Shown: positions 1-64,000 of the stretch, one piece after another
Layout: every line of letters starts with the position of its first letter
Position numbering within the stretch: the stretch's first letter is position 1
DNA from: Pseudochrobactrum asaccharolyticum
GTDB lineage: Bacteria > Pseudomonadota > Alphaproteobacteria > Rhizobiales > Rhizobiaceae
Length of the DNA: 64,000 bases
Assembly: GCF_003314995.1 (NCBI RefSeq)
Contig: NZ_QNRH01000001.1
Span: 558,001 to 622,000 of the forward strand
Direction of reading: 5' to 3'
Notes under the pieces: generated by a model
Database searches by the model: none
What the model was told of the DNA's origin: nothing
The model's input: only the letters and a program-made list of their open reading frames with translations
Position numbers and translations under genes: made by a program

Positions 1-546
1 TATCTGTTTGGTGGTATTGCAATGACTGCCGTGGGGAGGGCTGCGGGTTCGGTGGTGCAGGAAGTGCGCAGGCAATTCCGTGAAAAGCCGGGAATCATGA
101 GTGGCACAGAGCGGCCTGATTATGCCCGCGCGGTGGACATTCTGACCAAGGCGGCCATTCGGGAAATGATTATCCCGTCTTTGCTGCCGGTACTGGCGCC
201 TCTGGTAGTCTATTTCGGTGTATTGCTGATCTCGGGTTCCAAGGCTTCGGCTTTTGCTGCCCTTGGCGCATCTTTGCTTGGGGTGATCGTCAATGGTCTG
301 TTTGTGGCAATCTCGATGACGTCGGGTGGCGGCGCATGGGATAATGCCAAGAAGAGCTTCGAGGACGGTTTTACTGATGCAGACGGTGTTAAGCATCTGA
401 AAGGCTCGGAGGCCCATAAAGCCTCGGTGACTGGTGATACGGTTGGCGACCCCTATAAGGATACTGCGGGGCCTGCGGTTAATCCGGCAATCAAGATCAC
501 CAATATTGTGGCGCTGTTGCTGCTGGCAGTTTTGGCACATCAATAA
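1..546 (+). CDS. hppA: Proton-translocating pyrophosphatase, C-terminal part (cut by window edge)
   Basis: The frame is open from base 1, so this is the last ~181 residues of a longer protein. It reads as the C-terminal domain of the K+-insensitive membrane H+-pyrophosphatase, which hydrolyses PPi and pumps protons across the inner membrane. Typical family segments are the charged loop with [19 protein letters not shown], two hydrophobic helices, then [19 protein letters not shown] and the lysine/aspartate-bearing [20 protein letters not shown], followed by a last membrane helix ending at a histidine-glutamine tail. These late Asp/Lys residues belong to the pyrophosphate site in the family. 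A strong terminator follows 4 bases after the stop, so the gene ends its transcript. Confidence 0.96.
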
Positions 547-550
547 ACAA

Positions 551-582
551 AAACGCCGGTGAGAATATCTCACCGGCGTTTT
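551..582. terminator. Bidirectional Rho-independent terminator between hppA and bamE
   Basis: A 13-bp perfect stem (arms 552-564 and 568-580) with a 3-base loop is flanked by A-tracts on the left and T-tracts on the right. It can therefore stop both the rightward hppA transcript and the leftward bamE transcript. Confidence 0.9.
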
Positions 583-613
583 CAATTCATATCTGACTTG
601 TTGTAATGCGCTA

Positions 614-1126
614 TTACATTGTGCCTGGCAGTGAGGTTGGCAGTTTGCCAACGCCTTGCATGAGCTGTCCGACAAAAGTCTGGTCTTTACCGCCGGTCGG
701 TGTGGTGCGGGCAACAAAGTCAAAGACCTTGCCATCCTGCAGACCGTAATGGGCGATCTGAGAAACTTTACCGTCCTTGCCGAAATAAACAGCCAGAATA
801 CGACGGTCGATAATTTTTGGTTTCATGAATTGCGCAGCACGGAAACGCTTTTGCGAAATATAGTAGAAAACTTCATTATCAAATGTTGCCGTTGTGGACG
901 GGGTGCCGAGTGTCAGCAACACCTGTTCACGACTGGAACCAACAGGAACAGAATCAAGTGCCTGTTCATCAAGGACATAACCTTCAGTCAGTGTTTCTGA
1001 AGGATTGAGCATGCTTGCGGTATTGCAACCGGCAAGTCCGAGCGAAAAAAGCACGGCTGCGCCTGTAATGAGCAAGCTTCTGCTGCGGTTTTGTGCGAAA
1101 ATACGCTGCAACGACGACATCTCCAT
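614..1126 (-). CDS. bamE: Outer membrane assembly lipoprotein BamE (OmlA/SmpA family)
   Basis: Small lipoprotein of the beta-barrel assembly (BAM) machinery, acting at the inner face of the outer membrane. A signal peptide with a hydrophobic core ends in a lipobox (LAGC), so the mature protein is lipid-modified on that cysteine. The following ~140 residues carry the SmpA/OmlA pattern with DSVPVGSSREQVLLTLGTPS and a VFYYISQKRF strand. I chose the start at 1126 because GGGAT lies about 7 bases upstream; in-frame ATGs at 1132 and 1120 are alternatives. The gene is divergent from the bc1 chaperone gene. In Rhizobiales omlA commonly sits next to this chaperone and the plsX-fabH block. Confidence 0.88.
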   Translation of the reverse strand: MEMSSLQRIFAQNRSRSLLITGAAVLFSLGLAGCNTASMLNPSETLTEGYVLDEQALDSVPVGSSREQVLLTLGTPSTTATFDNEVFYYISQKRFRAAQFMKPKIIDRRILAVYFGKDGKVSQIAHYGLQDGKVFDFVARTTPTGGKDQTFVGQLMQGVGKLPTSLPGTM

Positions 1127-1215
1127 AAGCATTATCCCAACGGTACTTCCGTAACCTGATGAACTTGGGTAAACCACCTTGCATCCGGATGCAACAAAAG
1201 CATGGGCGTTTAATC

Positions 1216-1755
1216 ATGATTCTTAATTTATTAAGACGCAAATCCCGAGTAAATGAAGCAATTACTCTGTCTGCTTACGAAAAAATCGTGGCGGCAGCAC
1301 GACAAAAGCGCTTCTATGCGGAATTTCTTGTGCCGGATACACCAATCGGGCGTTATGAGATGCTGTCATTACATGTCTTCTTGCTGATGCACCGGTTGAA
1401 ATCGGAAGATCCGGCGCTGAAAGAACTGACGCAGGATATTGCCGAAGAGTTTTTCAAGGATGTGGATCATTCATTGCGTGAGCTTGGTATCGGCGATCAG
1501 GGGGTGCCGAAGCGTATGAAAAAGCTGGCGCGCATGTATTATGGACGTGTGCTGAGCTATGCTGAGGCTATTGATAAGAATGATGAGGCCGAACTGGCGC
1601 TGGCACTGAGCCGCAATGTGCGGCCGGATCTGACGGAAGCGGGACAAAACTGGGAGCAGAGCAGTGCTATGGCCGCTTATGCAATGCAGACCTATCAGTA
1701 TTTGCTCACACAGCCGGACAGCAAATTCCTTGAAGGCCACTTCAGCTTTGCATAA
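1216..1755 (+). CDS. Ubiquinol-cytochrome c chaperone family protein (CBP3-like)
   Basis: About 179 residues with the CBP3/UQCC-type chaperone pattern: an N-terminal helix (MILNLLRRKS), then RQKRFYAEFLVPDTPIGRYE, and the conserved FFKDVDHSLRELGIGD followed by VPKRMKKLARMYYGR. Members assist assembly of cytochrome b in the bc1 complex; that role is taken from the family. No signal peptide is visible, so it is probably cytoplasmic or peripheral on the inner membrane. The start at 1216 removes 19 upstream residues of non-homologous sequence. It lies 58 bases before the DUF177 gene and is probably co-transcribed with it. Confidence 0.88.
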   Translation: MILNLLRRKSRVNEAITLSAYEKIVAAARQKRFYAEFLVPDTPIGRYEMLSLHVFLLMHRLKSEDPALKELTQDIAEEFFKDVDHSLRELGIGDQGVPKRMKKLARMYYGRVLSYAEAIDKNDEAELALALSRNVRPDLTEAGQNWEQSSAMAAYAMQTYQYLLTQPDSKFLEGHFSFA

Positions 1756-1813
1756 ATAAGCTTGATATCATTGTTGTTAAACCAGCAATTCAAAAAATAA
1801 AGATGGACTTATC

Positions 1814-2389
1814 ATGACGAAATATAATGGGTCGGGCGATGCAGGGCTTAAGTTTCCGGTTTCGGTGGCTCATGTGCCGAGCAAAGGCCTGACTATAAAA
1901 ATCGAAGCCGATGAAAAAGAACGCGCGCAGCTGGCAAAAAATCACGAGTTGATTTCAGTTGGTTCTTTTACGGCTGATTTTGTGATCACCCAGTGGAAAA
2001 AAGACGGCATCAAACTGCGTGGTCATATTGAAGCGCAGATTGTACAGGCTTGTGTGGCGACACTGGAGCCGATTGAAGCGCAGATCAGTGAAGATGTGGA
2101 TACGGTCTTTGTACCGGAAAATTCACGTCTTGCACGTATTCGTCTTGATGAAAGCGGCGAAATGCTGATCGATGCAGAGGGGCCGGATATGCCGGAAACT
2201 TTTGAAGGCGATCAGATTGATATCGGTGCGGTCGCCGAAGAGTTCTTTGAACTGGCAATTGATCCTTATCCGCGCAAAACAGATGCCGAATATATCGAAA
2301 TTATCGAAGAAGATGATGAAGAGGTTGAGGACGACGTGAAGCCGGATTCGCCTTTTGCCGGTCTTGCGAAATTGCGCGATAAAAACTGA
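1814..2389 (+). CDS. DUF177 (YceD family) protein
   Basis: 191 residues with the DUF177 layout: an N-terminal beta region, then the central ACVATLEPIEAQISEDVDTVF, then a strongly acidic stretch (EIIEEDDEEVEDD) and the C-terminal DSPFAGLAKLRDK. The family is linked to 23S rRNA accumulation (YceD). Its position directly upstream of plsX is conserved through alphaproteobacteria, although here the usual rpmF is absent from the gap. The single cysteine in the centre differs from the CxxC pair of many YceD homologues, as is usual in rhizobial members. No membrane segment is visible. Confidence 0.88.
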   Translation: MTKYNGSGDAGLKFPVSVAHVPSKGLTIKIEADEKERAQLAKNHELISVGSFTADFVITQWKKDGIKLRGHIEAQIVQACVATLEPIEAQISEDVDTVFVPENSRLARIRLDESGEMLIDAEGPDMPETFEGDQIDIGAVAEEFFELAIDPYPRKTDAEYIEIIEEDDEEVEDDVKPDSPFAGLAKLRDKN

Positions 2390-2726
2390 CGCGCGATTTT
2401 AAGGCAGTTAGACATGCACGGAATTTGAATAGGCAAAGCCGCTAAAGTGCTTTATATTCAAACGCATGGTGTGATAACTGTAATGCTGGGAACTGATGTC
2501 TGCGTGGCAAAATTAAATTTAAGTTGTGCGCGCAGACAAAAAAGTTATTTTGCGCAATTCAGGGCATGGTGCAGATTTCTGCTGAAATCGCACCAGCGCT
2601 GAAGAGAAGACGAAGATATTCATGCTGTCTTTCGGGCTGGCTGGATATGCATTTTAAATCATGCCGGGCACGCAGGCTCTGATAGTAAACCCGTATGGTT
2701 TGTGAAGACCGGTATAGGACGATCAA
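2390..2726. other. Intergenic stretch upstream of plsX
   Basis: 337 bases with no convincing coding frame. It holds weak inverted repeats around GCGCGC/TTGCGC near 2525-2555, but no clear terminator or rpmF-like gene. It presumably contains the plsX promoter. Confidence 0.5.
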
Positions 2727-3806
2727 GTGGTCACAATTTCTATTGACGCTATGGGGGGCGATTTTGGCCCTGAAGTGGTTATCCCCGCCGCAGCGAATGC
2801 ACTGGAGCGTCATCCCGACATCCGGTTTCTTTTTTATGGTCTGGCGGGTCAGGTTGAGCCGTTTCTGGATAAATTTCCCAAATTAAAAGCTGCCTCGGTC
2901 CTGCATATCAGTGAAACCGCCGTGCAGATGGACGACAAGCCTAGTCAGGCTTTGCGGAATGGTCGTGGCAAGTCCACGATGTGGCAGGCCATCGAAGCCG
3001 TTAAAAACGGTGAGGCCGATGTTTGTGTTTCTGCCGGTAATACCGGTGCGCTGATGGCAATGGCAAAATTCTGCCTGCGCATGATGGCGAATATCGAGCG
3101 TCCAGCTATTGCAGCAATCTGGCCGACAACACGTGGCGAAAGCATCGTTCTCGATGTTGGCGCCAGTATTGGTGCAGATGCCCGTCAGCTGATTGATTAT
3201 TCGGTGATGGGGGCGGGCATGGCGCGCGCTCTGTTTGAGATCAAGCGCCCGACAGTTGGCCTACTCAATGTTGGTGTTGAGGAAGTTAAAGGTCTTGATG
3301 AGATTAAAGAAGCCGGTGCTGCGCTGAAGGCAACGCCGCTGCCGGGCTTTGAATATAAAGGTTTTGTCGAGGGCGATGATATCGGCAAAGGCACTGTGGA
3401 CGTGGTTGTCACGGAAGGCTTTACCGGCAATATCGCTCTGAAAACCGCTGAAGGTACTGCAAAGCAGATCGCTTCTTATTTGCGCGGTGCGATGAGCCGC
3501 ACATGGATGGCTAAGCTGGGATACATCTTTGCCAAGGGCGCATTTAACCGCCTGCGCGAGAAGATGGATCCGAATAAGGTCAATGGCGGTGTGTTTCTCG
3601 GTCTCAACGGCGTAGTCATCAAAAGTCATGGCGGCGCAAGCAGCGAAGGCTTTTGTTCGGCGATTGAAGTTGGCTATGACATGGTACGCAATGGTTTGAT
3701 GCAGAAGATCGAAGCAGATCTGACTTCATTCTACAGCCATTATAAGGCTGAGGAAGCGGAAGCCGTTAGCACAGAAGCTGCGGACAGTCCTGCCAAACCT
3801 GCTTAA
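2727..3806 (+). CDS. plsX: Phosphate acyltransferase PlsX
   Basis: 359 residues, usual length. PlsX converts acyl-ACP and phosphate to acyl-phosphate, the acyl donor for PlsY in phospholipid synthesis, as a peripheral inner membrane enzyme. Family signatures are visible: [12 protein letters not shown] at the N-terminus, [74 protein letters not shown] and [15 protein letters not shown]. Translation starts at GTG (2727), immediately followed by [10 protein letters not shown], which matches the start of homologues. The gene stands between DUF177 and fabH in the conserved rhizobial order. The C-terminus has a short unconserved acidic and alanine-rich tail. Confidence 0.97.
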
Positions 3807-3820
3807 TTATCGTAAATTTG

Positions 3821-3841
3821 CCTTATATGATTTTCATATAA
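3821..3841. repeat. Perfect 9-bp palindrome in plsX-fabH gap
   Basis: CTTATATGA-TTT-TCATATAAG lies just downstream of the plsX stop. It is AT-rich with no T-tract, so it is a weak terminator candidate or a protein-binding palindrome rather than a classic terminator. The rest of the 233-base gap contains a second 7-bp repeat (CTGCCGG/CCGGCAG) around 3907-3943 and no ORF. Confidence 0.5.
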
Positions 3842-4039
3842 GCGCTGACTCAGGCAGTCATTGCTTTCTGCTCAGGCATTTGTAATGACTGCTATTATAT
3901 TGTTGCTGCCGGTGATCTATATATAAATACGTTGTCCGGCAGGACACAAAATCAAAATATGTATCCGGTGTCGTCGGATGGCTTGCATTGCGCCAGATGA
4001 CCGACAAGATGCCCGATATGTCAGACAGGAAAATTACTG

Positions 4040-5011
4040 ATGATCAGATCCGTCGTTAAAGGCATTGGTGCAGTCACCCCGGAACGCGTTGTTAAAAATG
4101 CTGAGCTGGAAGGTGTTGTCGAAACAACCGACGAATGGATCGTTCAGCGTACAGGTATCCGTCAGCGTTATATCGCCGGTGAACATGAAACCACAGTATC
4201 ACTTGGTACCAAGGCAGCGCAGGCCGCTTTGGAAAATGCCGGTCTGACGATTGATGACATTGATCTGATTATTCTGGCAACCTCCACACCAAACCATACA
4301 TTTCCTGCCAGCGCGGTTGAAATTCAGCATGCTCTGGGCATGAAGCACGGTTTTGCTTTTGATATGCAGGCGGTGTGCAGCGGTTTCGTTTATGCTGTGA
4401 CCACCGCCGATATGTATATCAAGAGCGGTATGGCCAAGCGCGTTATCGTGATTGGTGCAGAAACGTTCTCCCGTCTTCTCGACTGGAAAGACCGCACAAC
4501 CTGCGTTTTGTTCGGCGATGGTGCCGGTGCAATCATTATGGAAGCGGCTGAAGGTAACGGCTTGACCTCCGATCGCGGTGTGCTGACTGCCAATCTGCGT
4601 TCAGACGGCTCTCATCAGGAAAAGCTCTATGTCGATGGCGGCCCTTCGACCACCGGTACCGTTGGTCATCTGCGCATGGAAGGCCGTGAGGTTTTCAAAC
4701 ATGCGGTTGGTATGATCACGGACGTGATTGAGGCTTCATTTGCCACGACCGGTCTGAGTGCTGATGATATTGATTGGTTTGTACCACATCAGGCCAATAA
4801 ACGTATCATTGATGCCTCTGCGAAGAAGTTGAATATTGCCGAGCATAAAGTGGTGATCACTGTTGACCAGCATGGCAATACATCTGCTGCTTCTGTGCCT
4901 TTAGCTTTGGCGACTGCTGTTAAAGACGGACGTATCAAGCAGGGCGACCTGATTTTGCTTGAAGCAATGGGCGGTGGCTTTACATGGGGTGCGGTTTTGT
5001 TGCGCTGGTAG
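4040..5011 (+). CDS. fabH: 3-oxoacyl-[ACP] synthase III (KAS III)
   Basis: 323 residues, standard for FabH, which condenses acetyl-CoA with malonyl-ACP to start type II fatty acid synthesis in the cytoplasm. The catalytic triad is visible: Cys in [12 protein letters not shown] (about residue 114), His in [13 protein letters not shown] (about 250) and Asn in [10 protein letters not shown] (about 280). The N-terminal [14 protein letters not shown] and [14 protein letters not shown] segments are typical. It lies between plsX and ihfA, forming the lipid/nucleoid block conserved in Rhizobiales. The start ATG is followed by IRSVVKG as in orthologues. Confidence 0.97.
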
Positions 5012-5157
5012 GGCGTATAAACGTCATTTCAATGGCTTTAGCACGTAAAGAAGTTCAAATAGTCGCAAAAGTCTGCTTGACCATCGGCATTTCATCTGTG
5101 TAACCTGTTGCACATACAAGAGATTATCACCTTTAACGCTAGCCGAGTAGGTTCATC

Positions 5158-5484
5158 ATGGGGGGTAAGACTGTCACGCGTGCCGATCTGGCGGAAGCTG
5201 TCTATCGTAAGGTAGGGCTGTCACGTACTGAATCTGCATCGCTGGTAGAAATGATTCTTGACGAAGTCTGTGATGCTATTGTGAATGGCGAAACTGTTAA
5301 GCTTTCGTCCTTTGCAACATTTCAGGTCAGAGACAAGAATGAGCGTATTGGCCGTAACCCGAAAACGGGTGAGGAGGTTCCGATCCTTCCTCGGCGTGTC
5401 ATGACGTTCAAGGCGTCCAATGTGCTGAAACAGCGCATTCTGGATCAGCACCTTGCGCGTCAGGGCAAGAAGGCTAAAGCCTGA
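5158..5484 (+). CDS. ihfA: Integration host factor subunit alpha
   Basis: 108 residues. IHF-alpha pairs with IHF-beta to bind and sharply bend DNA in recombination, replication and transcription. The HU/IHF DNA-binding arm signature is intact ([17 protein letters not shown] followed by [11 protein letters not shown]), and the N-terminus [20 protein letters not shown] matches the family. A short basic tail (RQGKKAKA) follows. The gene is 146 bases downstream of fabH and ends with its own terminator. The neighbouring MerR gene downstream is the normal partner in rhizobial genomes. Confidence 0.96.
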
Positions 5485-5498
5485 TTGAACAGAGATTT

Positions 5499-5530
5499 AA
5501 AACACCGGCTGCATTCGTGGCCGGTGTTTT
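5499..5530 (+). terminator. Rho-independent terminator after ihfA
   Basis: Arms AAAACACCGG (5499-5508) and CCGGTGTTTT (5521-5530) form a 10-bp stem ending in a T-run, 14 bases after the ihfA stop. Confidence 0.85.
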
Positions 5531-5851
5531 GCTTTGTGCTGCTTTGTTCTGGTGGCGCAATGGATATTAGGGAAAAGGCATCGGGTTACGGAAACTTAAC
5601 CCTGTTTCGCATTCCTTTTTAGGCGTTATGCAGCAGATCAATTTTGCTTTATGATCTGAGCGAATAAGAATCATTGCAGATGCTGACCAGAGCGACGCTC
5701 ATTTAAGCCGGTTATTTCTCTCTTTCCTCACGGAAAGACCTGTATTTTACGTGTTTATTAGCGCCACGCCTTGTTTATGCTGGAAACGTGATTCATCCGA
5801 ATTGATGTATCGTTTGAGTGATACTCCTTTGCGACCGGAAAGGGGCAGTAC
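5531..5851 (+). promoter_or_regulatory. merR upstream region with a short inverted repeat
   Basis: 321 non-coding bases. GTATC (5807-5811) and GATAC (5820-5824) form an inverted repeat 28 bases before the merR start. It could be the regulator's own operator, which is inference. A ribosome site AAAGGGG precedes the ATG by about 7 bases. No gene is visible on either strand. Confidence 0.4.
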
Positions 5852-6376
5852 ATGAATAAGAGTCCTGATGCGTTTAAGACGATCAGTGAGGTAGCGGAAG
5901 ATCTGGATCTGCCGCAACATGTGCTGCGTTTTTGGGAAACCCGCTTCACACAGATCAAGCCGATGAAACGCGGCGGCGGCCGCCGCTATTATCGCCCGCT
6001 GGATGTGGAATTGCTCAAAGGTATCCGTCATCTGCTTTATGATCAGGGCTATACGATCAAAGGCGTGCAGCGTTTATTGCGTGAGAATAATGCACAATTC
6101 ATTATTGCGCTTGGCAATGGTGATGTGGCGGCCGTTGAGGCGATTACCCGCCAGAAACAGGCAACAGCTGCGCAGGATGCCGCAATTGAGGATTACGATC
6201 CGCAGGAGCCGCGCCAGTCATCAGGCGGGCGCAAATTGTTCGGCTTGTTACGTGGTGAGGAAGAGGGGCCGATGGGCGCTGATTCTAAACGCCTGAACAA
6301 AGATAACCGCACACTTTTGCAGGAAGCTTTGTTTGATTTGCTGGAGTGCAAACGCCTTCTCGATCAGGTGCGCTAA
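5852..6376 (+). CDS. MerR family transcriptional regulator
   Basis: 174 residues. The N-terminal ~75 residues form a MerR-type winged helix-turn-helix ([20 protein letters not shown], then [20 protein letters not shown] and [18 protein letters not shown]). The C-terminal half is variable, glutamine and alanine rich, ending in a helix [19 protein letters not shown]. No cysteine pattern for metal sensing is evident. It is the rhizobial MerR protein normally found after ihfA; the signal and targets are unknown. The gene is transcribed alone, with a terminator directly after it. Confidence 0.9.
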
Positions 6377-6395
6377 CTCTTAATGAGTTTGAAAT

Positions 6396-6430
6396 AAAAA
6401 GCGGGGCTGCTAATGCGCCCCGCTTTTTTT
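6396..6430. terminator. Bidirectional terminator between merR and META gene
   Basis: GCGGGGC (6401-6407) and GCCCCGC (6417-6423) are flanked by A5 and T7. It serves merR on the plus strand and the META-domain gene, ending at 6432, on the minus strand. Confidence 0.88.
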
Positions 6431-6431
6431 A

Positions 6432-6851
6432 TTACACGCGTTTCAGGCGCAGAACTTCACGTTTTTTCGCGTCAGTCAGGATCAGTTTGCCTTTGCTGAT
6501 TTTCCAGCTTGTTACTGTTCCCAGCGCAGCATGGAATTTGGAATCCTGTTGCATCTGTGCGGGCGGGCAGGCCATGCGTGTCGATCCGGCAGGCTGAACT
6601 TTGATTGTTTCGCCTTTAATCTCCATGCCGCCCATATATTGGTTGCAGCCTGCATTGCCGGTGATGTTGCCGTCTTTTGCAATATCCAGTGTGGATTGAA
6701 CTTTAGCGCTGACTTTCTGTCCCTGAATACGCTCTGCGACCCAATTGCCGTAAATACCTGTTTCTGCAGCCTGAGTCGCACCGAAGCTTGCAAGCAGAAG
6801 GCCTGCAGAGAGTGCGGCAGGTTGAATGAGCTTGGTAAAGTTAAATGGCAT
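6432..6851 (-). CDS. META-domain secreted protein, copy 1 (HslJ-like)
   Basis: 139 residues. A signal peptide (MPFNFTKLIQPAALSAGLLL, cleaved near TQAAE) is followed by one META domain: IYGNWVAERIQGQKV, LDIAKDGNITGNAGCNQYMG, then MACPPAQMQQDSKFHAALGT and the closing SKGKLILTDAKKREVLRLKR. The GCNQY and ACPP cysteines match HslJ/META proteins, which are periplasmic or surface-associated and loosely linked to stress or antibiotic tolerance; function here is not known. It is a near-duplicate of the next gene upstream (6893-7312), with the two copies 461 bases apart, so a tandem duplication is evident. Confidence 0.88.
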   Translation of the reverse strand: MPFNFTKLIQPAALSAGLLLASFGATQAAETGIYGNWVAERIQGQKVSAKVQSTLDIAKDGNITGNAGCNQYMGGMEIKGETIKVQPAGSTRMACPPAQMQQDSKFHAALGTVTSWKISKGKLILTDAKKREVLRLKRV

Positions 6852-6892
6852 AACAATCCTCTTTTAATAAGCTGTATGAGGGCAATCTTATT

Positions 6893-7312
6893 TTATGCGC
6901 GCTTCAGGCGCAGAACTTCGCGATTTTTGCCGTCGGTCAGGATCAGTTTTCCTTTATTGATCTTCCAGCCTGTGACTTTTCCAAGCGCGCTGTGAAACTG
7001 AGAATCCTGTTTCATCAAAGCCGGAGGGCAGGCCATCAGTGTTGCTCCGCCGGGTAAGACTTTGATTTTGTCGCCTTTGATTTCCATGCCGCCCATATAC
7101 TGGTTGCAACCGGCATTGCCGGAGATGTTGCCGTCTTTCGCAATATCCAGTGTGGATTTAACTTTCGCGCTGACTTTATGCCCCTGAATACGCTCTGTTA
7201 CCCAGTTTCCATAAATACCTGTGTCCGCAGCATGAGCTGCACCGAAGCTTGCAAGCATTAGGCCTGCTGAGAGTGCGGCAGGCTGAATGAGCTTAGTGAA
7301 GTTAAATGGCAT
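6893..7312 (-). CDS. META-domain secreted protein, copy 2
   Basis: 139 residues, the same length as its neighbour and closely similar throughout, including the signal peptide and the downstream spacer. Differences are scattered conservative substitutions (for example SKG to NKG, AKKRE to GKNRE). The start at 7312 aligns with the start of copy 1; the longer open frame reaching to 7618 is rejected because it would run through the marR promoter region. The gene is divergent from marR, sharing the 7313-7472 intergenic region with it, so the MarR operator may influence both directions (inference). Confidence 0.88.
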   Translation of the reverse strand: MPFNFTKLIQPAALSAGLMLASFGAAHAADTGIYGNWVTERIQGHKVSAKVKSTLDIAKDGNISGNAGCNQYMGGMEIKGDKIKVLPGGATLMACPPALMKQDSQFHSALGKVTGWKINKGKLILTDGKNREVLRLKRA

Positions 7313-7431
7313 AACTGTCCTCGTAAAAATATTCTGCATAAAGGCAATCCTTTGCAGGTTCCGCATGGCTGCGGATAGTGCAGTAACGCTTATCAAACAT
7401 ATGGGTTGCACTAAGGCAGAAATAAAATTAT

Positions 7432-7458
7432 ATAGAGTAATAATTGTTAGCACTCTAT
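7432..7458. promoter_or_regulatory. Palindromic operator candidate upstream of marR
   Basis: An inverted repeat with arms ATAGAGT (7432-7438) and ACTCTAT (7452-7458), extended inward by TAA matches, spans 27 bases and ends 15 bases before the marR start. Size and position suit a MarR-family dimer site controlling this operon. Binding is inferred, not shown. Confidence 0.6.
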
Positions 7459-7472
7459 CTATATGTGTACTC

Positions 7473-7916
7473 ATGAAATCTGCAATTGTACAAAAGCGCG
7501 CTGATTTTCTGACGGACATGTCCGTGGCAGGCAGAAAGCTGCGCACTCTGTTTGATGTTTTTGCCAAAGAGCATGGCATGACTTTGCCGCGGGCGAGGGC
7601 GTTGTTTTTGCTGTCCAATCACAAATGCATGACACAGACCGAACTGGCCGCTGCGCTTGAAATTGAAACGCCGACCTTGGTGCGGCTGATTGATGGTTTG
7701 GAAAAGCAGGGGCTGGTCACGCGACGTGCTGTTGAGGGCGACCGGCGTGCCAAGCACATCATTCTCACAGAGGCTGCCCATGACCATGTTGAAGAACTGC
7801 AACGTGTCGCGGAAGTGCTGCGTATCCGCATTATGCAGGATCTGACAGAGGAAGATCTGGATCATGGATTGCATATTTTGCGGGTGATTTTGAAGAATAT
7901 GGAAGCGATCAACTGA
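7473..7916 (+). CDS. MarR family transcriptional regulator
   Basis: 147 residues. The winged-helix core is clear: ARALFLLSNHKCMTQTELAA, IETPTLVRLIDGLEKQGLVT and the wing RRAVEGDRRAKHIILTE. C-terminal helices suit dimerisation. Genes of this type repress the adjacent drug efflux operon and release DNA on binding small phenolic or lipophilic ligands; that is family knowledge. It starts the operon marR - MFS - HlyD - GNAT, with only 7 bases to the transporter. I used the ATG at 7473 because upstream sequence contains the operator palindrome and lacks homology. Confidence 0.88.
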   Translation: MKSAIVQKRADFLTDMSVAGRKLRTLFDVFAKEHGMTLPRARALFLLSNHKCMTQTELAAALEIETPTLVRLIDGLEKQGLVTRRAVEGDRRAKHIILTEAAHDHVEELQRVAEVLRIRIMQDLTEEDLDHGLHILRVILKNMEAIN

Positions 7917-7923
7917 GATCATC

Positions 7924-9747
7924 ATGGCAGACATACAAGCAAACCAGAAGGATGAGCCCAAAGAAGCTCATGACGATGCTGACGCAGTGCTGCATCCGGC
8001 GAAAGCCGATGCACAGCCTGTAAGCCAACCTTTATCCGATAGTGCAAGCGTGGCTATACAGCCTAAGGACAAACCGTCGCTTATAGAAGAAACTGTGGAA
8101 GCTGCCGAAGAGCCCGCACCACAAGCGCCGCCTGCGCCTCCGTTGCCACCTGCAAAACCTTTCCTGCTTTCTGCGGCCTTTGTCTGCGCCTCTCTGCTGA
8201 TGTGGATTACACAGGGGATTGGTCTGAATATGGTTGCGGTGAATATTCCGCAATTACAGGGTGGGCTTGGCGCAACAACCGCCGAAACGACGTGGCTGCT
8301 GGCTGCCTATATGGCGCCGAATGTCAGCCTGACCTTGTTTCTGATGAAAATCCGCACGCAATACGGCCTGCGTTTGTTCACCGAACTTGGCCTTCTGGCC
8401 TTTGTGCTGGTGACCTCGCTGCACTGGTTCATTCATGATCTGAACTCGGCGCTGATCGTGCGGTTCTTTTCCGGTGCTGCAGCATCGCCGATGTCGACAC
8501 TCGGCTTTTTCTACATGCTGGAAGCGTTTCCACCGAGCAAGAAGATGAGCTGGGGGCTGTGTCTGGCTCTGACCTGCACCACAATTGGTGCTCCATTAGC
8601 ACGCATTATCTCGCCGAGCTTGCTCGGAATAGGGTTGTGGCCGCAGCTTTATATGCTGGAAATCGGTCTGGCGCTGATGTGCTTTGCAACGGTTTATACG
8701 CTTAAGCTGACGCCTATTCCGCATCAGAAAGTGCTCGAAAAGCTGGATTTCATCAGCTATCCGCTGATTGCACTTGGCTTTGGCCTACTGGCGATGATGC
8801 TGGTTGTCGGGCGGCTTTATTGGTGGCTGGAGGCGCCATGGATCGGTGTTTGCCTTGCTGTTGCTTTTGGTGCGCTGGCACTGGCCGCAGCGATTGAGTT
8901 TAATCGCGAAAACCCGTTGCTCAATATCCGCTGGCTGACAAGTCGCCAGACGCTGACGTTTGCCGGTATGTTGTTGGTCTTTCGTCTGGTGCTTTCCGAG
9001 CAGACGGCCGGAGCAACGGGTATGTTTCAGGCTTTAGGTATTTATAATGAGCAGAGCACCGGTCTCTATTGGGTGCTGATCGCCAGTTCCGTTATGGGTG
9101 GTATTATCTGTGCAATGGTCATCAGACCAGGCAGAGAAGCGTATATTTATACCGTGGCATTGCTGCTGATTATGAGCGGCGCCTTTATGGACGGACATGC
9201 CAATAATCTGACACGGCCTGAGATGATGTATCTTAGTCAGGCAATGATTTCTTTTGGCGGTGCTTTATTCTTGCCGCCTGCAATGGCCGCGGGTCTGGTC
9301 AGTGCGCTGAAAAACGGCCCTACCTATATTACCAGCTTCATTGTGGTGTTTATTTTCACACAAAGTGTCGGCGGCTTGTTTGGTTCGGCGGTGTTCGGCA
9401 GCTTTGTGACGTGGCGGCAGCAACATCATATGCGTGCGCTTTATGATCAGATTGTAATGACTGATCCTTTGGTGGCGCAGCGTATAGCACAGCTGTCTGC
9501 CTCTGTGTCGAAGGTGATCACGGATCCGGTCTATGTCAATGCTGAAGGTGCCGCTCTGCTTGGTCAGCAGATTGTGAAAGAGGCTACCGTTCTATCCTAT
9601 AACGATCTGTTTTTGCTGGTGTCTGCCATTGCTGCAATGACGCTGGCTATTCTGATTATCCGGCGGGTTGTCGTGCCTGCGCTGTATCAGCTCTGGAACT
9701 TTTTGCAGCGCCATATAGCAGCTGCTGAACAACCCGCCGTAAACTGA
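7924..9747 (+). CDS. MFS multidrug efflux transporter, DHA2/EmrB type
   Basis: 607 residues with about 14 membrane helices, i.e. the DHA2 drug:H+ antiporter family. Helix 1 contains VAVNIPQLQGGLGATTAETTW, the DHA2 motif region, followed by WLLAAYMAPNVSLTLFLMKI. The pairing with the downstream HlyD gene suggests a two-part EmrAB-like pump that exports across both membranes with an outer membrane channel encoded elsewhere. Odd: the first ~80 residues are a hydrophilic Ala/Pro/Glu-rich extension (APQAPPAPPLPPAKP) before helix 1, which typical EmrB (about 510 residues) lacks. The substrate cannot be told from sequence. Confidence 0.9.
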   Translation: MADIQANQKDEPKEAHDDADAVLHPAKADAQPVSQPLSDSASVAIQPKDKPSLIEETVEAAEEPAPQAPPAPPLPPAKPFLLSAAFVCASLLMWITQGIGLNMVAVNIPQLQGGLGATTAETTWLLAAYMAPNVSLTLFLMKIRTQYGLRLFTELGLLAFVLVTSLHWFIHDLNSALIVRFFSGAAASPMSTLGFFYMLEAFPPSKKMSWGLCLALTCTTIGAPLARIISPSLLGIGLWPQLYMLEIGLALMCFATVYTLKLTPIPHQKVLEKLDFISYPLIALGFGLLAMMLVVGRLYWWLEAPWIGVCLAVAFGALALAAAIEFNRENPLLNIRWLTSRQTLTFAGMLLVFRLVLSEQTAGATGMFQALGIYNEQSTGLYWVLIASSVMGGIICAMVIRPGREAYIYTVALLLIMSGAFMDGHANNLTRPEMMYLSQAMISFGGALFLPPAMAAGLVSALKNGPTYITSFIVVFIFTQSVGGLFGSAVFGSFVTWRQQHHMRALYDQIVMTDPLVAQRIAQLSASVSKVITDPVYVNAEGAALLGQQIVKEATVLSYNDLFLLVSAIAAMTLAILIIRRVVVPALYQLWNFLQRHIAAAEQPAVN

Positions 9748-9769
9748 TTTTGATTTGAGAGTATCTGAA

Positions 9770-10819
9770 ATGCAGAAGATTTTTCGTAACTCAGCCACAT
9801 TATTCATTCTGGCTATCGGGCTTTGCGGCGTGTTGTTTATTCTCTACGCGTGGCAGTTGCCGCCGTTCCGCTCCTCGGTTGAAATGACTGAGTATGCCTA
9901 TGTGCGCGGGCAGGTAACAATCGTCAGTCCGCAGCTTGCCGGTTATATTACAAATGTGCCGCAGCGTGATTATCTGCGTGTGAAAAAAGGTGATGTTCTG
10001 TTTACGCTGGATGACCGCATTTATGTTCAGAAACTGAAGCAGGCTGATGCTATGTTACAGACGCAGAAAGCCGCTCTGGCGAATTCTGAACAGGATCGTC
10101 TTGCGGCCGAAGCGCGGACACGGTCGGGTGAGGCTGTACTGAACAGTGCAAAGGCAGCCTTGGTCGTTGCAGAGGCGAACTATAATCGCGTGACACCTCT
10201 GCGTAAAAGCGGAGTGATGACCCAGAGCAATGAAGATCAGTCGCTTTCAGCTCTCGAGCAGGCGCGCGGTTCGGTTAGTCAGGCTGAGGCCGCACTGGAA
10301 GTGAATAAGCAGGATGTGCAGTCGATTGTCGTGCGCCGTCATTCATTGGAAGCTGCGGTCACCAATGCAGAAGCAGCAGTCGATCTTGCTAAAATTGACC
10401 TGAGCAATACGAAAATCATTGCGCCGCAGGATGGTGTTCTTGGTGAAATTGGTGCGAAACCCGGCCAATATGTCAATATCGGTGCGCAGCTGACCTCTCT
10501 GGTTCCGGATAAGAAGTGGGTGATTGCGAATTTCAAAGAAACGCAATTCTACGGCATGAAAGTCGGCTTGCCCGTAAGCTTTACAGTCGATGCACTTGGT
10601 TATGAGAAAATGACCGGCCGTATCGAGGCTTTCTCACCGGCCACAGGTTCAGAATTCAGTGTATTGAAGGCTGACAATGCCACAGGTAATTTTATTAAGG
10701 TGGCGCAGCGTTTGCCGGTTCGCATTGCTATTGATGAAGGCCAGCCACAGGAAGACAAGCTTGCGCCTGGTATGTCAGTTATTGTTAAAGTCGATACCAG
10801 CGCGAGTATCGAAAAATAA
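9770..10819 (+). CDS. HlyD family membrane fusion protein (EmrA-like)
   Basis: 349 residues: a single N-terminal membrane anchor (TLFILAIGLCGVLFILYAW), a lipoyl-like half (VSPQLAGYITNVPQRDYLRV, KKGDVLFTLDDRIYVQKL), a long alpha-helical hairpin rich in Ala/Gln (about residues 95-200), the second lipoyl half (IIAPQDGVLGEIGAKPGQYV) and a beta-barrel. It acts as the periplasmic adaptor of the preceding MFS pump. The ATG at 9770 is preferred over TTG at 9755 and follows GAGAG at suitable spacing. It lies 22 bases after the transporter stop and is co-transcribed. Confidence 0.92.
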   Translation: MQKIFRNSATLFILAIGLCGVLFILYAWQLPPFRSSVEMTEYAYVRGQVTIVSPQLAGYITNVPQRDYLRVKKGDVLFTLDDRIYVQKLKQADAMLQTQKAALANSEQDRLAAEARTRSGEAVLNSAKAALVVAEANYNRVTPLRKSGVMTQSNEDQSLSALEQARGSVSQAEAALEVNKQDVQSIVVRRHSLEAAVTNAEAAVDLAKIDLSNTKIIAPQDGVLGEIGAKPGQYVNIGAQLTSLVPDKKWVIANFKETQFYGMKVGLPVSFTVDALGYEKMTGRIEAFSPATGSEFSVLKADNATGNFIKVAQRLPVRIAIDEGQPQEDKLAPGMSVIVKVDTSASIEK

Positions 10820-10846
10820 TCGTATAGCAGCGGTGCAGAGGACAGA

Positions 10847-11392
10847 ATGCAGAATATAGAACTACGCCGCCTTGAGCACAGTGAAGTGGAGACAGTCTGG
10901 CAGATTGAGCGCCGTGAACTGGTTCACGAAGTCTACCGCTTTAACAGTGGCGTATTGCAGCTGCATCCGGAGTTCTACGATACGCAGGATTGGCCGGAAG
11001 GTGAACCGGAGCTTTATACGCCGATCCTGCTCGACTGCTATGATCATGGCGGGTTATTTATTGGTGCTTATGCCGGACAGCAATTGATTGCGGTTGTGGT
11101 TGTGGATGCCCGTCCGGTTGGTGATTACCCGCATTATCGCCAACTGGCATTCCTGCATGTTAGCCACAACTGGCGCGGGCAGGGATTAGCCTCACGCCTT
11201 TATCGTCAGGCTATGGAATTGACCAAAATGCAGGGTGTTGAAGGCTTCTATATTTCATCAACCTCAACAAAACACACAGTCGATTTTTATATGCATCAGG
11301 GGGGTAAGCCGGTCATACATCCGGATAAAGCTCTCTATGCTTTAGAACCGGATGATATTCATCTGCTTCATAGATTCTCTGATGCGGAATGA
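10847..11392 (+). CDS. GNAT family N-acetyltransferase
   Basis: 181 residues with the GNAT fold. Motif A, which binds the acetyl-CoA pyrophosphate, reads LHVSHNWRGQGLASRLYRQA, preceded by the LIAVVVVDARPVG strand and followed by GFYISSTSTKHTVDFYMHQG. It lies 27 bases downstream of the HlyD gene on the same strand, so it is probably the last gene of the MarR-controlled efflux operon. A role in modifying a drug or metabolite handled by the pump is conceivable, but no substrate can be assigned. Confidence 0.85.
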   Translation: MQNIELRRLEHSEVETVWQIERRELVHEVYRFNSGVLQLHPEFYDTQDWPEGEPELYTPILLDCYDHGGLFIGAYAGQQLIAVVVVDARPVGDYPHYRQLAFLHVSHNWRGQGLASRLYRQAMELTKMQGVEGFYISSTSTKHTVDFYMHQGGKPVIHPDKALYALEPDDIHLLHRFSDAE

Positions 11393-11401
11393 TGTTGCGA
11401 T

Positions 11402-11713
11402 TTATTTTTTACAGCGCTGCTTGCCAAGCTGAACATTGAATTGTCTGGGGCCAACAAGTCCGGGCTTGGCAGGGAGAGAGACGATCTTCGCAGTAATGGT
11501 GCAATTTCCGGCAGCCACCAGATACTGATCATCTTTTTGATAGACAATTTTCGTAATCGGCTGGTAAGGGGAAAGTGTCTCAGTAACAGCTGTGATTACC
11601 GCATTCATCTCATTGGCACGTTGATATTGCGGCGCCAGTGCAGCCATCGAAACTGTGCTGAAACCTGCCAGCATTAAAATAGCGACAATCAGCCTTAAAA
11701 TCATATTGCGCAT
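11402..11713 (-). CDS. Small secreted protein of unknown function
   Basis: 103 residues, not recognised as a named family. A signal peptide (MILRLIVAILMLAGFSTVSM, cleaved around AALA) precedes a ~75-residue mature part with two cysteines (AAGNCTITAK and KQRCKK), which may form a disulfide. It is convergent with the GNAT gene, their stops only 9 bases apart. The signal peptide and the codon-like pattern argue for a real gene. Likely periplasmic. Confidence 0.65.
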   Translation of the reverse strand: MRNMILRLIVAILMLAGFSTVSMAALAPQYQRANEMNAVITAVTETLSPYQPITKIVYQKDDQYLVAAGNCTITAKIVSLPAKPGLVGPRQFNVQLGKQRCKK

Positions 11714-11781
11714 TTCATTTGCCCTTTGAACGGATCAGTATTTTTGAAGCTGACAAACACTATCATAGTCGGAGCACGGAT

Positions 11782-12033
11782 TTAATCGTCGCTGAAATCC
11801 GGAGTTTCCCCAAAGCTGGCAAGCAGGCGCGGGGCGTTCATATCGCCGCTTTCCTCATCCACCTGCACGGCATAGGCTGCAACGCCGATATAGCGCGCTG
11901 ACATGGAAGTGGCGATTTTAATCGCGCTGGCCTCACTGGAGGCAGGGCGCATTTCCGCTGCAACAAGCTTTTGGTTGTTCTTGCGGAACGGCATTATGAT
12001 GTATTTTTCTGGTTTGGCCACTGCGAGAGACAT
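11782..12033 (-). CDS. Conserved small protein of unknown function
   Basis: 83 residues with no signal peptide. The sequence KPEKYIIMPFRKNNQKLVAA followed by EMRPASSEASAIKIATSMSA and YIGVAAYAVQVDEESGD resembles a small alpha/beta protein seen in rhizobia without assigned function. GGAG lies upstream of the ATG on the minus strand. It is a single gene transcribed away from tRNA-Pro. Confidence 0.65.
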   Translation of the reverse strand: MSLAVAKPEKYIIMPFRKNNQKLVAAEMRPASSEASAIKIATSMSARYIGVAAYAVQVDEESGDMNAPRLLASFGETPDFSDD

Positions 12034-12181
12034 AGTGGAATCTCCTTTGCGTTCCTATAATGTTCTCAATTTGTGATCTCTGTCAAGGGGAGTGAAAGAT
12101 CGTGGACTTATTGTCAAATGATCTCCGCACATTGAAGGCTCTTGCCAATAAAATCTTTATATCCTAAGGCTTTTAGGTGTT

Positions 12182-12258
<77 letters not shown>

Positions 12259-12438
12259 TGTTTTCAAACAATGATTTACTTGTATTTTTGCGCATAGAAC
12301 GGCCGGTTTTCATAAATTGTGCCGGTGTTTTGTTACGCTTAATAATGACCGTAAAAAAAATTTAACAACCTGATATAAAAAGAAAGTTGAATTTTATTGA
12401 CGCCTTCCCATATCCTCGGGATAACGAAGGAGTTCGGC

Positions 12439-12678
12439 ATGAAAACGATAATTGCAGCTACAATTTTGACATTTACAGCCATGAACGCTTATGCGGCAGT
12501 GCCTGAAGGTGCAAAGCTTTCAGAAATTATTGCTAAAATTGAGAATACAGCTGATGTGAAATATATTGACGAAATTGATTGGAATGACCGCGGATATTAC
12601 GAAATTGATTATTATCTGAATAGTGGTGCAAAGGTTGAGGTCAAGATTGATCCGAAAACCGGCGAAACCGTCAAATAA
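12439..12678 (+). CDS. PepSY-like small periplasmic protein
   Basis: 79 residues from the ATG at 12439, which follows AAGGAG. A signal peptide (MKTIIAATILTFTAMNAYAA) precedes a ~60-residue PepSY-type module: LSEIIAKIENTADVKYIDEI, then YYEIDYYLNSGAKVEVKIDP and KTGETV. PepSY modules bind or inhibit peptidases or act as sensors; the actual role here is unknown. It is a monocistronic gene, 180 bases after tRNA-Pro. Confidence 0.78.
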   Translation: MKTIIAATILTFTAMNAYAAVPEGAKLSEIIAKIENTADVKYIDEIDWNDRGYYEIDYYLNSGAKVEVKIDPKTGETVK

Positions 12679-12864
12679 TTGAGAGATTTAAAACATAGGG
12701 CTCCATATTGAACGGCTTTGTAAATGTGGAGCCAGACAAATCTATCCTGGATTTGAAGACGATATTTCCATCAGGCGCATGAGCAGAGAATTTGTATCAA
12801 TGCTCAGTCCAATCTTTGCAAGATCAATGACATCGACAGGAGATAGCTCCCCTATATATGATCG

Positions 12865-13152
12865 ATGATGGTAGACAGAATGAAGCTGACACAAATAAAT
12901 TTGCTAATTGATATTCCTGAACTCAACCGCTTCAATATTGGGGATAAAGTTGTGACTGAGGCATCAGAACGCTTCAACCAGACCGAGGGAATTGTTGTCG
13001 GCATTGAGCTTCGGCAGCTCAATTCTAGTGATATTGCTATTCCGAATATTACCTTGCTGGATAATGAGGGCAGTCTGAAAAGCGGTTTTAAACCTGCGGA
13101 TTTGCGCCTGTTTGGCATTCCGACCCCCCGTCCAGGTAAAGGTCTGCACTGA
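12865..13152 (+). CDS. Hypothetical protein with a possible SH3-like barrel
   Basis: 95 residues (or 90 if the ATG at 12880 is used; neither has a strong ribosome site). The pattern FNIGDKVVTEASERFNQTEG, IVVGIELRQLNSSDIAIPNI, TLLDNEGSLKSGFKPADLR resembles a small all-beta protein of the KOW/SH3 kind, but I do not recognise a named family. The opposite strand also has an open frame here, which looks like a shadow because its composition is odd (many Ser and Arg). Confidence is moderate. Confidence 0.5.
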   Translation: MMVDRMKLTQINLLIDIPELNRFNIGDKVVTEASERFNQTEGIVVGIELRQLNSSDIAIPNITLLDNEGSLKSGFKPADLRLFGIPTPRPGKGLH

Positions 13153-13176
13153 TAGGGGACACTACCATTTTGCATC

Positions 13177-13213
13177 TTCAGCGCCGCTTGGTTTAACCAC
13201 AAGTGGCGCTGAA
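13177..13213. terminator. Hairpin after the hypothetical gene
   Basis: TTCAGCGCC-G-CTT pairs with AAG-T-GGCGCTGAA across an 11-base loop (13 positions, one G/T mismatch). It is followed by AT-rich sequence rather than a clean T-tract, so it is a weak terminator candidate. Confidence 0.5.
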
Positions 13214-13283
13214 ATTATAATGTTACATTTTTAATGTCCGGAGGCTAAAGTGCTCACTCAGATTATATATGAGGTGAAGCTTT

Positions 13284-13940
13284 ATGTCGGGACAACAGAA
13301 AACGGTAAAACATTGGTCCAAAGTCGAAATTCTGGCCGATACCGTTAAAAATCCTAACATTCATATACGCGGTAAAAACAGTTATTATAGCGATGCCTGG
13401 AGCGGAAGCTTCGAGGAAAGTGTTGTGCGTTATCACTATGGCGATGAGTATAGTCTCGCCCATTGGGAAACGCTGTGGGAAATTGACCAGCTTTATATCG
13501 GCGATTATGTCTGTATCGGCGCTGAGGCTGTTATTTTAATGGGCGGTAATCATACGCACCGCACCGACTGGTTCAGTCTCTATCCTTTTCCGGAAATAAT
13601 TGCAGATGCCTATATGGCTAAAGGTGACACTGTCATCGAGGACGGTGCATGGATTGGTATGCGGGCAATGATCATGCCAGGTGTAACGATCGGTGAGGGG
13701 GCGATTGTCGCCTCCGGTGCATTGGTCACGAAGTCCGTTGCGCCTTATACAATCGTTGCCGGTAATCCTGCCGCGCCGATTAAGCAACGTTTTGCTGAAG
13801 CGACAACAGAGCAATTGCTGGAACTCAAAATCTATCAGTGGGAAAAAGCGAAATTCGATGCTCTGAGGCAATATATTTGCTCGGATGATATCGGCAAGCT
13901 GGTTGAGGCTGCAAAGCTTTATGATGCGAAGCACGCATAA
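13284..13940 (+). CDS. CatB/Vat-type xenobiotic acetyltransferase (left-handed beta-helix)
   Basis: 218 residues of the hexapeptide-repeat XAT family. N-terminal VKNPNIHIRGKNSYYSDAWS, then LYIGDYVCIGAEAVILMGGN, the catalytic His region NHTHRTDWFSLYPF, repeats DTVIEDGAWIGMRAMIMPGV / TIGEGAIVASGALVTKSVAP and the closing YTIVAGNPAAPIKQRF. Homologues acetylate chloramphenicol (CatB) or streptogramin A (Vat) with acetyl-CoA, in the cytoplasm. Sequence alone does not settle drug resistance, since many chromosomal members have other substrates. A GAGGTGA ribosome site precedes the ATG, and a terminator follows. Single-gene unit. Confidence 0.88.
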   Translation: MSGQQKTVKHWSKVEILADTVKNPNIHIRGKNSYYSDAWSGSFEESVVRYHYGDEYSLAHWETLWEIDQLYIGDYVCIGAEAVILMGGNHTHRTDWFSLYPFPEIIADAYMAKGDTVIEDGAWIGMRAMIMPGVTIGEGAIVASGALVTKSVAPYTIVAGNPAAPIKQRFAEATTEQLLELKIYQWEKAKFDALRQYICSDDIGKLVEAAKLYDAKHA

Positions 13941-13981
13941 GAGATAAACTTCGCTGATCCGGTTACAACCCGATCTGACAC

Positions 13982-14008
13982 AAACGCCCGTTTCAACGGG
14001 CGTTTTTT
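13982..14008. terminator. Rho-independent terminator after the acetyltransferase
   Basis: AAACGCCCGTT / AACGGGCGTTT with a 2-base loop, then T6. It also stands 20 bases beyond the stop of the convergent minus-strand DMT gene. Confidence 0.88.
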
Positions 14009-14027
14009 CATTGGGACATGCTCCTTA

Positions 14028-14372
14028 TCAGAACGGGCCTTTAAAGACGAAAAAGGCACCGAGGCAGATAAAGCCAAAACCAATTATATGATTGATCGTG
14101 ATATTCTCGCCCAGATACAGCACAGAGAAACCAGCGAATACACTCAGAGTGATCACTTCCTGAATGGTTTTCAGTTCTGCTGCACTATAGATGCCATGCC
14201 CCATGCGATTGGCTGGAACCGCCAGGCAATATTCAAAAAAAGCAATCAGCCAGCTGACAACGATCACCAGTATCAATGGTTTATTTGTGAATTTCAGATG
14301 CCCGTACCAGGCAAAAGTCATGAAAATATTAGATGCGCAAAGCAACAGGATCGGCTTGAGATAGTTAGCCAT
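14028..14372 (-). CDS. DMT family (DUF486) membrane protein
   Basis: 114 residues with four predicted membrane helices. The DUF486 pattern is clear: LLCASNIFMTFAWYGHLKF at the start, FFEYCLAVPANRMGHGIYSA, then LKTIQEVITLSVFAGFSVLY and the final helix IIGFGFICLGAFFVFKGPF. The family resembles small drug/metabolite transporters, and no substrate is known. I set the start at 14372 (MANYLKP), dropping an arginine-rich extension without homology. Confidence 0.88.
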   Translation of the reverse strand: MANYLKPILLLCASNIFMTFAWYGHLKFTNKPLILVIVVSWLIAFFEYCLAVPANRMGHGIYSAAELKTIQEVITLSVFAGFSVLYLGENITINHIIGFGFICLGAFFVFKGPF

Positions 14373-14505
14373 GATATGCCTCAATATACCGGCGGGTGTC
14401 AGGATCGACAAAGCACCGATAGCTCTATTCTCAGCATAAGTAAAACGCCTTCGGATATTTCTCCGGAGCATTTGAGATGTTGAACGTTCTATAGTGCAAT
14501 AATGA

Positions 14506-14532
14506 AAAATGCGGGTTTAAAGCCCGCATTTT
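14506..14532. terminator. Terminator between XRE and DMT genes
   Basis: AAAATGCGGG (14506-14515) pairs with CCCGCATTTT (14523-14532) around a 7-base loop. On the minus strand it ends the XRE gene. Confidence 0.82.
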
Positions 14533-14565
14533 CAGTTGTGATTGTATAGCTGTATTTGCAAGGAT

Positions 14566-14865
14566 TTATGGCACGTCGTCATAGCCGACGATACCGCCTT
14601 CTGCTTCAAGTGCAGAAATCCGTTTGGCCTCAGAGCGGGTAAATTTCAACCGGACACCGATGCCGCCGCCATTCTCGGGAATGAAGACTGCTCCGGCATC
14701 TTCAAGCGCTTTCTGTAATGCTTCCAGAACGCTATGGTCAGGCGTGTCAAGCTTGCGCTCAAACAACTCAATGACACCAATTTCAATGCCGGAGAACGAG
14801 GATAATCTTTCACGGCTAAGTTCAATTAAGGTACGGGCAGCTTTACATTGCGGGCCGGTAATCAT
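14566..14865 (-). CDS. Small XRE-family helix-turn-helix regulator
   Basis: 99 residues from the ATG at 14865. The N-terminal ITGPQCKAARTLIELSRERL, FSGIEIGVIELFERKLDTPD form a Cro/CI-type helix-turn-helix, and LEALQKALEDAGAVFIPENG followed by GIGVRLK is the usual short tail of the Rhizobiales XRE family. The first helix (PQCKAARTLIELS) takes the place of the normal MRAARALLGWS. Target unknown; it might act on its own promoter. The longer frame start at 14913 is less likely. Confidence 0.8.
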   Translation of the reverse strand: MITGPQCKAARTLIELSRERLSSFSGIEIGVIELFERKLDTPDHSVLEALQKALEDAGAVFIPENGGGIGVRLKFTRSEAKRISALEAEGGIVGYDDVP

Positions 14866-15265
14866 CACACATCTGTCCTTCTGCTGAGGTCTGTTTAGTT
14901 CTACTGAAAACATACCTTAAGAGATTGAGAAACAAAGCCTTATTTCTTGTATCATAACGCAGTTTCTGCCGGTTGAAACAAGACTTTTTGAAGCGGTCTG
15001 ACAGGTTGAAATCCGCTTTTTGTTCAAAAATCGGCTTTAGATGACATAATTTCGTCTGAAAACGGATGCTTGGTTATTGGCTATGCAGTGTTTGAACTGA
15101 AAATTTATAAATTTTGGTCATTATTGATATTAATTAAAATAGATTTTTAAAAATTTAATATTGGATATTCGGCATAATTTTTATGCAGATTATAAGCTAT
15201 CTGAAAGCACATGATTTCTTGACGGATATGTAAGATGTAGTTTTTTTATTTAGAACAGGTGACAT
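14866..15265. other. AT-rich intergenic region upstream of eptA
   Basis: 400 bases with no credible ORF. It is notably A/T rich from 15090 to 15260. It must contain the divergent promoters of the XRE gene and eptA, but I see no clear operator or response-regulator repeat. Confidence 0.45.
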
Positions 15266-16900
15266 ATGAAATTCAAAAGAATTTCTGTAGCAAGTAATTT
15301 ATTATGTTTTATTTCAGCTATTTATATTGCGATCTTTTTTAACCGAACTGTGTTTGCATTCATATCAGATTATCTGAACGGCGATTATCTGGTTACCGGA
15401 GTTGTTGTTTTAGCAATATTTTTGCTGACTTATTGCCTCCTCGTCTTATTCTCAGCGCCATATCTCATCAAACCGGCGTTGATTTTCTTTATCGCCGTTT
15501 CGGCCTCATCTGCCTATTTTATCGACCATTTCGGGGTTTTTATTACGCCGAATATGATTGAAAATGCTGCGACAACAACAAGAGCAGAATCCGGACACCT
15601 GATTAACGGTCATTTTATTCTGAGCATGTTGCTTTATGCCGGCTTGCCAAGTGCTCTGATATTCTGGGTGAAGATTAAACACCGGCCTTTTACGCAGAAA
15701 TTATGGGTCAATACATTATTGATTTCCGGTTGTCTGATCGTCACGTTGGTTTTGGTTATGAACCATTTCGGGACGATTTCGTCGATGTTTCGTGACAAAA
15801 AAGAAGAGATTGTCGCGAGGATAAATCCTCTGGCGCCGGTTAGCAGCAGTATTCGCTATTTAGTAAAGGCGAATAAAGAGCGCACTTATGTTGCAAAGCC
15901 GCTTGGTACAGATGCGGTGCAGCTTAAACCTTATAAGGGCGATGGCGATAAAAAACGCCTGACGGTGATTGTGGTTGGCGAAACAGCACGGGCGCAGAGC
16001 TTTAGTTTCAATGGTTATGCCCATGACACCAATCCGCAATTACGCGCGCGGGATGTGCTGAATTTCAGCAACACGACCAGTTGCGGCACAGAGACAGCCG
16101 TATCAGTGCCTTGTATGTTCTCACCTTTTCCGCGAGCAGATTATAGCAGCAAGAAGTTCCGTCAGTCAGAAAATCTGATGGATGTGCTGAACCATGCAGG
16201 TCTGCAGCCATTATGGATTGAGAATAACACCGGCACCAAACGTGTTGCAGACCGAATTGAAACAATTGATCTCAGCCTTATGCAAGAGGGGAATCCGAAT
16301 TGCGAGGATGGTGAATGTTATGATCAGGTGCTGGTTGATCAACTCGCAGCACGGATGGACGGATTTAAATCCAATACCGTGGTTGTGCTGCATATGCTTG
16401 GCAGCCATGGGCCTGCTTATTACCGGCGTTATCCTGCGGATGCGGCGGTTTTTAAACCTGCTTGTAACACATCGAACTTTTCCGAATGCACGCAGCAGGA
16501 GATCATCAATGCCTATGATAATACGATCCTCTATACGGATAAGATTCTGGCAGAGATTATTGATCTTCTGAAGTCAAAGGAGGGGGAGTTTGCGTCCTCG
16601 ATGATCTATATGTCAGACCATGGGGAATCCCTTGGCGAGAAAGGGCTTTATCTGCACGGCATGCCATATTTCATCGCACCGCGTGAGCAGACCTCTATTC
16701 CGTTCTTCAGTTGGTTCTCGCCGGATTTCCTGAAACAGAATGATCTGGATATGGCTTGTCTCAGGCAGCAGACGGATAAGCCAACCTCGCATGATGATCT
16801 GTTCAATCTGGCATTGGGTCTGATGGATGTGAAAACCAGCATCTATGATGAGAAACTGGATATTTTCAATATTTGCCGGAGTGTTGAAACCGCGAACTAA
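15266..16900 (+). CDS. eptA: Lipid A phosphoethanolamine transferase (EptA/MCR family)
   Basis: 544 residues. An N-terminal part of about five membrane helices (to ~residue 175) is followed by a periplasmic sulfatase-fold catalytic domain. Visible metal and catalytic elements are VVGETARAQSFSFNGY (Glu ~240), the nucleophile Thr ~275 in SCGTETAVSVPCMFSPF, VVVLHMLGSHGPAYYRRYP and MSDHGESLGEKGLYLHG (Asp/His ~451-452). The enzyme moves phosphoethanolamine from phosphatidylethanolamine to lipid A, lowering its negative charge and polymyxin binding. No phosphatase or two-component genes lie beside it. This family includes plasmid MCR; nothing here suggests mobility. Confidence 0.93.
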   Translation: MKFKRISVASNLLCFISAIYIAIFFNRTVFAFISDYLNGDYLVTGVVVLAIFLLTYCLLVLFSAPYLIKPALIFFIAVSASSAYFIDHFGVFITPNMIENAATTTRAESGHLINGHFILSMLLYAGLPSALIFWVKIKHRPFTQKLWVNTLLISGCLIVTLVLVMNHFGTISSMFRDKKEEIVARINPLAPVSSSIRYLVKANKERTYVAKPLGTDAVQLKPYKGDGDKKRLTVIVVGETARAQSFSFNGYAHDTNPQLRARDVLNFSNTTSCGTETAVSVPCMFSPFPRADYSSKKFRQSENLMDVLNHAGLQPLWIENNTGTKRVADRIETIDLSLMQEGNPNCEDGECYDQVLVDQLAARMDGFKSNTVVVLHMLGSHGPAYYRRYPADAAVFKPACNTSNFSECTQQEIINAYDNTILYTDKILAEIIDLLKSKEGEFASSMIYMSDHGESLGEKGLYLHGMPYFIAPREQTSIPFFSWFSPDFLKQNDLDMACLRQQTDKPTSHDDLFNLALGLMDVKTSIYDEKLDIFNICRSVETAN

Positions 16901-16957
16901 AATATTTCACAGTCAAGTTGTGGCAACTTTCCGTAGTGATAATGCGGCAAACTTAAG

Positions 16958-17006
16958 AATCCAGAGCGATCGCTATGGTTCAATCTGAACGTAAATTGCT
17001 CTAGTC
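16958..17006. repeat. Rhizobial GAGC-ended palindromic intergenic element
   Basis: About 49 bases ending in CCAGAGC (16961-16967) and GCTCTAG (16998-17004), with an inner TGGTTCAATCTGAAC pattern. It resembles the short mosaic repeats (RIME-like) scattered in Rhizobiales. A related unit lies at 32561-32610. Confidence 0.6.
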
Positions 17007-17014
17007 CAGACAAC

Positions 17015-17047
17015 AAAGCTCCGGAAAAGTGCTTCCGGAGCTTTTTT
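17015..17047. terminator. Rho-independent terminator after eptA
   Basis: AAGCTCCGGAA pairs with TTCCGGAGCTT around a 6-base loop, followed by T6. It can also end the minus-strand DUF883 gene (stop at 17061). Confidence 0.88.
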
Positions 17048-17060
17048 CAATTTAGCAATC

Positions 17061-17354
17061 TTACCAGCGTGAATCGTTGCGGCAGCTGGCAACAAGAAAA
17101 CCCAGAACAAAACCGGCAATACCGGCCGTGCTGAGTATGGTGGTTGCAGTGCCCGGATTTTCACGAATAGCAGAGACCGTTGCTTGTCCCTGTTCCTTGA
17201 TGGTTGAGGCAGCGCGGTTCAGGCGGGTGCGGGCTTCTTCAGCTGCTTCCTCACTGCGCTGTTTCAGGGATTTACTCATTGTATCGATCTGCTGGCGCAG
17301 TTCTGCGATTTGTTCTTCCATTGCCTGACGGGCATTGTCTGCATTATCTGCCAT
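17061..17354 (-). CDS. DUF883 (ElaB/YqjD-like) membrane-anchored protein
   Basis: 97 residues. A long amphipathic coiled-coil region (AMEEQIAELRQQIDTMSKSL, QRSEEAAEEARTRLNRAAST) leads to a C-terminal hydrophobic anchor (TILSTAGIAGFVLGFLVASC). This is the architecture of the ElaB/YqjD/DUF883 family, tail-anchored inner membrane proteins that bind ribosomes in E. coli in stationary phase; that role is not proven here. Monocistronic, convergent with eptA. Confidence 0.85.
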   Translation of the reverse strand: MADNADNARQAMEEQIAELRQQIDTMSKSLKQRSEEAAEEARTRLNRAASTIKEQGQATVSAIRENPGTATTILSTAGIAGFVLGFLVASCRNDSRW

Positions 17355-17486
17355 TTATAGTCTCCGTAATTGCTATTTCAGAATTTAAATCATTCAGAAA
17401 AGGCAGAGCGCCGGTGCTGCTGTACAAGCGCACCTCGCTTTAAACGCTCATGCTCACATAGGTTTTTTTGTTCAGTAGCGGCTTAA

Positions 17487-17564
17487 TCAGAAGAAAAAAT
17501 ACCAGATCAGCACCACAACAAAAAACGGGACACCCATCATCCATAAAATACCGGCTCTCAGCAT
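17487..17564 (-). CDS. 25-residue hydrophobic membrane peptide
   Basis: A short frame with a strong ribosome site, AAGGAGA, ending 6 bases before the ATG at 17564. The product MLRAGILWMMGVPFFVVVLI followed by WYFFF is one transmembrane helix with a single Arg near the N-terminus. Tiny single-helix proteins like this are common beside stress genes in rhizobia. There is no homology evidence in hand; the case rests on the ribosome site, the helix and the position in an otherwise empty gap. Confidence 0.5.
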   Translation of the reverse strand: MLRAGILWMMGVPFFVVVLIWYFFF

Positions 17565-17611
17565 TATTGTTCTCCTTATTTTTATAGGGAGGTAACGCAG
17601 AGACTGGTCTT

Positions 17612-18895
17612 TTAGTTCCCTAAAATCTTTAACGGAGAACGATGATCAGTTCGTAATTGTTGCTGGTAGCGGTGTTCCAGTCCGGCACAGCCCCAGATGA
17701 TACCGATAAGCAGATAAAAATGTCGCCAGTGATCAATATCAATCACATTGCCAATGAGAATATGGGCGATAAAGGCAATATAGGTACACAGAAGATAGGG
17801 TTGCCATGGCCGCTCGCGCAGCATCAGCCTGAAACCAAAAGCGAGCGTCAGTATTGTCAGGATGATGAAGGCGACAAAACCCAGCCAACCGTAATCGAGC
17901 AGGGCTTTCAGCCAGATATTATGAGTGTCTTCGCCGAACATTGGCCCGAACTCTAAAGGGCCTATGCCGAAAGGCTTTTCCATTGACAGCAATAGCCCCA
18001 GCCAGTGCCGTGCAAAACGTCCTGTACGCGCACTGTCATAATCCTGCTCAAGGCGGGCGCGTTGATAGAAAATATAGCTGATTTGCGGGATTTGCAAAGC
18101 GATAACCAATGCCAATGCCAGCAGAATAGTGACTGTAACGCTGATCAGAATGATCTTGCCACGCAGGCGCTGATCGGTACTGCGCAGGAAGAGCAAGGCC
18201 GGAATGAACAGCAGAGACATAGCAAACATGCCCCATGCTGCACGGGAGAAGGACAGCAGAACGGCGAGCGTTAATATCAGGAACAACGCCCAATACAGCA
18301 GGCTTTTGTTAAAAGGACGGGTCAGAACCTGATAAATGCACCAATTAATCGGCAGGATCAGGAAAGGCCCGAACACATTCGGATCCTGAAAGGCACCTTT
18401 GGCGCGGCCATAAAGTGTGAATAAATCCGCTGCCGGTATCAGATTGAGATAGCCGCCAATGCCCAGCAAGCCGGTGATGGTTGCCGCAGCCAGATAGCCG
18501 GTAAAAAGCGGTTGCAGTCTTCGCCAGTCACTCTCGGTCACGGCGGCGAAGAAGACCGCTGTCAGCGCAAGAAAATATGAAACAGCAATATAAAGTGGGG
18601 CTTTTTTCAGATCATCCATCTGAAAAATCGAGAGAACACCGCCAATATTAAATAGTGTGAAAAGCAGCAATAAAGTGAGCGCATGGATGCTGAGCCTGAG
18701 ACCGGAAAGCAGCCACAGGCACAACAATGCCAGCATCAGAATTTCATATGGACCCGGTTCAAACAGAACAAAACCGCTGAAAAACACGCCGGTGCCCAGA
18801 GACAATCGTGCAAGCCATGGCAGTACGGCTTGCTGATTGTTGAGCGCAGGCGGTTTAAAGTCTGCAGTAGCCCTATATCCAGCCTTGGCACTCAA
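17612..18895 (-). CDS. O-antigen ligase / polysaccharide polymerase (Wzy/WaaL-type)
   Basis: 427 residues with around 10-12 membrane helices and the family's periplasmic loop. The Wzy_C/WaaL region is recognisable from AKGAFQDPNVFGPFLILPIN through LSFSRAAWGMFAMSLLFI to FGPMFGEDTHNIWLKALLDY (the His-containing ligase motif). It is probably the polymerase of this exopolysaccharide locus because it overlaps the phosphoglycosyltransferase gene by 4 bases (ATGA) and there is no lipid A core locus nearby. A ligase role cannot be excluded. Confidence 0.85.
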   Translation of the reverse strand: MSAKAGYRATADFKPPALNNQQAVLPWLARLSLGTGVFFSGFVLFEPGPYEILMLALLCLWLLSGLRLSIHALTLLLLFTLFNIGGVLSIFQMDDLKKAPLYIAVSYFLALTAVFFAAVTESDWRRLQPLFTGYLAAATITGLLGIGGYLNLIPAADLFTLYGRAKGAFQDPNVFGPFLILPINWCIYQVLTRPFNKSLLYWALFLILTLAVLLSFSRAAWGMFAMSLLFIPALLFLRSTDQRLRGKIILISVTVTILLALALVIALQIPQISYIFYQRARLEQDYDSARTGRFARHWLGLLLSMEKPFGIGPLEFGPMFGEDTHNIWLKALLDYGWLGFVAFIILTILTLAFGFRLMLRERPWQPYLLCTYIAFIAHILIGNVIDIDHWRHFYLLIGIIWGCAGLEHRYQQQLRTDHRSPLKILGN

Positions 18896-20451
18896 TAGGC
18901 GTTTTCCGTGTTCAGCAGACGCACAGGGGTCAGGAACAGAATTTTCAGATCGAACCAGAGCGACCAGTTTTCAATATAATTCAGGTCATATTCTGTGCGC
19001 ATGACGATTTTTTCCGGCTTGTCGATTTCGCCGCGCCAGCCGTTGATTTGCGCCCAGCCGGTGACACCGGGTTTGACCTTGTGGCGTGCAAAATAGCCGT
19101 CAACCACATCATTATAGAGCATATTGTTTGAATTGGCGCTAACCGCATGGGGACGCGGACCTACCAGCGAAAGACTGCCGGTAAGGGAGTTGAAAAACTG
19201 CGGCAATTCATCAATGGAGGTTTTGCGAATGAAGCGGCCGACACGGGTAACACGGCTGTCATTTTTAGTGACGGCCTGTTTGGCGGTCGGGTCGCACTGA
19301 TCCACATACATGGAGCGGAATTTCCAGACATTGATCACTTCATTATTAAAACCGTGACGCTTTTGTTTGAAAATAACCGGTCCTTTGCTGTCGAGTTTGA
19401 TAGCAATAGCGGTTGCCAGCATGACCGGAGAAAACAGCACAATACCAAACAGGCTGAAGACAATATCAAATATCCGCTTGGCGATGGCGTCCCAGTCGTT
19501 GATCGGCTTGTCGAGAATATCCAGCATCGGCACTGAGCCGATATAAGAATAAGCACGTGGGCTCAGGCGCATACTGGCTGCATGGGCGGAAAGACGAATA
19601 TCAACCGGCAGCACCCAGAGCTTTTTCATCAGCGTCAGCACACGCTCTTCTGCCGAGATCGGCAGCGATACAATCAGCATATCAATGCGGGCGACACGGG
19701 CAAATTCGATTAGTTCGGAAATATTGCCGAGCTTTGGATAGCCTGCCACCACCGGAGGGGAGCGACGATCACCGCGATCGTCAAAAATACCACAAATACG
19801 AATATCGTTATCGGGTTGCTCGTTGAGCGCAAGAATAAGATCTTCGGCATTCTGACCACCACCAACGATTACCGCGCGGCGCTCCATACGTCCGCTGCGT
19901 GCCAGCATACGCATCAGTTTGGCCGCCAGAATACGCGACAGCATAAGCAGAACAAAGCCGGTGACCGCAAAACCAGCGAACCAGACACGGGAATATACTG
20001 CAGAAATTTTTAGCAAAAAGGCCAGAATAGCCATTGCCGCAAAAACACCGGCCCAGCAGATAATCAAGCGGCCGAGAAATCGGAACGGCTTACGCAAAAC
20101 CGAAGGGCGATAGCCTGAGCTAAACTGCGCAAAGATAACATAGAGTGAGGCTGCCAGTGTGTTTGCCATGAAATATTCAAGAAAGTGCATTTCCTGAATG
20201 CCGACATAGGCAAGATAAAACCCGCTGCCGCACAAAAAAACAACCAGAAACTCCCAGATGCGCATAAGACCGGTAAACAGCGCCGGTGAGATGCTCTCAT
20301 TGCGGTATTGGGCAGCAACTTTGACGGCAAGAGGGCTCAGCTCAACCTTTTCAGCAGGCGCAACCGGCTGATCGGGGGCATGCTGTTTCAGCACTGCCTT
20401 CCTGTCAAAATTTCCGTTGTTTTTTTTCTCACGCATAGGATCTACCGGCAT
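18892..20451 (-). CDS. Undecaprenyl-phosphate sugar phosphotransferase (WcaJ/ExoY-type)
   Basis: 519 residues of the polyisoprenyl-phosphate hexose-1-phosphate transferase family, which starts polysaccharide repeat synthesis on undecaprenyl phosphate at the inner membrane. Layout: four N-terminal helices (~70-185), a CoA-binding-like Rossmann part (RRAVIVGGGQNAEDLILALN), a re-entrant helix, then the C-terminal catalytic domain: KRIFDIVFSLFGIVLF, GPVIFKQKRHGFNNEVINVW, KFRSMYVDQCD, RKTSIDELPQFFNSLTGSLS, LVGPRPHAV and KPGVTGWAQINGWRGE. Full length for the WcaJ class. First gene of the minus-strand pair with the polymerase. Confidence 0.93.
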   Translation of the reverse strand: MPVDPMREKKNNGNFDRKAVLKQHAPDQPVAPAEKVELSPLAVKVAAQYRNESISPALFTGLMRIWEFLVVFLCGSGFYLAYVGIQEMHFLEYFMANTLAASLYVIFAQFSSGYRPSVLRKPFRFLGRLIICWAGVFAAMAILAFLLKISAVYSRVWFAGFAVTGFVLLMLSRILAAKLMRMLARSGRMERRAVIVGGGQNAEDLILALNEQPDNDIRICGIFDDRGDRRSPPVVAGYPKLGNISELIEFARVARIDMLIVSLPISAEERVLTLMKKLWVLPVDIRLSAHAASMRLSPRAYSYIGSVPMLDILDKPINDWDAIAKRIFDIVFSLFGIVLFSPVMLATAIAIKLDSKGPVIFKQKRHGFNNEVINVWKFRSMYVDQCDPTAKQAVTKNDSRVTRVGRFIRKTSIDELPQFFNSLTGSLSLVGPRPHAVSANSNNMLYNDVVDGYFARHKVKPGVTGWAQINGWRGEIDKPEKIVMRTEYDLNYIENWSLWFDLKILFLTPVRLLNTENAY

Positions 20452-20741
20452 ATCTGGGCTTTTTCACAAGAAAATATATGCAATTTATCGGCTATGAGAG
20501 TTGTTATTTTCTTATTTTTACGAGGCGTTTCATATTATAGCCGTGTATACAGGCTTTTTCATAGAACTTGGTTGCCGGATAGTAAATGTATCCGCAATGT
20601 TAGTTTAATAGATGGAAGTCTGTTTATTGGTTTTTTTACTTGCAAAAAGCCGCAGAAAATTCTGTTTTCTGGTGTGTGCACATAACGCTCAGAGCGGTTT
20701 TTGATCGCCGCAAAAGCGCATAAAACTCCGTAATCGCTAAT
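20452..20741. other. AT-rich gap between polysaccharide genes
   Basis: 290 bases with no supported ORF; several T/A-rich runs. It probably contains the promoter for the WcaJ-like gene and polymerase. No clear terminator for the upstream glycosyltransferase was found. Confidence 0.4.
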
Positions 20742-21887
20742 TTAATAGCTACGATAGAATTGTTCAACAGCGGCGGCCATATTTTCGCGGCTGAACAATG
20801 AGCGTAGCAGCAGCGGATCGGGCATGCTTGCTTGATAACCGGCCTGATCAGTCAGGGCTTCATGCATTCTGGCTGCAAGAGCAGCCGTATTCGGTTTGCA
20901 CAGTGCAGGGCTGTCTTCGCCAAAGATTTCGGCCAACCCGCCGACGCGGGTGGCAATAATACTGCGTTGGGCTGCCAGCACTTCGAGAGCAATATAGGGC
21001 AAAGATTCAGCACGGGAGGGGAGGACAAAGATACGGCCAAGTATGAGCGCTTCACGTATCGGCATAGCCGGATAAAAACGGATATGCTCTGATAAGCCCA
21101 ATTGTTCAGCCAAGGCTTGATATTGTTGCTTTTGCGGACCATCACCGACCATGGCACCGGTAATTGGTGCGCGGTTTCCGGCTTTGGCAGCAAGGTTAAG
21201 CTCTGCCAGTGCCCGTATAAAAAGGTCAGGTCCTTTCAGATCACGCATCATGCCGGTGAACAGAAAATCTGCGGTATCAGCGGCCAAATCAACCGGCGCA
21301 AATTCATCTTTGCTGATGCCGTTACGAATTACTGCATAGGTACAACGCGGATTGCCGACTTTGGCACGATAGGTGTTTTCTTCATAGGCCGATACGAAGA
21401 TTAATCCGTCAGTCACATGTTCCTGCCAGCGTTCAGCGGTAAACATGACTTTGCCGGCAAGCGAAGCAGCATCAAAATGCAAGCTACCGCCATGCGGAGA
21501 GTAAAAGCGCAGCGGGCGGGAAATCTGATTGCGCTTTTCTCGCGCCAGAACCGTACCAAGACGTGCATAGGTGCCGCCCTTGGCGCCATGACCATGCACA
21601 ATATCCGGTTGCAGATGCTTGAATAATTTTCGTGTTGCGAGAATAGCACCAATATCACTGAGGCCGATTTTACGGCTGATTGGAATGCGGTGCAGTCCCA
21701 GCGCTAAATCCGGCAGGAGTGATGCAAATTGCGCCTGTTCGAGCGCGCCGTCTTCACATAATTCGCAGATGACCCCGACCTGATGACCGGCAGCATTTTG
21801 CATCGCTGCCAGATCGCGAATATGCCGGAACACACCACCGACAGGTGAGCGGAAGCAATGGATAATCCGCAAAGACTTTTGCTTCAC
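20742..21887 (-). CDS. Glycosyltransferase family 4
   Basis: 381 residues with a GT-B fold. N-terminal SLRIIHCFRSPVGGVFRHIR (the glycine-rich acceptor loop), DIVHGHGAKGGTYARLGTVL, then FLFTGMMRDLKGPDLFIRAL and the nucleotide-sugar site VLPSRAESLPYIALEVLAAQ with the ESLPYIALE acidic motif and ATRVGGLAEIF. It adds a sugar to the lipid-linked repeat in the cytoplasm; donor and acceptor are unknown. Only one such transferase is present in the visible locus, so either the repeat is simple or other genes lie elsewhere. Confidence 0.9.
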   Translation of the reverse strand: MKQKSLRIIHCFRSPVGGVFRHIRDLAAMQNAAGHQVGVICELCEDGALEQAQFASLLPDLALGLHRIPISRKIGLSDIGAILATRKLFKHLQPDIVHGHGAKGGTYARLGTVLAREKRNQISRPLRFYSPHGGSLHFDAASLAGKVMFTAERWQEHVTDGLIFVSAYEENTYRAKVGNPRCTYAVIRNGISKDEFAPVDLAADTADFLFTGMMRDLKGPDLFIRALAELNLAAKAGNRAPITGAMVGDGPQKQQYQALAEQLGLSEHIRFYPAMPIREALILGRIFVLPSRAESLPYIALEVLAAQRSIIATRVGGLAEIFGEDSPALCKPNTAALAARMHEALTDQAGYQASMPDPLLLRSLFSRENMAAAVEQFYRSY

Positions 21888-21938
21888 AACATCCTCATCT
21901 CAGCTTCTGAAACTGCTGTATGCCCCACTATTTGCTGA

Positions 21939-22502
21939 TCAGAATAACCGCTCACGGACATAAATGGTATCGCCCGGCAGAATAGGGTCGGTAATGCGCA
22001 CCCGTCCGGTAAAGATTTTACCATTGATCTGGCGGGTAATGTCTACGCTTTCCTGATTGGCACGCGGTGTAAAACCACCGGAAGCCGCAATGGCTGTCTG
22101 CGCTGTCATGCCCGGTACATAGGAATATTGTCCGGCACCACCGACTTCACCCATAATGAAGACCGGACGATAACGGTCGATCTCCACGCTGACATCAGGA
22201 TTACGGATATAGCCGCTACGCAATTTGGTTGCGATTGCCGATTCAAGCTGTTTGGCAGTTTTGCCGCGGGCAGGAATGCTGCCAACCAGCGGAAACGCAA
22301 TATAGCCGGACTGATCAACGGAATAGGTGTTGCTGAGACCGGTTTGTTCAAACACAGTAATGCGCAAACGATCACCGGAGCCCAGAATGTAAGGCTGATT
22401 CAGAGCTTCATGAAAAGCTGGCGGAGCAGGCTGATAGCTGGAGCAACCTGAAAGGATCAGGCCGGTTATCCCCAAAGCTGCCATAAAAACTTGAGTTTTC
22501 AT
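21939..22502 (-). CDS. Polysaccharide export lipoprotein (Wza/GumB/ExoF type)
   Basis: 187 residues. A lipoprotein signal ends in LSGC (Cys ~20), followed by a Poly_export domain (LGSGDRLRITVFEQTGLSNT, SGYIAFPLVGSIPARGKTAK, LRSGYIRNPDVSVEIDRYRP) and one SLBB-like part (VFIMGEVGGAGQYSYVPGMT, GGFTPRANQESVDITR). The protein forms the periplasmic/outer membrane channel for the polymer. It is short compared with E. coli Wza (about 380 residues), like GumB and rhizobial forms. It is divergent from the Wzc-like gene. Confidence 0.92.
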   Translation of the reverse strand: MKTQVFMAALGITGLILSGCSSYQPAPPAFHEALNQPYILGSGDRLRITVFEQTGLSNTYSVDQSGYIAFPLVGSIPARGKTAKQLESAIATKLRSGYIRNPDVSVEIDRYRPVFIMGEVGGAGQYSYVPGMTAQTAIAASGGFTPRANQESVDITRQINGKIFTGRVRITDPILPGDTIYVRERLF

Positions 22503-22843
22503 TCTGCTCTTATCCTCATACCGCTTTCAGCATCTTCCGGCTGCATAAAGGCCGCTCGCATAAAGCTTGTTGTCGCGTATATCGTCAATTGCCGGTGCCA
22601 TGCTTTGAGTGGCGTGGCCGGTGATTGAGTGCGATTATTGAATTATTAGGGTTAATATGGCGTAAAGGCGGCGACATTAATTCATGTCACGGAACGAAAT
22701 TGCCATAAAATACAATCTTCTAAAGTAAAGATTTGAATCTGACCGGCAGAAGAGGGCGGCTGAATTCCGGCAGTTTAACGCTATAGTTACCTTGACGATT
22801 TACCATGTCAGCTCTGTTCAGGAGTATTGGGGTCGGTTCAGTT
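22503..22843. promoter_or_regulatory. Divergent promoter region of the export and chain-length genes
   Basis: 341 bases between the two divergent genes with no supported ORF. It presumably holds both promoters. No obvious palindrome was found. An ATG at 22805 in frame with the Wzc gene lies at the right end. Confidence 0.5.
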
Positions 22844-25063
22844 ATGCGCGATACAGCGGAAAATGCGGATATTGATATCGGAGCACTGTTTGCTGCTCTG
22901 AAACGCAACTGGCTGTTTATTGTGCTGGGAGCTGTCTTATTTGCTGTGCTGACATGGGGCGTGGCGCAATTCCTGACGCCTTATTACCGGTCTGAAGCGC
23001 GCATTCTTATTGAAACACGTGAATCGGTCTTTACACGCCCGAATGCCGGATCAGAGAATGATCGTCCGTTGCTCGATGCCGAGGCTGTCAAATCTCAGGT
23101 CGAGCTTGTCGGCTCCGCGCAGGTTCTGGCAAAGGTCGCGACTGATCTCAAACTTGCTGATTATGCGGAATTTTATCCGAAAACCATGTCACCGGTAAAG
23201 CAGGTGCTGGTTATGCTCGGATTACGCCCTGATCCGCGTACTATTCCCGCATCCGAGCAGGTGCTCACCCGTATGCGCGAGAATTTGCAGATTTATGCAG
23301 TAACCGGATCACGGGTTATCGTCGTTGAATTTGCTGCGAAAAATCCCCAGATTGCTGCGGATGTTGCCAATAAAATTGCCAATGAATATATTGCCATGCA
23401 GGTTGCCGCCAAACGTCAGTTGACGGGCGATGCAACAGGCTGGCTGGCACCGGAAATCGACCAGCTGACCAAAAAAGTGCGTGAGGCTGAAAGTAAGATC
23501 GCAGACTTTCGCGCAGCAACAGATCTCCTCAATACCAGTGGTAATACATCACTTGCGACGCAGCAGATGTCCGATATCTCATCGGAACTCTCTCGCCTAA
23601 AGGCGCAGCGTGCGGCGAGTGAAGCCAAAGCTGAAAGCATCCGCGCAGCCTTGAAAAAAGGTGTGCCGGTCAATAGTCTGCCGGAGGTGATGTCCTCAGG
23701 CATTATGCAGCAGCTCAATGAGCGCCGTGGTGCATTGATGGCTGAGATTGCCAATCTGTCGACCACATTGCTGGACGGGCATCCGCGTTTGCAGGGCTTG
23801 CGTGCACAATTGGCTGATCTTGACCGGCAGATCCGGCAAGAAGGCAATACGATTCTCAAGAGCCTCGATAATGAGGTGAATACTGCCCGCAGCCTTGAGC
23901 AGGAGCAGACCCGAGAGCTGAACCGCCTCAAAGCACAGGCTGCCGAAGCTGGCAGCAAGGAAGTTGAGTTGCGGGCACTTGAGCGTGAAGCAGCAGCACA
24001 ACGCGATCTGCTGCAGACTTATCTGGCGCGTTTCCGCGAGGCTTCCAGCCGTGTAGACCGGACGGATCAGCCTGCGGATGCACGGATATTCTCTGATGCA
24101 ACCGTAGCCGGTGAACCTTATTTCCCTAAGGTTCTGCCGATGGTCAGCATGAGCTTTGTTGCGGGCTTGTTGTTATTGTCGGTTTTTGTGCTGCTGCGTG
24201 AGCTTTTCAGTGGTCGTGCTTTGACCAGAAATCCTGTCAGAACTGTCAGGGGACAAAATATCTGGGGTGATGAAGATAATCGCATCGCAGAAAACTTTAC
24301 TCCTGCACATAATAAAACCGCACAAATTGATAATAAACTGATTGCGCAGCCGGTCTCTGAGCCTGCCGTAGCGAATAATGAGATGATTGAGCGACAAATG
24401 GCCCGTCCAGAAATTGATGTCGAAACCATTCAGCGTATTTATGACAGCTACACTGTGTCCGAAAATGGTGCAGATGAAGTTGTTGCTGAAACCGATGATA
24501 TTTATGCGCCGAATGGTGTTGCTGCAATCGCCAGCCGTTTGATGTTGCAGGAGCGCCGTCGCATTATTCTGATTTCGCCGGAAGGTGATGCCGGTTCTGC
24601 GGGCAGTGTACATTTGCTGCGTGAATTGGCAGACCGCAGTCTGCGTGTGCTGCTGGTGGATATGAGCGGCACCGGTGCGATCAGTCAGGCGATGCTGGAT
24701 GGCAATAAACCGGCGGGCATTACCGATCTCCTGCTTAATGTGAAGCAGTTTACCGATATTATTCACGGTGATCTTTATTCGGATGCCGATGTTATTCCGA
24801 CCGGCCTTTCTGATCCGAAAGCTGCAATGGTACAAGCCGAACGTCTGCCGGTGATTTTTGAAGCACTGGAAACGGCTTATGATTTCGTTCTGGTGGAAAT
24901 CGGTGCATCAACGGCTGAACAGGCACTTAATCTCGATAGCGATGCATCGCTTTTCGTGATGAATGTGTTCGATAGTGAAGATCAGACTGTTGCGCAAACC
25001 GCGTTGGCTTTCCATGAGGCCGGTCAGGAAGATGTGACCATCTTGATGGTTCCGCATTCTTGA
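22844..25063 (+). CDS. Wzc/GumC/ExoP-like polysaccharide co-polymerase with degenerate kinase domain
   Basis: 739 residues. N-terminal Wzz domain with a first membrane helix (FIVLGAVLFAVLTWGVAQFL), then a long periplasmic coiled coil (about residues 190-390), a GNVR-type segment near the second helix (VLPMVSMSFVAGLLLLSVFV), and a cytoplasmic C-terminal region resembling BY-kinases (RRIILISPEGDAGSAGSVHL, LRVLLVDMSG). The Walker A lysine (GKST/GKT) is missing, Walker A' keeps only its aspartate, and no tyrosine cluster is seen at the end, so catalysis is unlikely. Role: chain length and export. The start is uncertain; MRDTAENADIDIG matches relatives best, 22805 is the alternative. Confidence 0.88.
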   Translation: MRDTAENADIDIGALFAALKRNWLFIVLGAVLFAVLTWGVAQFLTPYYRSEARILIETRESVFTRPNAGSENDRPLLDAEAVKSQVELVGSAQVLAKVATDLKLADYAEFYPKTMSPVKQVLVMLGLRPDPRTIPASEQVLTRMRENLQIYAVTGSRVIVVEFAAKNPQIAADVANKIANEYIAMQVAAKRQLTGDATGWLAPEIDQLTKKVREAESKIADFRAATDLLNTSGNTSLATQQMSDISSELSRLKAQRAASEAKAESIRAALKKGVPVNSLPEVMSSGIMQQLNERRGALMAEIANLSTTLLDGHPRLQGLRAQLADLDRQIRQEGNTILKSLDNEVNTARSLEQEQTRELNRLKAQAAEAGSKEVELRALEREAAAQRDLLQTYLARFREASSRVDRTDQPADARIFSDATVAGEPYFPKVLPMVSMSFVAGLLLLSVFVLLRELFSGRALTRNPVRTVRGQNIWGDEDNRIAENFTPAHNKTAQIDNKLIAQPVSEPAVANNEMIERQMARPEIDVETIQRIYDSYTVSENGADEVVAETDDIYAPNGVAAIASRLMLQERRRIILISPEGDAGSAGSVHLLRELADRSLRVLLVDMSGTGAISQAMLDGNKPAGITDLLLNVKQFTDIIHGDLYSDADVIPTGLSDPKAAMVQAERLPVIFEALETAYDFVLVEIGASTAEQALNLDSDASLFVMNVFDSEDQTVAQTALAFHEAGQEDVTILMVPHS

Positions 25064-25076
25064 GAATTTAGGGCGT

Positions 25077-26219
25077 TTAGCGAAGCTTCTGCCTTAGCTT
25101 TTTAACCAGTGGCCAGAGATGGCGATTGGTTTTAATGCGATAGACAAGACCGGAGCGCAGTTGATTGAAGGTTGCGCTCAAACGCCCGCCAAATGTCAGC
25201 GCAATATGGCTGTCATAGAGCGGCTGCTCAATATCGCACCAGTCGCGTTTATATTTTTCTTCACCAATGCCGAAGCTGAAATAATCCAGCCCTTCATCAA
25301 TCGCTTTGATTATGGCCTCGTAGAACAGGAAATCGCCGGGGCTGGCTGTTACCAGATCATCATCGGCAAAAGCACCGAACTCAACTGTCAGGCCGCGCTT
25401 TATAGACGCAGATACCGTTTCAGGACTTTGCCAGTAAGAGCAGCCGATCACGGCGCGCGGTTTATCCGCGACCTCGAGCACATGCAGGCGATATTGCCTT
25501 GCATCGTCATTTTCAGGGGCAGCAAAAAGATCGCGGAAGAAGCCTGTCAGGGCATCACCGGTAAAACTATTGGCAATACCCTGATTGGCAAAGCGCTGGC
25601 TTTTCATGGCATAAAAAGCATCGTAGGCGGCGATGTTTTCTTCAGGTGTGACGGCGGTATAGATGCGCCATGCACCGGCTTCATCATAGCGGCGTGCATG
25701 CTGACGATGTTTTTTGCGTTTGCGCGATGCATTGCTGCGCTCAAGTACAAGATCAAAACTATTCGGCAGAGACGCGGTCAGTGCGGGATTCGGATTAAGC
25801 TGATGACGCAAGCTCAGCAACGGATTGCTGAAGCCCAACCAGTTTTCCATCTGACGGGTAAGCGAGAGCAGGGCAATATCCGGCCGCGCTTCCTTCAGGC
25901 AGGTAATCAATGCAGAGATATGTTCAGCCGTGATTTGACTGGCTAAAGCCGGAAACAGCACAGGGAAATTGCAATTGGCGTGAGAACCGCCGGCAAAGCG
26001 GGCAATGATCTGTTGTTTTTGTTTGATGACTTCAAGCGGCAATAGCAGCGCAGGACTGTTATCAATAAACAGCGCCAGCACTAAGCAGTCAGGGTTGACG
26101 TGTAGCTGCCAGAGCTTTGTCCAGAGTGCTGATTGAGCAATACCATGCACAGTCGCATCATTGCTGCTCCAGAGCGGTAAAGCATTAGCCAGCTTGGTGA
26201 GACAGACCGTTTGAAACAT
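25077..26219 (-). CDS. FemAB/CelD-like GNAT acyltransferase
   Basis: 380 residues of the Acetyltransf_6 (CelD/BcsL) type: SRKRKKHRQHARRYDEAGAW precedes the second GNAT-like half, with the C-terminal LDYFSFGIGEEKYKRDWCDI as in cellulose biosynthesis-associated acetyltransferases. It probably decorates the exopolysaccharide or a lipid-linked precursor (inference from context). It overlaps nothing; it is convergent with the Wzc-like gene 13 bases away and is followed within 3 bases by the DUF2842 gene upstream, suggesting co-transcription. Confidence 0.82.
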   Translation of the reverse strand: MFQTVCLTKLANALPLWSSNDATVHGIAQSALWTKLWQLHVNPDCLVLALFIDNSPALLLPLEVIKQKQQIIARFAGGSHANCNFPVLFPALASQITAEHISALITCLKEARPDIALLSLTRQMENWLGFSNPLLSLRHQLNPNPALTASLPNSFDLVLERSNASRKRKKHRQHARRYDEAGAWRIYTAVTPEENIAAYDAFYAMKSQRFANQGIANSFTGDALTGFFRDLFAAPENDDARQYRLHVLEVADKPRAVIGCSYWQSPETVSASIKRGLTVEFGAFADDDLVTASPGDFLFYEAIIKAIDEGLDYFSFGIGEEKYKRDWCDIEQPLYDSHIALTFGGRLSATFNQLRSGLVYRIKTNRHLWPLVKKLRQKLR

Positions 26220-26222
26220 GGT

Positions 26223-26435
26223 TTAGCGGGTTTTGGGTGGCTGAACCATCCACCACAGCAGATACATTGCCGGAAGAATCCAAAGGAAACCGGTGAAGAA
26301 GAAATAGGCGAGCTGCACCCAGACTGAAGACTGGCCGAGATGAGCAACCGCAATAATGGTCGCCAGCAGTGCATAGACTGCAATCAGCACAACAAGCAGA
26401 AAAGTTCCGATCAGTTTTTTCAGGCGTACAGGCAT
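26223..26435 (-). CDS. DUF2842 small membrane protein
   Basis: 70 residues with two membrane helices: MPVRLKKLIGTFLLVVLIAV (helix 1 continuing YALLATIIAVA) and LAYFFFTGFLWILPAMYLLW with a short basic tail. The DUF2842 family is found in alphaproteobacteria, function unknown. The start at 26435 removes ten residues lacking homology. In Rhizobiales it often lies next to ctaA, which is the case here (divergent). Confidence 0.85.
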   Translation of the reverse strand: MPVRLKKLIGTFLLVVLIAVYALLATIIAVAHLGQSSVWVQLAYFFFTGFLWILPAMYLLWWMVQPPKTR

Positions 26436-26635
26436 ATTTCTCACTCCGTCTCCCCACTCATACACCAGACAGATTTAAATCTGAAATGTTTTAATCCATT
26501 GTTGATAACCGCGAGGTCACCGTAAATTGACGTGGGAACTAAAAACAGCGTCTGCGTGTCGCGCGCTGTTGGCTTGTATTCATGGGGCTCATGCGGCATG
26601 TAATTGCAGGGCGGAATTCAGGCGGAGCAGAATTG

Positions 26636-27721
26636 ATGATCACAGATTATGCCGCATTACCGGCAAAACAACAGCCGGTCAGTGCTAACCACGATAAGAA
26701 CCGTAAACTGGTGCGGTGGTGGCTCTATGCGGTGTTTGTGGTGCTGATTGCCATTGTTATGGTGGGCGGCGCAACGCGTATGACCGGTTCTGGCCTGTCG
26801 ATTACCGAATGGAAGCCGATTCACGGTGTTATTCCGCCGCTTAATCATGCGGAATGGCTTGAGGAGTTCGATAAATACCGCCAGATTCCGCAATATCAGC
26901 AGATCAACAAAGGTATGGCACTGGAAGAGTTCCAGTTCATTTTCTGGTGGGAATGGGCGCATCGTATGCTGGCGCGCTTTGTCGGCTTTCTGGTAGCAAT
27001 TCCGCTGATTTTCTTCTGGGTAACAGGTCGTTTGCAGGATGGTTTGAAAGCACGGATGCTGGGTATTCTGGCTCTCGGCGGTCTGCAGGGCGCAATCGGC
27101 TGGTGGATGGTGGCATCAGGTCTGAGCGTGCTGACATCTGTGAGCCAGTATCGTTTGGCCGTGCATCTTACAATGGCCTGTATCATCATTGTTGCGGTGT
27201 TCTATGTGGCGCGGGGACTGGCTGAATATACGGAAAAACCAGCGCAGAAAAATGTGCAACGCTTTGCCGGATGGCTGGTTTTCGCGGTTCTGGTGCAGAT
27301 TTATCTCGGTGGTCTGGTTGCGGGGCTTCATGCCGGCCTGACCTATAATACATGGCCGCTGATGGATGGCGCAATTATTCCGTCTGATCTGTTCACCAAC
27401 CAGCCTTATTGGCGCAACCTGTTTGAGAACCCGAAAACCGTGCAGTTCATTCACCGCATGTTTGCCTATACGGTTCTGGTGCTTGCAGTGCTGCATGTTG
27501 TGCAAACTCATCGCTATGCTTCCGGCACAACCCATGCACGGCGCTCTGTGGTGCTGCTTGGCCTGATTCTGATGCAGGCAGCGATCGGCATCGTCGCCTT
27601 GCTGACCATGGTGCCGATTGAGTGGGGGCTGGCGCATCAGGGCTTTGCTCTGGTGGTGCTAAGCTTTGCTGTTGCGCACTGGCGTGCCTGCAAAGGCGCC
27701 TATGCCGTGCGCCACGCTTAA
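26636..27721 (+). CDS. ctaA: Heme A synthase (COX15/CtaA family)
   Basis: 361 residues, about eight membrane helices. The enzyme oxidises the methyl group of heme O to the formyl group of heme A for cytochrome aa3 oxidase, in the inner membrane. Heme-ligating histidine contexts are visible: [44 protein letters not shown] and [13 protein letters not shown]; also [20 protein letters not shown] and [17 protein letters not shown]. The start was moved to MITDYA at 26636, after GGAGCAGA. It links functionally with the bc1 chaperone and complex I elsewhere in the window. Confidence 0.95.
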
Positions 27722-27727
27722 AACAAG

Positions 27728-27752
27728 AAGCCCGCAAAATGCGGGCTTTTTT
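27728..27752. terminator. Terminator between ctaA and kinase gene
   Basis: AAGCCCGC-aaaat-GCGGGCTT followed by T5. It overlaps the stop of the convergent minus-strand kinase gene by two bases and probably serves ctaA. Confidence 0.88.
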
Positions 27753-28602
27753 ATGGGCAAGTTTCAAGGCGTAGTTTGCGCAATGCGGATGCTATTTTCA
27801 GTTCCCGCGCTTCGTCCGCATCATTGCCGTCCTCGCGGTGCCATGCAGCCGAGAGGCAGCCATAGCAAAAGGCATAATCGAGAATATAGGATGCAGGCTT
27901 GCCGATAGTTTCTGAGAAAATCTCAGCCATAGCCAGTGCTCTGCGCCCGTCAAGGCAGAGATCATCGCGATCAAGCGGGTTGTAAAACAGATTGGCACAG
28001 TCAAAGGCTGCATCGCCGCACAGTCCGTGCGGATCAATAGCCAGCCAGCCACGCGAACTTTGAATAATGTTCTCATGATGCAGATCGCCATGCAGAGCGA
28101 TGATCTCATGCGGTTGATTGAGCAAATGCAATGCCAGTCCGGCTGCATCGGCGTAGATGTCCTGCGCGGCATTAGCCAGATCAAACAGGCTTTTGAAATG
28201 CTTGCGCAGAGGCTGCAATTCAGACGGCAGCACCTGACCGGAGGGACTGTGCAGAACACGGATCACATCTGCAGCGATACGGATTGTTTCCGCATCATGT
28301 CCGGCATCCAGATGCGCTTTGAGATCATAATCACCGGCATATTCCAGCAGCATCATGGTGGGATCAAGCCGGAGGTCGAGAAGCCGGATAGCGCCATGAC
28401 CATCGCGCTCACGCATATAATAAGCGCCACGCAGCTCTTCATGACCTGCAGGTTTTAGTATTTTCACAATCACCGGAGAGTTCTCCTCTCCGGTGATTGT
28501 TGCTTTCCAGATATGGCTGGAATTGGTGTCAGCCAGCAGTGTTGCAGAGGTAATCTGCCAATGTGCCGGAAACTCCGGCGACGTCACTTGCAACTGTTGC
28601 AT
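27751..28602 (-). CDS. APH(6)/hydroxyurea-type phosphotransferase family protein
   Basis: 283 residues of the aminoglycoside/hydroxyurea antibiotic-resistance kinase family (APH_6_hur). The kinase-like fold shows PVIVKILKPAGHEELRGAYY (ATP-site lysine), MMLLEYAGDYDLKAHL (hinge), the catalytic loop IIALHGDLHHENIIQ with Asp, and WLAIDPHGLCGDAAFDCANL (metal-binding Asp and the WLAIDP signature shared with StrB). Chromosomal members may act on streptomycin-like drugs or on natural metabolites, so resistance is not shown. Followed 6 bases upstream by argC, same strand, likely one transcript. Confidence 0.86.
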   Translation of the reverse strand: MQQLQVTSPEFPAHWQITSATLLADTNSSHIWKATITGEENSPVIVKILKPAGHEELRGAYYMRERDGHGAIRLLDLRLDPTMMLLEYAGDYDLKAHLDAGHDAETIRIAADVIRVLHSPSGQVLPSELQPLRKHFKSLFDLANAAQDIYADAAGLALHLLNQPHEIIALHGDLHHENIIQSSRGWLAIDPHGLCGDAAFDCANLFYNPLDRDDLCLDGRRALAMAEIFSETIGKPASYILDYAFCYGCLSAAWHREDGNDADEARELKIASALRKLRLETCP

Positions 28603-28608
28603 AATGGC

Positions 28609-29541
28609 TTAGCTCAAACCGAGCATCAGGTTCATATTCTGCACAGCTGCACCTGATGCACCTTTGCCGAGATTATCCAGCACAGCCACCAGATTGATCT
28701 GCTTGCCACCTTCTGAACCGAAGACGAAGAGGTTCATGCCGTCTGTATCAGCCAGCATTTCCGCATCGACGCGCGCCATTGCAGTACTCTCTTCCAGAGG
28801 GACAACACGCACAACCTTCTGGCCGGAATAATGAGCGGTGAGCTCCTTATGCACATCTGCCAGTGTCGGCTTGCCTTTGAGGTGGTCAAGATAGACCGGA
28901 ACCTGCACGATCATCCCCTGCGGGAAACGACCGACACTTGGGGCAAAAATCGGCGCATGGTCGAGTTTGCCATACATCTGCATTTCCGGCAGGTGTTTAT
29001 GTTTGAGGTTCAGACCATAGAGGAAGTTGTTTTCCGTCATATGTTCCGGATGGTTCACATCTTCCATCTGGGTAATCATCTGTTTGCCGCCGCCGGTATA
29101 GCCGGAGACAGCATTCACAGTTACCGGATAGTCGCTGTTCATCAGCCCTGCATCGCGCAGCGGGCGGATCAGCGAAATTGCGCCGGTCGGATAGCAGCCC
29201 GGATTGGCTACCAGACGTGCTTCACGGATGCGCTGTGCCTGCAAAGCTTCCAGCTCTGCAAAGCCATAGACCCAGCTGGAATGCGTGCGGTGTGCCGTGG
29301 ACGTGTCGATAATACGGGTGGCATGACCTTCAAGCAGAATGACAGCCTCACGCGAGGCATCATCCGGCAGGCAGAGAATAGCAATGTCAGCCGAGCGCAG
29401 CAGATCAGCGCGCAGGTCTTTATTACGTCGCTCTTCTTCCGGAATAGACAGGATTTCCAGATCAGTGCGACCGGCAAGACGTGTGCGGATCTGCAGACCC
29501 GTTGTGCCATGTTCGCCGTCAATAAAGATTTTCGGTTTCAT
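28609..29541 (-). CDS. argC: N-acetyl-gamma-glutamyl-phosphate reductase, short (type 2) form
   Basis: 310 residues, the ArgC type 2 length. It reduces N-acetylglutamyl phosphate with NADPH in arginine synthesis. [20 protein letters not shown] is the nucleotide-binding start, and the catalytic Cys is in [20 protein letters not shown]. Further family segments are [15 protein letters not shown] and [20 protein letters not shown]. In many alphaproteobacteria argC follows rpsI; here it is separated by about 2 kb of other genes on the same strand. The kinase gene is 6 bases downstream. Confidence 0.95.
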
Positions 29542-29916
29542 TTGAATTTTGCCTTATAGGTAGAGAATTCATGCGGTTAGAGATTTTTGATGAATCAACC
29601 TGTAAAGCAGTTGATTCATTATGTCAGGTACTATCTTTTTCGGCCAGATATCCAGCCAGATCTCTGGCCGGATATATCGGATAATGCATGGCAACTTTTC
29701 TGCCTGCAATGTAGTGGCTGCAGACATTATACATTATTGTGTTCTGTAGATGTTTTTACAGCCAGTATTGAAGCTAGTGTGAATAGGGAATCATAATTGT
29801 TTTCGGTTGCGCTCAAAACTGTATTTTTAACAAAATGAGGCTTGCGTGGTGTTGCGCTGAAGCAACACTACGCAAGCTGATAGCAAGAAAAACATATATG
29901 CATTTAGTGACACTGT
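29542..29916. other. Palindrome-rich gap between argC and the unknown gene
   Basis: 375 bases without a supported gene. Three inverted repeats stand out: ATGAATCAAC/GTTGATTCAT (29590-29619), CGGCCAGA/TCTGGCCG (29641-29670), and a 16-bp stem with one mismatch (29840-29877, arms GCTTGCGTGGTGTTGC and GCAACACTACGCAAGC, loop of 6). None is followed by a T-tract. The argC promoter must lie within the first ~60 bases. Confidence 0.55.
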
Positions 29917-30264
29917 ATGCAGAATTTCTTTCGCTCCGTCTTCCATTCAGAGCAGAGATCATTCACGCTTTTGCCAGTAGACATTCAAGCTTTGAGAGAA
30001 GAGATGTTCATACCGCATTATTGGAAGGTTTTATTAGATGGATATGGTGAAGTTGAGAGTGGTGATGTCATTACAAAAGATGGCGAGATAATAGGCACAT
30101 GGTCTCTTGTTGACGATGTTTTCTATACTTTTACCCCAGATGGAGAGGAAGATTATCTCTTTTTTGATCCATTTTTAGGACTGCTATGTTGCAATATAGC
30201 TGAATGGCATGCGGAAAAAGAAGCCGCGCAGGGAGTTCTGGGAGTTGCGCAGACAGATGGTTAG
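29917..30264 (+). CDS. Unknown protein, possible acquired gene
   Basis: 115 residues, no family recognised. The middle has an orderly alpha/beta character (HYWKVLLDGYGEVESGDVIT, KDGEIIGTWSLVDDVFYTFT, PDGEEDYLFFDPFLGLLCCN) and many acidic and aromatic residues, which argues for a real soluble protein. Base composition is more AT-rich than neighbours and it is the only plus-strand gene between argC and rplM, so acquisition or a remnant of a mobile unit is possible. No ribosome site is strong; the ATG at 29917 is the longest sensible start. Confidence 0.5.
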   Translation: MQNFFRSVFHSEQRSFTLLPVDIQALREEMFIPHYWKVLLDGYGEVESGDVITKDGEIIGTWSLVDDVFYTFTPDGEEDYLFFDPFLGLLCCNIAEWHAEKEAAQGVLGVAQTDG

Positions 30265-30281
30265 AAATAACCGAGTCTGAG

Positions 30282-30752
30282 TTATATGGTATATTCAGAA
30301 CCGGATTTTCGCCATTCAAAAAGAATATCCGGTTCCTTTTCTTCATTGTCATGACCGTCAGTTTGATCGATTGCCGTAAAGCCGTGCTTCCCGTAGAATT
30401 TCTGCGCCTGAATATTGCGCTGGAATGTCCATAGTTGCAGGTGCGATAATGTCTGCTGTGCTTGTTTAAGCAGGGTGCTGCCGATGCCGCGCCCCTGAAA
30501 CTCAGGCAAAATATAAAGCTGCTCAATCCATCCTGTTTTAAAGGCGATAATGCCAGCCATTTCAGGTGCAAAGGCTGTCCAGACCTCACATTGCGGAAAG
30601 ATACAGTTTTCATAGAACCATTGATCTTCTTGCGGTGTATGCAGCCCTTTAAGCCACGGCAGACGATCATCAAATGATGCCCGATGAATGCGGGAAGCCT
30701 GCGCCATTTCAGGCAGGTCTAAACGCTTCAATGTGAAGTTATGAGCTGTCAT
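30282..30752 (-). CDS. GNAT family N-acetyltransferase
   Basis: 156 residues. Motif A reads IEQLYILPEFQGRGIGSTLL with the Q/R-x-x-G-x-G/A acetyl-CoA loop; then LQLWTFQRNIQAQKFYGKHG is motif B. N-terminal FTLKRLDLPEMAQASRIHRA is typical for this subtype. Its start overlaps the stop of the upstream monooxygenase gene by 4 bases (ATGA), so the two are translationally coupled. Substrate unknown. Confidence 0.88.
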   Translation of the reverse strand: MTAHNFTLKRLDLPEMAQASRIHRASFDDRLPWLKGLHTPQEDQWFYENCIFPQCEVWTAFAPEMAGIIAFKTGWIEQLYILPEFQGRGIGSTLLKQAQQTLSHLQLWTFQRNIQAQKFYGKHGFTAIDQTDGHDNEEKEPDILFEWRKSGSEYTI

Positions 30753-31108
30753 TTGGTTTTAGAGCTTTCAGCATGAAAGCCGTAAGCGCGCTCAACACGG
30801 GCAATGCGCAAAGCATAGGTTTCATACCACATAGCACGGCCTTGCTTCTGCGCGGCAAGATGATCGATATTGCGCTTCCAGTTACGAATGCTTTCCTCAT
30901 CACGCCAGTAAGAATTGGTAATGCCGAAGCCGCTTGCATCCCGCACGCTCTCGACGCCGAGAAAACCGTCCTGCTTTTCTGCCAGTTCAACCATGTGATC
31001 GGCCATCTCGACATAGCCTGTATCATCATCCGCAGTGCGTTGGGATGAGAAAGCTACAACATAATAAGGTGCAGTGGGAAGGGTGGCGAAGGGAGAGTGA
31101 TTATGCAT
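30749..31108 (-). CDS. Antibiotic biosynthesis monooxygenase (ABM) family protein
   Basis: 119 residues from the ATG at 31108. The ferredoxin-like ABM fold is indicated by YVVAFSSQRTADDDTGYVEM, ADHMVELAEKQDGFLGVESV, RDASGFGITNSYWRDEESIR and NWKRNIDHLAAQKQGRAMWY. Family members include quinone and heme monooxygenases, but many are of unknown function; a catalytic assignment is not possible here. Coupled with the downstream GNAT gene. Confidence 0.85.
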   Translation of the reverse strand: MHNHSPFATLPTAPYYVVAFSSQRTADDDTGYVEMADHMVELAEKQDGFLGVESVRDASGFGITNSYWRDEESIRNWKRNIDHLAAQKQGRAMWYETYALRIARVERAYGFHAESSKTK

Positions 31109-31190
31109 GAAACAGAATCCTGAGGCTTGGTGATGTGAAAGCATAAAGACCAAGCATTACAGCTGACAGCCGCTACTCTGTCGCATGAAA

Positions 31191-31222
31191 TAAAAAAAAG
31201 CGGATCCGAAGATCCGCTTTTC
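31191..31222 (-). terminator. Terminator of the rplM-rpsI operon
   Basis: On the minus strand GCGGATC-TTCG-GATCCGC is a 7-bp stem with a stable UUCG tetraloop, followed by T8. It lies 24 bases past the rpsI stop. Confidence 0.92.
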
Positions 31223-31245
31223 TGTCGTTCGTAAGCGATAAAAGA

Positions 31246-31725
31246 TTAGCGCTTGGAGAACTGGAAGCTACGACGGGCTTTCGCCTTACCGTATTTCTTA
31301 CGTTCTACAACACGGCTGTCGCGTGTCAGGAAGCCGCCCTTCTTGAGGACTGCGCGCAGAGCTGGTTCGTAGTAAGTCAGAGCTTTTGAAATGCCGTGAC
31401 GAACTGCACCGGCCTGACCGGACAGACCACCGCCAGCAACAGTCGCGATGATGTCAAACTGACCAGCGCGGTTTGCTGCAACGATTGGCTGCTGCAGAAC
31501 CATCTGCAGAACCGGACGAGCAAAGTATGCATTGAACTCTTTGCCGTTTACGATGATCTTGCCTGTGCCTGGCTTTACCCAAACGCGTGCAATCGCATCT
31601 TTACGCTTACCGGTCGCATAAGAACGTCCGAGAGCGTCGACTTTTTTAACGTGAACCGGAGCTTCAGGAGCAGCAACTGCTGCAACTGTGCCAAGTTCTT
31701 CGAGCGAGTTGAGCTGCTCAGCCAT
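31246..31725 (-). CDS. rpsI: 30S ribosomal protein S9
   Basis: 159 residues, the alphaproteobacterial length with an N-terminal extension before the universal core. The core reads [60 protein letters not shown] and ends with the S9 signature [17 protein letters not shown], whose basic tail contacts P-site tRNA. Its ATG overlaps the rplM stop by one base (TAATG), which couples the two. A strong terminator follows. Confidence 0.98.
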
Positions 31726-32189
31726 TATGCGTTCCTCTTATTTTTGCTGTTCAAAGCGCCGATGTCGAGGACTTCTGGCTGCTGTGCTTCGTGCTGGTGG
31801 TCAGCGCCTGCATAAACGCGCAGGTTTTTCATCTGACGACGGCCGAGCGGACCGCGCGGAACCATACGTTCAATCGCCTTCTCAACGACGCGTTCAGGGA
31901 AACGGCCTTCGAGGATCTGACGAGCTGTACGTTCTTTAATACCGCCTGGGTGGCCAGTGTGCCAGTAGTAAACCTTGTCGGTGTACTTCTTGCCGGTCAG
32001 AACTACCTTGTCCGCATTGATGATGATGACATTGTCACCGTCGTCAACGTGTGGAGTAAAGGTTGGTTTGTTCTTACCGCGCAGAATGTTGGCGACCTGA
32101 GAAGCGAGACGACCGAGAACAACGCCTTCAGCGTCGATCAGGATCCACTTCTTCACCACTTCTGCTGGCTTCTGGGAAAAAGTTGCCAT
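31725..32189 (-). CDS. rplM: 50S ribosomal protein L13
   Basis: 154 residues from MATFSQKP at 32189; the 46 upstream residues of the open frame are leader. L13 signature [60 protein letters not shown] followed by [11 protein letters not shown]. Binds 23S rRNA early in large subunit assembly. First gene of the rplM-rpsI operon. L13 is autogenously regulated in some bacteria; I see no defined leader structure here. Confidence 0.98.
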
Positions 32190-32647
32190 TGAAGTTATCC
32201 TTGGAAATAATCCTTGCAACAGAGACTGGAGCAAGGCTTTTTTTGTTGCTTGTGTTCCGGCAGAAATCTGCTCGTAACAAATGAAAACCGCCCATCTTTG
32301 ACAGATGCACGCTTTCTGGCTGTGCAATACAGTGCTGCTGGAAACACGTCAAGTGCAGTGAAATGGCGTTATTTTGAAATAAATGTTTAAAATCAATGAT
32401 TTAAAAATGCGGTAATATGTTACCCTATTAATTATCGCCGGTTTTACCCTTTGATAGGCACTATATAGACGTGACTCTTTAATTGCTGCCGATAAGAACC
32501 TAAAGCATGTCGCAGCTAAATGTATTCATTAGCGTTGGCGAACATGCGATAATCACAAAGAATCTAGAGCGAGCGCAGTGGGTACGATTAAACGCAACAC
32601 GCTCTAGATTAGCTTTCACATAACCGAGCATGAAAACGGAGAGTTCC
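32190..32647. other. Long rplM leader/promoter region
   Basis: 458 bases between divergent rplM and the CoA-binding gene, no ORF. AT-rich around 32380-32480; contains the GAGC-ended palindromic element 32561-32610. Promoters for both genes are expected here but none is clean enough to mark. Confidence 0.45.
32561..32610. repeat. Rhizobial GAGC-ended palindromic intergenic element
   Basis: AATCTAGAGC (32561-32570) and GCTCTAGATT (32601-32610) are perfect 10-bp terminal inverted repeats around a 30-base centre. Same family as the element at 16958-17006. Confidence 0.7.
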
Positions 32648-33064
32648 ATGAATGATGAACAAGTAAAATCTATCCTGCAGACCAAACATGTCATTGCGCT
32701 GGTCGGGGCTTCTCCGAATGAAGATCGTCCGAGCTTTGGTGTCATGAAATATCTGCTGGAGCATGGTTATAAAGTTATTCCGGTTAATCCGGGGCAGGCG
32801 GGCAAACAGATACTTGGTCAGGCCGTTTATGCTTCACTGGCAGATATTCCGGAAAAGATCGAAATTGTTGATGTTTTCCGTGCTTCTAACGCAGTGCCTG
32901 CCATTGTGGACGAAATTCTGGCGCTGAAAACACAGCCTGATGTTTTGTGGTTGCAGCTTGAAATCAGCCATGAAGGAGCGGAAGCCAAAGCGCGCGCTGC
33001 GGGGATGCAGGTGGTGACCAATATGTGCACCAAACAACAGCATCAGCGCCTGATCGGAGCATAA
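32648..33064 (+). CDS. CoA-binding domain protein (YccU-like)
   Basis: 138 residues from MNDEQ at 32648. A Rossmann-like CoA-binding fold: ILQTKHVIALVGASPNEDRP, SFGVMKYLLEHGYKVIPVNP, EKIEIVDVFRASNAVPAIVD and the end VVTNMCTKQQHQR typical of the YccU family. These proteins bind CoA without known catalysis. It lies directly upstream of the O-acetylhomoserine sulfhydrylase gene, an arrangement seen in other Rhizobiales; a shared role in sulfur or CoA metabolism is only inference. Confidence 0.88.
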   Translation: MNDEQVKSILQTKHVIALVGASPNEDRPSFGVMKYLLEHGYKVIPVNPGQAGKQILGQAVYASLADIPEKIEIVDVFRASNAVPAIVDEILALKTQPDVLWLQLEISHEGAEAKARAAGMQVVTNMCTKQQHQRLIGA

Positions 33065-33180
33065 ACAGATTTATCGGTAGCCGGTGTCTGCGCGAAACGG
33101 AAAAAGATAATAGTTTGCGTGAATTATAGCGTTAAGTGGAATCTTTTTCTTTGCTTGTGGGGAAGTAAAATCCTAACCTG

Positions 33181-33203
33181 TCCCAAAGTTTTTATTTTGG
33201 GAG
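33181..33203 (+). promoter_or_regulatory. Hairpin covering the metY ribosome-binding site
   Basis: TCCCAAA (33181-33187) pairs with TTTGGGA (33196-33202) across an 8-base loop. The 3' arm contains the GGGA of the Shine-Dalgarno GGGAG (33199-33203), 6 bases before the ATG. Translation control by this hairpin is possible. Confidence 0.55.
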
Positions 33204-33209
33204 TAGAGA

Positions 33210-34496
33210 ATGTCTAAGCGCAGCCCCGGTTTTGATACCCTTGCCATCCATGCAGGCGCCAAGCCGGACCCGACAACCGGTGCCCGCACCACGCCGATTT
33301 ATCAGACCGCATCTTATGTTTTTGATGATGTTGATCATGCTGCCGCACTGTTCGGCCTGCAGGCATTCGGCAATATCTATACCCGCCTGACTAACCCGAC
33401 CACAGCCGTTCTGGAAGAGCGCGTTGCAGCGCTTGAAGGCGGTACAGCAGCTGTTGCCACCGCATCCGGCCATGCTGCACAGTTGCTGGTATTCCACAAT
33501 CTGCTGCGTACCGGCGACAATTTTGTTGCTGCGAACAAGCTTTACGGCGGTTCGATCAATCAGTTCGGCAATGCCTTCAAGTCTTTCGGCTGGGAAGTGC
33601 GCTGGGGTGATGTGGATGATGTTTCCAGCTTTGAGAAACAGATCGACGACAAAACTCGTGCGATTTTCATTGAAAGTCTGGCCAATCCGGGCGGTATCGT
33701 TGTTGATATCGCTGCTATTGCGGAAATTGCACATAAGCATGGTCTGCCGCTGATCGTTGATAATACAATGGCGTCGCCATATCTGATCCGCCCAATTGAA
33801 CATGGTGCAGATATTGTTGTGCATTCGCTGACCAAATTCATCGGCGGTCATGGCAATTCTATGGGCGGTATTCTGGTCGATGGCGGTACTTTCGACTGGT
33901 CGAAATCCGGCAATTACCCGATGCTGAGCGAACCACGTCCTGAATATGCCGGTGCAGAACTGCACAAAACTTTCGGCAATATTGCTTTTGCCATTGCAGC
34001 ACGCACACTTGGTTTGCGCGATTTTGGTCCGGCGATTTCTCCGTTCAACTCGTTCCAGATTCTGGCGGGTATTGAAACTCTGCCGCTGCGTATTCAACGC
34101 CATTGCGACAATGCGCTGAAAGTGGCTCAGTGGCTGGAAAAGCACGAGAAAGTTTCATGGGTGCGTTATGCCGGTCTGCCAACCGACAAATATCATGCTC
34201 TGCAGCAGAAATATTCGCCTAAAGGCGGCGGCGCGGTTTTCACCTTCGGTCTGAAGGGCGGCTATGAAGCCGGTAAGACATTTGCGAACTCGCTGGAACT
34301 GTTCTCACTGCTGGCAAATATCGGTGATACCCGCTCGCTGGTTATCCATCCGGCATCCACCACCCATCGCCAATTGACAGATGAGCAGAAAGTTGCTGCC
34401 GGTGCAGGGCCGGAAGTGGTGCGTTTGTCGATCGGCATTGAAGATGCTGACGATATTATCGCTGATCTTGAACAGGCTCTGGCAAAGATCGCCTGA
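33210..34496 (+). CDS. metY: O-acetylhomoserine aminocarboxypropyltransferase (sulfhydrylase)
   Basis: 428 residues of the Cys/Met metabolism PLP-enzyme family, in the MetY length class. It makes homocysteine (with sulfide) or methionine (with methanethiol) from O-acetylhomoserine. PLP lysine lies in VHSLTKFIGGHGNSMGG; N-terminal FDTLAIHAGAKPDPTTGART and PIYQTASYVFDDVDHAAALF are typical, as is NIYTRLTNPTTAVLEERVAA and SLVIHPASTTHRQLTDEQ. The cupin gene downstream overlaps by one base (TGATG). Confidence 0.93.
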   Translation: MSKRSPGFDTLAIHAGAKPDPTTGARTTPIYQTASYVFDDVDHAAALFGLQAFGNIYTRLTNPTTAVLEERVAALEGGTAAVATASGHAAQLLVFHNLLRTGDNFVAANKLYGGSINQFGNAFKSFGWEVRWGDVDDVSSFEKQIDDKTRAIFIESLANPGGIVVDIAAIAEIAHKHGLPLIVDNTMASPYLIRPIEHGADIVVHSLTKFIGGHGNSMGGILVDGGTFDWSKSGNYPMLSEPRPEYAGAELHKTFGNIAFAIAARTLGLRDFGPAISPFNSFQILAGIETLPLRIQRHCDNALKVAQWLEKHEKVSWVRYAGLPTDKYHALQQKYSPKGGGAVFTFGLKGGYEAGKTFANSLELFSLLANIGDTRSLVIHPASTTHRQLTDEQKVAAGAGPEVVRLSIGIEDADDIIADLEQALAKIA

Positions 34497-34837
34497 TGTC
34501 GCTGTTGCTGCCTGTAAATACAATGTCTGAACCGGAACTTGGTGCGCCTGCAGAAGGGCGTATCATTTCCGGTAATCCGCAGTTCAGAACATGGAATGCG
34601 GAGGAGACCTCAGACGGGCTTTATGCCGGTATCTGGGAGGCGACTGAAGGCAAGTGGCATGTCGCTTATGATGAGTGGGAGTTCTTCCAGTTGATCAGCG
34701 GTGTGTCTGTGGTGACGGAAGAAGGCAAAGAGCCGGTCACCTTACGGGCAGGCGATAGTTTTATCATCAGACCGGGCTTTAAAGGCACGTGGGAAGTGAT
34801 TGAAACAACTCGTAAAACCTATGTGATAAAGCTTTAA
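34496..34837 (+). CDS. Cupin domain protein (DUF861 / Cupin_3)
   Basis: 113 residues of a single small cupin barrel: GIWEATEGKWHVAYDEWEFF, QLISGVSVVTEEGKEPVTLR and GDSFIIRPGFKGTWEVIETT. DUF861 cupins include ureidoglycolate lyase-like and other sugar or amino acid related proteins; substrate unknown. The coupling to metY suggests a shared transcript. Metal-ligand histidines are few (one in KWHVAY), so metal binding is uncertain. Confidence 0.88.
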   Translation: MSLLLPVNTMSEPELGAPAEGRIISGNPQFRTWNAEETSDGLYAGIWEATEGKWHVAYDEWEFFQLISGVSVVTEEGKEPVTLRAGDSFIIRPGFKGTWEVIETTRKTYVIKL

Positions 34838-34857
34838 ACTTATATTGTCTGAAATAG

Positions 34858-34890
34858 AAAACGCCGCGTCTTGATAGACGCGGCGTTTTT
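34858..34890. terminator. Bidirectional terminator between cupin and P450 genes
   Basis: AAAACGCCGCGTC pairs with GACGCGGCGTTTTT around TTGATA. It terminates metY-cupin and the P450 gene, whose stop is at 34895. Confidence 0.9.
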
Positions 34891-34894
34891 GTTT

Positions 34895-36151
34895 TTACCA
34901 TTCCAGTTTCAGGCTTTGCATACCGTGGAAGTGATAGGTGTCGCCATAGAGCGGCGGCTCGGCAAAGCGGATATTTGGCAGGCGTTTGAACAATGTCGCC
35001 AGTGATACCTGCATTTCCAGACGTGCCAGCGGTGCACCGATACAGAAATGGATCCCGGCTCCGAAAGAAACATTCTTCTGATCCGGACGTTCCGGCCAGA
35101 AGCGATCCGGCTGCTCAAAAGCCAGATAATCGTGGTTGCCGGAACCCAGCAACAGGCCAAGCTGTTCACCGGCTTTGAGCGTTACGCCTTCGACAATTTC
35201 AGTCTCATTATAGGCATAGCGAGTGAACATATGCAGCGGAGCATCAAAGCGCAGGCTTTCCTCAACCGTAGCAGCGGTTGATTCCGGCGTTGCAAACAGG
35301 GTGCGATGATCCAGACCGCTTTGCAGAATGCTCTTAACCGCATTGCCGGTCTGGTTGACCGTTGCTTCATGTCCGGCATTGAGCAGCAGGATACAAGTGG
35401 TGATCAACTCATCTTCCGAGAGCTTGGCACCATTTTCTTCTGCGGCGAGCAACAGGCTTAGCAGATCATCACCCGGATTTTTACGGCGCTGGGCAGCGTA
35501 GTCACGCAAATAATCGGAAAACTCTTTGGCCGCCTGATTAGCACTGTCTTCCACTTCACGCGTCGCATTGTGCATATACATGTTGACCATGCGATGCGAC
35601 CAGTCGAGCAGTTGCGGGGCGTTGTCAGTCGGCACACCGAGCATTTCGGCAATCACCACTACCGGAATAGGGGTGGCGAAAGCAGGCATCAGGTCGACAT
35701 GACCTTGGTGTTCAAAACCGTCAATCAGCTCATTAGCGAGCTTTTCAATACGCGGGCGCAGGCGTTCAACCTGACGGGAGACGAAAGCACGGTTGACGAG
35801 GGTGCGCAGGCGGGTATGTACCGGCGGCTCGATCTCCAGCATGGAGTGACGCTCAACGCCGTCAAAATCTTTGAGATGTTCGCGATTGATTGCATTGGCG
35901 CGATAACCGCCTGGTTCTTCACGGCCAAAACGGCGGTCGCGGAATAGCTTGTTGATATCGTCGTAACCGGCAAAGCACCAGAAACCGTAATCTTCCCAGA
36001 AAAACACCCGCGCATTGTTATGCAGCCACGCATAGGCCGTATAGGGATTCTGCACAAATTCCGGCTGGTGCGGATCAATACGCACGTGGCGGGTCGCAGG
36101 ATCAAAATGGAGATAGTCAGGTTTTACAGGGGCGTTTGGTATGTGATTCAT
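34895..36151 (-). CDS. Cytochrome P450
   Basis: 418 residues, bacterial class I size. The heme-binding loop reads SFGAGIHFCIGAPLARLEM with the axial Cys; the K-helix ExxR is in EESLRFDAP, and the I-helix has LLLNAGHEATVNQTGN with the oxygen-activating acid/Thr pair. No membrane anchor. It needs ferredoxin and reductase partners, and none lies nearby. Substrate unknown. The gene is monocistronic and convergent with metY-cupin. Confidence 0.94.
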   Translation of the reverse strand: MNHIPNAPVKPDYLHFDPATRHVRIDPHQPEFVQNPYTAYAWLHNNARVFFWEDYGFWCFAGYDDINKLFRDRRFGREEPGGYRANAINREHLKDFDGVERHSMLEIEPPVHTRLRTLVNRAFVSRQVERLRPRIEKLANELIDGFEHQGHVDLMPAFATPIPVVVIAEMLGVPTDNAPQLLDWSHRMVNMYMHNATREVEDSANQAAKEFSDYLRDYAAQRRKNPGDDLLSLLLAAEENGAKLSEDELITTCILLLNAGHEATVNQTGNAVKSILQSGLDHRTLFATPESTAATVEESLRFDAPLHMFTRYAYNETEIVEGVTLKAGEQLGLLLGSGNHDYLAFEQPDRFWPERPDQKNVSFGAGIHFCIGAPLARLEMQVSLATLFKRLPNIRFAEPPLYGDTYHFHGMQSLKLEW

Positions 36152-36258
36152 CAGGCTTTCATCGCATTGCTATTCAGATTGAGTATGCGACTATAGAAGC
36201 AGATGAGGGAGATTTGGAGCGTGACAAAGCGCGCTTGCAGAGAATACAAATGAGACGG

Positions 36259-36441
36259 TTAATTGTTGGCGTCTGCTAATACTTTTCCAGCTTCATTCAA
36301 TGGCTCTTTAACTGAAGTGCTTATGGAAATAAGAAAAATCATAAGTATTAGGGCAATGAATCCAACGATCAGCCCGTATTCAATAGAGGTTGCGCCTGAT
36401 TGTGTTTTCAAGAAGATCTTCAATTTTAAAATGACCTTCAT
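36259..36441 (-). CDS. Flp-type pilin, copy A
   Basis: 60 residues. A short basic leader (MKVILKLKIFLKTQ) with the prepilin peptidase site before SGATSIEYGLIVGFIALILM, the Flp/TadG-type hydrophobic helix with the conserved Glu +5 region and the Tyr. The end is variable (STSVKEPLNEAGKVLADANN). Flp pilins form bundles in tight adherence. The start is set at 36441; a few more residues are possible. It is followed upstream by a second, divergent-in-sequence pilin. Confidence 0.85.
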   Translation of the reverse strand: MKVILKLKIFLKTQSGATSIEYGLIVGFIALILMIFLISISTSVKEPLNEAGKVLADANN

Positions 36442-36510
36442 TTCAATCGGAAACATTGCTTTATGTGAAGATCGTCTGGCTTGTAGCCAGACGATCTGTT
36501 TTTAGTATTA

Positions 36511-36687
36511 TTACTTGGTCGCGTTTTGAAGCTCAGTGGATACTGTACCAAACAATGCAGCCAAATCGGTACCCAATAATGTGAGAGCAGCAATAAGAGC
36601 CACAGCAACCAAAGCTGCGATCAGGCCGTATTCGATTGCTGTTGCGCCGTCTTCATTTTTACGGAAACGTTTGAAAATTGCTTTCAT
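36511..36687 (-). CDS. Flp-type pilin, copy B
   Basis: 58 residues, classic Flp: MKAIFKRFRKNEDGATAIEY is the leader, cleavage region (G-ATAIEYGLIA) and start of the helix LIAALVAVALIAALTLLGTD. It lies 69 bases upstream of copy A and is likely co-transcribed. The G/A cleavage site and the conserved E-Y pair are intact. No tad/cpa assembly genes (TadA ATPase, RcpA secretin, TadV) are in the window. Confidence 0.9.
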   Translation of the reverse strand: MKAIFKRFRKNEDGATAIEYGLIAALVAVALIAALTLLGTDLAALFGTVSTELQNATK

Positions 36688-37013
36688 TGCCTTAACTCCA
36701 GATAGTTCTTTATTTGTTATGGTCTTGATGACCTGTCACGACTTATAGCGCACAGATTGTTTTTCAAGACTTAAATTACATAGTAAATGAAAATTAAGTG
36801 TTGTTCTTGCTTAATAATTTGCTGCTATTTAGAAGGCTTTGCTCAATTACGTAAATTGATAACGCTGGATATTATATTGATTTCAACGCGTTAAAAAACT
36901 CCCTGAAATAAACAAACCCCTGAACCGGTTTGTCGGCTCAGGGGCTTGTTTATTTTTTATGTTCGCAAAAGAAGTATTTTCAGATGAATTTTCTTCTTTA
37001 TTTGAAGAATATA
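36688..37013. other. Pilin promoter region
   Basis: 326 bases with no supported gene; AT-rich around 36780-36870. It presumably holds the pilin promoter (reading left) and ends in the nrd terminator. Confidence 0.45.
36906..36958. terminator. Terminator of the nrdHIEF operon (bidirectional shape)
   Basis: AAACAAACCCCTGA (36910-36923) pairs with TCAGGGGCTTGTTT (36938-36951) around a 14-base loop, with T-runs on both strands. It lies about 60 bases beyond the nrdF stop in the minus direction. Confidence 0.85.
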
Positions 37014-38060
<1,047 letters not shown>

Positions 38061-40250
38061 TTACAGGGTGCAGGAAACGCAGCCTTCTACCTGTGTGCCT
38101 TCCAGAGCCATCTGGCGCAGGCGGATATAGTAGATCGTTTTGATTCCCTTGCGCCATGCATAAATCTGCGCCTTGTTGATATCGCGTGTTGTTGCGGTAT
38201 CACGGAAGAACAAGGTGAGGGACAGGCCCTGATCCACATGCTGCGTTGCCGCTGCATAGGTGTCGATGATCTTTTCAGCGCCGATTTCATAAGCATCCTG
38301 ATAATAATCGAGATTATCATTGTTCATGAACGGAGCAGGGTAATAAACGCGGCCGATCTTACCTTCCTTGCGAATCTCAATCTTGGATGCAATCGGATGG
38401 ATCGAAGAGGTCGAGTTATTGATGTAGGAAATCGAACCTGTCGGCGGAACAGCCTGAAGGTTACGGTTATACATACCATGCGCCATCACTGATTTGCGCA
38501 ATTCTTCCCAGTCTGCCTGTGTTGGAATCGCAACGCCTGCGGTTTCAAACAGTTCACGAACACGGGCAGTTTCCGGTTCCCAGACCTTGCTTGTATATTT
38601 GTCGAAGAATGTGCCGTCGGCATATTTCGAATCTTCAAAGCCGACAAAGCTTGATTTGCGATCCATCGCAATGCGGTTGGACGCTTTAATCGCGTGATAG
38701 GCCACGGTGTAGAAGTAGATATTGGTGAAATCCACGCCTTCTTCTGAGCCGTAGTAAATACGCTCGCGTGCCAGATAGCCGTGCAGGTTCATCTGACCAA
38801 GGCCAATCGCGTGTGATTCATCATTGCCGCGGGCAATTGATGGCACAGAAACGATCTTGCTCATATCCGACACAGCAGTCAGCGCACGGATCGACGTTTC
38901 AACAGTTTTGCCGAAATCCGGGCTATCCATGGTCATCGCAATATTGAGCGAGCCGAGGTTGCAGGAAATGTCCTTACCGATATGTTCGTAGTTCAGATCG
39001 TCCTTATAGACGCTGGCTTCGCTGACCTGCAGAATTTCCGAGCAGAGATTGCTCATGGTAATGCGGCCGGCAATCGGATTGGCAGCATTCACGGTATCTT
39101 CGAACATGATGTACGGATAGCCGGATTCAAACTGAATTTCCGCCAGTGTCTGGAAGAAAGCACGAGCCTTGATCTTCTGCTTGCGGATGCGGCCATCATC
39201 AACCATTTCACGGTATTTGTCTGTAACCGAGATTTCAGTGAAAGGTACACCGTAAACGCGTTCCACATCATATGGCGAGAACAGATACATATCCTCGTCA
39301 TTTCTTGCCAGCTCAAAGGTAATGTCGGGAATCACCACACCGAGCGACAGCGTTTTAATGCGGATTTTTTCATCGGCATTTTCGCGCTTGGTATCGAGGA
39401 AGCGCATAATATCCGGATGGTGGGCATTAAGATAAACCGCACCGGCACCCTGACGCGCACCCAGCTGGTTGGCATAGGAGAAGGCATCTTCGAGCAGCTT
39501 CATGATCGGAATAATACCGGAAGACTGATTCTCGATCATTTTGATCGGTGCGCCGTGCTCACGGATATTGGTGAGCGAGAAAGCAACACCACCGCCGCGC
39601 TTGGAAAGCTGCAGCGCGGAATTGATCGAGCGACCGATCGATTCCATATTGTCTTCCATACGCAGCAGGAAGCAGGAGACCAGCTCACCGCGCTGTTTTT
39701 TACCGGCATTGAGGAAGGTTGGTGTCGCTGGCTGGAAACGGCCGGACAGCACTTCTTCCATGATCGAGATCGCCAGAGCTTCGTCACCGTCGGCCAGAGC
39801 CAGCGCGACCATGCAGACGCGGTCTTCATAACGTTCCAGATAGCGCAGACCGTCAAATGTCTTCAGCGTATAGCTGGTGTAATATTTGAAAGCGCCGAGG
39901 AAGGTCGGGAAGCGGAATTTCTTTTTATAAGCGAGATTGAAGAGATTCTGCACGAACTCGAAAGAGTAGAGATCCAGAACTTCTTTTTCATAATAATTCT
40001 GGGTGACCAGATAATCGAGCTTCTCTTCCAGATTGTGGAAGAAAACCGTGTTCTGGTTCACATGCTGAAGGAAATACTGGCGAACGGCTTTACGATCCAT
40101 ATCAAACTGGATCTCACCATTCGGGCCGAACAGGTTCAGCATGGCATTCAGTGCATGATAATCCATCGCCGGAGTGTCCTTGTTAGAACTCCCGTTGTTT
40201 GAACTGCTTGTGTTGATTTTGTCTTTCCGTTCAAGCTCAAGAGTCGTCAC
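38061..40250 (-). CDS. nrdE: Ribonucleotide reductase class Ib, large subunit
   Basis: 729 residues. NrdE reduces ribonucleoside diphosphates to deoxy forms using the radical from NrdF and electrons from NrdH. It lacks the ATP-cone, as expected for class Ib. Visible elements are [20 protein letters not shown] (substrate-site Cys), [38 protein letters not shown] (active-site Asn-Cys-Glu), [20 protein letters not shown] and the C-terminal redox Cys pair GCVSCTL. The N-terminal ~30 residues (Ser/Asn-rich) are a non-conserved extension; ATG at 40250 is assumed. Confidence 0.97.
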
Positions 40251-40369
40251 AGTTTTTCCAATTCATCTCTCAGGGCGGGCAAATAAAGATACGGCTTTAT
40301 CCGCATACCAGTTCATGTTTCTGACCTTGCTTTTAAAGCGGCCAGCCATTCAATTGCTGCTGTTTATTG

Positions 40370-40408
40370 CCGGCGCATTTTTAATAGCCATCATTAAAAG
40401 TGCGCCGG
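40370..40408 (-). other. Long hairpin between nrdI and nrdE
   Basis: CCGGCGCA (40370-40377) pairs with TGCGCCGG (40401-40408), and inner TTTTAAT/ATTAAAA arms extend the stem to a 4-base loop with one mismatch on the way. It sits in the 176-base nrdI-nrdE gap and could be an RNA processing or pausing element. Confidence 0.55.
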
Positions 40409-40426
40409 TTTGTTCAAATAAGAGCG

Positions 40427-40843
40427 TCAGGCTGCTTCGGCATGCTGCCAAAAACGTTGCAAACCGTGACGCACCTTCATGACATCCTCATCTGTTCCCG
40501 CCAGTTCGTAGCGATACAGAAACGGTACCTGACATTTCTCAGAAATGACTGTCCCTGCAAGGCAATATGTGGCGCCGAAATTCCGGTTTCCGCCCGCGAT
40601 GACGCCGCGGATGAAAGAACGGTTGGAGCTGTCATTGAGGAAACGAATGACGGGTTTAGGCACCGCGCCGCGTCCGTCTCCTCCGGCATAGGTTGCCACA
40701 ACCAGAACAAATGGCTGGGTAACCTTCAGAATATCTTCCTTCATGCTGCACGGGATACGCAGGGCAGGCAGTCCGGTTTTGGTAACAAAGCGATGCGTAT
40801 TTTGCGTGCCGCTTGAAAAATAGACGAGCATGCTCATAGCCAC
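40427..40843 (-). CDS. nrdI: Class Ib RNR assembly flavodoxin NrdI
   Basis: 138 residues (a few fewer if ATG at 40837 or 40831 is used). It supplies the oxidant that activates the Mn2 form of NrdF. Flavodoxin-like FMN loops are visible: [40 protein letters not shown] and [19 protein letters not shown]. The nrdH gene lies 244 bases upstream and nrdE 176 bases downstream, both on the same strand. Confidence 0.95.
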
Positions 40844-41087
40844 TTCCTATGTCAAAGCTTCAGCGGGCAACTGAAGTCAAACAAAGACCCTCTTTATATA
40901 AGATCATCATTCAGGCTTTTCAGCCTGCCGGATACAGATCATATAGAGAAGAGGGCGTAAGATTTCTGGCATCTGCCTGAGGCGTTTTGGCTTCCACTTA
41001 TGGCTGCCCGTCATTACCAGAGGGACGACGGGCAGGGCAGTTCGCGGGAAGGCATTGGCTCCGCAGGCTGATTGTCAGCGCTGCTGA

Positions 41088-41309
41088 TTAAGACAGTGCG
41101 CTGATCATGTCCGGACGGAAACCGGCCCAATGGGTGTCACCGGCAACAACAACCGGAACCTGCATGTAACCAAGGCGCTTAACAGTGTCGAAGCCTTCTG
41201 TATCGGCAGAAATATCAATGATGTTGAAATCGATTCCCTGACGTTCCAGAGCGCGGTAGGTGGCGGTGCACTGAACACAGGCTGGCTTGCTGTAAACGGT
41301 AATGGACAT
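41088..41309 (-). CDS. nrdH: Glutaredoxin-like protein NrdH
   Basis: 73 residues from MSITVYSKP at 41309. NrdH is the thioredoxin-like electron donor to NrdE. Redox site PACVQCTA (CxxC in NrdH form), then DISADTEGFDTVKRLGYMQV, PVVVAGDTHWAGFRPDMISA; the WAGFRPD end is the NrdH hallmark. The long open frame upstream (to 41498) is arginine-rich and is leader. First gene of the operon, preceded by an unusual 1.5 kb non-coding region. Confidence 0.95.
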   Translation of the reverse strand: MSITVYSKPACVQCTATYRALERQGIDFNIIDISADTEGFDTVKRLGYMQVPVVVAGDTHWAGFRPDMISALS

Positions 41310-41405
41310 CGGATTCCTCGTTTCTTGACTGCCCTGATATTTTTCAGAGCTTTCTCTATGTTGTCTGTCTGTTGCTTGTTCCGCTGGGAACCGGCCGCAG
41401 GCAGT

Positions 41406-41604
41406 GTAGCGGGGGCTACGTTTCCCTTTGCAGGGCTTCAATGGCTGCACCGGATGGTGCTTTGTTTTGCATCTTGCGATGCGCGTATTCTTTTGCACCT
41501 CGCGGTGCTCTTAGCTTCTGCACCTTAGGGTGCGGTATTCTCTGTTCTCCGGAGCTTTTTGCCCTCAAAGAACGGTGCGCTTGTTTTTTTGCACCTAACG
41601 GTGC
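41406..41604. repeat. Array of seven miniature tetraloop hairpins
   Basis: Perfect small stems with 4-base loops: GTAGC-GGGG-GCTAC (41406-41419), CCCT-TTGC-AGGG (41424-41435), GCACC-GGAT-GGTGC (41447-41460), GCATC-TTGC-GATGC (41469-41482), GCACC-TCGC-GGTGC (41495-41508), GCACC-TTAG-GGTGC (41520-41533), GCACC-TAAC-GGTGC (41591-41604). Starts are 18-26 bases apart except for the last gap. Spacers are T-rich; GTATTCT occurs in two. Four units share the same stem with different loops, so the stem is what is kept. Confidence 0.75.
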
Positions 41605-42060
41605 GTTTGACGCTTCCCTGTATTCCCCGCCGCTGCGCCTCTGTTGAGGCTGTTACCGGCGATAAATCCGAGCACTGTGGTTTCGCCGCCTTTACGATCA
41701 GAAGGGCGGCGAAATTTACGGCGCGCTTTAATCGCGCCTTTCATGTGCCGCACAAACTGCGGTTAATCCGCAAAACGCATGCTGTACTTTAAAAACTGAT
41801 GATACGGACTGAAGAACGGTAGAGGCAGAAGAGGTGATCCGGATAACTTACGGGAAGCACCGGAGCCGGTTTTACGGATGGTCATATAAAGCCATCGGAC
41901 GCAGTTGTGCCCGGATGGCTGGTGTGGCTGACACGGATGCCTGCGGTGAGTTTTCTGCTGATACGGTATTCTGAAACACAGACTCTGCAGCCTGTTCGTA
42001 ACCTGATACCTGAAAAGCAGCTCTGACCTTGCGCACAACCTGATTCCTGTTGCCTTGTTA

Positions 42061-42109
42061 AAGTGTGATTTTTTGGTCTGTCTATATATAGACGCAACCC
42101 GTCACACTT
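42061..42109. repeat. Nested palindrome
   Basis: AAGTGTGA (42061-42068) pairs with TCACACTT (42102-42109), enclosing the perfect palindrome GTCTATATATAGAC (42080-42093). Possible double protein-binding site or RNA structure; function unknown. Confidence 0.5.
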
Positions 42110-42272
42110 CTTCCGTTTTCAACATGACCGGAGCGTATCGCATTTCATTTCTTCGTTGCGCCCGCTCTGGCTTCTTACATTCGCGGCATACACACAGAAA
42201 ACCGGTTGGCCCTGTGTATTATGCAATGCTCCGGAACTTAAATGACTGACATCAAATTCCGATTCTTGGCCG

Positions 42273-42295
42273 GAAGGGACAAATCCCTTCTTTTT
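42273..42295 (+). terminator. Orphan Rho-independent terminator, plus strand
   Basis: GAAGGGA-CAAA-TCCCTTC (42273-42290) followed by T5. No plus-strand gene lies upstream for kilobases, so it may end an unannotated small RNA starting somewhere in 42060-42240. Confidence 0.65.
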
Positions 42296-42418
42296 CGGCA
42301 AAGAACAGGCGTGACTGATCCGGATTACACTCGGTATTTCCGTATTCAACGCACCTGATAAAGTCGTTTTAAGCGCCGTTTCGAATCTGCGGTCGCAGAA
42401 TCGTGGGATCTGCTTAAG

Positions 42419-42467
42419 ACACTATATATGGTATATGTTATGAATTTTTCGTCAATACCTATGGTGT
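42419..42467 (-). promoter_or_regulatory. NrdR-like box pair with promoter, directed at nrdH
   Basis: Read on the minus strand: ACACCATAGGTATTGA (42467-42452; 11 of 16 to the NrdR consensus as I remember it) and ATACCATATATAGTGT (42434-42419; 14 of 16), 33 bases apart start to start, i.e. about three helical turns. A -35-like TTGACG overlaps the first and a weak -10 (TACCAT, 16-base spacer) overlaps the second. This fits repression of RNR genes by NrdR, but it lies 1.1 kb from nrdH. Confidence 0.5.
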
Positions 42468-42851
42468 CTCTGATTTATTTTTACCCGCTATACACAGGGC
42501 TGTATAAATATCCGGGAGAGAGGCCAAAAGGCAAAAAGCCGGCATGAGGGCAGGGTGCCGCCGGTGCATATGATTCTTATCCGCAATATATAAGAAATAA
42601 GCGCTTTTAGGGCTGAATCTTTGCAGTTCGCAGGCAGATTCTTTGCTTTACAAAAGCGGCAGAACAGTCTCGCGATTCTTTTTTTGAAATTTATTTGGCC
42701 ATGACAGACAAAATAATTTTATCGTCATGCGATAGCGGTTTGCGACCGATATCACCTAGTGTGAATCAATTTATGAGAAAATGCTGACATACCATAGATT
42801 TAGTATGCTCAGACTATATGTAGTAGGTGGTCTTAAAGAGGAGGGGATGAA

Positions 42852-42927
<76 letters not shown>

Positions 42928-43025
42928 GCTCGCTAAAAGCGGTATGTGCTAAATTTAAATCCGTCATGAATATGAGCACACATATCTACAACTTCGTTCA
43001 GCAAACTGATTTCTCAGAGAGTGAA

Positions 43026-43101
<76 letters not shown>

Positions 43102-43199
43102 GCTCGCTAAAAGCGGTTTGTGCTAAATTTAGATCAATCATCAATACAAGCACATATAATGATGACTTCATTCATTAAACTGATTTCTCAGAGAATGAA

Positions 43200-43275
<76 letters not shown>

Positions 43276-43686
43276 GCTCGCTTTGCAGCGGCTGTGAGGG
43301 TCATTTACGGAATTCTTTCACTAAGCGCAAGTGGAGGAATCAAAATAAAACAGAAATCCGCATTATTTTTTACGTATTCACATATCTGACATCCGAACGG
43401 CTGTGGATTTCGGATGATTCTTTGAATTCAGACGCTTAACGTGGGAGGGGCAGACATATTTTTATATGGTTTTGTGTATAAAAATCATGCTCTGAAAGTT
43501 ACCTATATATATAAAGTACACAACAGCACGGCTTCGCCATAATTATCTCTTTTTCGGTGAAAAACTTTTAAAACCTCGCTTGACAGTTCACAGGGAACCC
43601 ATTAGACAGCGCCCATACCGAACGGAAACGTCACGGTGCCTCAAGCGAACAGCTTGGGTCTTTCAGATCAAGTCTGAAAATACTGC
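43276..43686. other. Gap between divergent tRNA-Val and tRNA-Asp units
   Basis: 411 bases without a gene. It contains promoters for both tRNA units, a CTATATATATAAAG run near 43503, and two small hairpins in the tRNA-Asp leader (CAAGC/GCTTG 43641-43655, TTTCAGA/TCTGAAA 43657-43677). Confidence 0.5.
43580..43608 (+). promoter_or_regulatory. Sigma-70 type promoter for tRNA-Asp
   Basis: TTGACA (43580-43585), a 17-base spacer and TAGACA (43603-43608). About 70 bases of leader lie before tRNA-Asp copy 1. Confidence 0.7.
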
Positions 43687-43763
43687 GCGGGTGTAGCTCA
43701 GTTGGTTAGAGTGCCGGCCTGTCACGCCGGAGGTCGCGGGTTCGAGCCCCGTCACTCGCGCCA
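43687..43763 (+). tRNA. tRNA-Asp (anticodon GUC), copy 1
   Basis: 77 nt with encoded CCA (43761-43763). Acceptor GCGGGTG pairs with CACTCGC (one G:T wobble at the fourth pair), anticodon stem CCGGC/GCCGG with GTC in the loop, and T-arm GCGGG-TTCGAGC-CCCGT. Discriminator is G. Confidence 0.95.
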
Positions 43764-43804
43764 CTTTCTCTTCTTTAAAAATTTGAAATCAGAGAAAGTG
43801 GCGC
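43758..43804. other. Inverted repeat overlapping the 3' end of tRNA-Asp copy 1
   Basis: GCGCCACTTTCTCT (43758-43771) and AGAGAAAGTGGCGC (43791-43804) are perfect 14-bp arms. The left arm contains the CCA end and the last acceptor bases, so the precursor could fold in a competing way. Confidence 0.7.
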
Positions 43805-43962
43805 ACCTCGCCTGCTTTATCAATCTCCTTTTACGTCCAGATTTAACCTTTTGTTTTTAAATGAAATTTTTTTCATTTATTTGTGAATTTTATAAGAAAA
43901 CCCTTTGATTTTAAAAATGAATCAGGGTACATACAAAATCACTTCAGCACATGAAGTACTGC

Positions 43963-44039
43963 GCGGGTGTAGCTCAGTTGGTTAGAGTGCCGGCCTGTCA
44001 CGCCGGAGGTCGCGGGTTCGAGCCCCGTCACTCGCGCCA
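43963..44039 (+). tRNA. tRNA-Asp (anticodon GUC), copy 2
   Basis: 77 nt, identical to copy 1 and 276 bases downstream of it. The duplicate also includes the 3' flank. Confidence 0.95.
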
Positions 44040-44078
44040 CTTTCTCTTCTTTAAAATCAAAATCAGAGAAAGTGGCGC
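44034..44078. other. Inverted repeat overlapping the 3' end of tRNA-Asp copy 2
   Basis: Same 14-bp arms as after copy 1 (44034-44047 and 44065-44078) but with a shorter loop of 17 bases instead of 19. Stem conserved while the loop differs. Confidence 0.7.
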
Positions 44079-44928
44079 ACCCCGCCAACAATTTTCAAAT
44101 TATCTTTCTGTTTATTGGCGCAAGCTTGTGTCGTCTTATTTCGTGTCTGTTGGTGCATTAATGCTGACGTCACAAAGTCGGGCTGCGTTCTGCTGTATGT
44201 TTCATTTTAAATACGCGTGTTTGGTCTTTGTGAATCGCTGATTTGTCGTGCGGGGTATCCGTCACTGCCGGTCCGTATCAATGCGCATTATATCACTGTG
44301 CGAATCCTGTTGGATGCCTTGCGGTAGACGAGGGCGCTCTGTGCTGATTTGTGTTGCGCAGTTTGTGTTTCAGGTAGGCTTCTCTGTCGCCCTATATATA
44401 AAGAGAAGCGGTTTTCTTTTTGCACTGATTCATAAAGCTGGACGATCAGTCGTCTCTTGTGAGTTTATTGGCAGTGGTCAGTGTCTGCTCGCCCGGAAGC
44501 CGAAGGCAGATGCTGCGGGCTCACTTAAAAGTGAGGTGCGCCGGCACTGCAGGGTTGGTGGCTGGTGTGCGCTACGATGCCCTGATGCTGTTTTGATTCT
44601 TTTCAGATATAATTGATAGCTCACTGTGCCGGAGATTCAGTTCTCGGGCGGATTGTTTTTATGGGACGTCTCGGGTGGTCCGAGTTGTTAACAGGCTGGC
44701 TTTTATTAATCATATCCGTGTGAGCGCATAGGAGACATGTGCTATAAAGGCTTGCGCAATCGGGTCGACTGAGATAACCGTCCCCATACAAAGCACTGTA
44801 TTCGCACGGCACGCCATTTGAAGCTGTTTGGGCGAGATTGATAGTAAGGTGCAATGTGTCACATGGCTGTAGCCGTCAAATGGCTTATGTAGTGCACAAC
44901 TTTACATCTTGAAGCCGGAAATAGGGTA
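44040..44928. other. Region upstream of the nuo operon
   Basis: About 890 bases without a credible protein gene. The reading frames present have biased composition and no family features. It should contain the nuo promoter; I cannot point to a clean one. CCTATATATAAAGAG near 44390 repeats a motif seen near 43503. A possible small RNA cannot be judged. Confidence 0.45.
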
Positions 44929-45294
44929 ATGAACGAGCTTTTAAGTTCCTATCTGCCGATCGTCATTTTTATTGGCGTGGCAATGGTGATCGGAATTGCG
45001 TTGCTGGTAGCGCCATTCCTGGTCGCGTACAGACAGCCGGATCCAGAGAAACTCTCTGCATATGAGTGCGGCTTTAACGCATTCGATGATGCACGCATGA
45101 AATTCGACGTGCGTTTCTATCTGGTATCCATCCTTTTCATCATCTTCGACCTTGAAGTCGCATTCTTGTTCCCGTGGGCAGTGTCCTTCGGTGAAATCGG
45201 TATGTTCGGATTTTGGTCCATGATGGTCTTCCTTGCTGTTCTGACCATCGGCTTCATTTATGAATGGAAGAAGGGAGCCCTCGAATGGGATTGA
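44929..45294 (+). CDS. nuoA: NADH-quinone oxidoreductase subunit A
   Basis: 121 residues with three membrane helices. Complex I oxidises NADH and pumps protons while reducing quinone. Signature [20 protein letters not shown] with the conserved acidic loop, then [20 protein letters not shown]. First gene of the operon. Its end overlaps nuoB by ten bases. Confidence 0.97.
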
Positions 45295-45905
45295 CCTCTG
45301 GCCAAAATAACCAGAACGCAATGTCTGCAAACAATCCGGCAGGCGGGACGCTGATCGCTCCCCGCCCTAAGGGTATTATTGATCCGAATACAGGTAAGCT
45401 GATCGGTCAGGATGATGCGTTTTTCGGTGAGTTGAGTAATGAACTGTCCGATAAGGGCTTTATCGTTACTTCTGCTGATGCTCTCATCACCTGGGCCCGT
45501 ACCGGCTCGCTGATGTGGATGACTTTCGGTCTCGCTTGCTGCGCCGTTGAAATGATGCATATTTCCATGCCGCGCTATGATGCTGAACGTTTTGGTATTG
45601 CTCCGCGTGCATCTCCGCGTCAGTCCGACGTGATGATTGTTGCGGGTACGCTGACCAATAAAATGGCACCTGCGCTGCGCAAGGTTTACGATCAGATGCC
45701 TGAACCGCGCTATGTGATCTCGATGGGATCCTGCGCAAATGGTGGTGGTTACTACCATTACTCCTATTCTGTTGTGCGTGGCTGCGACCGTGTTGTTCCG
45801 GTTGATATCTATGTTCCGGGCTGCCCTCCGACCGCTGAAGCGTTGCTCTACGGCATTCTGATGCTGCAGAAGAAGATTCGCCGCACCGGTACGATTGAGC
45901 GTTGA
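45285..45905 (+). CDS. nuoB: NADH-quinone oxidoreductase subunit B (cluster N2)
   Basis: 206 residues from MGLTSGQNN at 45285, matching rhizobial starts. Carries the [4Fe-4S] cluster N2 that passes electrons to quinone: Cys residues in [31 protein letters not shown] and [15 protein letters not shown]. The N-terminal ~30 residues are a variable extension typical of alphaproteobacteria and mitochondria. Overlaps nuoA by 10 bases. Confidence 0.97.
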
Positions 45906-45919
45906 TCGGGGATATGATG

Positions 45920-46528
45920 ATGCAAGAAGCTCTTAATGAACTCTCGTCCTATCTGACGGAAAGCCTCGGCAATAAAATCGAAGCGACATCACTGCGCTAC
46001 GGTGAGCTGAGCATTACAGTGCCAGGCAGCCAGATCATTTCTGTGCTGACATTCCTGCGTGATGATGTGCAGTGCCAGTTCGTGAATTTCACTGATCTGA
46101 GTGGTGTTGATTACCCGGGTCGTGCGAACCGTTTTGATGTGGTTTATCAGCTGATGTCGCCGCGTCACAATCTGCGTATGCGTATTCGCGTTATCACGGA
46201 TGAAGATACACCGGTTCCGTCCATAACGGGCGTTTATCCGGGCGCTTTGTGGTTCGAACGTGAAGCCTACGATATGTATGGTATTCTGTTCTCCGGTCAT
46301 CCGGATCTGCGTCGTCTTCTGACTGACTATGGTTTTGAAGGCCATCCGCTGCGTAAGGATTTCCCGCTGACAGGCTTCGTTGAAGTCCGTTATGACGATC
46401 AGGTCAAACGTGTGGTTTACGAACCGGTTGAGTTGCGTCAGGAATTCCGTAATTTTGACTTCTTGTCTCCGTGGGAAGCGACTGACTATGTGCTTCCGGG
46501 TGATGAAAAAGCCAAAACTCCTGCATAA
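45920..46528 (+). CDS. nuoC: NADH-quinone oxidoreductase subunit C
   Basis: 202 residues from MQEALNEL at 45920, chosen because GGGGA (45908-45912) is 7 bases upstream and the start aligns with Brucella NuoC. ATGs at 45914 and 45917 are alternatives. The 30-kDa-subunit signature is visible: [50 protein letters not shown]. Peripheral arm subunit. The following gap before nuoD contains an inserted GFA gene. Confidence 0.96.
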
Positions 46529-46530
46529 TT

Positions 46531-46610
46531 TTTTAAATCAAGTTTGATTTAAAATAAAATTATGCAGCATTTTAGGTGTGCATCGTCCTTTGCGCGTCCG
46601 GCAGGACGCG
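46531..46610. other. Palindrome and tetraloop hairpin between nuoC and the GFA gene
   Basis: TTTTAAATCAA-GT-TTGATTTAAAA (46531-46554) is a perfect 11-bp AT palindrome directly after nuoC. CGCGTCC-GGCA-GGACGCG (46593-46610) is a perfect 7-bp stem with a 4-base loop. No T-tract follows, so not a standard terminator. Confidence 0.65.
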
Positions 46611-46653
46611 CGGCGATGTAGTAATCTGCTACGTCAAACGTGAGGATTGAAGA

Positions 46654-47094
46654 ATGTCTGATAGTGCTAAGTTGGAAGGTCGCTGCCTGTGTGGCTCGGT
46701 GCGCTTTTCGGCGAAGCCTGTAAATGACGAGATGGGCGTCTGTCACTGCTCAAAGTGTCGCCAGTGGACTGGTGGTGCGTTTTTGAGCGTGGAGTGCGGC
46801 GACAGCCTTGAAATCACCAAGGGTGATGATCTTGCATTTTACGGCTCTTCCCAGTGGGGGGAGCGGGGTTTTTGCAAGAACTGCGGTTCGTCACTGATGT
46901 GGCGTATGCAGGATGGCTCCCACAATGTCGTTTCCATTCAGGCATTTGAAGATCCTTCACAATTCAGGTTCACGACGGAAATCTTCATCGATTGCAAACC
47001 TGATAATTACGCTTTTGCCAATGATACGAGCAAAATGACGGAAGCAGAGTTTCTGGCAGCTTATGCCTCTACACAGGATGCCGACAATGGCTGA
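46654..47094 (+). CDS. GFA-family protein (glutathione-dependent formaldehyde-activating fold) inside the nuo operon
   Basis: 146 residues with the zinc-binding beta fold of the GFA/CENP-V family (DUF636). Cysteine ligands: [31 protein letters not shown], and [20 protein letters not shown]. Family members are linked to S-hydroxymethylglutathione formation, but most have no proven function. It overlaps nuoD by 8 bases, so it is translationally coupled and expressed with complex I. It is not a complex I subunit by sequence. Confidence 0.9.
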
Positions 47095-48280
47095 GACACA
47101 AGTAAGAAATTTTAATATCAACTTCGGCCCGCAGCATCCGGCGGCGCACGGCGTTCTGCGTCTGGTGCTCGAGCTCGATGGTGAAGTGGTAGCGCGTGTT
47201 GATCCGCATATCGGCCTGCTGCATCGCGGTACCGAAAAGCTGATGGAAGCCAAGACCTACCTGCAGGCTGTGCCTTATCTCGATCGCCTCGACTATGTGG
47301 CGCCGATGAATCAGGAGCACGCCTATGCGTTGGCAGTTGAACGCCTGCTCGGTATTACAGTGCCGAAGCGCGGTCAGCTGATCCGTGTGCTTTATTCGGA
47401 AATCGGCCGTATTCTCAACCACCTGCTGAACGTGACCACACAGGCTATGGACGTTGGTGCGTTGACACCGCCGCTCTGGGGCTTTGAAGAGCGTGAAAAG
47501 CTGATGGTGTTCTATGAGCGCGCTTGCGGCGCCCGTATGCACGCAGCATATTTTCGTCCGGGTGGTGTGCATCAGGATCTGCCTGAGCAGCTGGTGCAGG
47601 ATATTGCAAATTGGATTGATCCGTTTCTTTCCACAACACTGACCAATCTCGACAACCTGATTACGGGCAACCGTATTTTCAAACAGCGTAACGTTGATAT
47701 CGGTGTTGTCTCTCTCGAAGATGCATGGGCATGGGGCTTCTCCGGCGTCATGGTACGTGGTTCGGGTGCTGCGTGGGATCTGCGCAAAAGCCAGCCATAC
47801 GAATGCTATTCGGAAATGAAATTCGATATTCCGATTGGTAAAAACGGCGACTGCTACGACCGCTATCTGATCCGTATGGAAGAAATGCGCCAGTCCGCTG
47901 AAATTATGCGCCAGTGCTGTGAACTGCTGCTCGGCAAAGAGCGCGTCGGCCCTGTGTCGAATACCGATAACAAGATTGTTCCGCCGAAACGTGGCGAAAT
48001 GAAACGCTCGATGGAAGCTCTCATCCATCATTTCAAGCTTTACACTGAAGGTTACCATGTGCCGGAAGGCGAGGTATATGCCGCAGTGGAAGCACCGAAG
48101 GGTGAATTCGGTGTTTATCTGGTGTCTGACGGCTCCAATAAACCGTATCGTTGCAAATTGCGTGCACCGGGTTTTGCTCATCTTCAGGCCATGGATTTCC
48201 TGTGCCGCGGTCACCTTCTGGCCGACGTCTCCGCGATCCTTGGTTCGCTCGATATTGTGTTTGGTGAGGTAGACCGCTGA
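47087..48280 (+). CDS. nuoD: NADH-quinone oxidoreductase subunit D
   Basis: 397 residues from MAETQVRN at 47087. The 49-kDa quinone-site subunit. [20 protein letters not shown] carries the His of the quinone cavity; [20 protein letters not shown] and the C-terminal [12 protein letters not shown]-like end ([12 protein letters not shown]) are the family marks. Overlaps the GFA gene at its start and nuoE by one base (TGATG) at its end. Confidence 0.97.
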
Positions 48281-48909
48281 TGTCCGTCCGTCGTCTCGCA
48301 GATGATTCCGTTCAGCCGGCCAGCTTTTCGTTTAATGCGGAAAATCAGGTTTGGGCTGAAAAGACAATTAAGAAATTCCCTGAAGGTCGCCAGCAGTCAG
48401 CGGTTATTCCGCTGCTGATGCGTGCACAGGAACAGGATGGCTGGGTCACTAAGGCTTCCATCGAGCATATTGCTGCGATGCTGGAAATGCCGCTGATCCG
48501 CGTTCTGGAAGTTGCAACATTCTATACGCAGTTCCAACTCAAGCCTGTGGGCACACGTGCTCATATTCAGGTTTGCGGTACAACGCCGTGCGCCTTGCGC
48601 GGTGCTGAAGAACTGATGAAAGTGTGCAAACACAAAATTCATCACGATCCGCTGACACCAAATGCCGAAGGCACTTTGTCCTGGGAAGAGGTGGAATGTC
48701 AGGGTGCTTGCGTCAATGCGCCGATGGTTATGATCTTCAAAGACGCTTATGAAGATCTGACGCCTGAACGTCTTGAAGAAATCATTGATGCTTTCGAGGC
48801 TGGCAAAGGCGACACCATCAAGCCGGGTCCGCAGATTGACCGCGATTTCTCGGCACCGATCGGTGGTTTGACATCTTTGACTGATGGCAATCCGAAAGCG
48901 GAGGGCTAA
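48280..48909 (+). CDS. nuoE: NADH-quinone oxidoreductase subunit E
   Basis: 209 residues. Binds the [2Fe-2S] cluster N1a. Cys ligands appear in HIQVCGTTPCALRGAEELM and VECQGACVNAPMVMIFKDAY. Preceded by the thioredoxin-like helical part (QQSAVIPLLMRAQEQDGWVT). The ~40 C-terminal residues are a variable extension. Part of the NADH-oxidising module with NuoF and NuoG. Confidence 0.97.
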   Translation: MSVRRLADDSVQPASFSFNAENQVWAEKTIKKFPEGRQQSAVIPLLMRAQEQDGWVTKASIEHIAAMLEMPLIRVLEVATFYTQFQLKPVGTRAHIQVCGTTPCALRGAEELMKVCKHKIHHDPLTPNAEGTLSWEEVECQGACVNAPMVMIFKDAYEDLTPERLEEIIDAFEAGKGDTIKPGPQIDRDFSAPIGGLTSLTDGNPKAEG

Positions 48910-48912
48910 TTG

Positions 48913-50220
48913 ATGCTGGCTGATAAAGATCGTATCTTTACAAATATTTATGGCCTGAAAGACAAGTCGCTCAAAGGCGCAATGTCCCGTGGTCATTGGG
49001 ATAATACCCGTGGTCTGGTCGAAAAAGGCCGTGACTGGATCATCAACGAGATGAAGGCCTCAGGTCTTCGCGGCCGCGGCGGCGCGGGCTTCCCGACCGG
49101 TATGAAATGGTCTTTCATGCCGAAGGAAAGCGACGGTCGTCCGCATTACCTCGTTGTGAATGCTGACGAATCAGAACCAGGTACCTGTAAAGACCGTGAT
49201 ATTATGCGTCACGATCCGCATACGCTGATCGAAGGCTGCGTATTGGCCGGTTGTGCTATGGGTGCTCATGCTGCCTATATCTATATCCGCGGCGAGTTCA
49301 TGCGTGAGCGTGAAGCCCTGCAGGCGGCGATTGATGAGTGCTACGAAGCCGGTCTTCTGGGCAAGAATAATAAGTGCGGCTGGGATATGGATGTTTACGT
49401 CTCCCACGGTGCCGGCGCTTATATCTGCGGTGAAGAAACTGCGTTGCTCGAAAGCCTTGAAGGCAAAAAAGGCCAGCCACGTCTGAAGCCACCGTTCCCT
49501 GCGAATATGGGTCTTTATGGCTGCCCGACCACTGTGAACAACGTGGAATCCATTGCTGTTGCTCCGACCATTTTGCGTCGCGGTGGTGCATGGTTCTCGG
49601 CTATCGGTCGTCCGAACAATGTCGGTACCAAGCTGTTCCAGATTTCCGGTCATGTAAACACACCATGCACAGTGGAAGAAGCGCTCGGTATTCCGTTCCG
49701 CGAACTGATTGAAAAACATGCCGGCGGTATTCGCGGCGGTTGGGACAATCTGCTTGCGGTTATTCCGGGTGGTGCATCCTGTCCTGTGGTTACCGCTGAA
49801 AACATGATGGACGCCATCATGGATTTCGACGGTATGCGCGATGTTAAATCGTCTTTCGGTACCGGCGGTCTTATCGTTATGGATAAGTCGACGGATATCA
49901 TCAAAGCGATTGCACGCCTGTCGGCTTTCTTCAAGCATGAAAGCTGCGGTCAGTGCACGCCTTGCCGTGAAGGTACAGGCTGGATGTGGCGCGTAATGGA
50001 ACGCATGGTTACCGGTAATGCGCAGAAGCGCGAAATCGACATGCTGTTCGACGTGACAAAGCAGATCGAAGGCCACACTATTTGTGCGCTGGGTGATGCG
50101 GCTGCATGGCCAATTCAGGGTCTGATCCGCAATTTCCGTCCGGAAATTGAAAAGCGTATTGATGATTATACCCGCAATGCTGTTCAGAGCCGTAATATCC
50201 GGCTCGAAGCTGCGGAATAA
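48913..50220 (+). CDS. nuoF: NADH-quinone oxidoreductase subunit F (FMN and NADH binding)
   Basis: 435 residues from ATG at 48913. FMN/NADH sites: [40 protein letters not shown] and [20 protein letters not shown]; cluster N3 Cys residues in [19 protein letters not shown] and the later Cys of [19 protein letters not shown]. Entry point of electrons from NADH. It is followed by a 126-base gap with three miniature hairpins before nuoG. Confidence 0.97.
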
Positions 50221-50261
50221 GCTTCAGGGCAGGCCGGTAAGGTCTGCCCGCTCAGTCATGA

Positions 50262-50332
50262 TGCGGCAATGCCGCAGGATTAATATGATGCGGCAAATGC
50301 CGCGGGTTTAAAAGAATGCGGCATGTGCCGCA
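50262..50332. repeat. Three miniature hairpins between nuoF and nuoG
   Basis: TGCGGC-AAT-GCCGCA (50262-50276), GCGGC-AAAT-GCCGC (within 50289-50304) and TGCGGC-ATGT-GCCGCA (50317-50332), starts 27-28 bases apart. Same 5-6 bp stem in all, loop differing. A longer GGGCAG/CTGCCC stem lies just before (50227-50249). Ribosome site and ATG of nuoG lie right after the last. Confidence 0.78.
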
Positions 50333-50346
50333 GGTTTGGACAAGCG

Positions 50347-52428
50347 ATGGCAAAGATCAAAGTTGACGGTAACGAGATCGAAGTACCCGATCACTACACG
50401 CTTCTTCAGGCAGCCGAAGAGGCTGGCGCTACCGTGCCGCGTTTCTGTTTCCACGAACGCCTCTCCATTGCCGGCAACTGCCGCATGTGCCTGGTTGAAG
50501 TTAAGGGCGGACCGCCAAAACCGGCAGCATCCTGCGCTATGGGCGTACGCGATCTGCGTCCGGGCCCGAATGGCGAAGCACCTGAAATCTTCACCAACAC
50601 ACCTATGGTCAAAAAGGCCCGCGAAGGTGTGATGGAATTCCTGCTGATCAATCACCCTCTGGATTGCCCTATTTGCGATCAGGCCGGTGAGTGCGATCTT
50701 CAGGATCAGGCAATGGCTTTCGGTACAGATGGTTCGCGTTACCGCGAAAACAAACGTGCTGTTGAAAATAAATATATCGGCCCTCTGGTCAAAACGATCA
50801 TGACACGCTGCATTCACTGCACGCGTTGCGTTCGTTTCACTACGGAAGTTGCCGGTATTTCTGAGCTCGGCCTCACAGGTCGCGGTGAAGATGCTGAAAT
50901 CACCACCTATCTCGAACGCGCAATGACCTCTGAACTGCAGGGCAACGTGATTGATCTGTGCCCGGTCGGCGCGCTGACATCCAAGCCTTACGAGTTTCAG
51001 GCACGTCCTTGGGAGCTGAACAAGACTGAATCAATCGACGTGATGGATGCTCTTGGTTCAAACATCCGCGTTGATACCCGTGGTCGTGAAGTGATGCGTA
51101 TTATGCCGCGTCTGAACGAACAGGTGAACGAAGAGTGGATTTCCGACAAGACCCGCTTCATCTGGGATGGTCTGCGCACACAGCGTCTGGATCGCCCGTA
51201 TGTTCGCGTTAATGGTCGTCTGCAGGCTGCAAGCTGGTCTGAGGCTTTTGCTGCGGTTAAAGCTGCGGTTGCCAAGACTTCCGCTGCCAAAATCGGTGCA
51301 ATCGCCGGTGATCTGGCCAATGTGGAAGAACTCTACGCACTGAAGAGCCTGATGACCAAACTCGGTTCCGTCAATATTGACGCCCGTCAGGACGGTGTTG
51401 CGCTTGATCCTAAATTCGGCCGCGCTTCTTACATCTTCAATCCGACGATTGAAGGTATCGAACAGGCTGATGCGATCCTGATCATCGGTTCCAACCCGCG
51501 TTTTGAAGCTTCGGTGCTCAATGCACGTATTCTGAAGCGTCATCGTCAGGGTGGTCTGCAGATTGGTCTGATCGGTGAACAGGCAGATCTGCGTTACGCT
51601 TACAACTATCTCGGCGCCGGTTCTGATACGCTGGCTCAGGTAGCAAGCGGCAAAGACAAGTTCTTTGATGTGCTGAAAAATGCACAGCGTCCGCTGATTC
51701 TGATTGGTCAGGGTGCGCTGACCGGTGAAACCGGTGAAGCTGTACTGGCTCAGGCTGCTCAGCTGGCAAATGCAGTCGGCGCGTTGAGCGAAGAGTGGAA
51801 CGGCTTTGCAGTTCTGCACACTGCTGCAGCCCGCGTTGGCGCACTTGATCTCGGCTTTGTGCCGGGTGAGGGCGGCGTTAAAGCGCTCGACATGGTCGGC
51901 CAGATGGATGTGCTGTTCCTTGCCGGTGCAGATGAACTTGATCTGTCCAATAAAGGCTCATCCTTTGTGGTTTATATCGGCACCCATGGTGATGCCGGTG
52001 CCCACGCTGCCGATGTGATCCTGCCAGGTTCCACCTATACAGAAAAATCCGGTACCTATGTAAACACGGAAGGCCGCGTTCAGCTGGCAAACCGTGCCGG
52101 TTTTGCTCCGGGTGAAGCCAAGGAAGACTGGGCGATCCTGCGTGCATTGTCTGCTGTACTGGGTGCGAAACTGCCGTTTGATAATCTGCCACAACTGCGT
52201 TCAGCACTTTATGCGGACTATCCGCACATGGCGCAGATTGACGCAGTGGCAGCAGGACAGGTTGCAGACCTTGCAGCTCTTGGCGCAAAAGCAGCTCCGG
52301 TAAAAGGCGTTACATTTACTTCGCCTGTTACAGATTTTTATCTGACAAACCCGATTGCCCGTGCATCAGCTGTAATGGCTGAATGTTCCGCGCTGGCAAA
52401 GGGCGGCTTCCAGCAGGCAGCCGAATAA
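50347..52428 (+). CDS. nuoG: NADH-quinone oxidoreductase subunit G
   Basis: 693 residues from MAKIKVDGN at 50347. N-terminal ferredoxin domain with [2Fe-2S] N1b ([20 protein letters not shown] and SCAMG), then N5 ([20 protein letters not shown]) and N4 ([24 protein letters not shown]), followed by a molybdopterin-oxidoreductase-like domain without cofactor. The length matches rhizobial NuoG. Preceded by the miniature hairpins and followed by three larger palindromes. Confidence 0.97.
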
Positions 52429-52442
52429 GCATTGATGCAAAC

Positions 52443-52579
52443 AGCTCCTTAAGCTTTCGGGTTTAAGGAGCTGATATTGCTAAGCAATTTCGAGGCAAAA
52501 GTGGGAACCGGTTTTCCGTACGAAATTGCGTCAACAAAAAAAGAGCATTTTCACATTTTCATTAATTTGGAAATGCTCT
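52443..52579. repeat. Three consecutive inverted repeats, RIME-like, between nuoG and nuoH
   Basis: AGCTCCTTAA/TTAAGGAGCT (52443-52472), GCAATTTCG/CGAAATTGC (52484-52529, with the centre AAAGTGGGAACCGGTTTTCC) and AGAGCATTT/AAATGCTCT (52542-52579). The GTGGGAACCGGTTTTC core is the sequence I associate with rhizobial intergenic mosaic elements. It lies inside the nuo transcript unless a promoter exists here. Confidence 0.7.
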
Positions 52580-52653
52580 GATAAAATAAGGTTTACAGCT
52601 TGCCCTTGCGCGGGTTTCAAATCCACGCAGTGCTGTAAGAGAGAGACGGGAAA

Positions 52654-53700
52654 ATGGACGGTATTTTTGCAGCTTACGTCTTACCAGCGCTGATCATAGC
52701 GCTGAAGTCAGTCGTTCTGCTCGTCGTATTGCTGATTGTTGTAGCCTATCTGCTTTATGCGGATCGTAAGATCTGGGCTGCGGTACAGTTGCGTCGGGGA
52801 CCAAACGTTGTCGGCCCTTGGGGACTGTTTCAGGCTTTTGCGGATCTTTTGAAATTCGTATTTAAAGAGCCGATCATCCCATCGGGTGCAAACAAGGCAG
52901 TGTTCCTGCTGGCGCCGTTTATTTCGGCACTGCTGGCAATGGCCACATGGGCGGTTATTCCGGTCAGTGAAGGCTGGGCAATCGCCAATATCAATGTCGG
53001 CATTCTTTATATTCTCGCTATCTCTTCTCTGGAAGTTTACGGCGTGATTATGGGTGGCTGGGCTTCAAACTCGAAATATCCGTTTCTCGGTGCATTGCGC
53101 TCCGCAGCGCAGATGGTTTCTTATGAAGTTTCAATCGGTCTGGTTATCGTGACTGTTCTGTTGGTTGCCGGTTCGCTGAACCTAACCGATATCGTACTGT
53201 CGCAGTCAACCGGTCTTGGTACAATGCTTGGACTGCCGAACTCGTTCCTCGACTGGAACTGGCTCGTGCTGTTCCCGATGTTCGTGATCTTCTTCATCTC
53301 GGCACTCGCTGAAACCAACCGTCCGCCGTTCGATCTGGTTGAAGCGGAGTCTGAACTTGTTGCCGGTCACATGATCGAATACTCGTCGACACCGTTCCTG
53401 CTGTTCTTCCTCGGTGAATATGTTGCCATCACTCTGATGTGCGCCCTGATGACCATTCTGTTCCTTGGTGGCTGGCTGCCAATCGTGGATGTATGGTTCC
53501 TCGCATGGGTTCCGGGCATTGTCTGGTTCATGCTGAAGCTCTGTATGTGCTTCTTCATGTTCGCGATGGTGAAGGCATTTGTACCGCGTTACCGTTATGA
53601 CCAGCTGATGCGTCTGGGTTGGAAAGTATTCCTGCCGATCTCGCTGTTCATGGTTGTGGCAACCGCTGCATTCCTCAAATTTACCGGCCTCGTAGGTTAA
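52654..53700 (+). CDS. nuoH: NADH-quinone oxidoreductase subunit H
   Basis: 348 residues, about eight membrane helices. It connects the quinone cavity with the membrane arm. Family signatures: [57 protein letters not shown] and [23 protein letters not shown] preceded by GAGAGAGACGG. The nuoI gene begins 12 bases after its stop. Confidence 0.97.
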
Positions 53701-53711
53701 GGAGACATCAC

Positions 53712-54203
53712 ATGGCTTCTATCGCTCAAGCCGCTAAATCACTGCTTCTGAAAGAATTCGTCGGAGCATTCTTTCTCTCTATGCGTCAGTTCTTTGCCCC
53801 TAAGGCAACTTTGAACTACCCGCATGAAAAGGGTCCTGTTTCACCGCGCTTCCGCGGTGAACATGCTCTGCGCCGTTATCCGAATGGTGAAGAACGCTGC
53901 ATCGCCTGTAAGCTTTGCGAAGCGATCTGCCCGGCACAGGCAATTACAATTGAAGCCGGTCCGCGCCGCAATGACGGAACCCGCCGCACCGTGCGTTATG
54001 ACATTGATATGGTCAAATGCATCTATTGCGGTTTCTGTCAGGAAGCTTGTCCGGTTGATGCGATTGTTGAAGGGCCGAATTTCGAATTCGCCACGGAAAC
54101 CCGTGAAGAGCTTTACTATGATAAAGAAAAGCTGCTTGCGAATGGTGACCGTTGGGAACGCGAACTTGCGCGCAACATCGCAATGGATGCACCTTATCGT
54201 TAA
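53712..54203 (+). CDS. nuoI: NADH-quinone oxidoreductase subunit I
   Basis: 163 residues from MASIAQAAK at 53712, after AGGAGA. Two [4Fe-4S] motifs (N6a, N6b): [18 protein letters not shown] and [20 protein letters not shown]. The N-terminal helix attaches it to the membrane. Length matches the TYKY subunit in alphaproteobacteria. Confidence 0.97.
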
Positions 54204-54371
54204 TGTGGGTTCAACCCGCTGGATCGTTAAGGTGACTTCCTCTGCCTTAAGAGGGCAGGGCTAATATTTAAGTTGGTGCAATAGCCGGAGCTTATTTGTG
54301 CTCATGGCTGTTGTGCTTGAAGTTTTGCCTCATATCATGGCCTTGGCTGTAGGATGTGAGGTGGTAGGACA

Positions 54372-54387
54372 GGCAAGTTGCCTTGCC
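54372..54387. other. Tetraloop hairpin before nuoJ
   Basis: GGCAAG-TTGC-CTTGCC, perfect 6-bp stem with a TTGC loop, in the 209-base nuoI-nuoJ gap. The same TTGC loop occurs in two nrd-array units. The gap also has TCTGCC/GGGCAG near 54239-54257 and no ORF. Confidence 0.6.
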
Positions 54388-54412
54388 AAGTTAAAGGATA
54401 TTGGGGAACCCC

Positions 54413-55033
54413 ATGCTGACAGGTATAGCGGCGGCGTTTTTCTATTTATTCGCCTTCATCATGATTGCGAGTGCGCTGATGGTTATCACCGCGCGCAATC
54501 CCGTTCACTCGGTCTTGTTTTTGATTTTGGCTTTCTTCAACGCAGCGGCTTTGTTCCTGCTGACGGGTGCCGAATTCCTAGCAATGATCCTTGTGGTTGT
54601 TTATGTCGGTGCTGTGGCGGTTCTCTTCCTCTTCGTCGTCATGATGCTGGATGTGGATTTTGCTGAACTCAAGCAGGGCGCACTCAAACATGCGCCGATT
54701 GGTGCTTTGGTCGGTGTGGTTCTGCTGGCAGAATTGATCCTGGTGTTCTCGGCCTCGATCTTCTCGCCTAAAATTGCAGAAAATGCCGCTTATCCGATCC
54801 CTGATGCAGCCACACGTCATAACACGGCGGCCATTGGTGACATTCTTTATACGGATTTTGTTTTCTACTTCCAGGTTGCCGGTCTGATCCTGCTGGTGGC
54901 GATGATCGGTGCGATTGTGCTGACCCTGCGTCATAAAGAAGGCGTCAAACGTCAGTCGATTTCTGCGCAGGTTGCCCGTACACCGGAAACCGCGATCGAG
55001 ATCAAAAAAGTCGAAACAGGCAAGGGTATTTAA
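54413..55033 (+). CDS. nuoJ: NADH-quinone oxidoreductase subunit J
   Basis: 206 residues from ATG at 54413 (TTG at 54401 is rejected). Five membrane helices; [20 protein letters not shown] (residue run in helix 2) and [20 protein letters not shown], the helix with the pi-bulge typical of NuoJ, are visible. The tail is hydrophilic. Part of the proton-translocating membrane arm. nuoK starts 13 bases later. Confidence 0.96.
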
Positions 55034-55046
55034 CAGGAGCCTCATG

Positions 55047-55355
55047 ATGGTAGTCGGTATCGAACATTATCTGACCGTGTCGGCGATCCTGTTTACGCTT
55101 GGCGTTTTCGGGGTTTTCCTCAACCGTAAGAATGTGATCGTCATTTTGATGTCGGTCGAACTTATTCTTCTCTCGGTCAATCTGAACTTTATTGCGTTCT
55201 CCGCAACGCTCGGCGATCTGGTCGGGCAGGTTTTCGCACTCTTCGTCCTGACTGTTGCAGCTGCTGAAGCGGCAATCGGTCTTGCTATTCTTGTCGTGTT
55301 CTTCCGTAACCGTGGTTCTATCGCGGTGGAAGATGTCAATGTCATGAAAGGTTGA
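55047..55355 (+). CDS. nuoK: NADH-quinone oxidoreductase subunit K
   Basis: 102 residues from ATG at 55047 (MVVGIEHYL), with AGGAG 7 bases before it; the ATG at 55044 is the alternative. Three helices, with the two conserved Glu residues in [20 protein letters not shown] and [20 protein letters not shown]. Homologue of Mrp antiporter subunits. Length equals rhizobial NuoK. Confidence 0.97.
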
Positions 55356-55362
55356 CGGGCAG

Positions 55363-57345
55363 ATGCTCTACTACGCGATCGTCTTCCTTCCGCTCTTGGG
55401 CTTTCTTATTGCCGGTCTTTTCGGCAATAAGATCGGAGCCAAAGCAAGCGAATATATCACTTCCGGCTTCCTCGTTATTGCAGCTGCGCTGTCTTGGGTT
55501 GCCTTCTTTACAATTGCACTGGGTTCTTCCGAGCCGGTGCGCGTACCGGTTCTGCATTGGCTGACCTCCGGCACTCTGTCTTTTGACTGGGCTATCCGTG
55601 TAGATACACTGACCGCGATCATGCTTGTTGTTATCAACAGCGTGTCGGCGCTCGTGCACATCTACTCGATCGGCTATATGCATCACGATCCGCATCGTCC
55701 GCGTTTCTTTGCCTATCTGTCGCTGTTTACATTTGCGATGCTGATGTTGGTAACCTCTGACAATCTGGTTCAGATGTTCTTCGGCTGGGAAGGCGTGGGT
55801 CTTGCATCCTACCTGCTGATCGGCTTCTGGTATAAAAAACCATCGGCCAATGCGGCTGCGATGAAAGCTTTCGTGGTCAACCGCGTTGGTGACTTCGGCT
55901 TCCTGCTTGGTATTTTCGGTATCTTCGTTCTGTTCGGCGCCGTGGATTATGCCACGATCTTCTCGACAGCCCAGAATTATGCTGCCGGTGAAAATGCATC
56001 GCAGGTTGTTCTGAGCTTCCTCGGTTTTGAACTCGACAAACAAGGTGCTCTGACGGTTGTTGCATTGCTGCTCTTCATGGGCGCGATGGGTAAATCCGCG
56101 CAGTTCCTGCTGCACACATGGTTGCCTGATGCGATGGAAGGCCCGACACCTGTGTCGGCTCTGATTCACGCGGCGACAATGGTGACCGCAGGTGTGTTCA
56201 TGGTTGCGCGTATGTCGCCGATCTTTGAACAGTCTGAAACAGCTCTGCTGGTTGTGACTATTATCGGTGCGATCACTGCATTCTTTGCGGCGACCGTTGG
56301 TCTGGTACAGAACGATATCAAGCGCGTTATTGCTTATTCGACCTGTTCGCAGCTCGGCTATATGTTCGTGGCACTCGGTGTTGGCGCTTACGGCGCTGCC
56401 GTATTCCACCTGTTCACACACGCATTCTTTAAAGCTCTGCTGTTCTTGGGCGCCGGTTCGGTGATCCATGCGGTATCTGACGAGCAGGATATGCGTCGTA
56501 TGGGTGGTCTGCGTAAGCTGATCCCGACCACTTACTGGATGATGATCATCGGTACTGTGGCGCTGACAGGTCTTGGTATTCCGGGCACTGTTATCGGTAC
56601 TGCCGGCTTCTTCTCCAAAGATGCGATTATTGAATCTGCATTTGCTTCGCATTCAGCTGCATCGGGTTTTGCCTTCACGCTGCTGGTGATCGCTGCTGCA
56701 TTCACATCTTTCTATTCATGGCGTCTGATTTTCATGACTTTCCACGGTAAGCCGCGCGCAACCGCTGAAGTTATGCATCACGTCCATGACTCACCTCCGG
56801 TTATGCTGGTACCGCTGTTTATTCTCGCTGTCGGTGCACTTTTCGCAGGCTTCTTCTTCGTTGGTTACTTCTTCGGCGATAATTACGATGCCTTCTGGAA
56901 GGGTGCTCTGTTTACCGGTGCGGATAACCACATTCTGCATGACTTCCACGGCGTGCCGACCTGGGTTAAATTCTCACCGTTCATCGCAATGGTACTGGGT
57001 TTCATCTTTGCATGGGCTTTCTATATCCGTTCGCCGGAAACACCGAAGGCTATTGCAGCGCGTCATCCTGGTCTGTACCAGTTCCTGCTGAACAAGTGGT
57101 ATTTCGACGAACTGTATAACTTCCTGTTTGTTCGACCGAGCATGGCTCTTGGCCGTTTCCTCTGGAAAACCGGTGATACCAAGATCATTGACGGCATGGG
57201 TCCGAATGGTGTGGCGGCTCGTGTGGTCGGCATTACCAACCGCGTTGTTAAATTGCAGAGCGGTTACCTTTATCACTACGCATTCGCGATGCTTATCGGT
57301 GTCGCCGCGCTCGTCACCTGGATGATGATCGGGAGCTCTTTCTGA
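55363..57345 (+). CDS. nuoL: NADH-quinone oxidoreductase subunit L
   Basis: 660 residues, the largest antiporter-like subunit with 15-16 helices and the long lateral helix at the C-terminus. Marks: the Glu of [20 protein letters not shown] (residues ~140-160), [20 protein letters not shown] with the Lys/His proton path, and [20 protein letters not shown]. Overlaps nuoM by one base (TGATG). Confidence 0.97.
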
Positions 57346-58850
57346 TGACCGACTGGCCAATTCTCTCAACGGTCACGTTTCTGCCGCTCGTAGGTGCGTT
57401 CTTGATCCTCTTGATCAAGGACGACAGCGAGGCAGCGCGCCGCAATATCCGTAATGTTGCATTTCTGACCACAATCTTTGTGTTTGCATTGTCTCTGGTG
57501 ATCTGGGCAGGCTTTGATAATTCAAATGCCGGCTTCCAGATGGTTGAGAAACATGCATGGTTCGGTGAAGGCATTAGCTATCACATGGGCGTGGACGGTA
57601 TTTCCATGCTGTTTGTGGTTCTGACCGCATTCCTGATGCCGTTCTGTATTCTGGCGAGCTGGAAGTCCGTGGACTTCCGTGTCAAGGAATATATGGTTGC
57701 GTTTCTGATCCTTGAAACGCTCGTTATCGGTGTGTTCTGCGCACTGGATATGTTCCTGTTCTACGTCTTTTTTGAAGCAAGCCTAATTCCGATGTTCATT
57801 ATCATCGGTGTATGGGGTGGTCAGCGCCGCGTTTACGCCAGCCTGAAATTCTTCCTCTATACGCTGCTGGGCTCGGTGCTGATGCTCATTGCTATGATGG
57901 CAATGTACTTCACTGCCGGTACAATGGATATTCCGACCCTTCTGGCATACGACTTCCCTGCATCAATGCAGACATGGTTGTGGCTGGCCTTCTTCGCTTC
58001 TTTCGCAGTGAAGATGCCGATGTGGCCGGTTCATACATGGTTGCCTGATGCGCACGTTGAAGCGCCGACAGCCGGTTCGGTTATTCTGGCGGGTATTCTT
58101 CTGAAACTCGGTGGCTACGGCTTCCTGCGTTTCTCGCTGCCGATGTTCCCGCTGGCTTCCGCTGATTTCGCACCATTCGTATTCTGGCTCTCGGTTATCG
58201 CCATTGTCTACACCTCTCTGGTGGCTCTGGTTCAGACCGATATCAAAAAGCTGATCGCCTATTCGTCCGTTGCCCATATGGGTTATGTGACCATGGGTAT
58301 CTTTGCTGCCAATGCGCAGGGTGTACAGGGTGCACTGTTCCAGATGCTGTCACACGGTATCGTTTCCGGTGCGCTGTTCCTTTGCGTGGGCGTGGTTTAT
58401 GACCGTATGCACACGAGAGAGATCTCGGCCTATGGCGGTCTGGTCAATAACATGCCGAAATATGCGGTTGTGTTCCTGATCCTCACCATGGCCAATGTTG
58501 GTCTGCCAGGGACTTCCGGCTTTATCGGTGAATTCCTGACACTGTTCGGTGTATTCCAGGCCAATACTTGGATTGCTGTGATTGCAACAACCGGTGTTAT
58601 CCTGTCGGCTGCCTATGCGCTTTACCTCTATCGCCGCGTCATTTTCGGTGCGCTTGATAAAGAAAGCCTGAAAGCACTGCTGGATCTTTCACCTCGTGAA
58701 AAAGCGATCCTGTATCCGCTCGTCATTCTGACGATCTTCTTCGGTGTCTATCCGGTTCCGGTCTTTGATGCGACTGCGAGTGCCGTTGACGCTCTGGTCA
58801 CCAACTACAATGCGGCTGTGGCAAGTGTTGCCATGCCTGTTGCAAATTAA
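57345..58850 (+). CDS. nuoM: NADH-quinone oxidoreductase subunit M
   Basis: 501 residues, antiporter-like, 14 helices. Marks: [20 protein letters not shown], the Glu in [20 protein letters not shown], then [20 protein letters not shown] and [20 protein letters not shown]. Second large proton channel of complex I. 17 bases to nuoN. Confidence 0.97.
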
Positions 58851-58867
58851 GACGAAGGCATCGAGCG

Positions 58868-60304
58868 ATGTACACCGATCTGATTGCCCACCTTACTCTC
58901 GCTGCACCGGAGGTGCTGCTCGCAGTTGGCGCCTTGGTGCTGCTGATGGTGGGTGTATTCTCCGGCGACCGCGCCAGCACGATTGTTACGGGTCTCTCCG
59001 TAGCATTGCTGCTGGGTGCGCTCGCACTCGTGCTGGTTTTCCCTGCTGACGGCGCTGCTTTCGGCACGGCATTTATCAGCGACAGCTTCACCCGTTTCAT
59101 GAAAGTGCTGACCCTGATCGGTTCGGTTGTCACACTGATCATGTCGGTTGGTTTTGCCAAAGACCAGAAATTCAACAAGTTTGAGTTTCCGGTTCTGGTC
59201 GTGCTTTCGACCGTTGGTATGCTGTTGATGGTTTCTGCCAACAATATGCTGGCTCTCTATCTCGGCCTCGAAATGTCGTCTCTGGCACTCTATGTGCTGG
59301 CCGCTTTCAACCGCGACAGCGTGCGTTCCACAGAAGCCGGTCTGAAATATTTCGTTCTCGGCGCTCTGTCTTCGGGTATGCTGCTGTACGGTATTTCTCT
59401 GGTCTATGGTTATACAGGCACAATCAACTTTGCTGATATTGCTGCTGCCGTTACCGGTGGCGAGCGTCAGCTGGGTCTGGTCTTTGGTCTGGTCTTCATC
59501 ATGGCCGGTCTGGCATTCAAAATCTCTGCTGTTCCGTTCCATATGTGGACACCGGACGTTTATGAAGGTGCACCAACCCCTGTAACCGCTTTCTTTGCTG
59601 CTGCTCCGAAAATGGCTGCTGTTGCATTGCTGGTTCGCGTGACCATGGGTGCCTTTGCACCGCTGAGCGCTGACTGGCAGCAGATCATCGTCTTCGTCGC
59701 TTTGGCTTCGATGATCCTCGGTGCTTTCGCAGCAATTGGTCAGAAGAACATCAAACGCCTGATGGCCTATTCATCCATCAGCCATGTTGGTTATGCTCTG
59801 GTCGGTCTGGCTGCCGGTACTGTAGACGGTGTGCGCGGCGTTGCTATTTACATGCTGATCTATCTGGTGATGACACTGGGTACATTTGCATTCATTCTGG
59901 CAATGCGTAACAAAAACGGCACTGTTGAAGAGATTAATGATCTGGCTGGTCTGTCCCGCACCAATCCGGTGATGGCAACGATCATGACCATCTTCTTGTT
60001 CTCGCTTGCAGGTATTCCTCCGCTGGCCGGTTTCTTCGGTAAGTGGTACACATTCCTTGCAGCTGTTCAGGCTGGTCTGGTGCCGCTGGCGGTTATCGGT
60101 ATCGTGGCTTCTGTTGTCGGTGCGTTCTACTACCTACGTATGATCAAGATCATGTGGTTCGATGAGCCAGCAGCTGGTCTTGAAGCACCTGCCGGTGAAC
60201 TGAAACTGGTAATGGGCGTATCTGCAGCTTTCGTTCTGCTCTATGCGCTGATTGCTTCGCCGATCATGATCTGGGCGACAAATGCTGCCAAAGCATTTTT
60301 CTGA
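58868..60304 (+). CDS. nuoN: NADH-quinone oxidoreductase subunit N
   Basis: 478 residues, antiporter-like, 14 helices. Marks: [20 protein letters not shown] (Glu), [40 protein letters not shown] and [20 protein letters not shown]. Last nuo gene; the terminator lies 24 bases after it, so the whole set of 14 subunits lies between 44929 and 60304. Confidence 0.97.
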
Positions 60305-60327
60305 TAAGATCTGAATAGAACATGTTA

Positions 60328-60357
60328 TAAACGCCCGGTTTTGTGCCGGGCGTTTTT
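60328..60357 (+). terminator. Terminator of the nuo operon
   Basis: AAACGCCCGG (60328-60338) pairs with CCGGGCGTTT across TTTTGTG, ending in T5. birA starts about 40 bases later, so birA must have its own promoter or depend on read-through. Confidence 0.85.
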
Positions 60358-60396
60358 GTTTCTGCACAGACTGGCTGAATGGATGACAGAGAGATT

Positions 60397-61173
60397 ATGA
60401 CTTTTGTACTGAGCGAAAAAACAATCGCTGCCGGATATCGGGTAAAGGAATTCGAGTATATCGGCTCAACGAATGCCGAAGCCTTGCAGGATGCGCAAAC
60501 CGGTGAGGCGGGTTTTGTCTGGTATGTAACCAAAGATCAGCGCTCCGGCCGTGGTCGCCGTGGCCGCGAGTGGTCAACGCAGACCGGCAACCTCGCAGCA
60601 ACCCTGCTACTTGTTCATGACTATTCCTTGGAAATTGCAGCTACGCTGAGTTTCGTCGCCGGACTTTCACTGATTGAAGCGGTTGAGCAATTGCTGCCGG
60701 ATACGCAGACACGGTTTCAGCTCAAATGGCCGAATGATGTGCTGGCAGATGGTGCAAAATTATCGGGCATCCTGCTGGAGTCCGCTATCCTGAAAGACGG
60801 GCGCAAGGCTCTGGTTATTGGTATTGGCGTGAATGTTCTGCATATTCCGGAGGGCGTGCCCTATGCCGTGAGCAATCTGAAAGACAATGGCTATAGTCAA
60901 GGTGCCGAACAGCTTTTACAGGCACTGGCTGAACGCTTTGCTGTGAACTTTGCTTTGTGGAATGATGGTCAGGGGCTGGAAACAATTCGTACCCATTGGT
61001 TGCGCCATGCGGCAAGAGTGGGCGAAGTCATTCGGGTGCAGAGCGGTGGTGAAGTGCTGGAGGGTGTGTTCTCTTCCATTGATGCTCAGGGGCATCTGGT
61101 ATTGAGCCTGCCACAGGGGCGTAAACAGACGATCTCAGCGGGTGAGGTTTTCTTTGGCACTGAAACACGTTAA
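60397..61173 (+). CDS. birA: Biotin-[acetyl-CoA-carboxylase] ligase (class I, no DNA-binding domain)
   Basis: 258 residues from ATG at 60397, after AGAGAG. Activates biotin with ATP and attaches it to the biotin carboxyl carrier. GSTNAEALQDAQTGEAG, SGRGRRGREWSTQTGNLAAT (biotinyl-AMP loop), FQLKWPNDVLADGAKLSGIL and VIGIGVNV are conserved. It has no N-terminal helix-turn-helix, so it should not repress biotin genes. Position after nuoN is standard in Rhizobiales. Confidence 0.95.
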   Translation: MTFVLSEKTIAAGYRVKEFEYIGSTNAEALQDAQTGEAGFVWYVTKDQRSGRGRRGREWSTQTGNLAATLLLVHDYSLEIAATLSFVAGLSLIEAVEQLLPDTQTRFQLKWPNDVLADGAKLSGILLESAILKDGRKALVIGIGVNVLHIPEGVPYAVSNLKDNGYSQGAEQLLQALAERFAVNFALWNDGQGLETIRTHWLRHAARVGEVIRVQSGGEVLEGVFSSIDAQGHLVLSLPQGRKQTISAGEVFFGTETR

Positions 61174-61490
61174 AGCGTCTGTTTAGAGTTATGTTTCATG
61201 AAAGCGGTGATAGCTTGGTGTTATCAGGTCAAGCCGAAGTGAACGCGATAAACTGGCTAATAGGTCCGGTATTGTTATAAATGGGATGTTGAAGTGCAAA
61301 ACTTCAGCTTTCCTTTTGTAAGTTGGGAATTTCACAGAACAATTCTTGCTTCCAATCACTTTAGCGGTCATGAAATTATTATCTTAAGTTTGCATTGTTA
61401 TGACTGTGCGCATCCGGCTCTGTCTTTAAAAGAGCAGGGAAAATGCCAAATGATGATGTACCGGAATTAAATAGTTTTTGAGGAGGGGGA
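61174..61490. other. Gap between birA and RNase J gene
   Basis: 317 bases with no gene; reading frames are short and unrelated. It holds the RNase J promoter and the ribosome site GAGGAGGGGG just before the ATG at 61491. Confidence 0.45.
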
Positions 61491-63209
61491 ATGCCCCAGT
61501 CCCGTTTGGATGATTTGCAGAACAAAGCCCAGCTGAATGGCAAAGAGGAACTGGTGTTCCTGCCATTAGGCGGCGTCGGTGAAATCGGTATGAATCTTGC
61601 AATGTACGGCTACGGGCCGGAACATGCGCGTGAATGGATCATTATCGATATGGGCGTGAGTTTTGCAGGTCCTGAATTGCCGGGGGCAGATTTGATCCTT
61701 CCGGATATCCGTTATCTGGAAGCAGAGCGTAATAATATCCGCGGGATTATTATCACCCACGCGCACGAAGACCATTATGGCTCGCTGCTGGATTTGTGGC
61801 CGCGCCTCCGTCTGCCGGTTTATGCGACGCCATTCACCGCCGGTTTGCTCGAAGCCAAACGTCAGGCTGAATATAATGCCCCGGAAATTCCGGTGACCGT
61901 ATTCCGTGCGGGTGAAAGCTTTGAAGTCGGCGCTTTCAAGATCGAAGCGCTGGCCGTTACCCACTCTATCCCTGAGCCGGTATCGCTGGCGATTACCACA
62001 CCGCTAGGCCGTGTGATCCATACAGGCGACTGGAAGATTGATCCGGAACCATCCCTGGGCCCTGTGCTTGATGCCAGCCGTTTTGAACAACTCGGCGATG
62101 AAGGTGTGCTGGCATTGGTCTGCGACAGTACCAATGCGATGCGCGAAGGTGAATCCCCATCCGAGCGTCAGGTTTCGGAAAGCCTGCGTGAGCTGATCCA
62201 GAATGCCAAAGGCCGTGTGGCCATTACCACATTCTCTTCCAATGTCGGACGTATCCGCTCAATCGCCGAAGCAGCACGCGATGCCGGTCGTCAGGTGCTG
62301 GTGGTTGGCCGTTCGATGAAGCGCTGCATTTCTGTGGCGACAGAGCTTGGCTATATGGAAGGTCTGCCGGAATTTCTCTCGGAAGATGATTACGGCTATG
62401 TCCCGCGTGAAAATGTGGTGATGGTTCTGACCGGTAGTCAGGGGGAACCACGTGCTGCGCTTGCCAAACTGGCACGAGATGAAATGCGCTCTCTGGCATT
62501 GACCGCCGGTGATACGGTGATTTTCTCGTCGCGTACTATTCCGGGTAATGAAAAATCGATCATTGAAATCAAAAACATGCTGATCGAGCAGGGCATTAAG
62601 ATCATCTCTGATGATGATGCGCTTGTGCATGTTTCGGGCCACCCGCGCCGCAATGAGCTGAAGCGTATGTATGCTTGGGTTCGTCCGCAAATTCTGGTGC
62701 CGGTGCATGGTGAAGCCGCGCATCTGGTTGCACAGGGCACTCTGGGCATGCAGGCCGGCATTCCGGATGTGGCGCAGATCCGCAATGGTGATGTGCTGCG
62801 CTTAGCACCGGGCCCTGCAAAGATCATTGATGAAGCACCTTATGGCCGTATCTATAAAGATGGTCGCCTGATTGGTGATGAAGATGAAATGGGGATCACA
62901 GAGCGCCGCAAACTGGCTTGGGTTGGCCATGTGGCGGTGTCCATTCTTCTCGATAATCAGCATAAAATCTACGATGATCCGGAAGTGGTTGCTTTTGGCC
63001 TGCCGGAAGAAGATTCTCAGCGTAATTTGATCGAGGATCTGCTTTATGATGCCGTAATGAGTGCCGTTGACAGTATTCCGCGCGCGCGTCGTAAGGATCT
63101 TGAACTGGTGCGTGAAGCTGCACGGCGTGCAGTACGTGCTGCAGCCAATGATGTCTGGGGCAAAAAGCCGGTTACCACTGTCTTTGTAACACGTATTCCG
63201 GAAGCCTGA
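61491..63209 (+). CDS. rnj: Ribonuclease J
   Basis: 572 residues. A metallo-beta-lactamase/beta-CASP nuclease with 5'-3' exo- and endoribonuclease activity in RNA decay and rRNA maturation. Metal ligands: THAHEDHYGSLLDLWP (HxHxDH), the HTGDWKIDPEP aspartate, and the beta-CASP motifs ITTFSSNVGRIRSIAE, FSSRTIPGNEKSIIEIK, VSGHPRRNELKRMY and VPVHGEAAHL. The C-terminal domain carries LELVREAARRAVRAAANDVW. Length is usual for alphaproteobacterial RNase J. Confidence 0.96.
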   Translation: MPQSRLDDLQNKAQLNGKEELVFLPLGGVGEIGMNLAMYGYGPEHAREWIIIDMGVSFAGPELPGADLILPDIRYLEAERNNIRGIIITHAHEDHYGSLLDLWPRLRLPVYATPFTAGLLEAKRQAEYNAPEIPVTVFRAGESFEVGAFKIEALAVTHSIPEPVSLAITTPLGRVIHTGDWKIDPEPSLGPVLDASRFEQLGDEGVLALVCDSTNAMREGESPSERQVSESLRELIQNAKGRVAITTFSSNVGRIRSIAEAARDAGRQVLVVGRSMKRCISVATELGYMEGLPEFLSEDDYGYVPRENVVMVLTGSQGEPRAALAKLARDEMRSLALTAGDTVIFSSRTIPGNEKSIIEIKNMLIEQGIKIISDDDALVHVSGHPRRNELKRMYAWVRPQILVPVHGEAAHLVAQGTLGMQAGIPDVAQIRNGDVLRLAPGPAKIIDEAPYGRIYKDGRLIGDEDEMGITERRKLAWVGHVAVSILLDNQHKIYDDPEVVAFGLPEEDSQRNLIEDLLYDAVMSAVDSIPRARRKDLELVREAARRAVRAAANDVWGKKPVTTVFVTRIPEA

Positions 63210-63241
63210 TTACCTGCATTTATATTGCTTCTGTTAAGTTT

Positions 63242-63284
63242 AAAACCGCCGGTCTGTATCGCACAGACCGGCGGTTTTATTTTT
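63242..63284 (+). terminator. Terminator after RNase J gene
   Basis: AAAACCGCCGGTCTGT (63242-63257) pairs with ACAGACCGGCGGTTTT (63263-63278), a perfect 16-bp stem with a 5-base loop, then AT/T-rich sequence. Confidence 0.92.
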
Positions 63285-63399
63285 GGTTGCTTGAATTCAT
63301 TGGCACGGCACTATTGTCGGCACGAAAATGCTGAACTAAGGTGAGGCCGGAGCAGAGCATAACCTTGATATTGGTATCGGTTATGCAGGGAGGAAAAAT

Positions 63400-63666
63400 A
63401 TGTCGGTTATATCCGGAATGGCGATTTTTTTCATCATCTGGTGGACAACACTGTTTGCCATGTTGCCTTTTGGTTTGCGTACACAGGCAGAAGAAAATCA
63501 TATTGTGCGTGGCACAGTCGCGAGCGCTCCGGCACGCCCGCGGATCTGGCTGGCCTTTTTACGGACAACAATCGTCGCCACGATCATTTTTGGCTTATTC
63601 TGGTTTGTCACGCAGAAGCTTGGCTTTGGTCTGGATGACATTCCGCACTTCTTCCCGGACCTGTGA
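63400..63666 (+). CDS. DUF1467 small membrane protein
   Basis: 88 residues with two helices: MAIFFIIWWTTLFAMLPFGL then RTQAEENHIVRGTVASAPAR (hydrophilic loop) and TIVATIIFGLFWFVTQKLGF. The pattern WWTTLFAMLPFGLRTQ and the GTVASAP loop identify DUF1467, restricted to alphaproteobacteria, function unknown. In relatives it lies between RNase J/mce and proS; proS is not within the window. Confidence 0.9.
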   Translation: MSVISGMAIFFIIWWTTLFAMLPFGLRTQAEENHIVRGTVASAPARPRIWLAFLRTTIVATIIFGLFWFVTQKLGFGLDDIPHFFPDL

Positions 63667-63725
63667 ATCTAAAACTGAGTTTATTTCCGTAATCATCTGT
63701 ATTCATAGCGCTATATAGAATTAAA

Positions 63726-64000
63726 TTATCTGATTTTGGTGCGTACGGCATCGCCTGAAATCAGAATTTCAGGCTTTGCATTGGGTGTGTTCGGCAGTTT
63801 ACTGTCGAACATGGATGCCTTGGCATGAATACGATAGCTGACCGCAGTACCTTTCGGAAACTGCAGACTGGTATCAAGCGCACGACCGGCGATATCAATC
63901 TGCTCCGGTTGCGTAGTATCATCGAATTGCAATCTTGTACGAAAAGCATCGCCACGAATTTTAACCGTTTGGGCTGAGCCTGACAGAGCAATATCTGCAG
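63726..64000 (-). CDS. Unknown repeated beta-rich protein, 3' part (cut by window edge)
   Basis: The frame is open from the window end to the stop at 63726, giving the last ~90 residues. Two similar phrases occur, TVKIRGDAFRTRLQF and EILISGDAVRTKIR, suggesting repeated beta-strand modules, with QIDIAGRALDTSLQFPKGTA between. No family recognised. Convergent with DUF1467. Confidence 0.6.
   Translation of the reverse strand, partial: ADIALSGSAQTVKIRGDAFRTRLQFDDTTQPEQIDIAGRALDTSLQFPKGTAVSYRIHAKASMFDSKLPNTPNAKPEILISGDAVRTKIR

Follow-up and report, generated by a model that had tools for sequence, protein, structure and literature searches.

A hairpin array in the nrdHIEF leader of Pseudochrobactrum: a candidate cis-acting RNA selected for shape

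In Pseudochrobactrum asaccharolyticum, the minus-strand 5' leader of nrdHIEF contains an array of miniature tetraloop hairpins located 138-295 nt upstream of nrdH. The array is conserved across the genus, its stems keep their pairing potential while its loops drift, and neither a cobalamin riboswitch in the leader nor an NrdJ was detected in the genus. Our best explanation, which has fair support at the RNA level and for which the chances are about even overall, is that the array is a cis-acting leader RNA that would be selected for shape over sequence and would grow by duplication of units, within a leader controlled by a uORF. More tentatively, it may represent a novel type of cis-regulatory leader RNA, in which an expandable array selected for shape and spacing, together with a new uORF, would have replaced a B12 riboswitch and would tune expression through its copy number. 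If this is true, an ancestral metabolite riboswitch would have been lost together with the enzyme giving it sense, with a structurally different leader now preceding the apparently only RNR, and the array would provide a clean test of RNA selection for shape and copy number under little sequence constraint.

The hairpin array and its place in the nrdHIEF leader

The window, i.e., the whole stretch of 64,000 nucleotides that was analyzed, contains, within positions 41406-41604 (199 bases), eight hairpins in which a perfect Watson-Crick stem of 4 bp or more closes a 4-nt loop, namely at 41406-41419, 41424-41435, 41447-41460, 41469-41482, 41495-41508, 41520-41533, 41558-41569, and 41591-41604. 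The preliminary description had counted seven; the density that it noticed is confirmed, the count is not. Dinucleotide shuffles (n = 5000) give a mean of 0.57 and a maximum of 4 such hairpins, and when the stem is set to at least 5 bp, six are observed against a mean of 0.13 and a maximum of 3. No shuffle out of 5000 thus exceeded four hairpins, and the density is not reproduced by shuffled sequence. When hairpin density is ranked across the whole 64 kb, the top-ranked 200-nt windows all fall over the array region. The 4-bp match at 41558-41569 is probably not a real hairpin, since the same bases are spanned by a conserved 8-bp hairpin at 41544-41573.

All parts of the leader and operon given below lie on the minus strand. 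The operon was assigned by Pfam and consists of nrdH, glutaredoxin-like and first in order (41088-41309, PF00462), nrdI (40427-40843), nrdE (38061-40250), and nrdF (from about 37988 to 37014). Following the transcript, unit 1 of the array (GCACC-GUUA-GGUGC, 41591-41604) is present in the window and in locus L031 and absent in L032, and it is separated from the remaining units by the 8-bp hairpin GUUCUUUG...CGGAGAAC, in which 47 of 48 cells are paired over six species. Unit 2 (GCACC-CUAA-GGUGC, 41520-41533), unit 3 (GCACC-GCGA-GGUGC, 41495-41508), and unit 5 (GCACC-AUCC-GGUGC, 41447-41460) were retrieved by the hairpin scans and in the six-species alignment, while unit 4 (GCAUC-GCAA-GAUGC, 41469-41482) differs from the GCACC/GGUGC stem by one pair altered on both sides. 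The four GCACC/GGTGC stems and their plus-strand loops GGAT, TCGC, TTAG, and TAAC are exactly as had been claimed, to which the fifth stem, GCATC/GATGC, can be added. The spacers, which had been called T-rich, are so on the plus strand, but the nrd transcript is the minus strand, where they are A-rich. Toward nrdH, two further tetraloop hairpins follow, CCCU-GCAA-AGGG (41424-41435) and GUAGC-CCCC-GCUAC (41406-41419), the latter invariant across six species, and a hairpin CUCUGA/UCAGGG lies directly 5' of the nrdH ribosome-binding region (41332-41349; three of six pairs gapped in one species). On the 5' side of the array, two hairpins, GGCGCG/CGCGCC and TTTCGCCGCC/GGCGGCGAAA, can be found at 41681-41738 with three pairs altered on both sides, although the second is only 83.3% paired.

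Pairing, loops, and unit number within the genus

The genus sample comprised seven genomes, six of which have nrdH, the seventh genome being 61% complete. The array is present in 6/6 genomes with nrdH, at a similar distance from the gene, and harbors 5, 5, 5, 3, 4, and 4 units. A scan that kept hairpins with at least three Watson-Crick pairs and no mismatches other than G-U or A-C yielded 26 paired units with 130 stem pairs, of which 126 are Watson-Crick, four are G-U (confined to three hairpins), and none is A-C on the transcript strand. A rescan without the mismatch filter revealed no extra broken-stem unit within the arrays, except three partnerless half units (GCACC or GCATC) found just before the 8-bp hairpin in the window, where the half unit is GCACC, and in L031 and L032. 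The linkers are 8-12 nt long, A-rich and U-poor on the transcript; counting those of less than 30 nt, including the ones just downstream of the array, their composition amounts to 199 A, 88 G, 83 C, and 36 T.

Two genomes were compared with the window by site class. With the closer one (L031), differences are seen at 0/50 stem positions, 4/20 loop positions, 3/31 linker positions, and 18/800 positions of the leader from -1100 to -300 (loops versus stems, Fisher 0.005). With L032, where the unit-to-unit alignment is less certain, the corresponding values are 3/44, 6/16, 11/30, and 89/795. The earlier proposal that the stem rather than the loop is conserved is supported by both comparisons and by the paired substitutions. 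The L031 record (JAHREI010000002.1) is titled Bacillus subtilis SK6B4; its nrd locus is that of Pseudochrobactrum, down to an identical NrdH, and the record is evidently mislabelled.

When the six-species alignment is read against a specified structure, 97.3% of the cells pair versus 95.4% in shuffles (reached by 0/500), and eight of 63 pairs are altered on both sides versus a shuffle mean of 2.8 (again reached by 0/500) and versus 0-3 when the partner is slid, with the reservation that these pairing figures lean towards the structure, which was taken from one of six closely related leaders. Four of the eight doubly altered pairs belong to the array helices, which are 100% paired. No excess of further pair types is seen in the same alignment (20 versus 19.7 in shuffles, 286/500). 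Taken together, pairing and A-rich linkers persist while the stems and loops change in sequence and the units in number, a pattern which, judged from sequence comparison, suggests that selection acts on shape and spacing.

Unit number itself behaves as anticipated for an expanding repeat. The species have between three and five units, a 26-nt unit present in two species is absent in L032, which implies gain or loss of a unit, and near-identical neighboring units are found in L032. The same three observations, together with loops more divergent than the surrounding leader, would also be expected of a functionless palindromic DNA satellite, in which slippage would have multiplied a founder palindrome, template switching at quasi-palindromes would maintain the perfect stems, and the RNA would play no part. 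Copies of a founder unit inherit both stem and A-rich linker anyway, which counts against selection. However, imperfect pairing on the transcript always takes the form of G-U and never of A-C, though only in three hairpins. The downstream hairpin CCCU/AGGG, which is not part of the repeat, also changes in pairs (CCCC/GGGG in L034, one pair altered on both sides), and the flanking blocks are invariant. Moreover, doublets of the unit occur in the genus only at the nrdH site, so that a satellite of this kind is considered rather unlikely. The confinement of genus doublets to nrdH, with only solitary unit sites elsewhere in the genome of the window, is also in line with the earlier judgment that neither CRISPR elements (identical repeats with unique spacers) nor REP/BIME elements (copies dispersed over a genome) are involved.

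Among the proposals made at the outset, a sequence-specific protein-binding array draws some weak support. A multivalent platform for a CsrA-, Hfq- or ANTAR-like RNA-binding protein controlling nrdHIEF would be compatible with several similar hairpins on A-rich linkers and with the GNNA loops of 20/26 units. CsrB/RsmZ-type sponge RNAs likewise string together many hairpins separated by A-rich spacers, and GGA is conserved in their loops; in the array, however, GGA occurs in 1/26 loops (AGGA in L034), pairing of the stem is kept while loops vary, and a sponge of the Csr/Rsm type was rejected. The ANTAR dual-hairpin antiterminators likewise consist of small tandem hairpins in leader RNA, but the motif described in PMC3369931 is made of two hairpins whose hexanucleotide loops are conserved (A at position 1, G at position 4), next to a terminator, as against 3-5 units with variable loops in Pseudochrobactrum. 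Read as hexaloops, the 26 units start with C or U and never with A (the search template fixed a 4-nt loop), and the motif as described there (PMC3369931) was rejected. Since the loops differ from unit to unit and the stem sequence changes too, a protein platform appears distinctly unlikely.

Riboswitches in relatives and the distribution of the array

In 12/12 relatives tested, chosen from 76 nrdH loci outside the genus, a cobalamin riboswitch is found upstream of nrdH together with an NrdJ above the curated cut-off. Where the relatives checked have the B12 switch, Pseudochrobactrum has a leader of ~1 kb in which the array is accompanied by a C-rich patch and a conserved uORF. The RF00174 leaders of nrdHIEF in Rhizobiales are otherwise comparable, with the same gene, a similar promoter block with an NrdR-like box, and a long structured 5' leader; they differ in that the Pseudochrobactrum leader has no riboswitch match and harbors a uORF and a hairpin array. 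With a covariance-model match of at least 31.5 bits within the leader as the criterion, the nrdH riboswitches of other genera reach 101.8-133.5 bits, while RF00174 gave no match up to E 10 in the window leader (41250-42560) and none in the genus leaders L005 and L007-L010 (E up to 5) or L031-L034 (gathering score). A degenerate or variant cobalamin riboswitch could be imagined from its presence in relatives and from GCCCCCGC, which by eye is common to the riboswitch core, but in view of these null results and of the high scores elsewhere it is extremely improbable. Cobalamin riboswitches can be found elsewhere in the genome in 7/7 genus genomes. In two relatives (L076, 9871-10117; L068, 1370-1575), additional cobalamin riboswitches lie no more than about 5 kb away from nrdH.

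No NrdJ exceeded the cut-off in any of the seven genus genomes, six of which show weaker matches located at nrdE itself, and NrdD was found in 0/7. With the NrdJ and NrdD models searched, and the NrdJ model matching nowhere besides nrdE, NrdHIEF appears to be the sole RNR of Pseudochrobactrum. By the established logic of such riboswitches, the B12 switch of the relatives could turn NrdHIEF down as NrdJ takes over; with no NrdJ and an apparently single RNR, a loss of B12 repression in the genus would become explicable. Four other family genomes have a close nrdH, two with the riboswitch and two reduced genomes without a match (L013 and L014, of 2.0 and 1.1 Mb). Neither of these two shows a comparable array: a 200-nt span contains no more than two 5-bp hairpins there, or five if stems of 4 bp or more are counted, and absence of the riboswitch alone therefore does not bring an array.

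The conservation proposed as a check was found inside the genus and, as far as searched, not outside it. The exact GCACC/GGTGC doublet occurs in 6/394 family genomes, i.e., in 5/7 genus genomes, each time at nrdH, and in G257, whose doublet (L130) was ruled out as a related array, being an unrelated tandem duplication. In 150 genomes of the order, the doublet search returned nothing besides the window's own match. This exact search missed one genus genome with drifted stems (G004, locus L034), and would likewise miss drifted arrays elsewhere. A covariance model built on the last unit and the two next hairpins, run on 199 family genomes, retrieved three genus genomes at E < 1e-16 and eight other genomes at E 0.009-0.09, which were taken as chance. 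The array is thus confined to the genus as far as searched, with an exact search blind to drifted copies. A literature search of titles and abstract openings revealed no description of this array among the matches listed.

The genome of the window has 21 GCACCN4GGTGC sites, four in the array and 17 outside. The latter are all single; 12/17 are covered by a reading frame that stays open over almost all of the ~400-nt stretch, and two (L139 and L153) resemble, by eye, ordinary terminators. The 76 other nrdH loci (758,602 bases) contain five rows in which 4 or 5 perfect 5-bp hairpins fall within 200 nt; the rows are spread over four loci, and their stems are all unlike. In the viral collection, doublets were found in 53 contigs, 49 of them in open frames of at least 600 nt, i.e., mostly coding repeats. 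Eight viral contigs (L165, L166, L167, L169, L172, L178, L187, and L201) resemble the nrdH array in having rows of GCGCACC-N4-GGTGCGC-like hairpins with differing loops, but they differ from it by longer stems, short linkers, a phage-like character, and a position beside or inside an open frame. In these eight contigs the hairpin rows adjoin a purine- or pyrimidine-rich stretch, depending on the strand.

The upstream leader and a possible mode of action

Far upstream of nrdH, a block with TTGACG (42450-42455) and ATACCATATATAGTGT (42419-42434) is kept in 6/6 genus genomes of the leader alignment, with one change in L034. The promoter-like match is no commoner than in shuffles (one found versus 1.0 expected over 41300-42560). 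ATACCATATATAGTGT, which overlaps the promoter-like site, is a single NrdR-like box matching the NrdR palindrome at 14/16 positions in 5/6 leaders and at 13/16 in L034. It lies 1,125 nt from nrdH in the window and 948-1,124 nt in the other five genomes, whereas the best NrdR-like box of relatives lies 464-582 nt before nrdH in 17/18 (in L061 the second-best box is there), and in three relatives' alignments the riboswitch model begins at this box. Membership of the NrdR regulon calls for a pair of 16-bp palindromic boxes with a phased spacer (PMC12051234).

The position of this block also bears on the array. The units are palindromic, have half sites that resemble one another, and are spaced 22-26 bp apart, and could be read as a DNA operator array of 5-4-5 inverted repeats for a transcription factor. 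However, some 0.7-1 kb separate the array from the conserved promoter-like block upstream of it, which holds the sole promoter-like site found by a consensus scan of 41300-42560, and the G-U changes spoil the palindrome in DNA, so that an operator is very improbable.

Downstream of the block, a conserved uORF (41872-42036, peptide ...LRPMALYDHP) extends over 54 codons in the window. Its frame and an upstream AGGA are kept in 6/6 leaders, its ends (MRKVRAAFQ... and ...LRPMALYDH) are conserved with single changes, and its length differences are multiples of three, two species having 45 codons. The start codon is GTG in the window and two others, and ATG in 3/6. Between the window and L032, 10/18 changes fall at third positions, with 8 synonymous and 7 nonsynonymous changes in frame versus 3/11 and 2/14 in the other frames. 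In more distant pairs, there is more nonsynonymous than synonymous change (10 synonymous and 23 nonsynonymous between the window and L034). The two forms of the peptide scanned had no Pfam match up to E 1, and among 121 family genomes strong matches came only from the two genus genomes sampled, with a best E of 0.012 otherwise. The 78 nt past the uORF stop (41794-41871) are C-rich and G-poor, with C minus G of 11-13, at the 96th-98th percentile of the window, in 6/6 species, and the strongest C-rich/G-poor window of the leader starts near the uORF end in 5/6 leaders. By the usual rut criteria, this stretch could be a putative Rho-loading site. In the E. coli toiL-topAI system, where uORF and Rho control a leader, a uORF is likewise found in a long leader (PMC12121999), and in Pseudochrobactrum a C-rich stretch follows it; the text available of PMC12121999 makes no mention of a hairpin array.

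A leader controlled in this way might have come about as follows. An ancestor would have lost its B12-dependent NrdJ, upon which the B12 riboswitch on nrdHIEF would have been lost too. A different leader would have taken its place, in which translation of the uORF governs the extent to which the long leader is finished, by a Rho-type or translation-coupled mechanism. The hairpins would fold singly as they emerge from the RNA polymerase, selection would act mainly on the paired stem and the open linker, and units would be gained and lost by duplication. The favored role of the array, proposed with some reserve, is a protective or insulating one, in which such local structures, taking up much of the RNA before nrdH, leave few sites for Rho loading or RNase E, so that the message would be stable and the nrdH ribosome site spared from long-range pairing. 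RNWUU is the motif of RNase E; it is absent from -230 to -137 in 6/6 species, versus 9-12 occurrences in the preceding 330 nt.

Regarding folding, the z score of a 354-nt stretch is -6.1 as minus-strand RNA and -4.2 for the plus strand. At equilibrium, pairing between units is often preferred in several species, with a probability of the local stem ranging from 0.00 to 0.99. Independent hairpins would thus require co-transcriptional folding, and the inter-unit pairing speaks either for this or for weak selection on independent hairpins. Repeated hairpin-stabilized pauses of the RNA polymerase, timing elongation, for instance to suit Rho or to couple it with the uORF, would fit the 8-12-nt linkers, which place a finished hairpin about one exit-channel length behind the polymerase as the next one begins, and the C-rich stretch downstream of the uORF. 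The G usually found upstream of a pause is, however, not apparent by eye in the linkers, and sequence alone cannot tell pausing from a protective role; such a pausing array is judged unlikely.

The array had also been described as too short for an attenuator, and indeed no stem-loop with a U run was found on the nrd transcript near the array in the scan of 41300-42560. The sole minus-strand site among the six terminator-like ones found lies far upstream (42257-42275), and an intrinsic attenuator on the nrd transcript was therefore rejected. The five plus-strand terminator-like sites (41447-41738) run antisense to the leader, where 1.7 such sites are expected for both strands together from shuffles of 41300-42560. 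They are possibly a by-product of hairpins with T-rich linkers, or an antisense stop. Beyond the leader, at 42852-44039, three equal-scoring tRNA-Val(tac) on the minus strand with a 174-nt spacing and two tRNA-Asp(gtc) on the plus strand form a tandem repeat.
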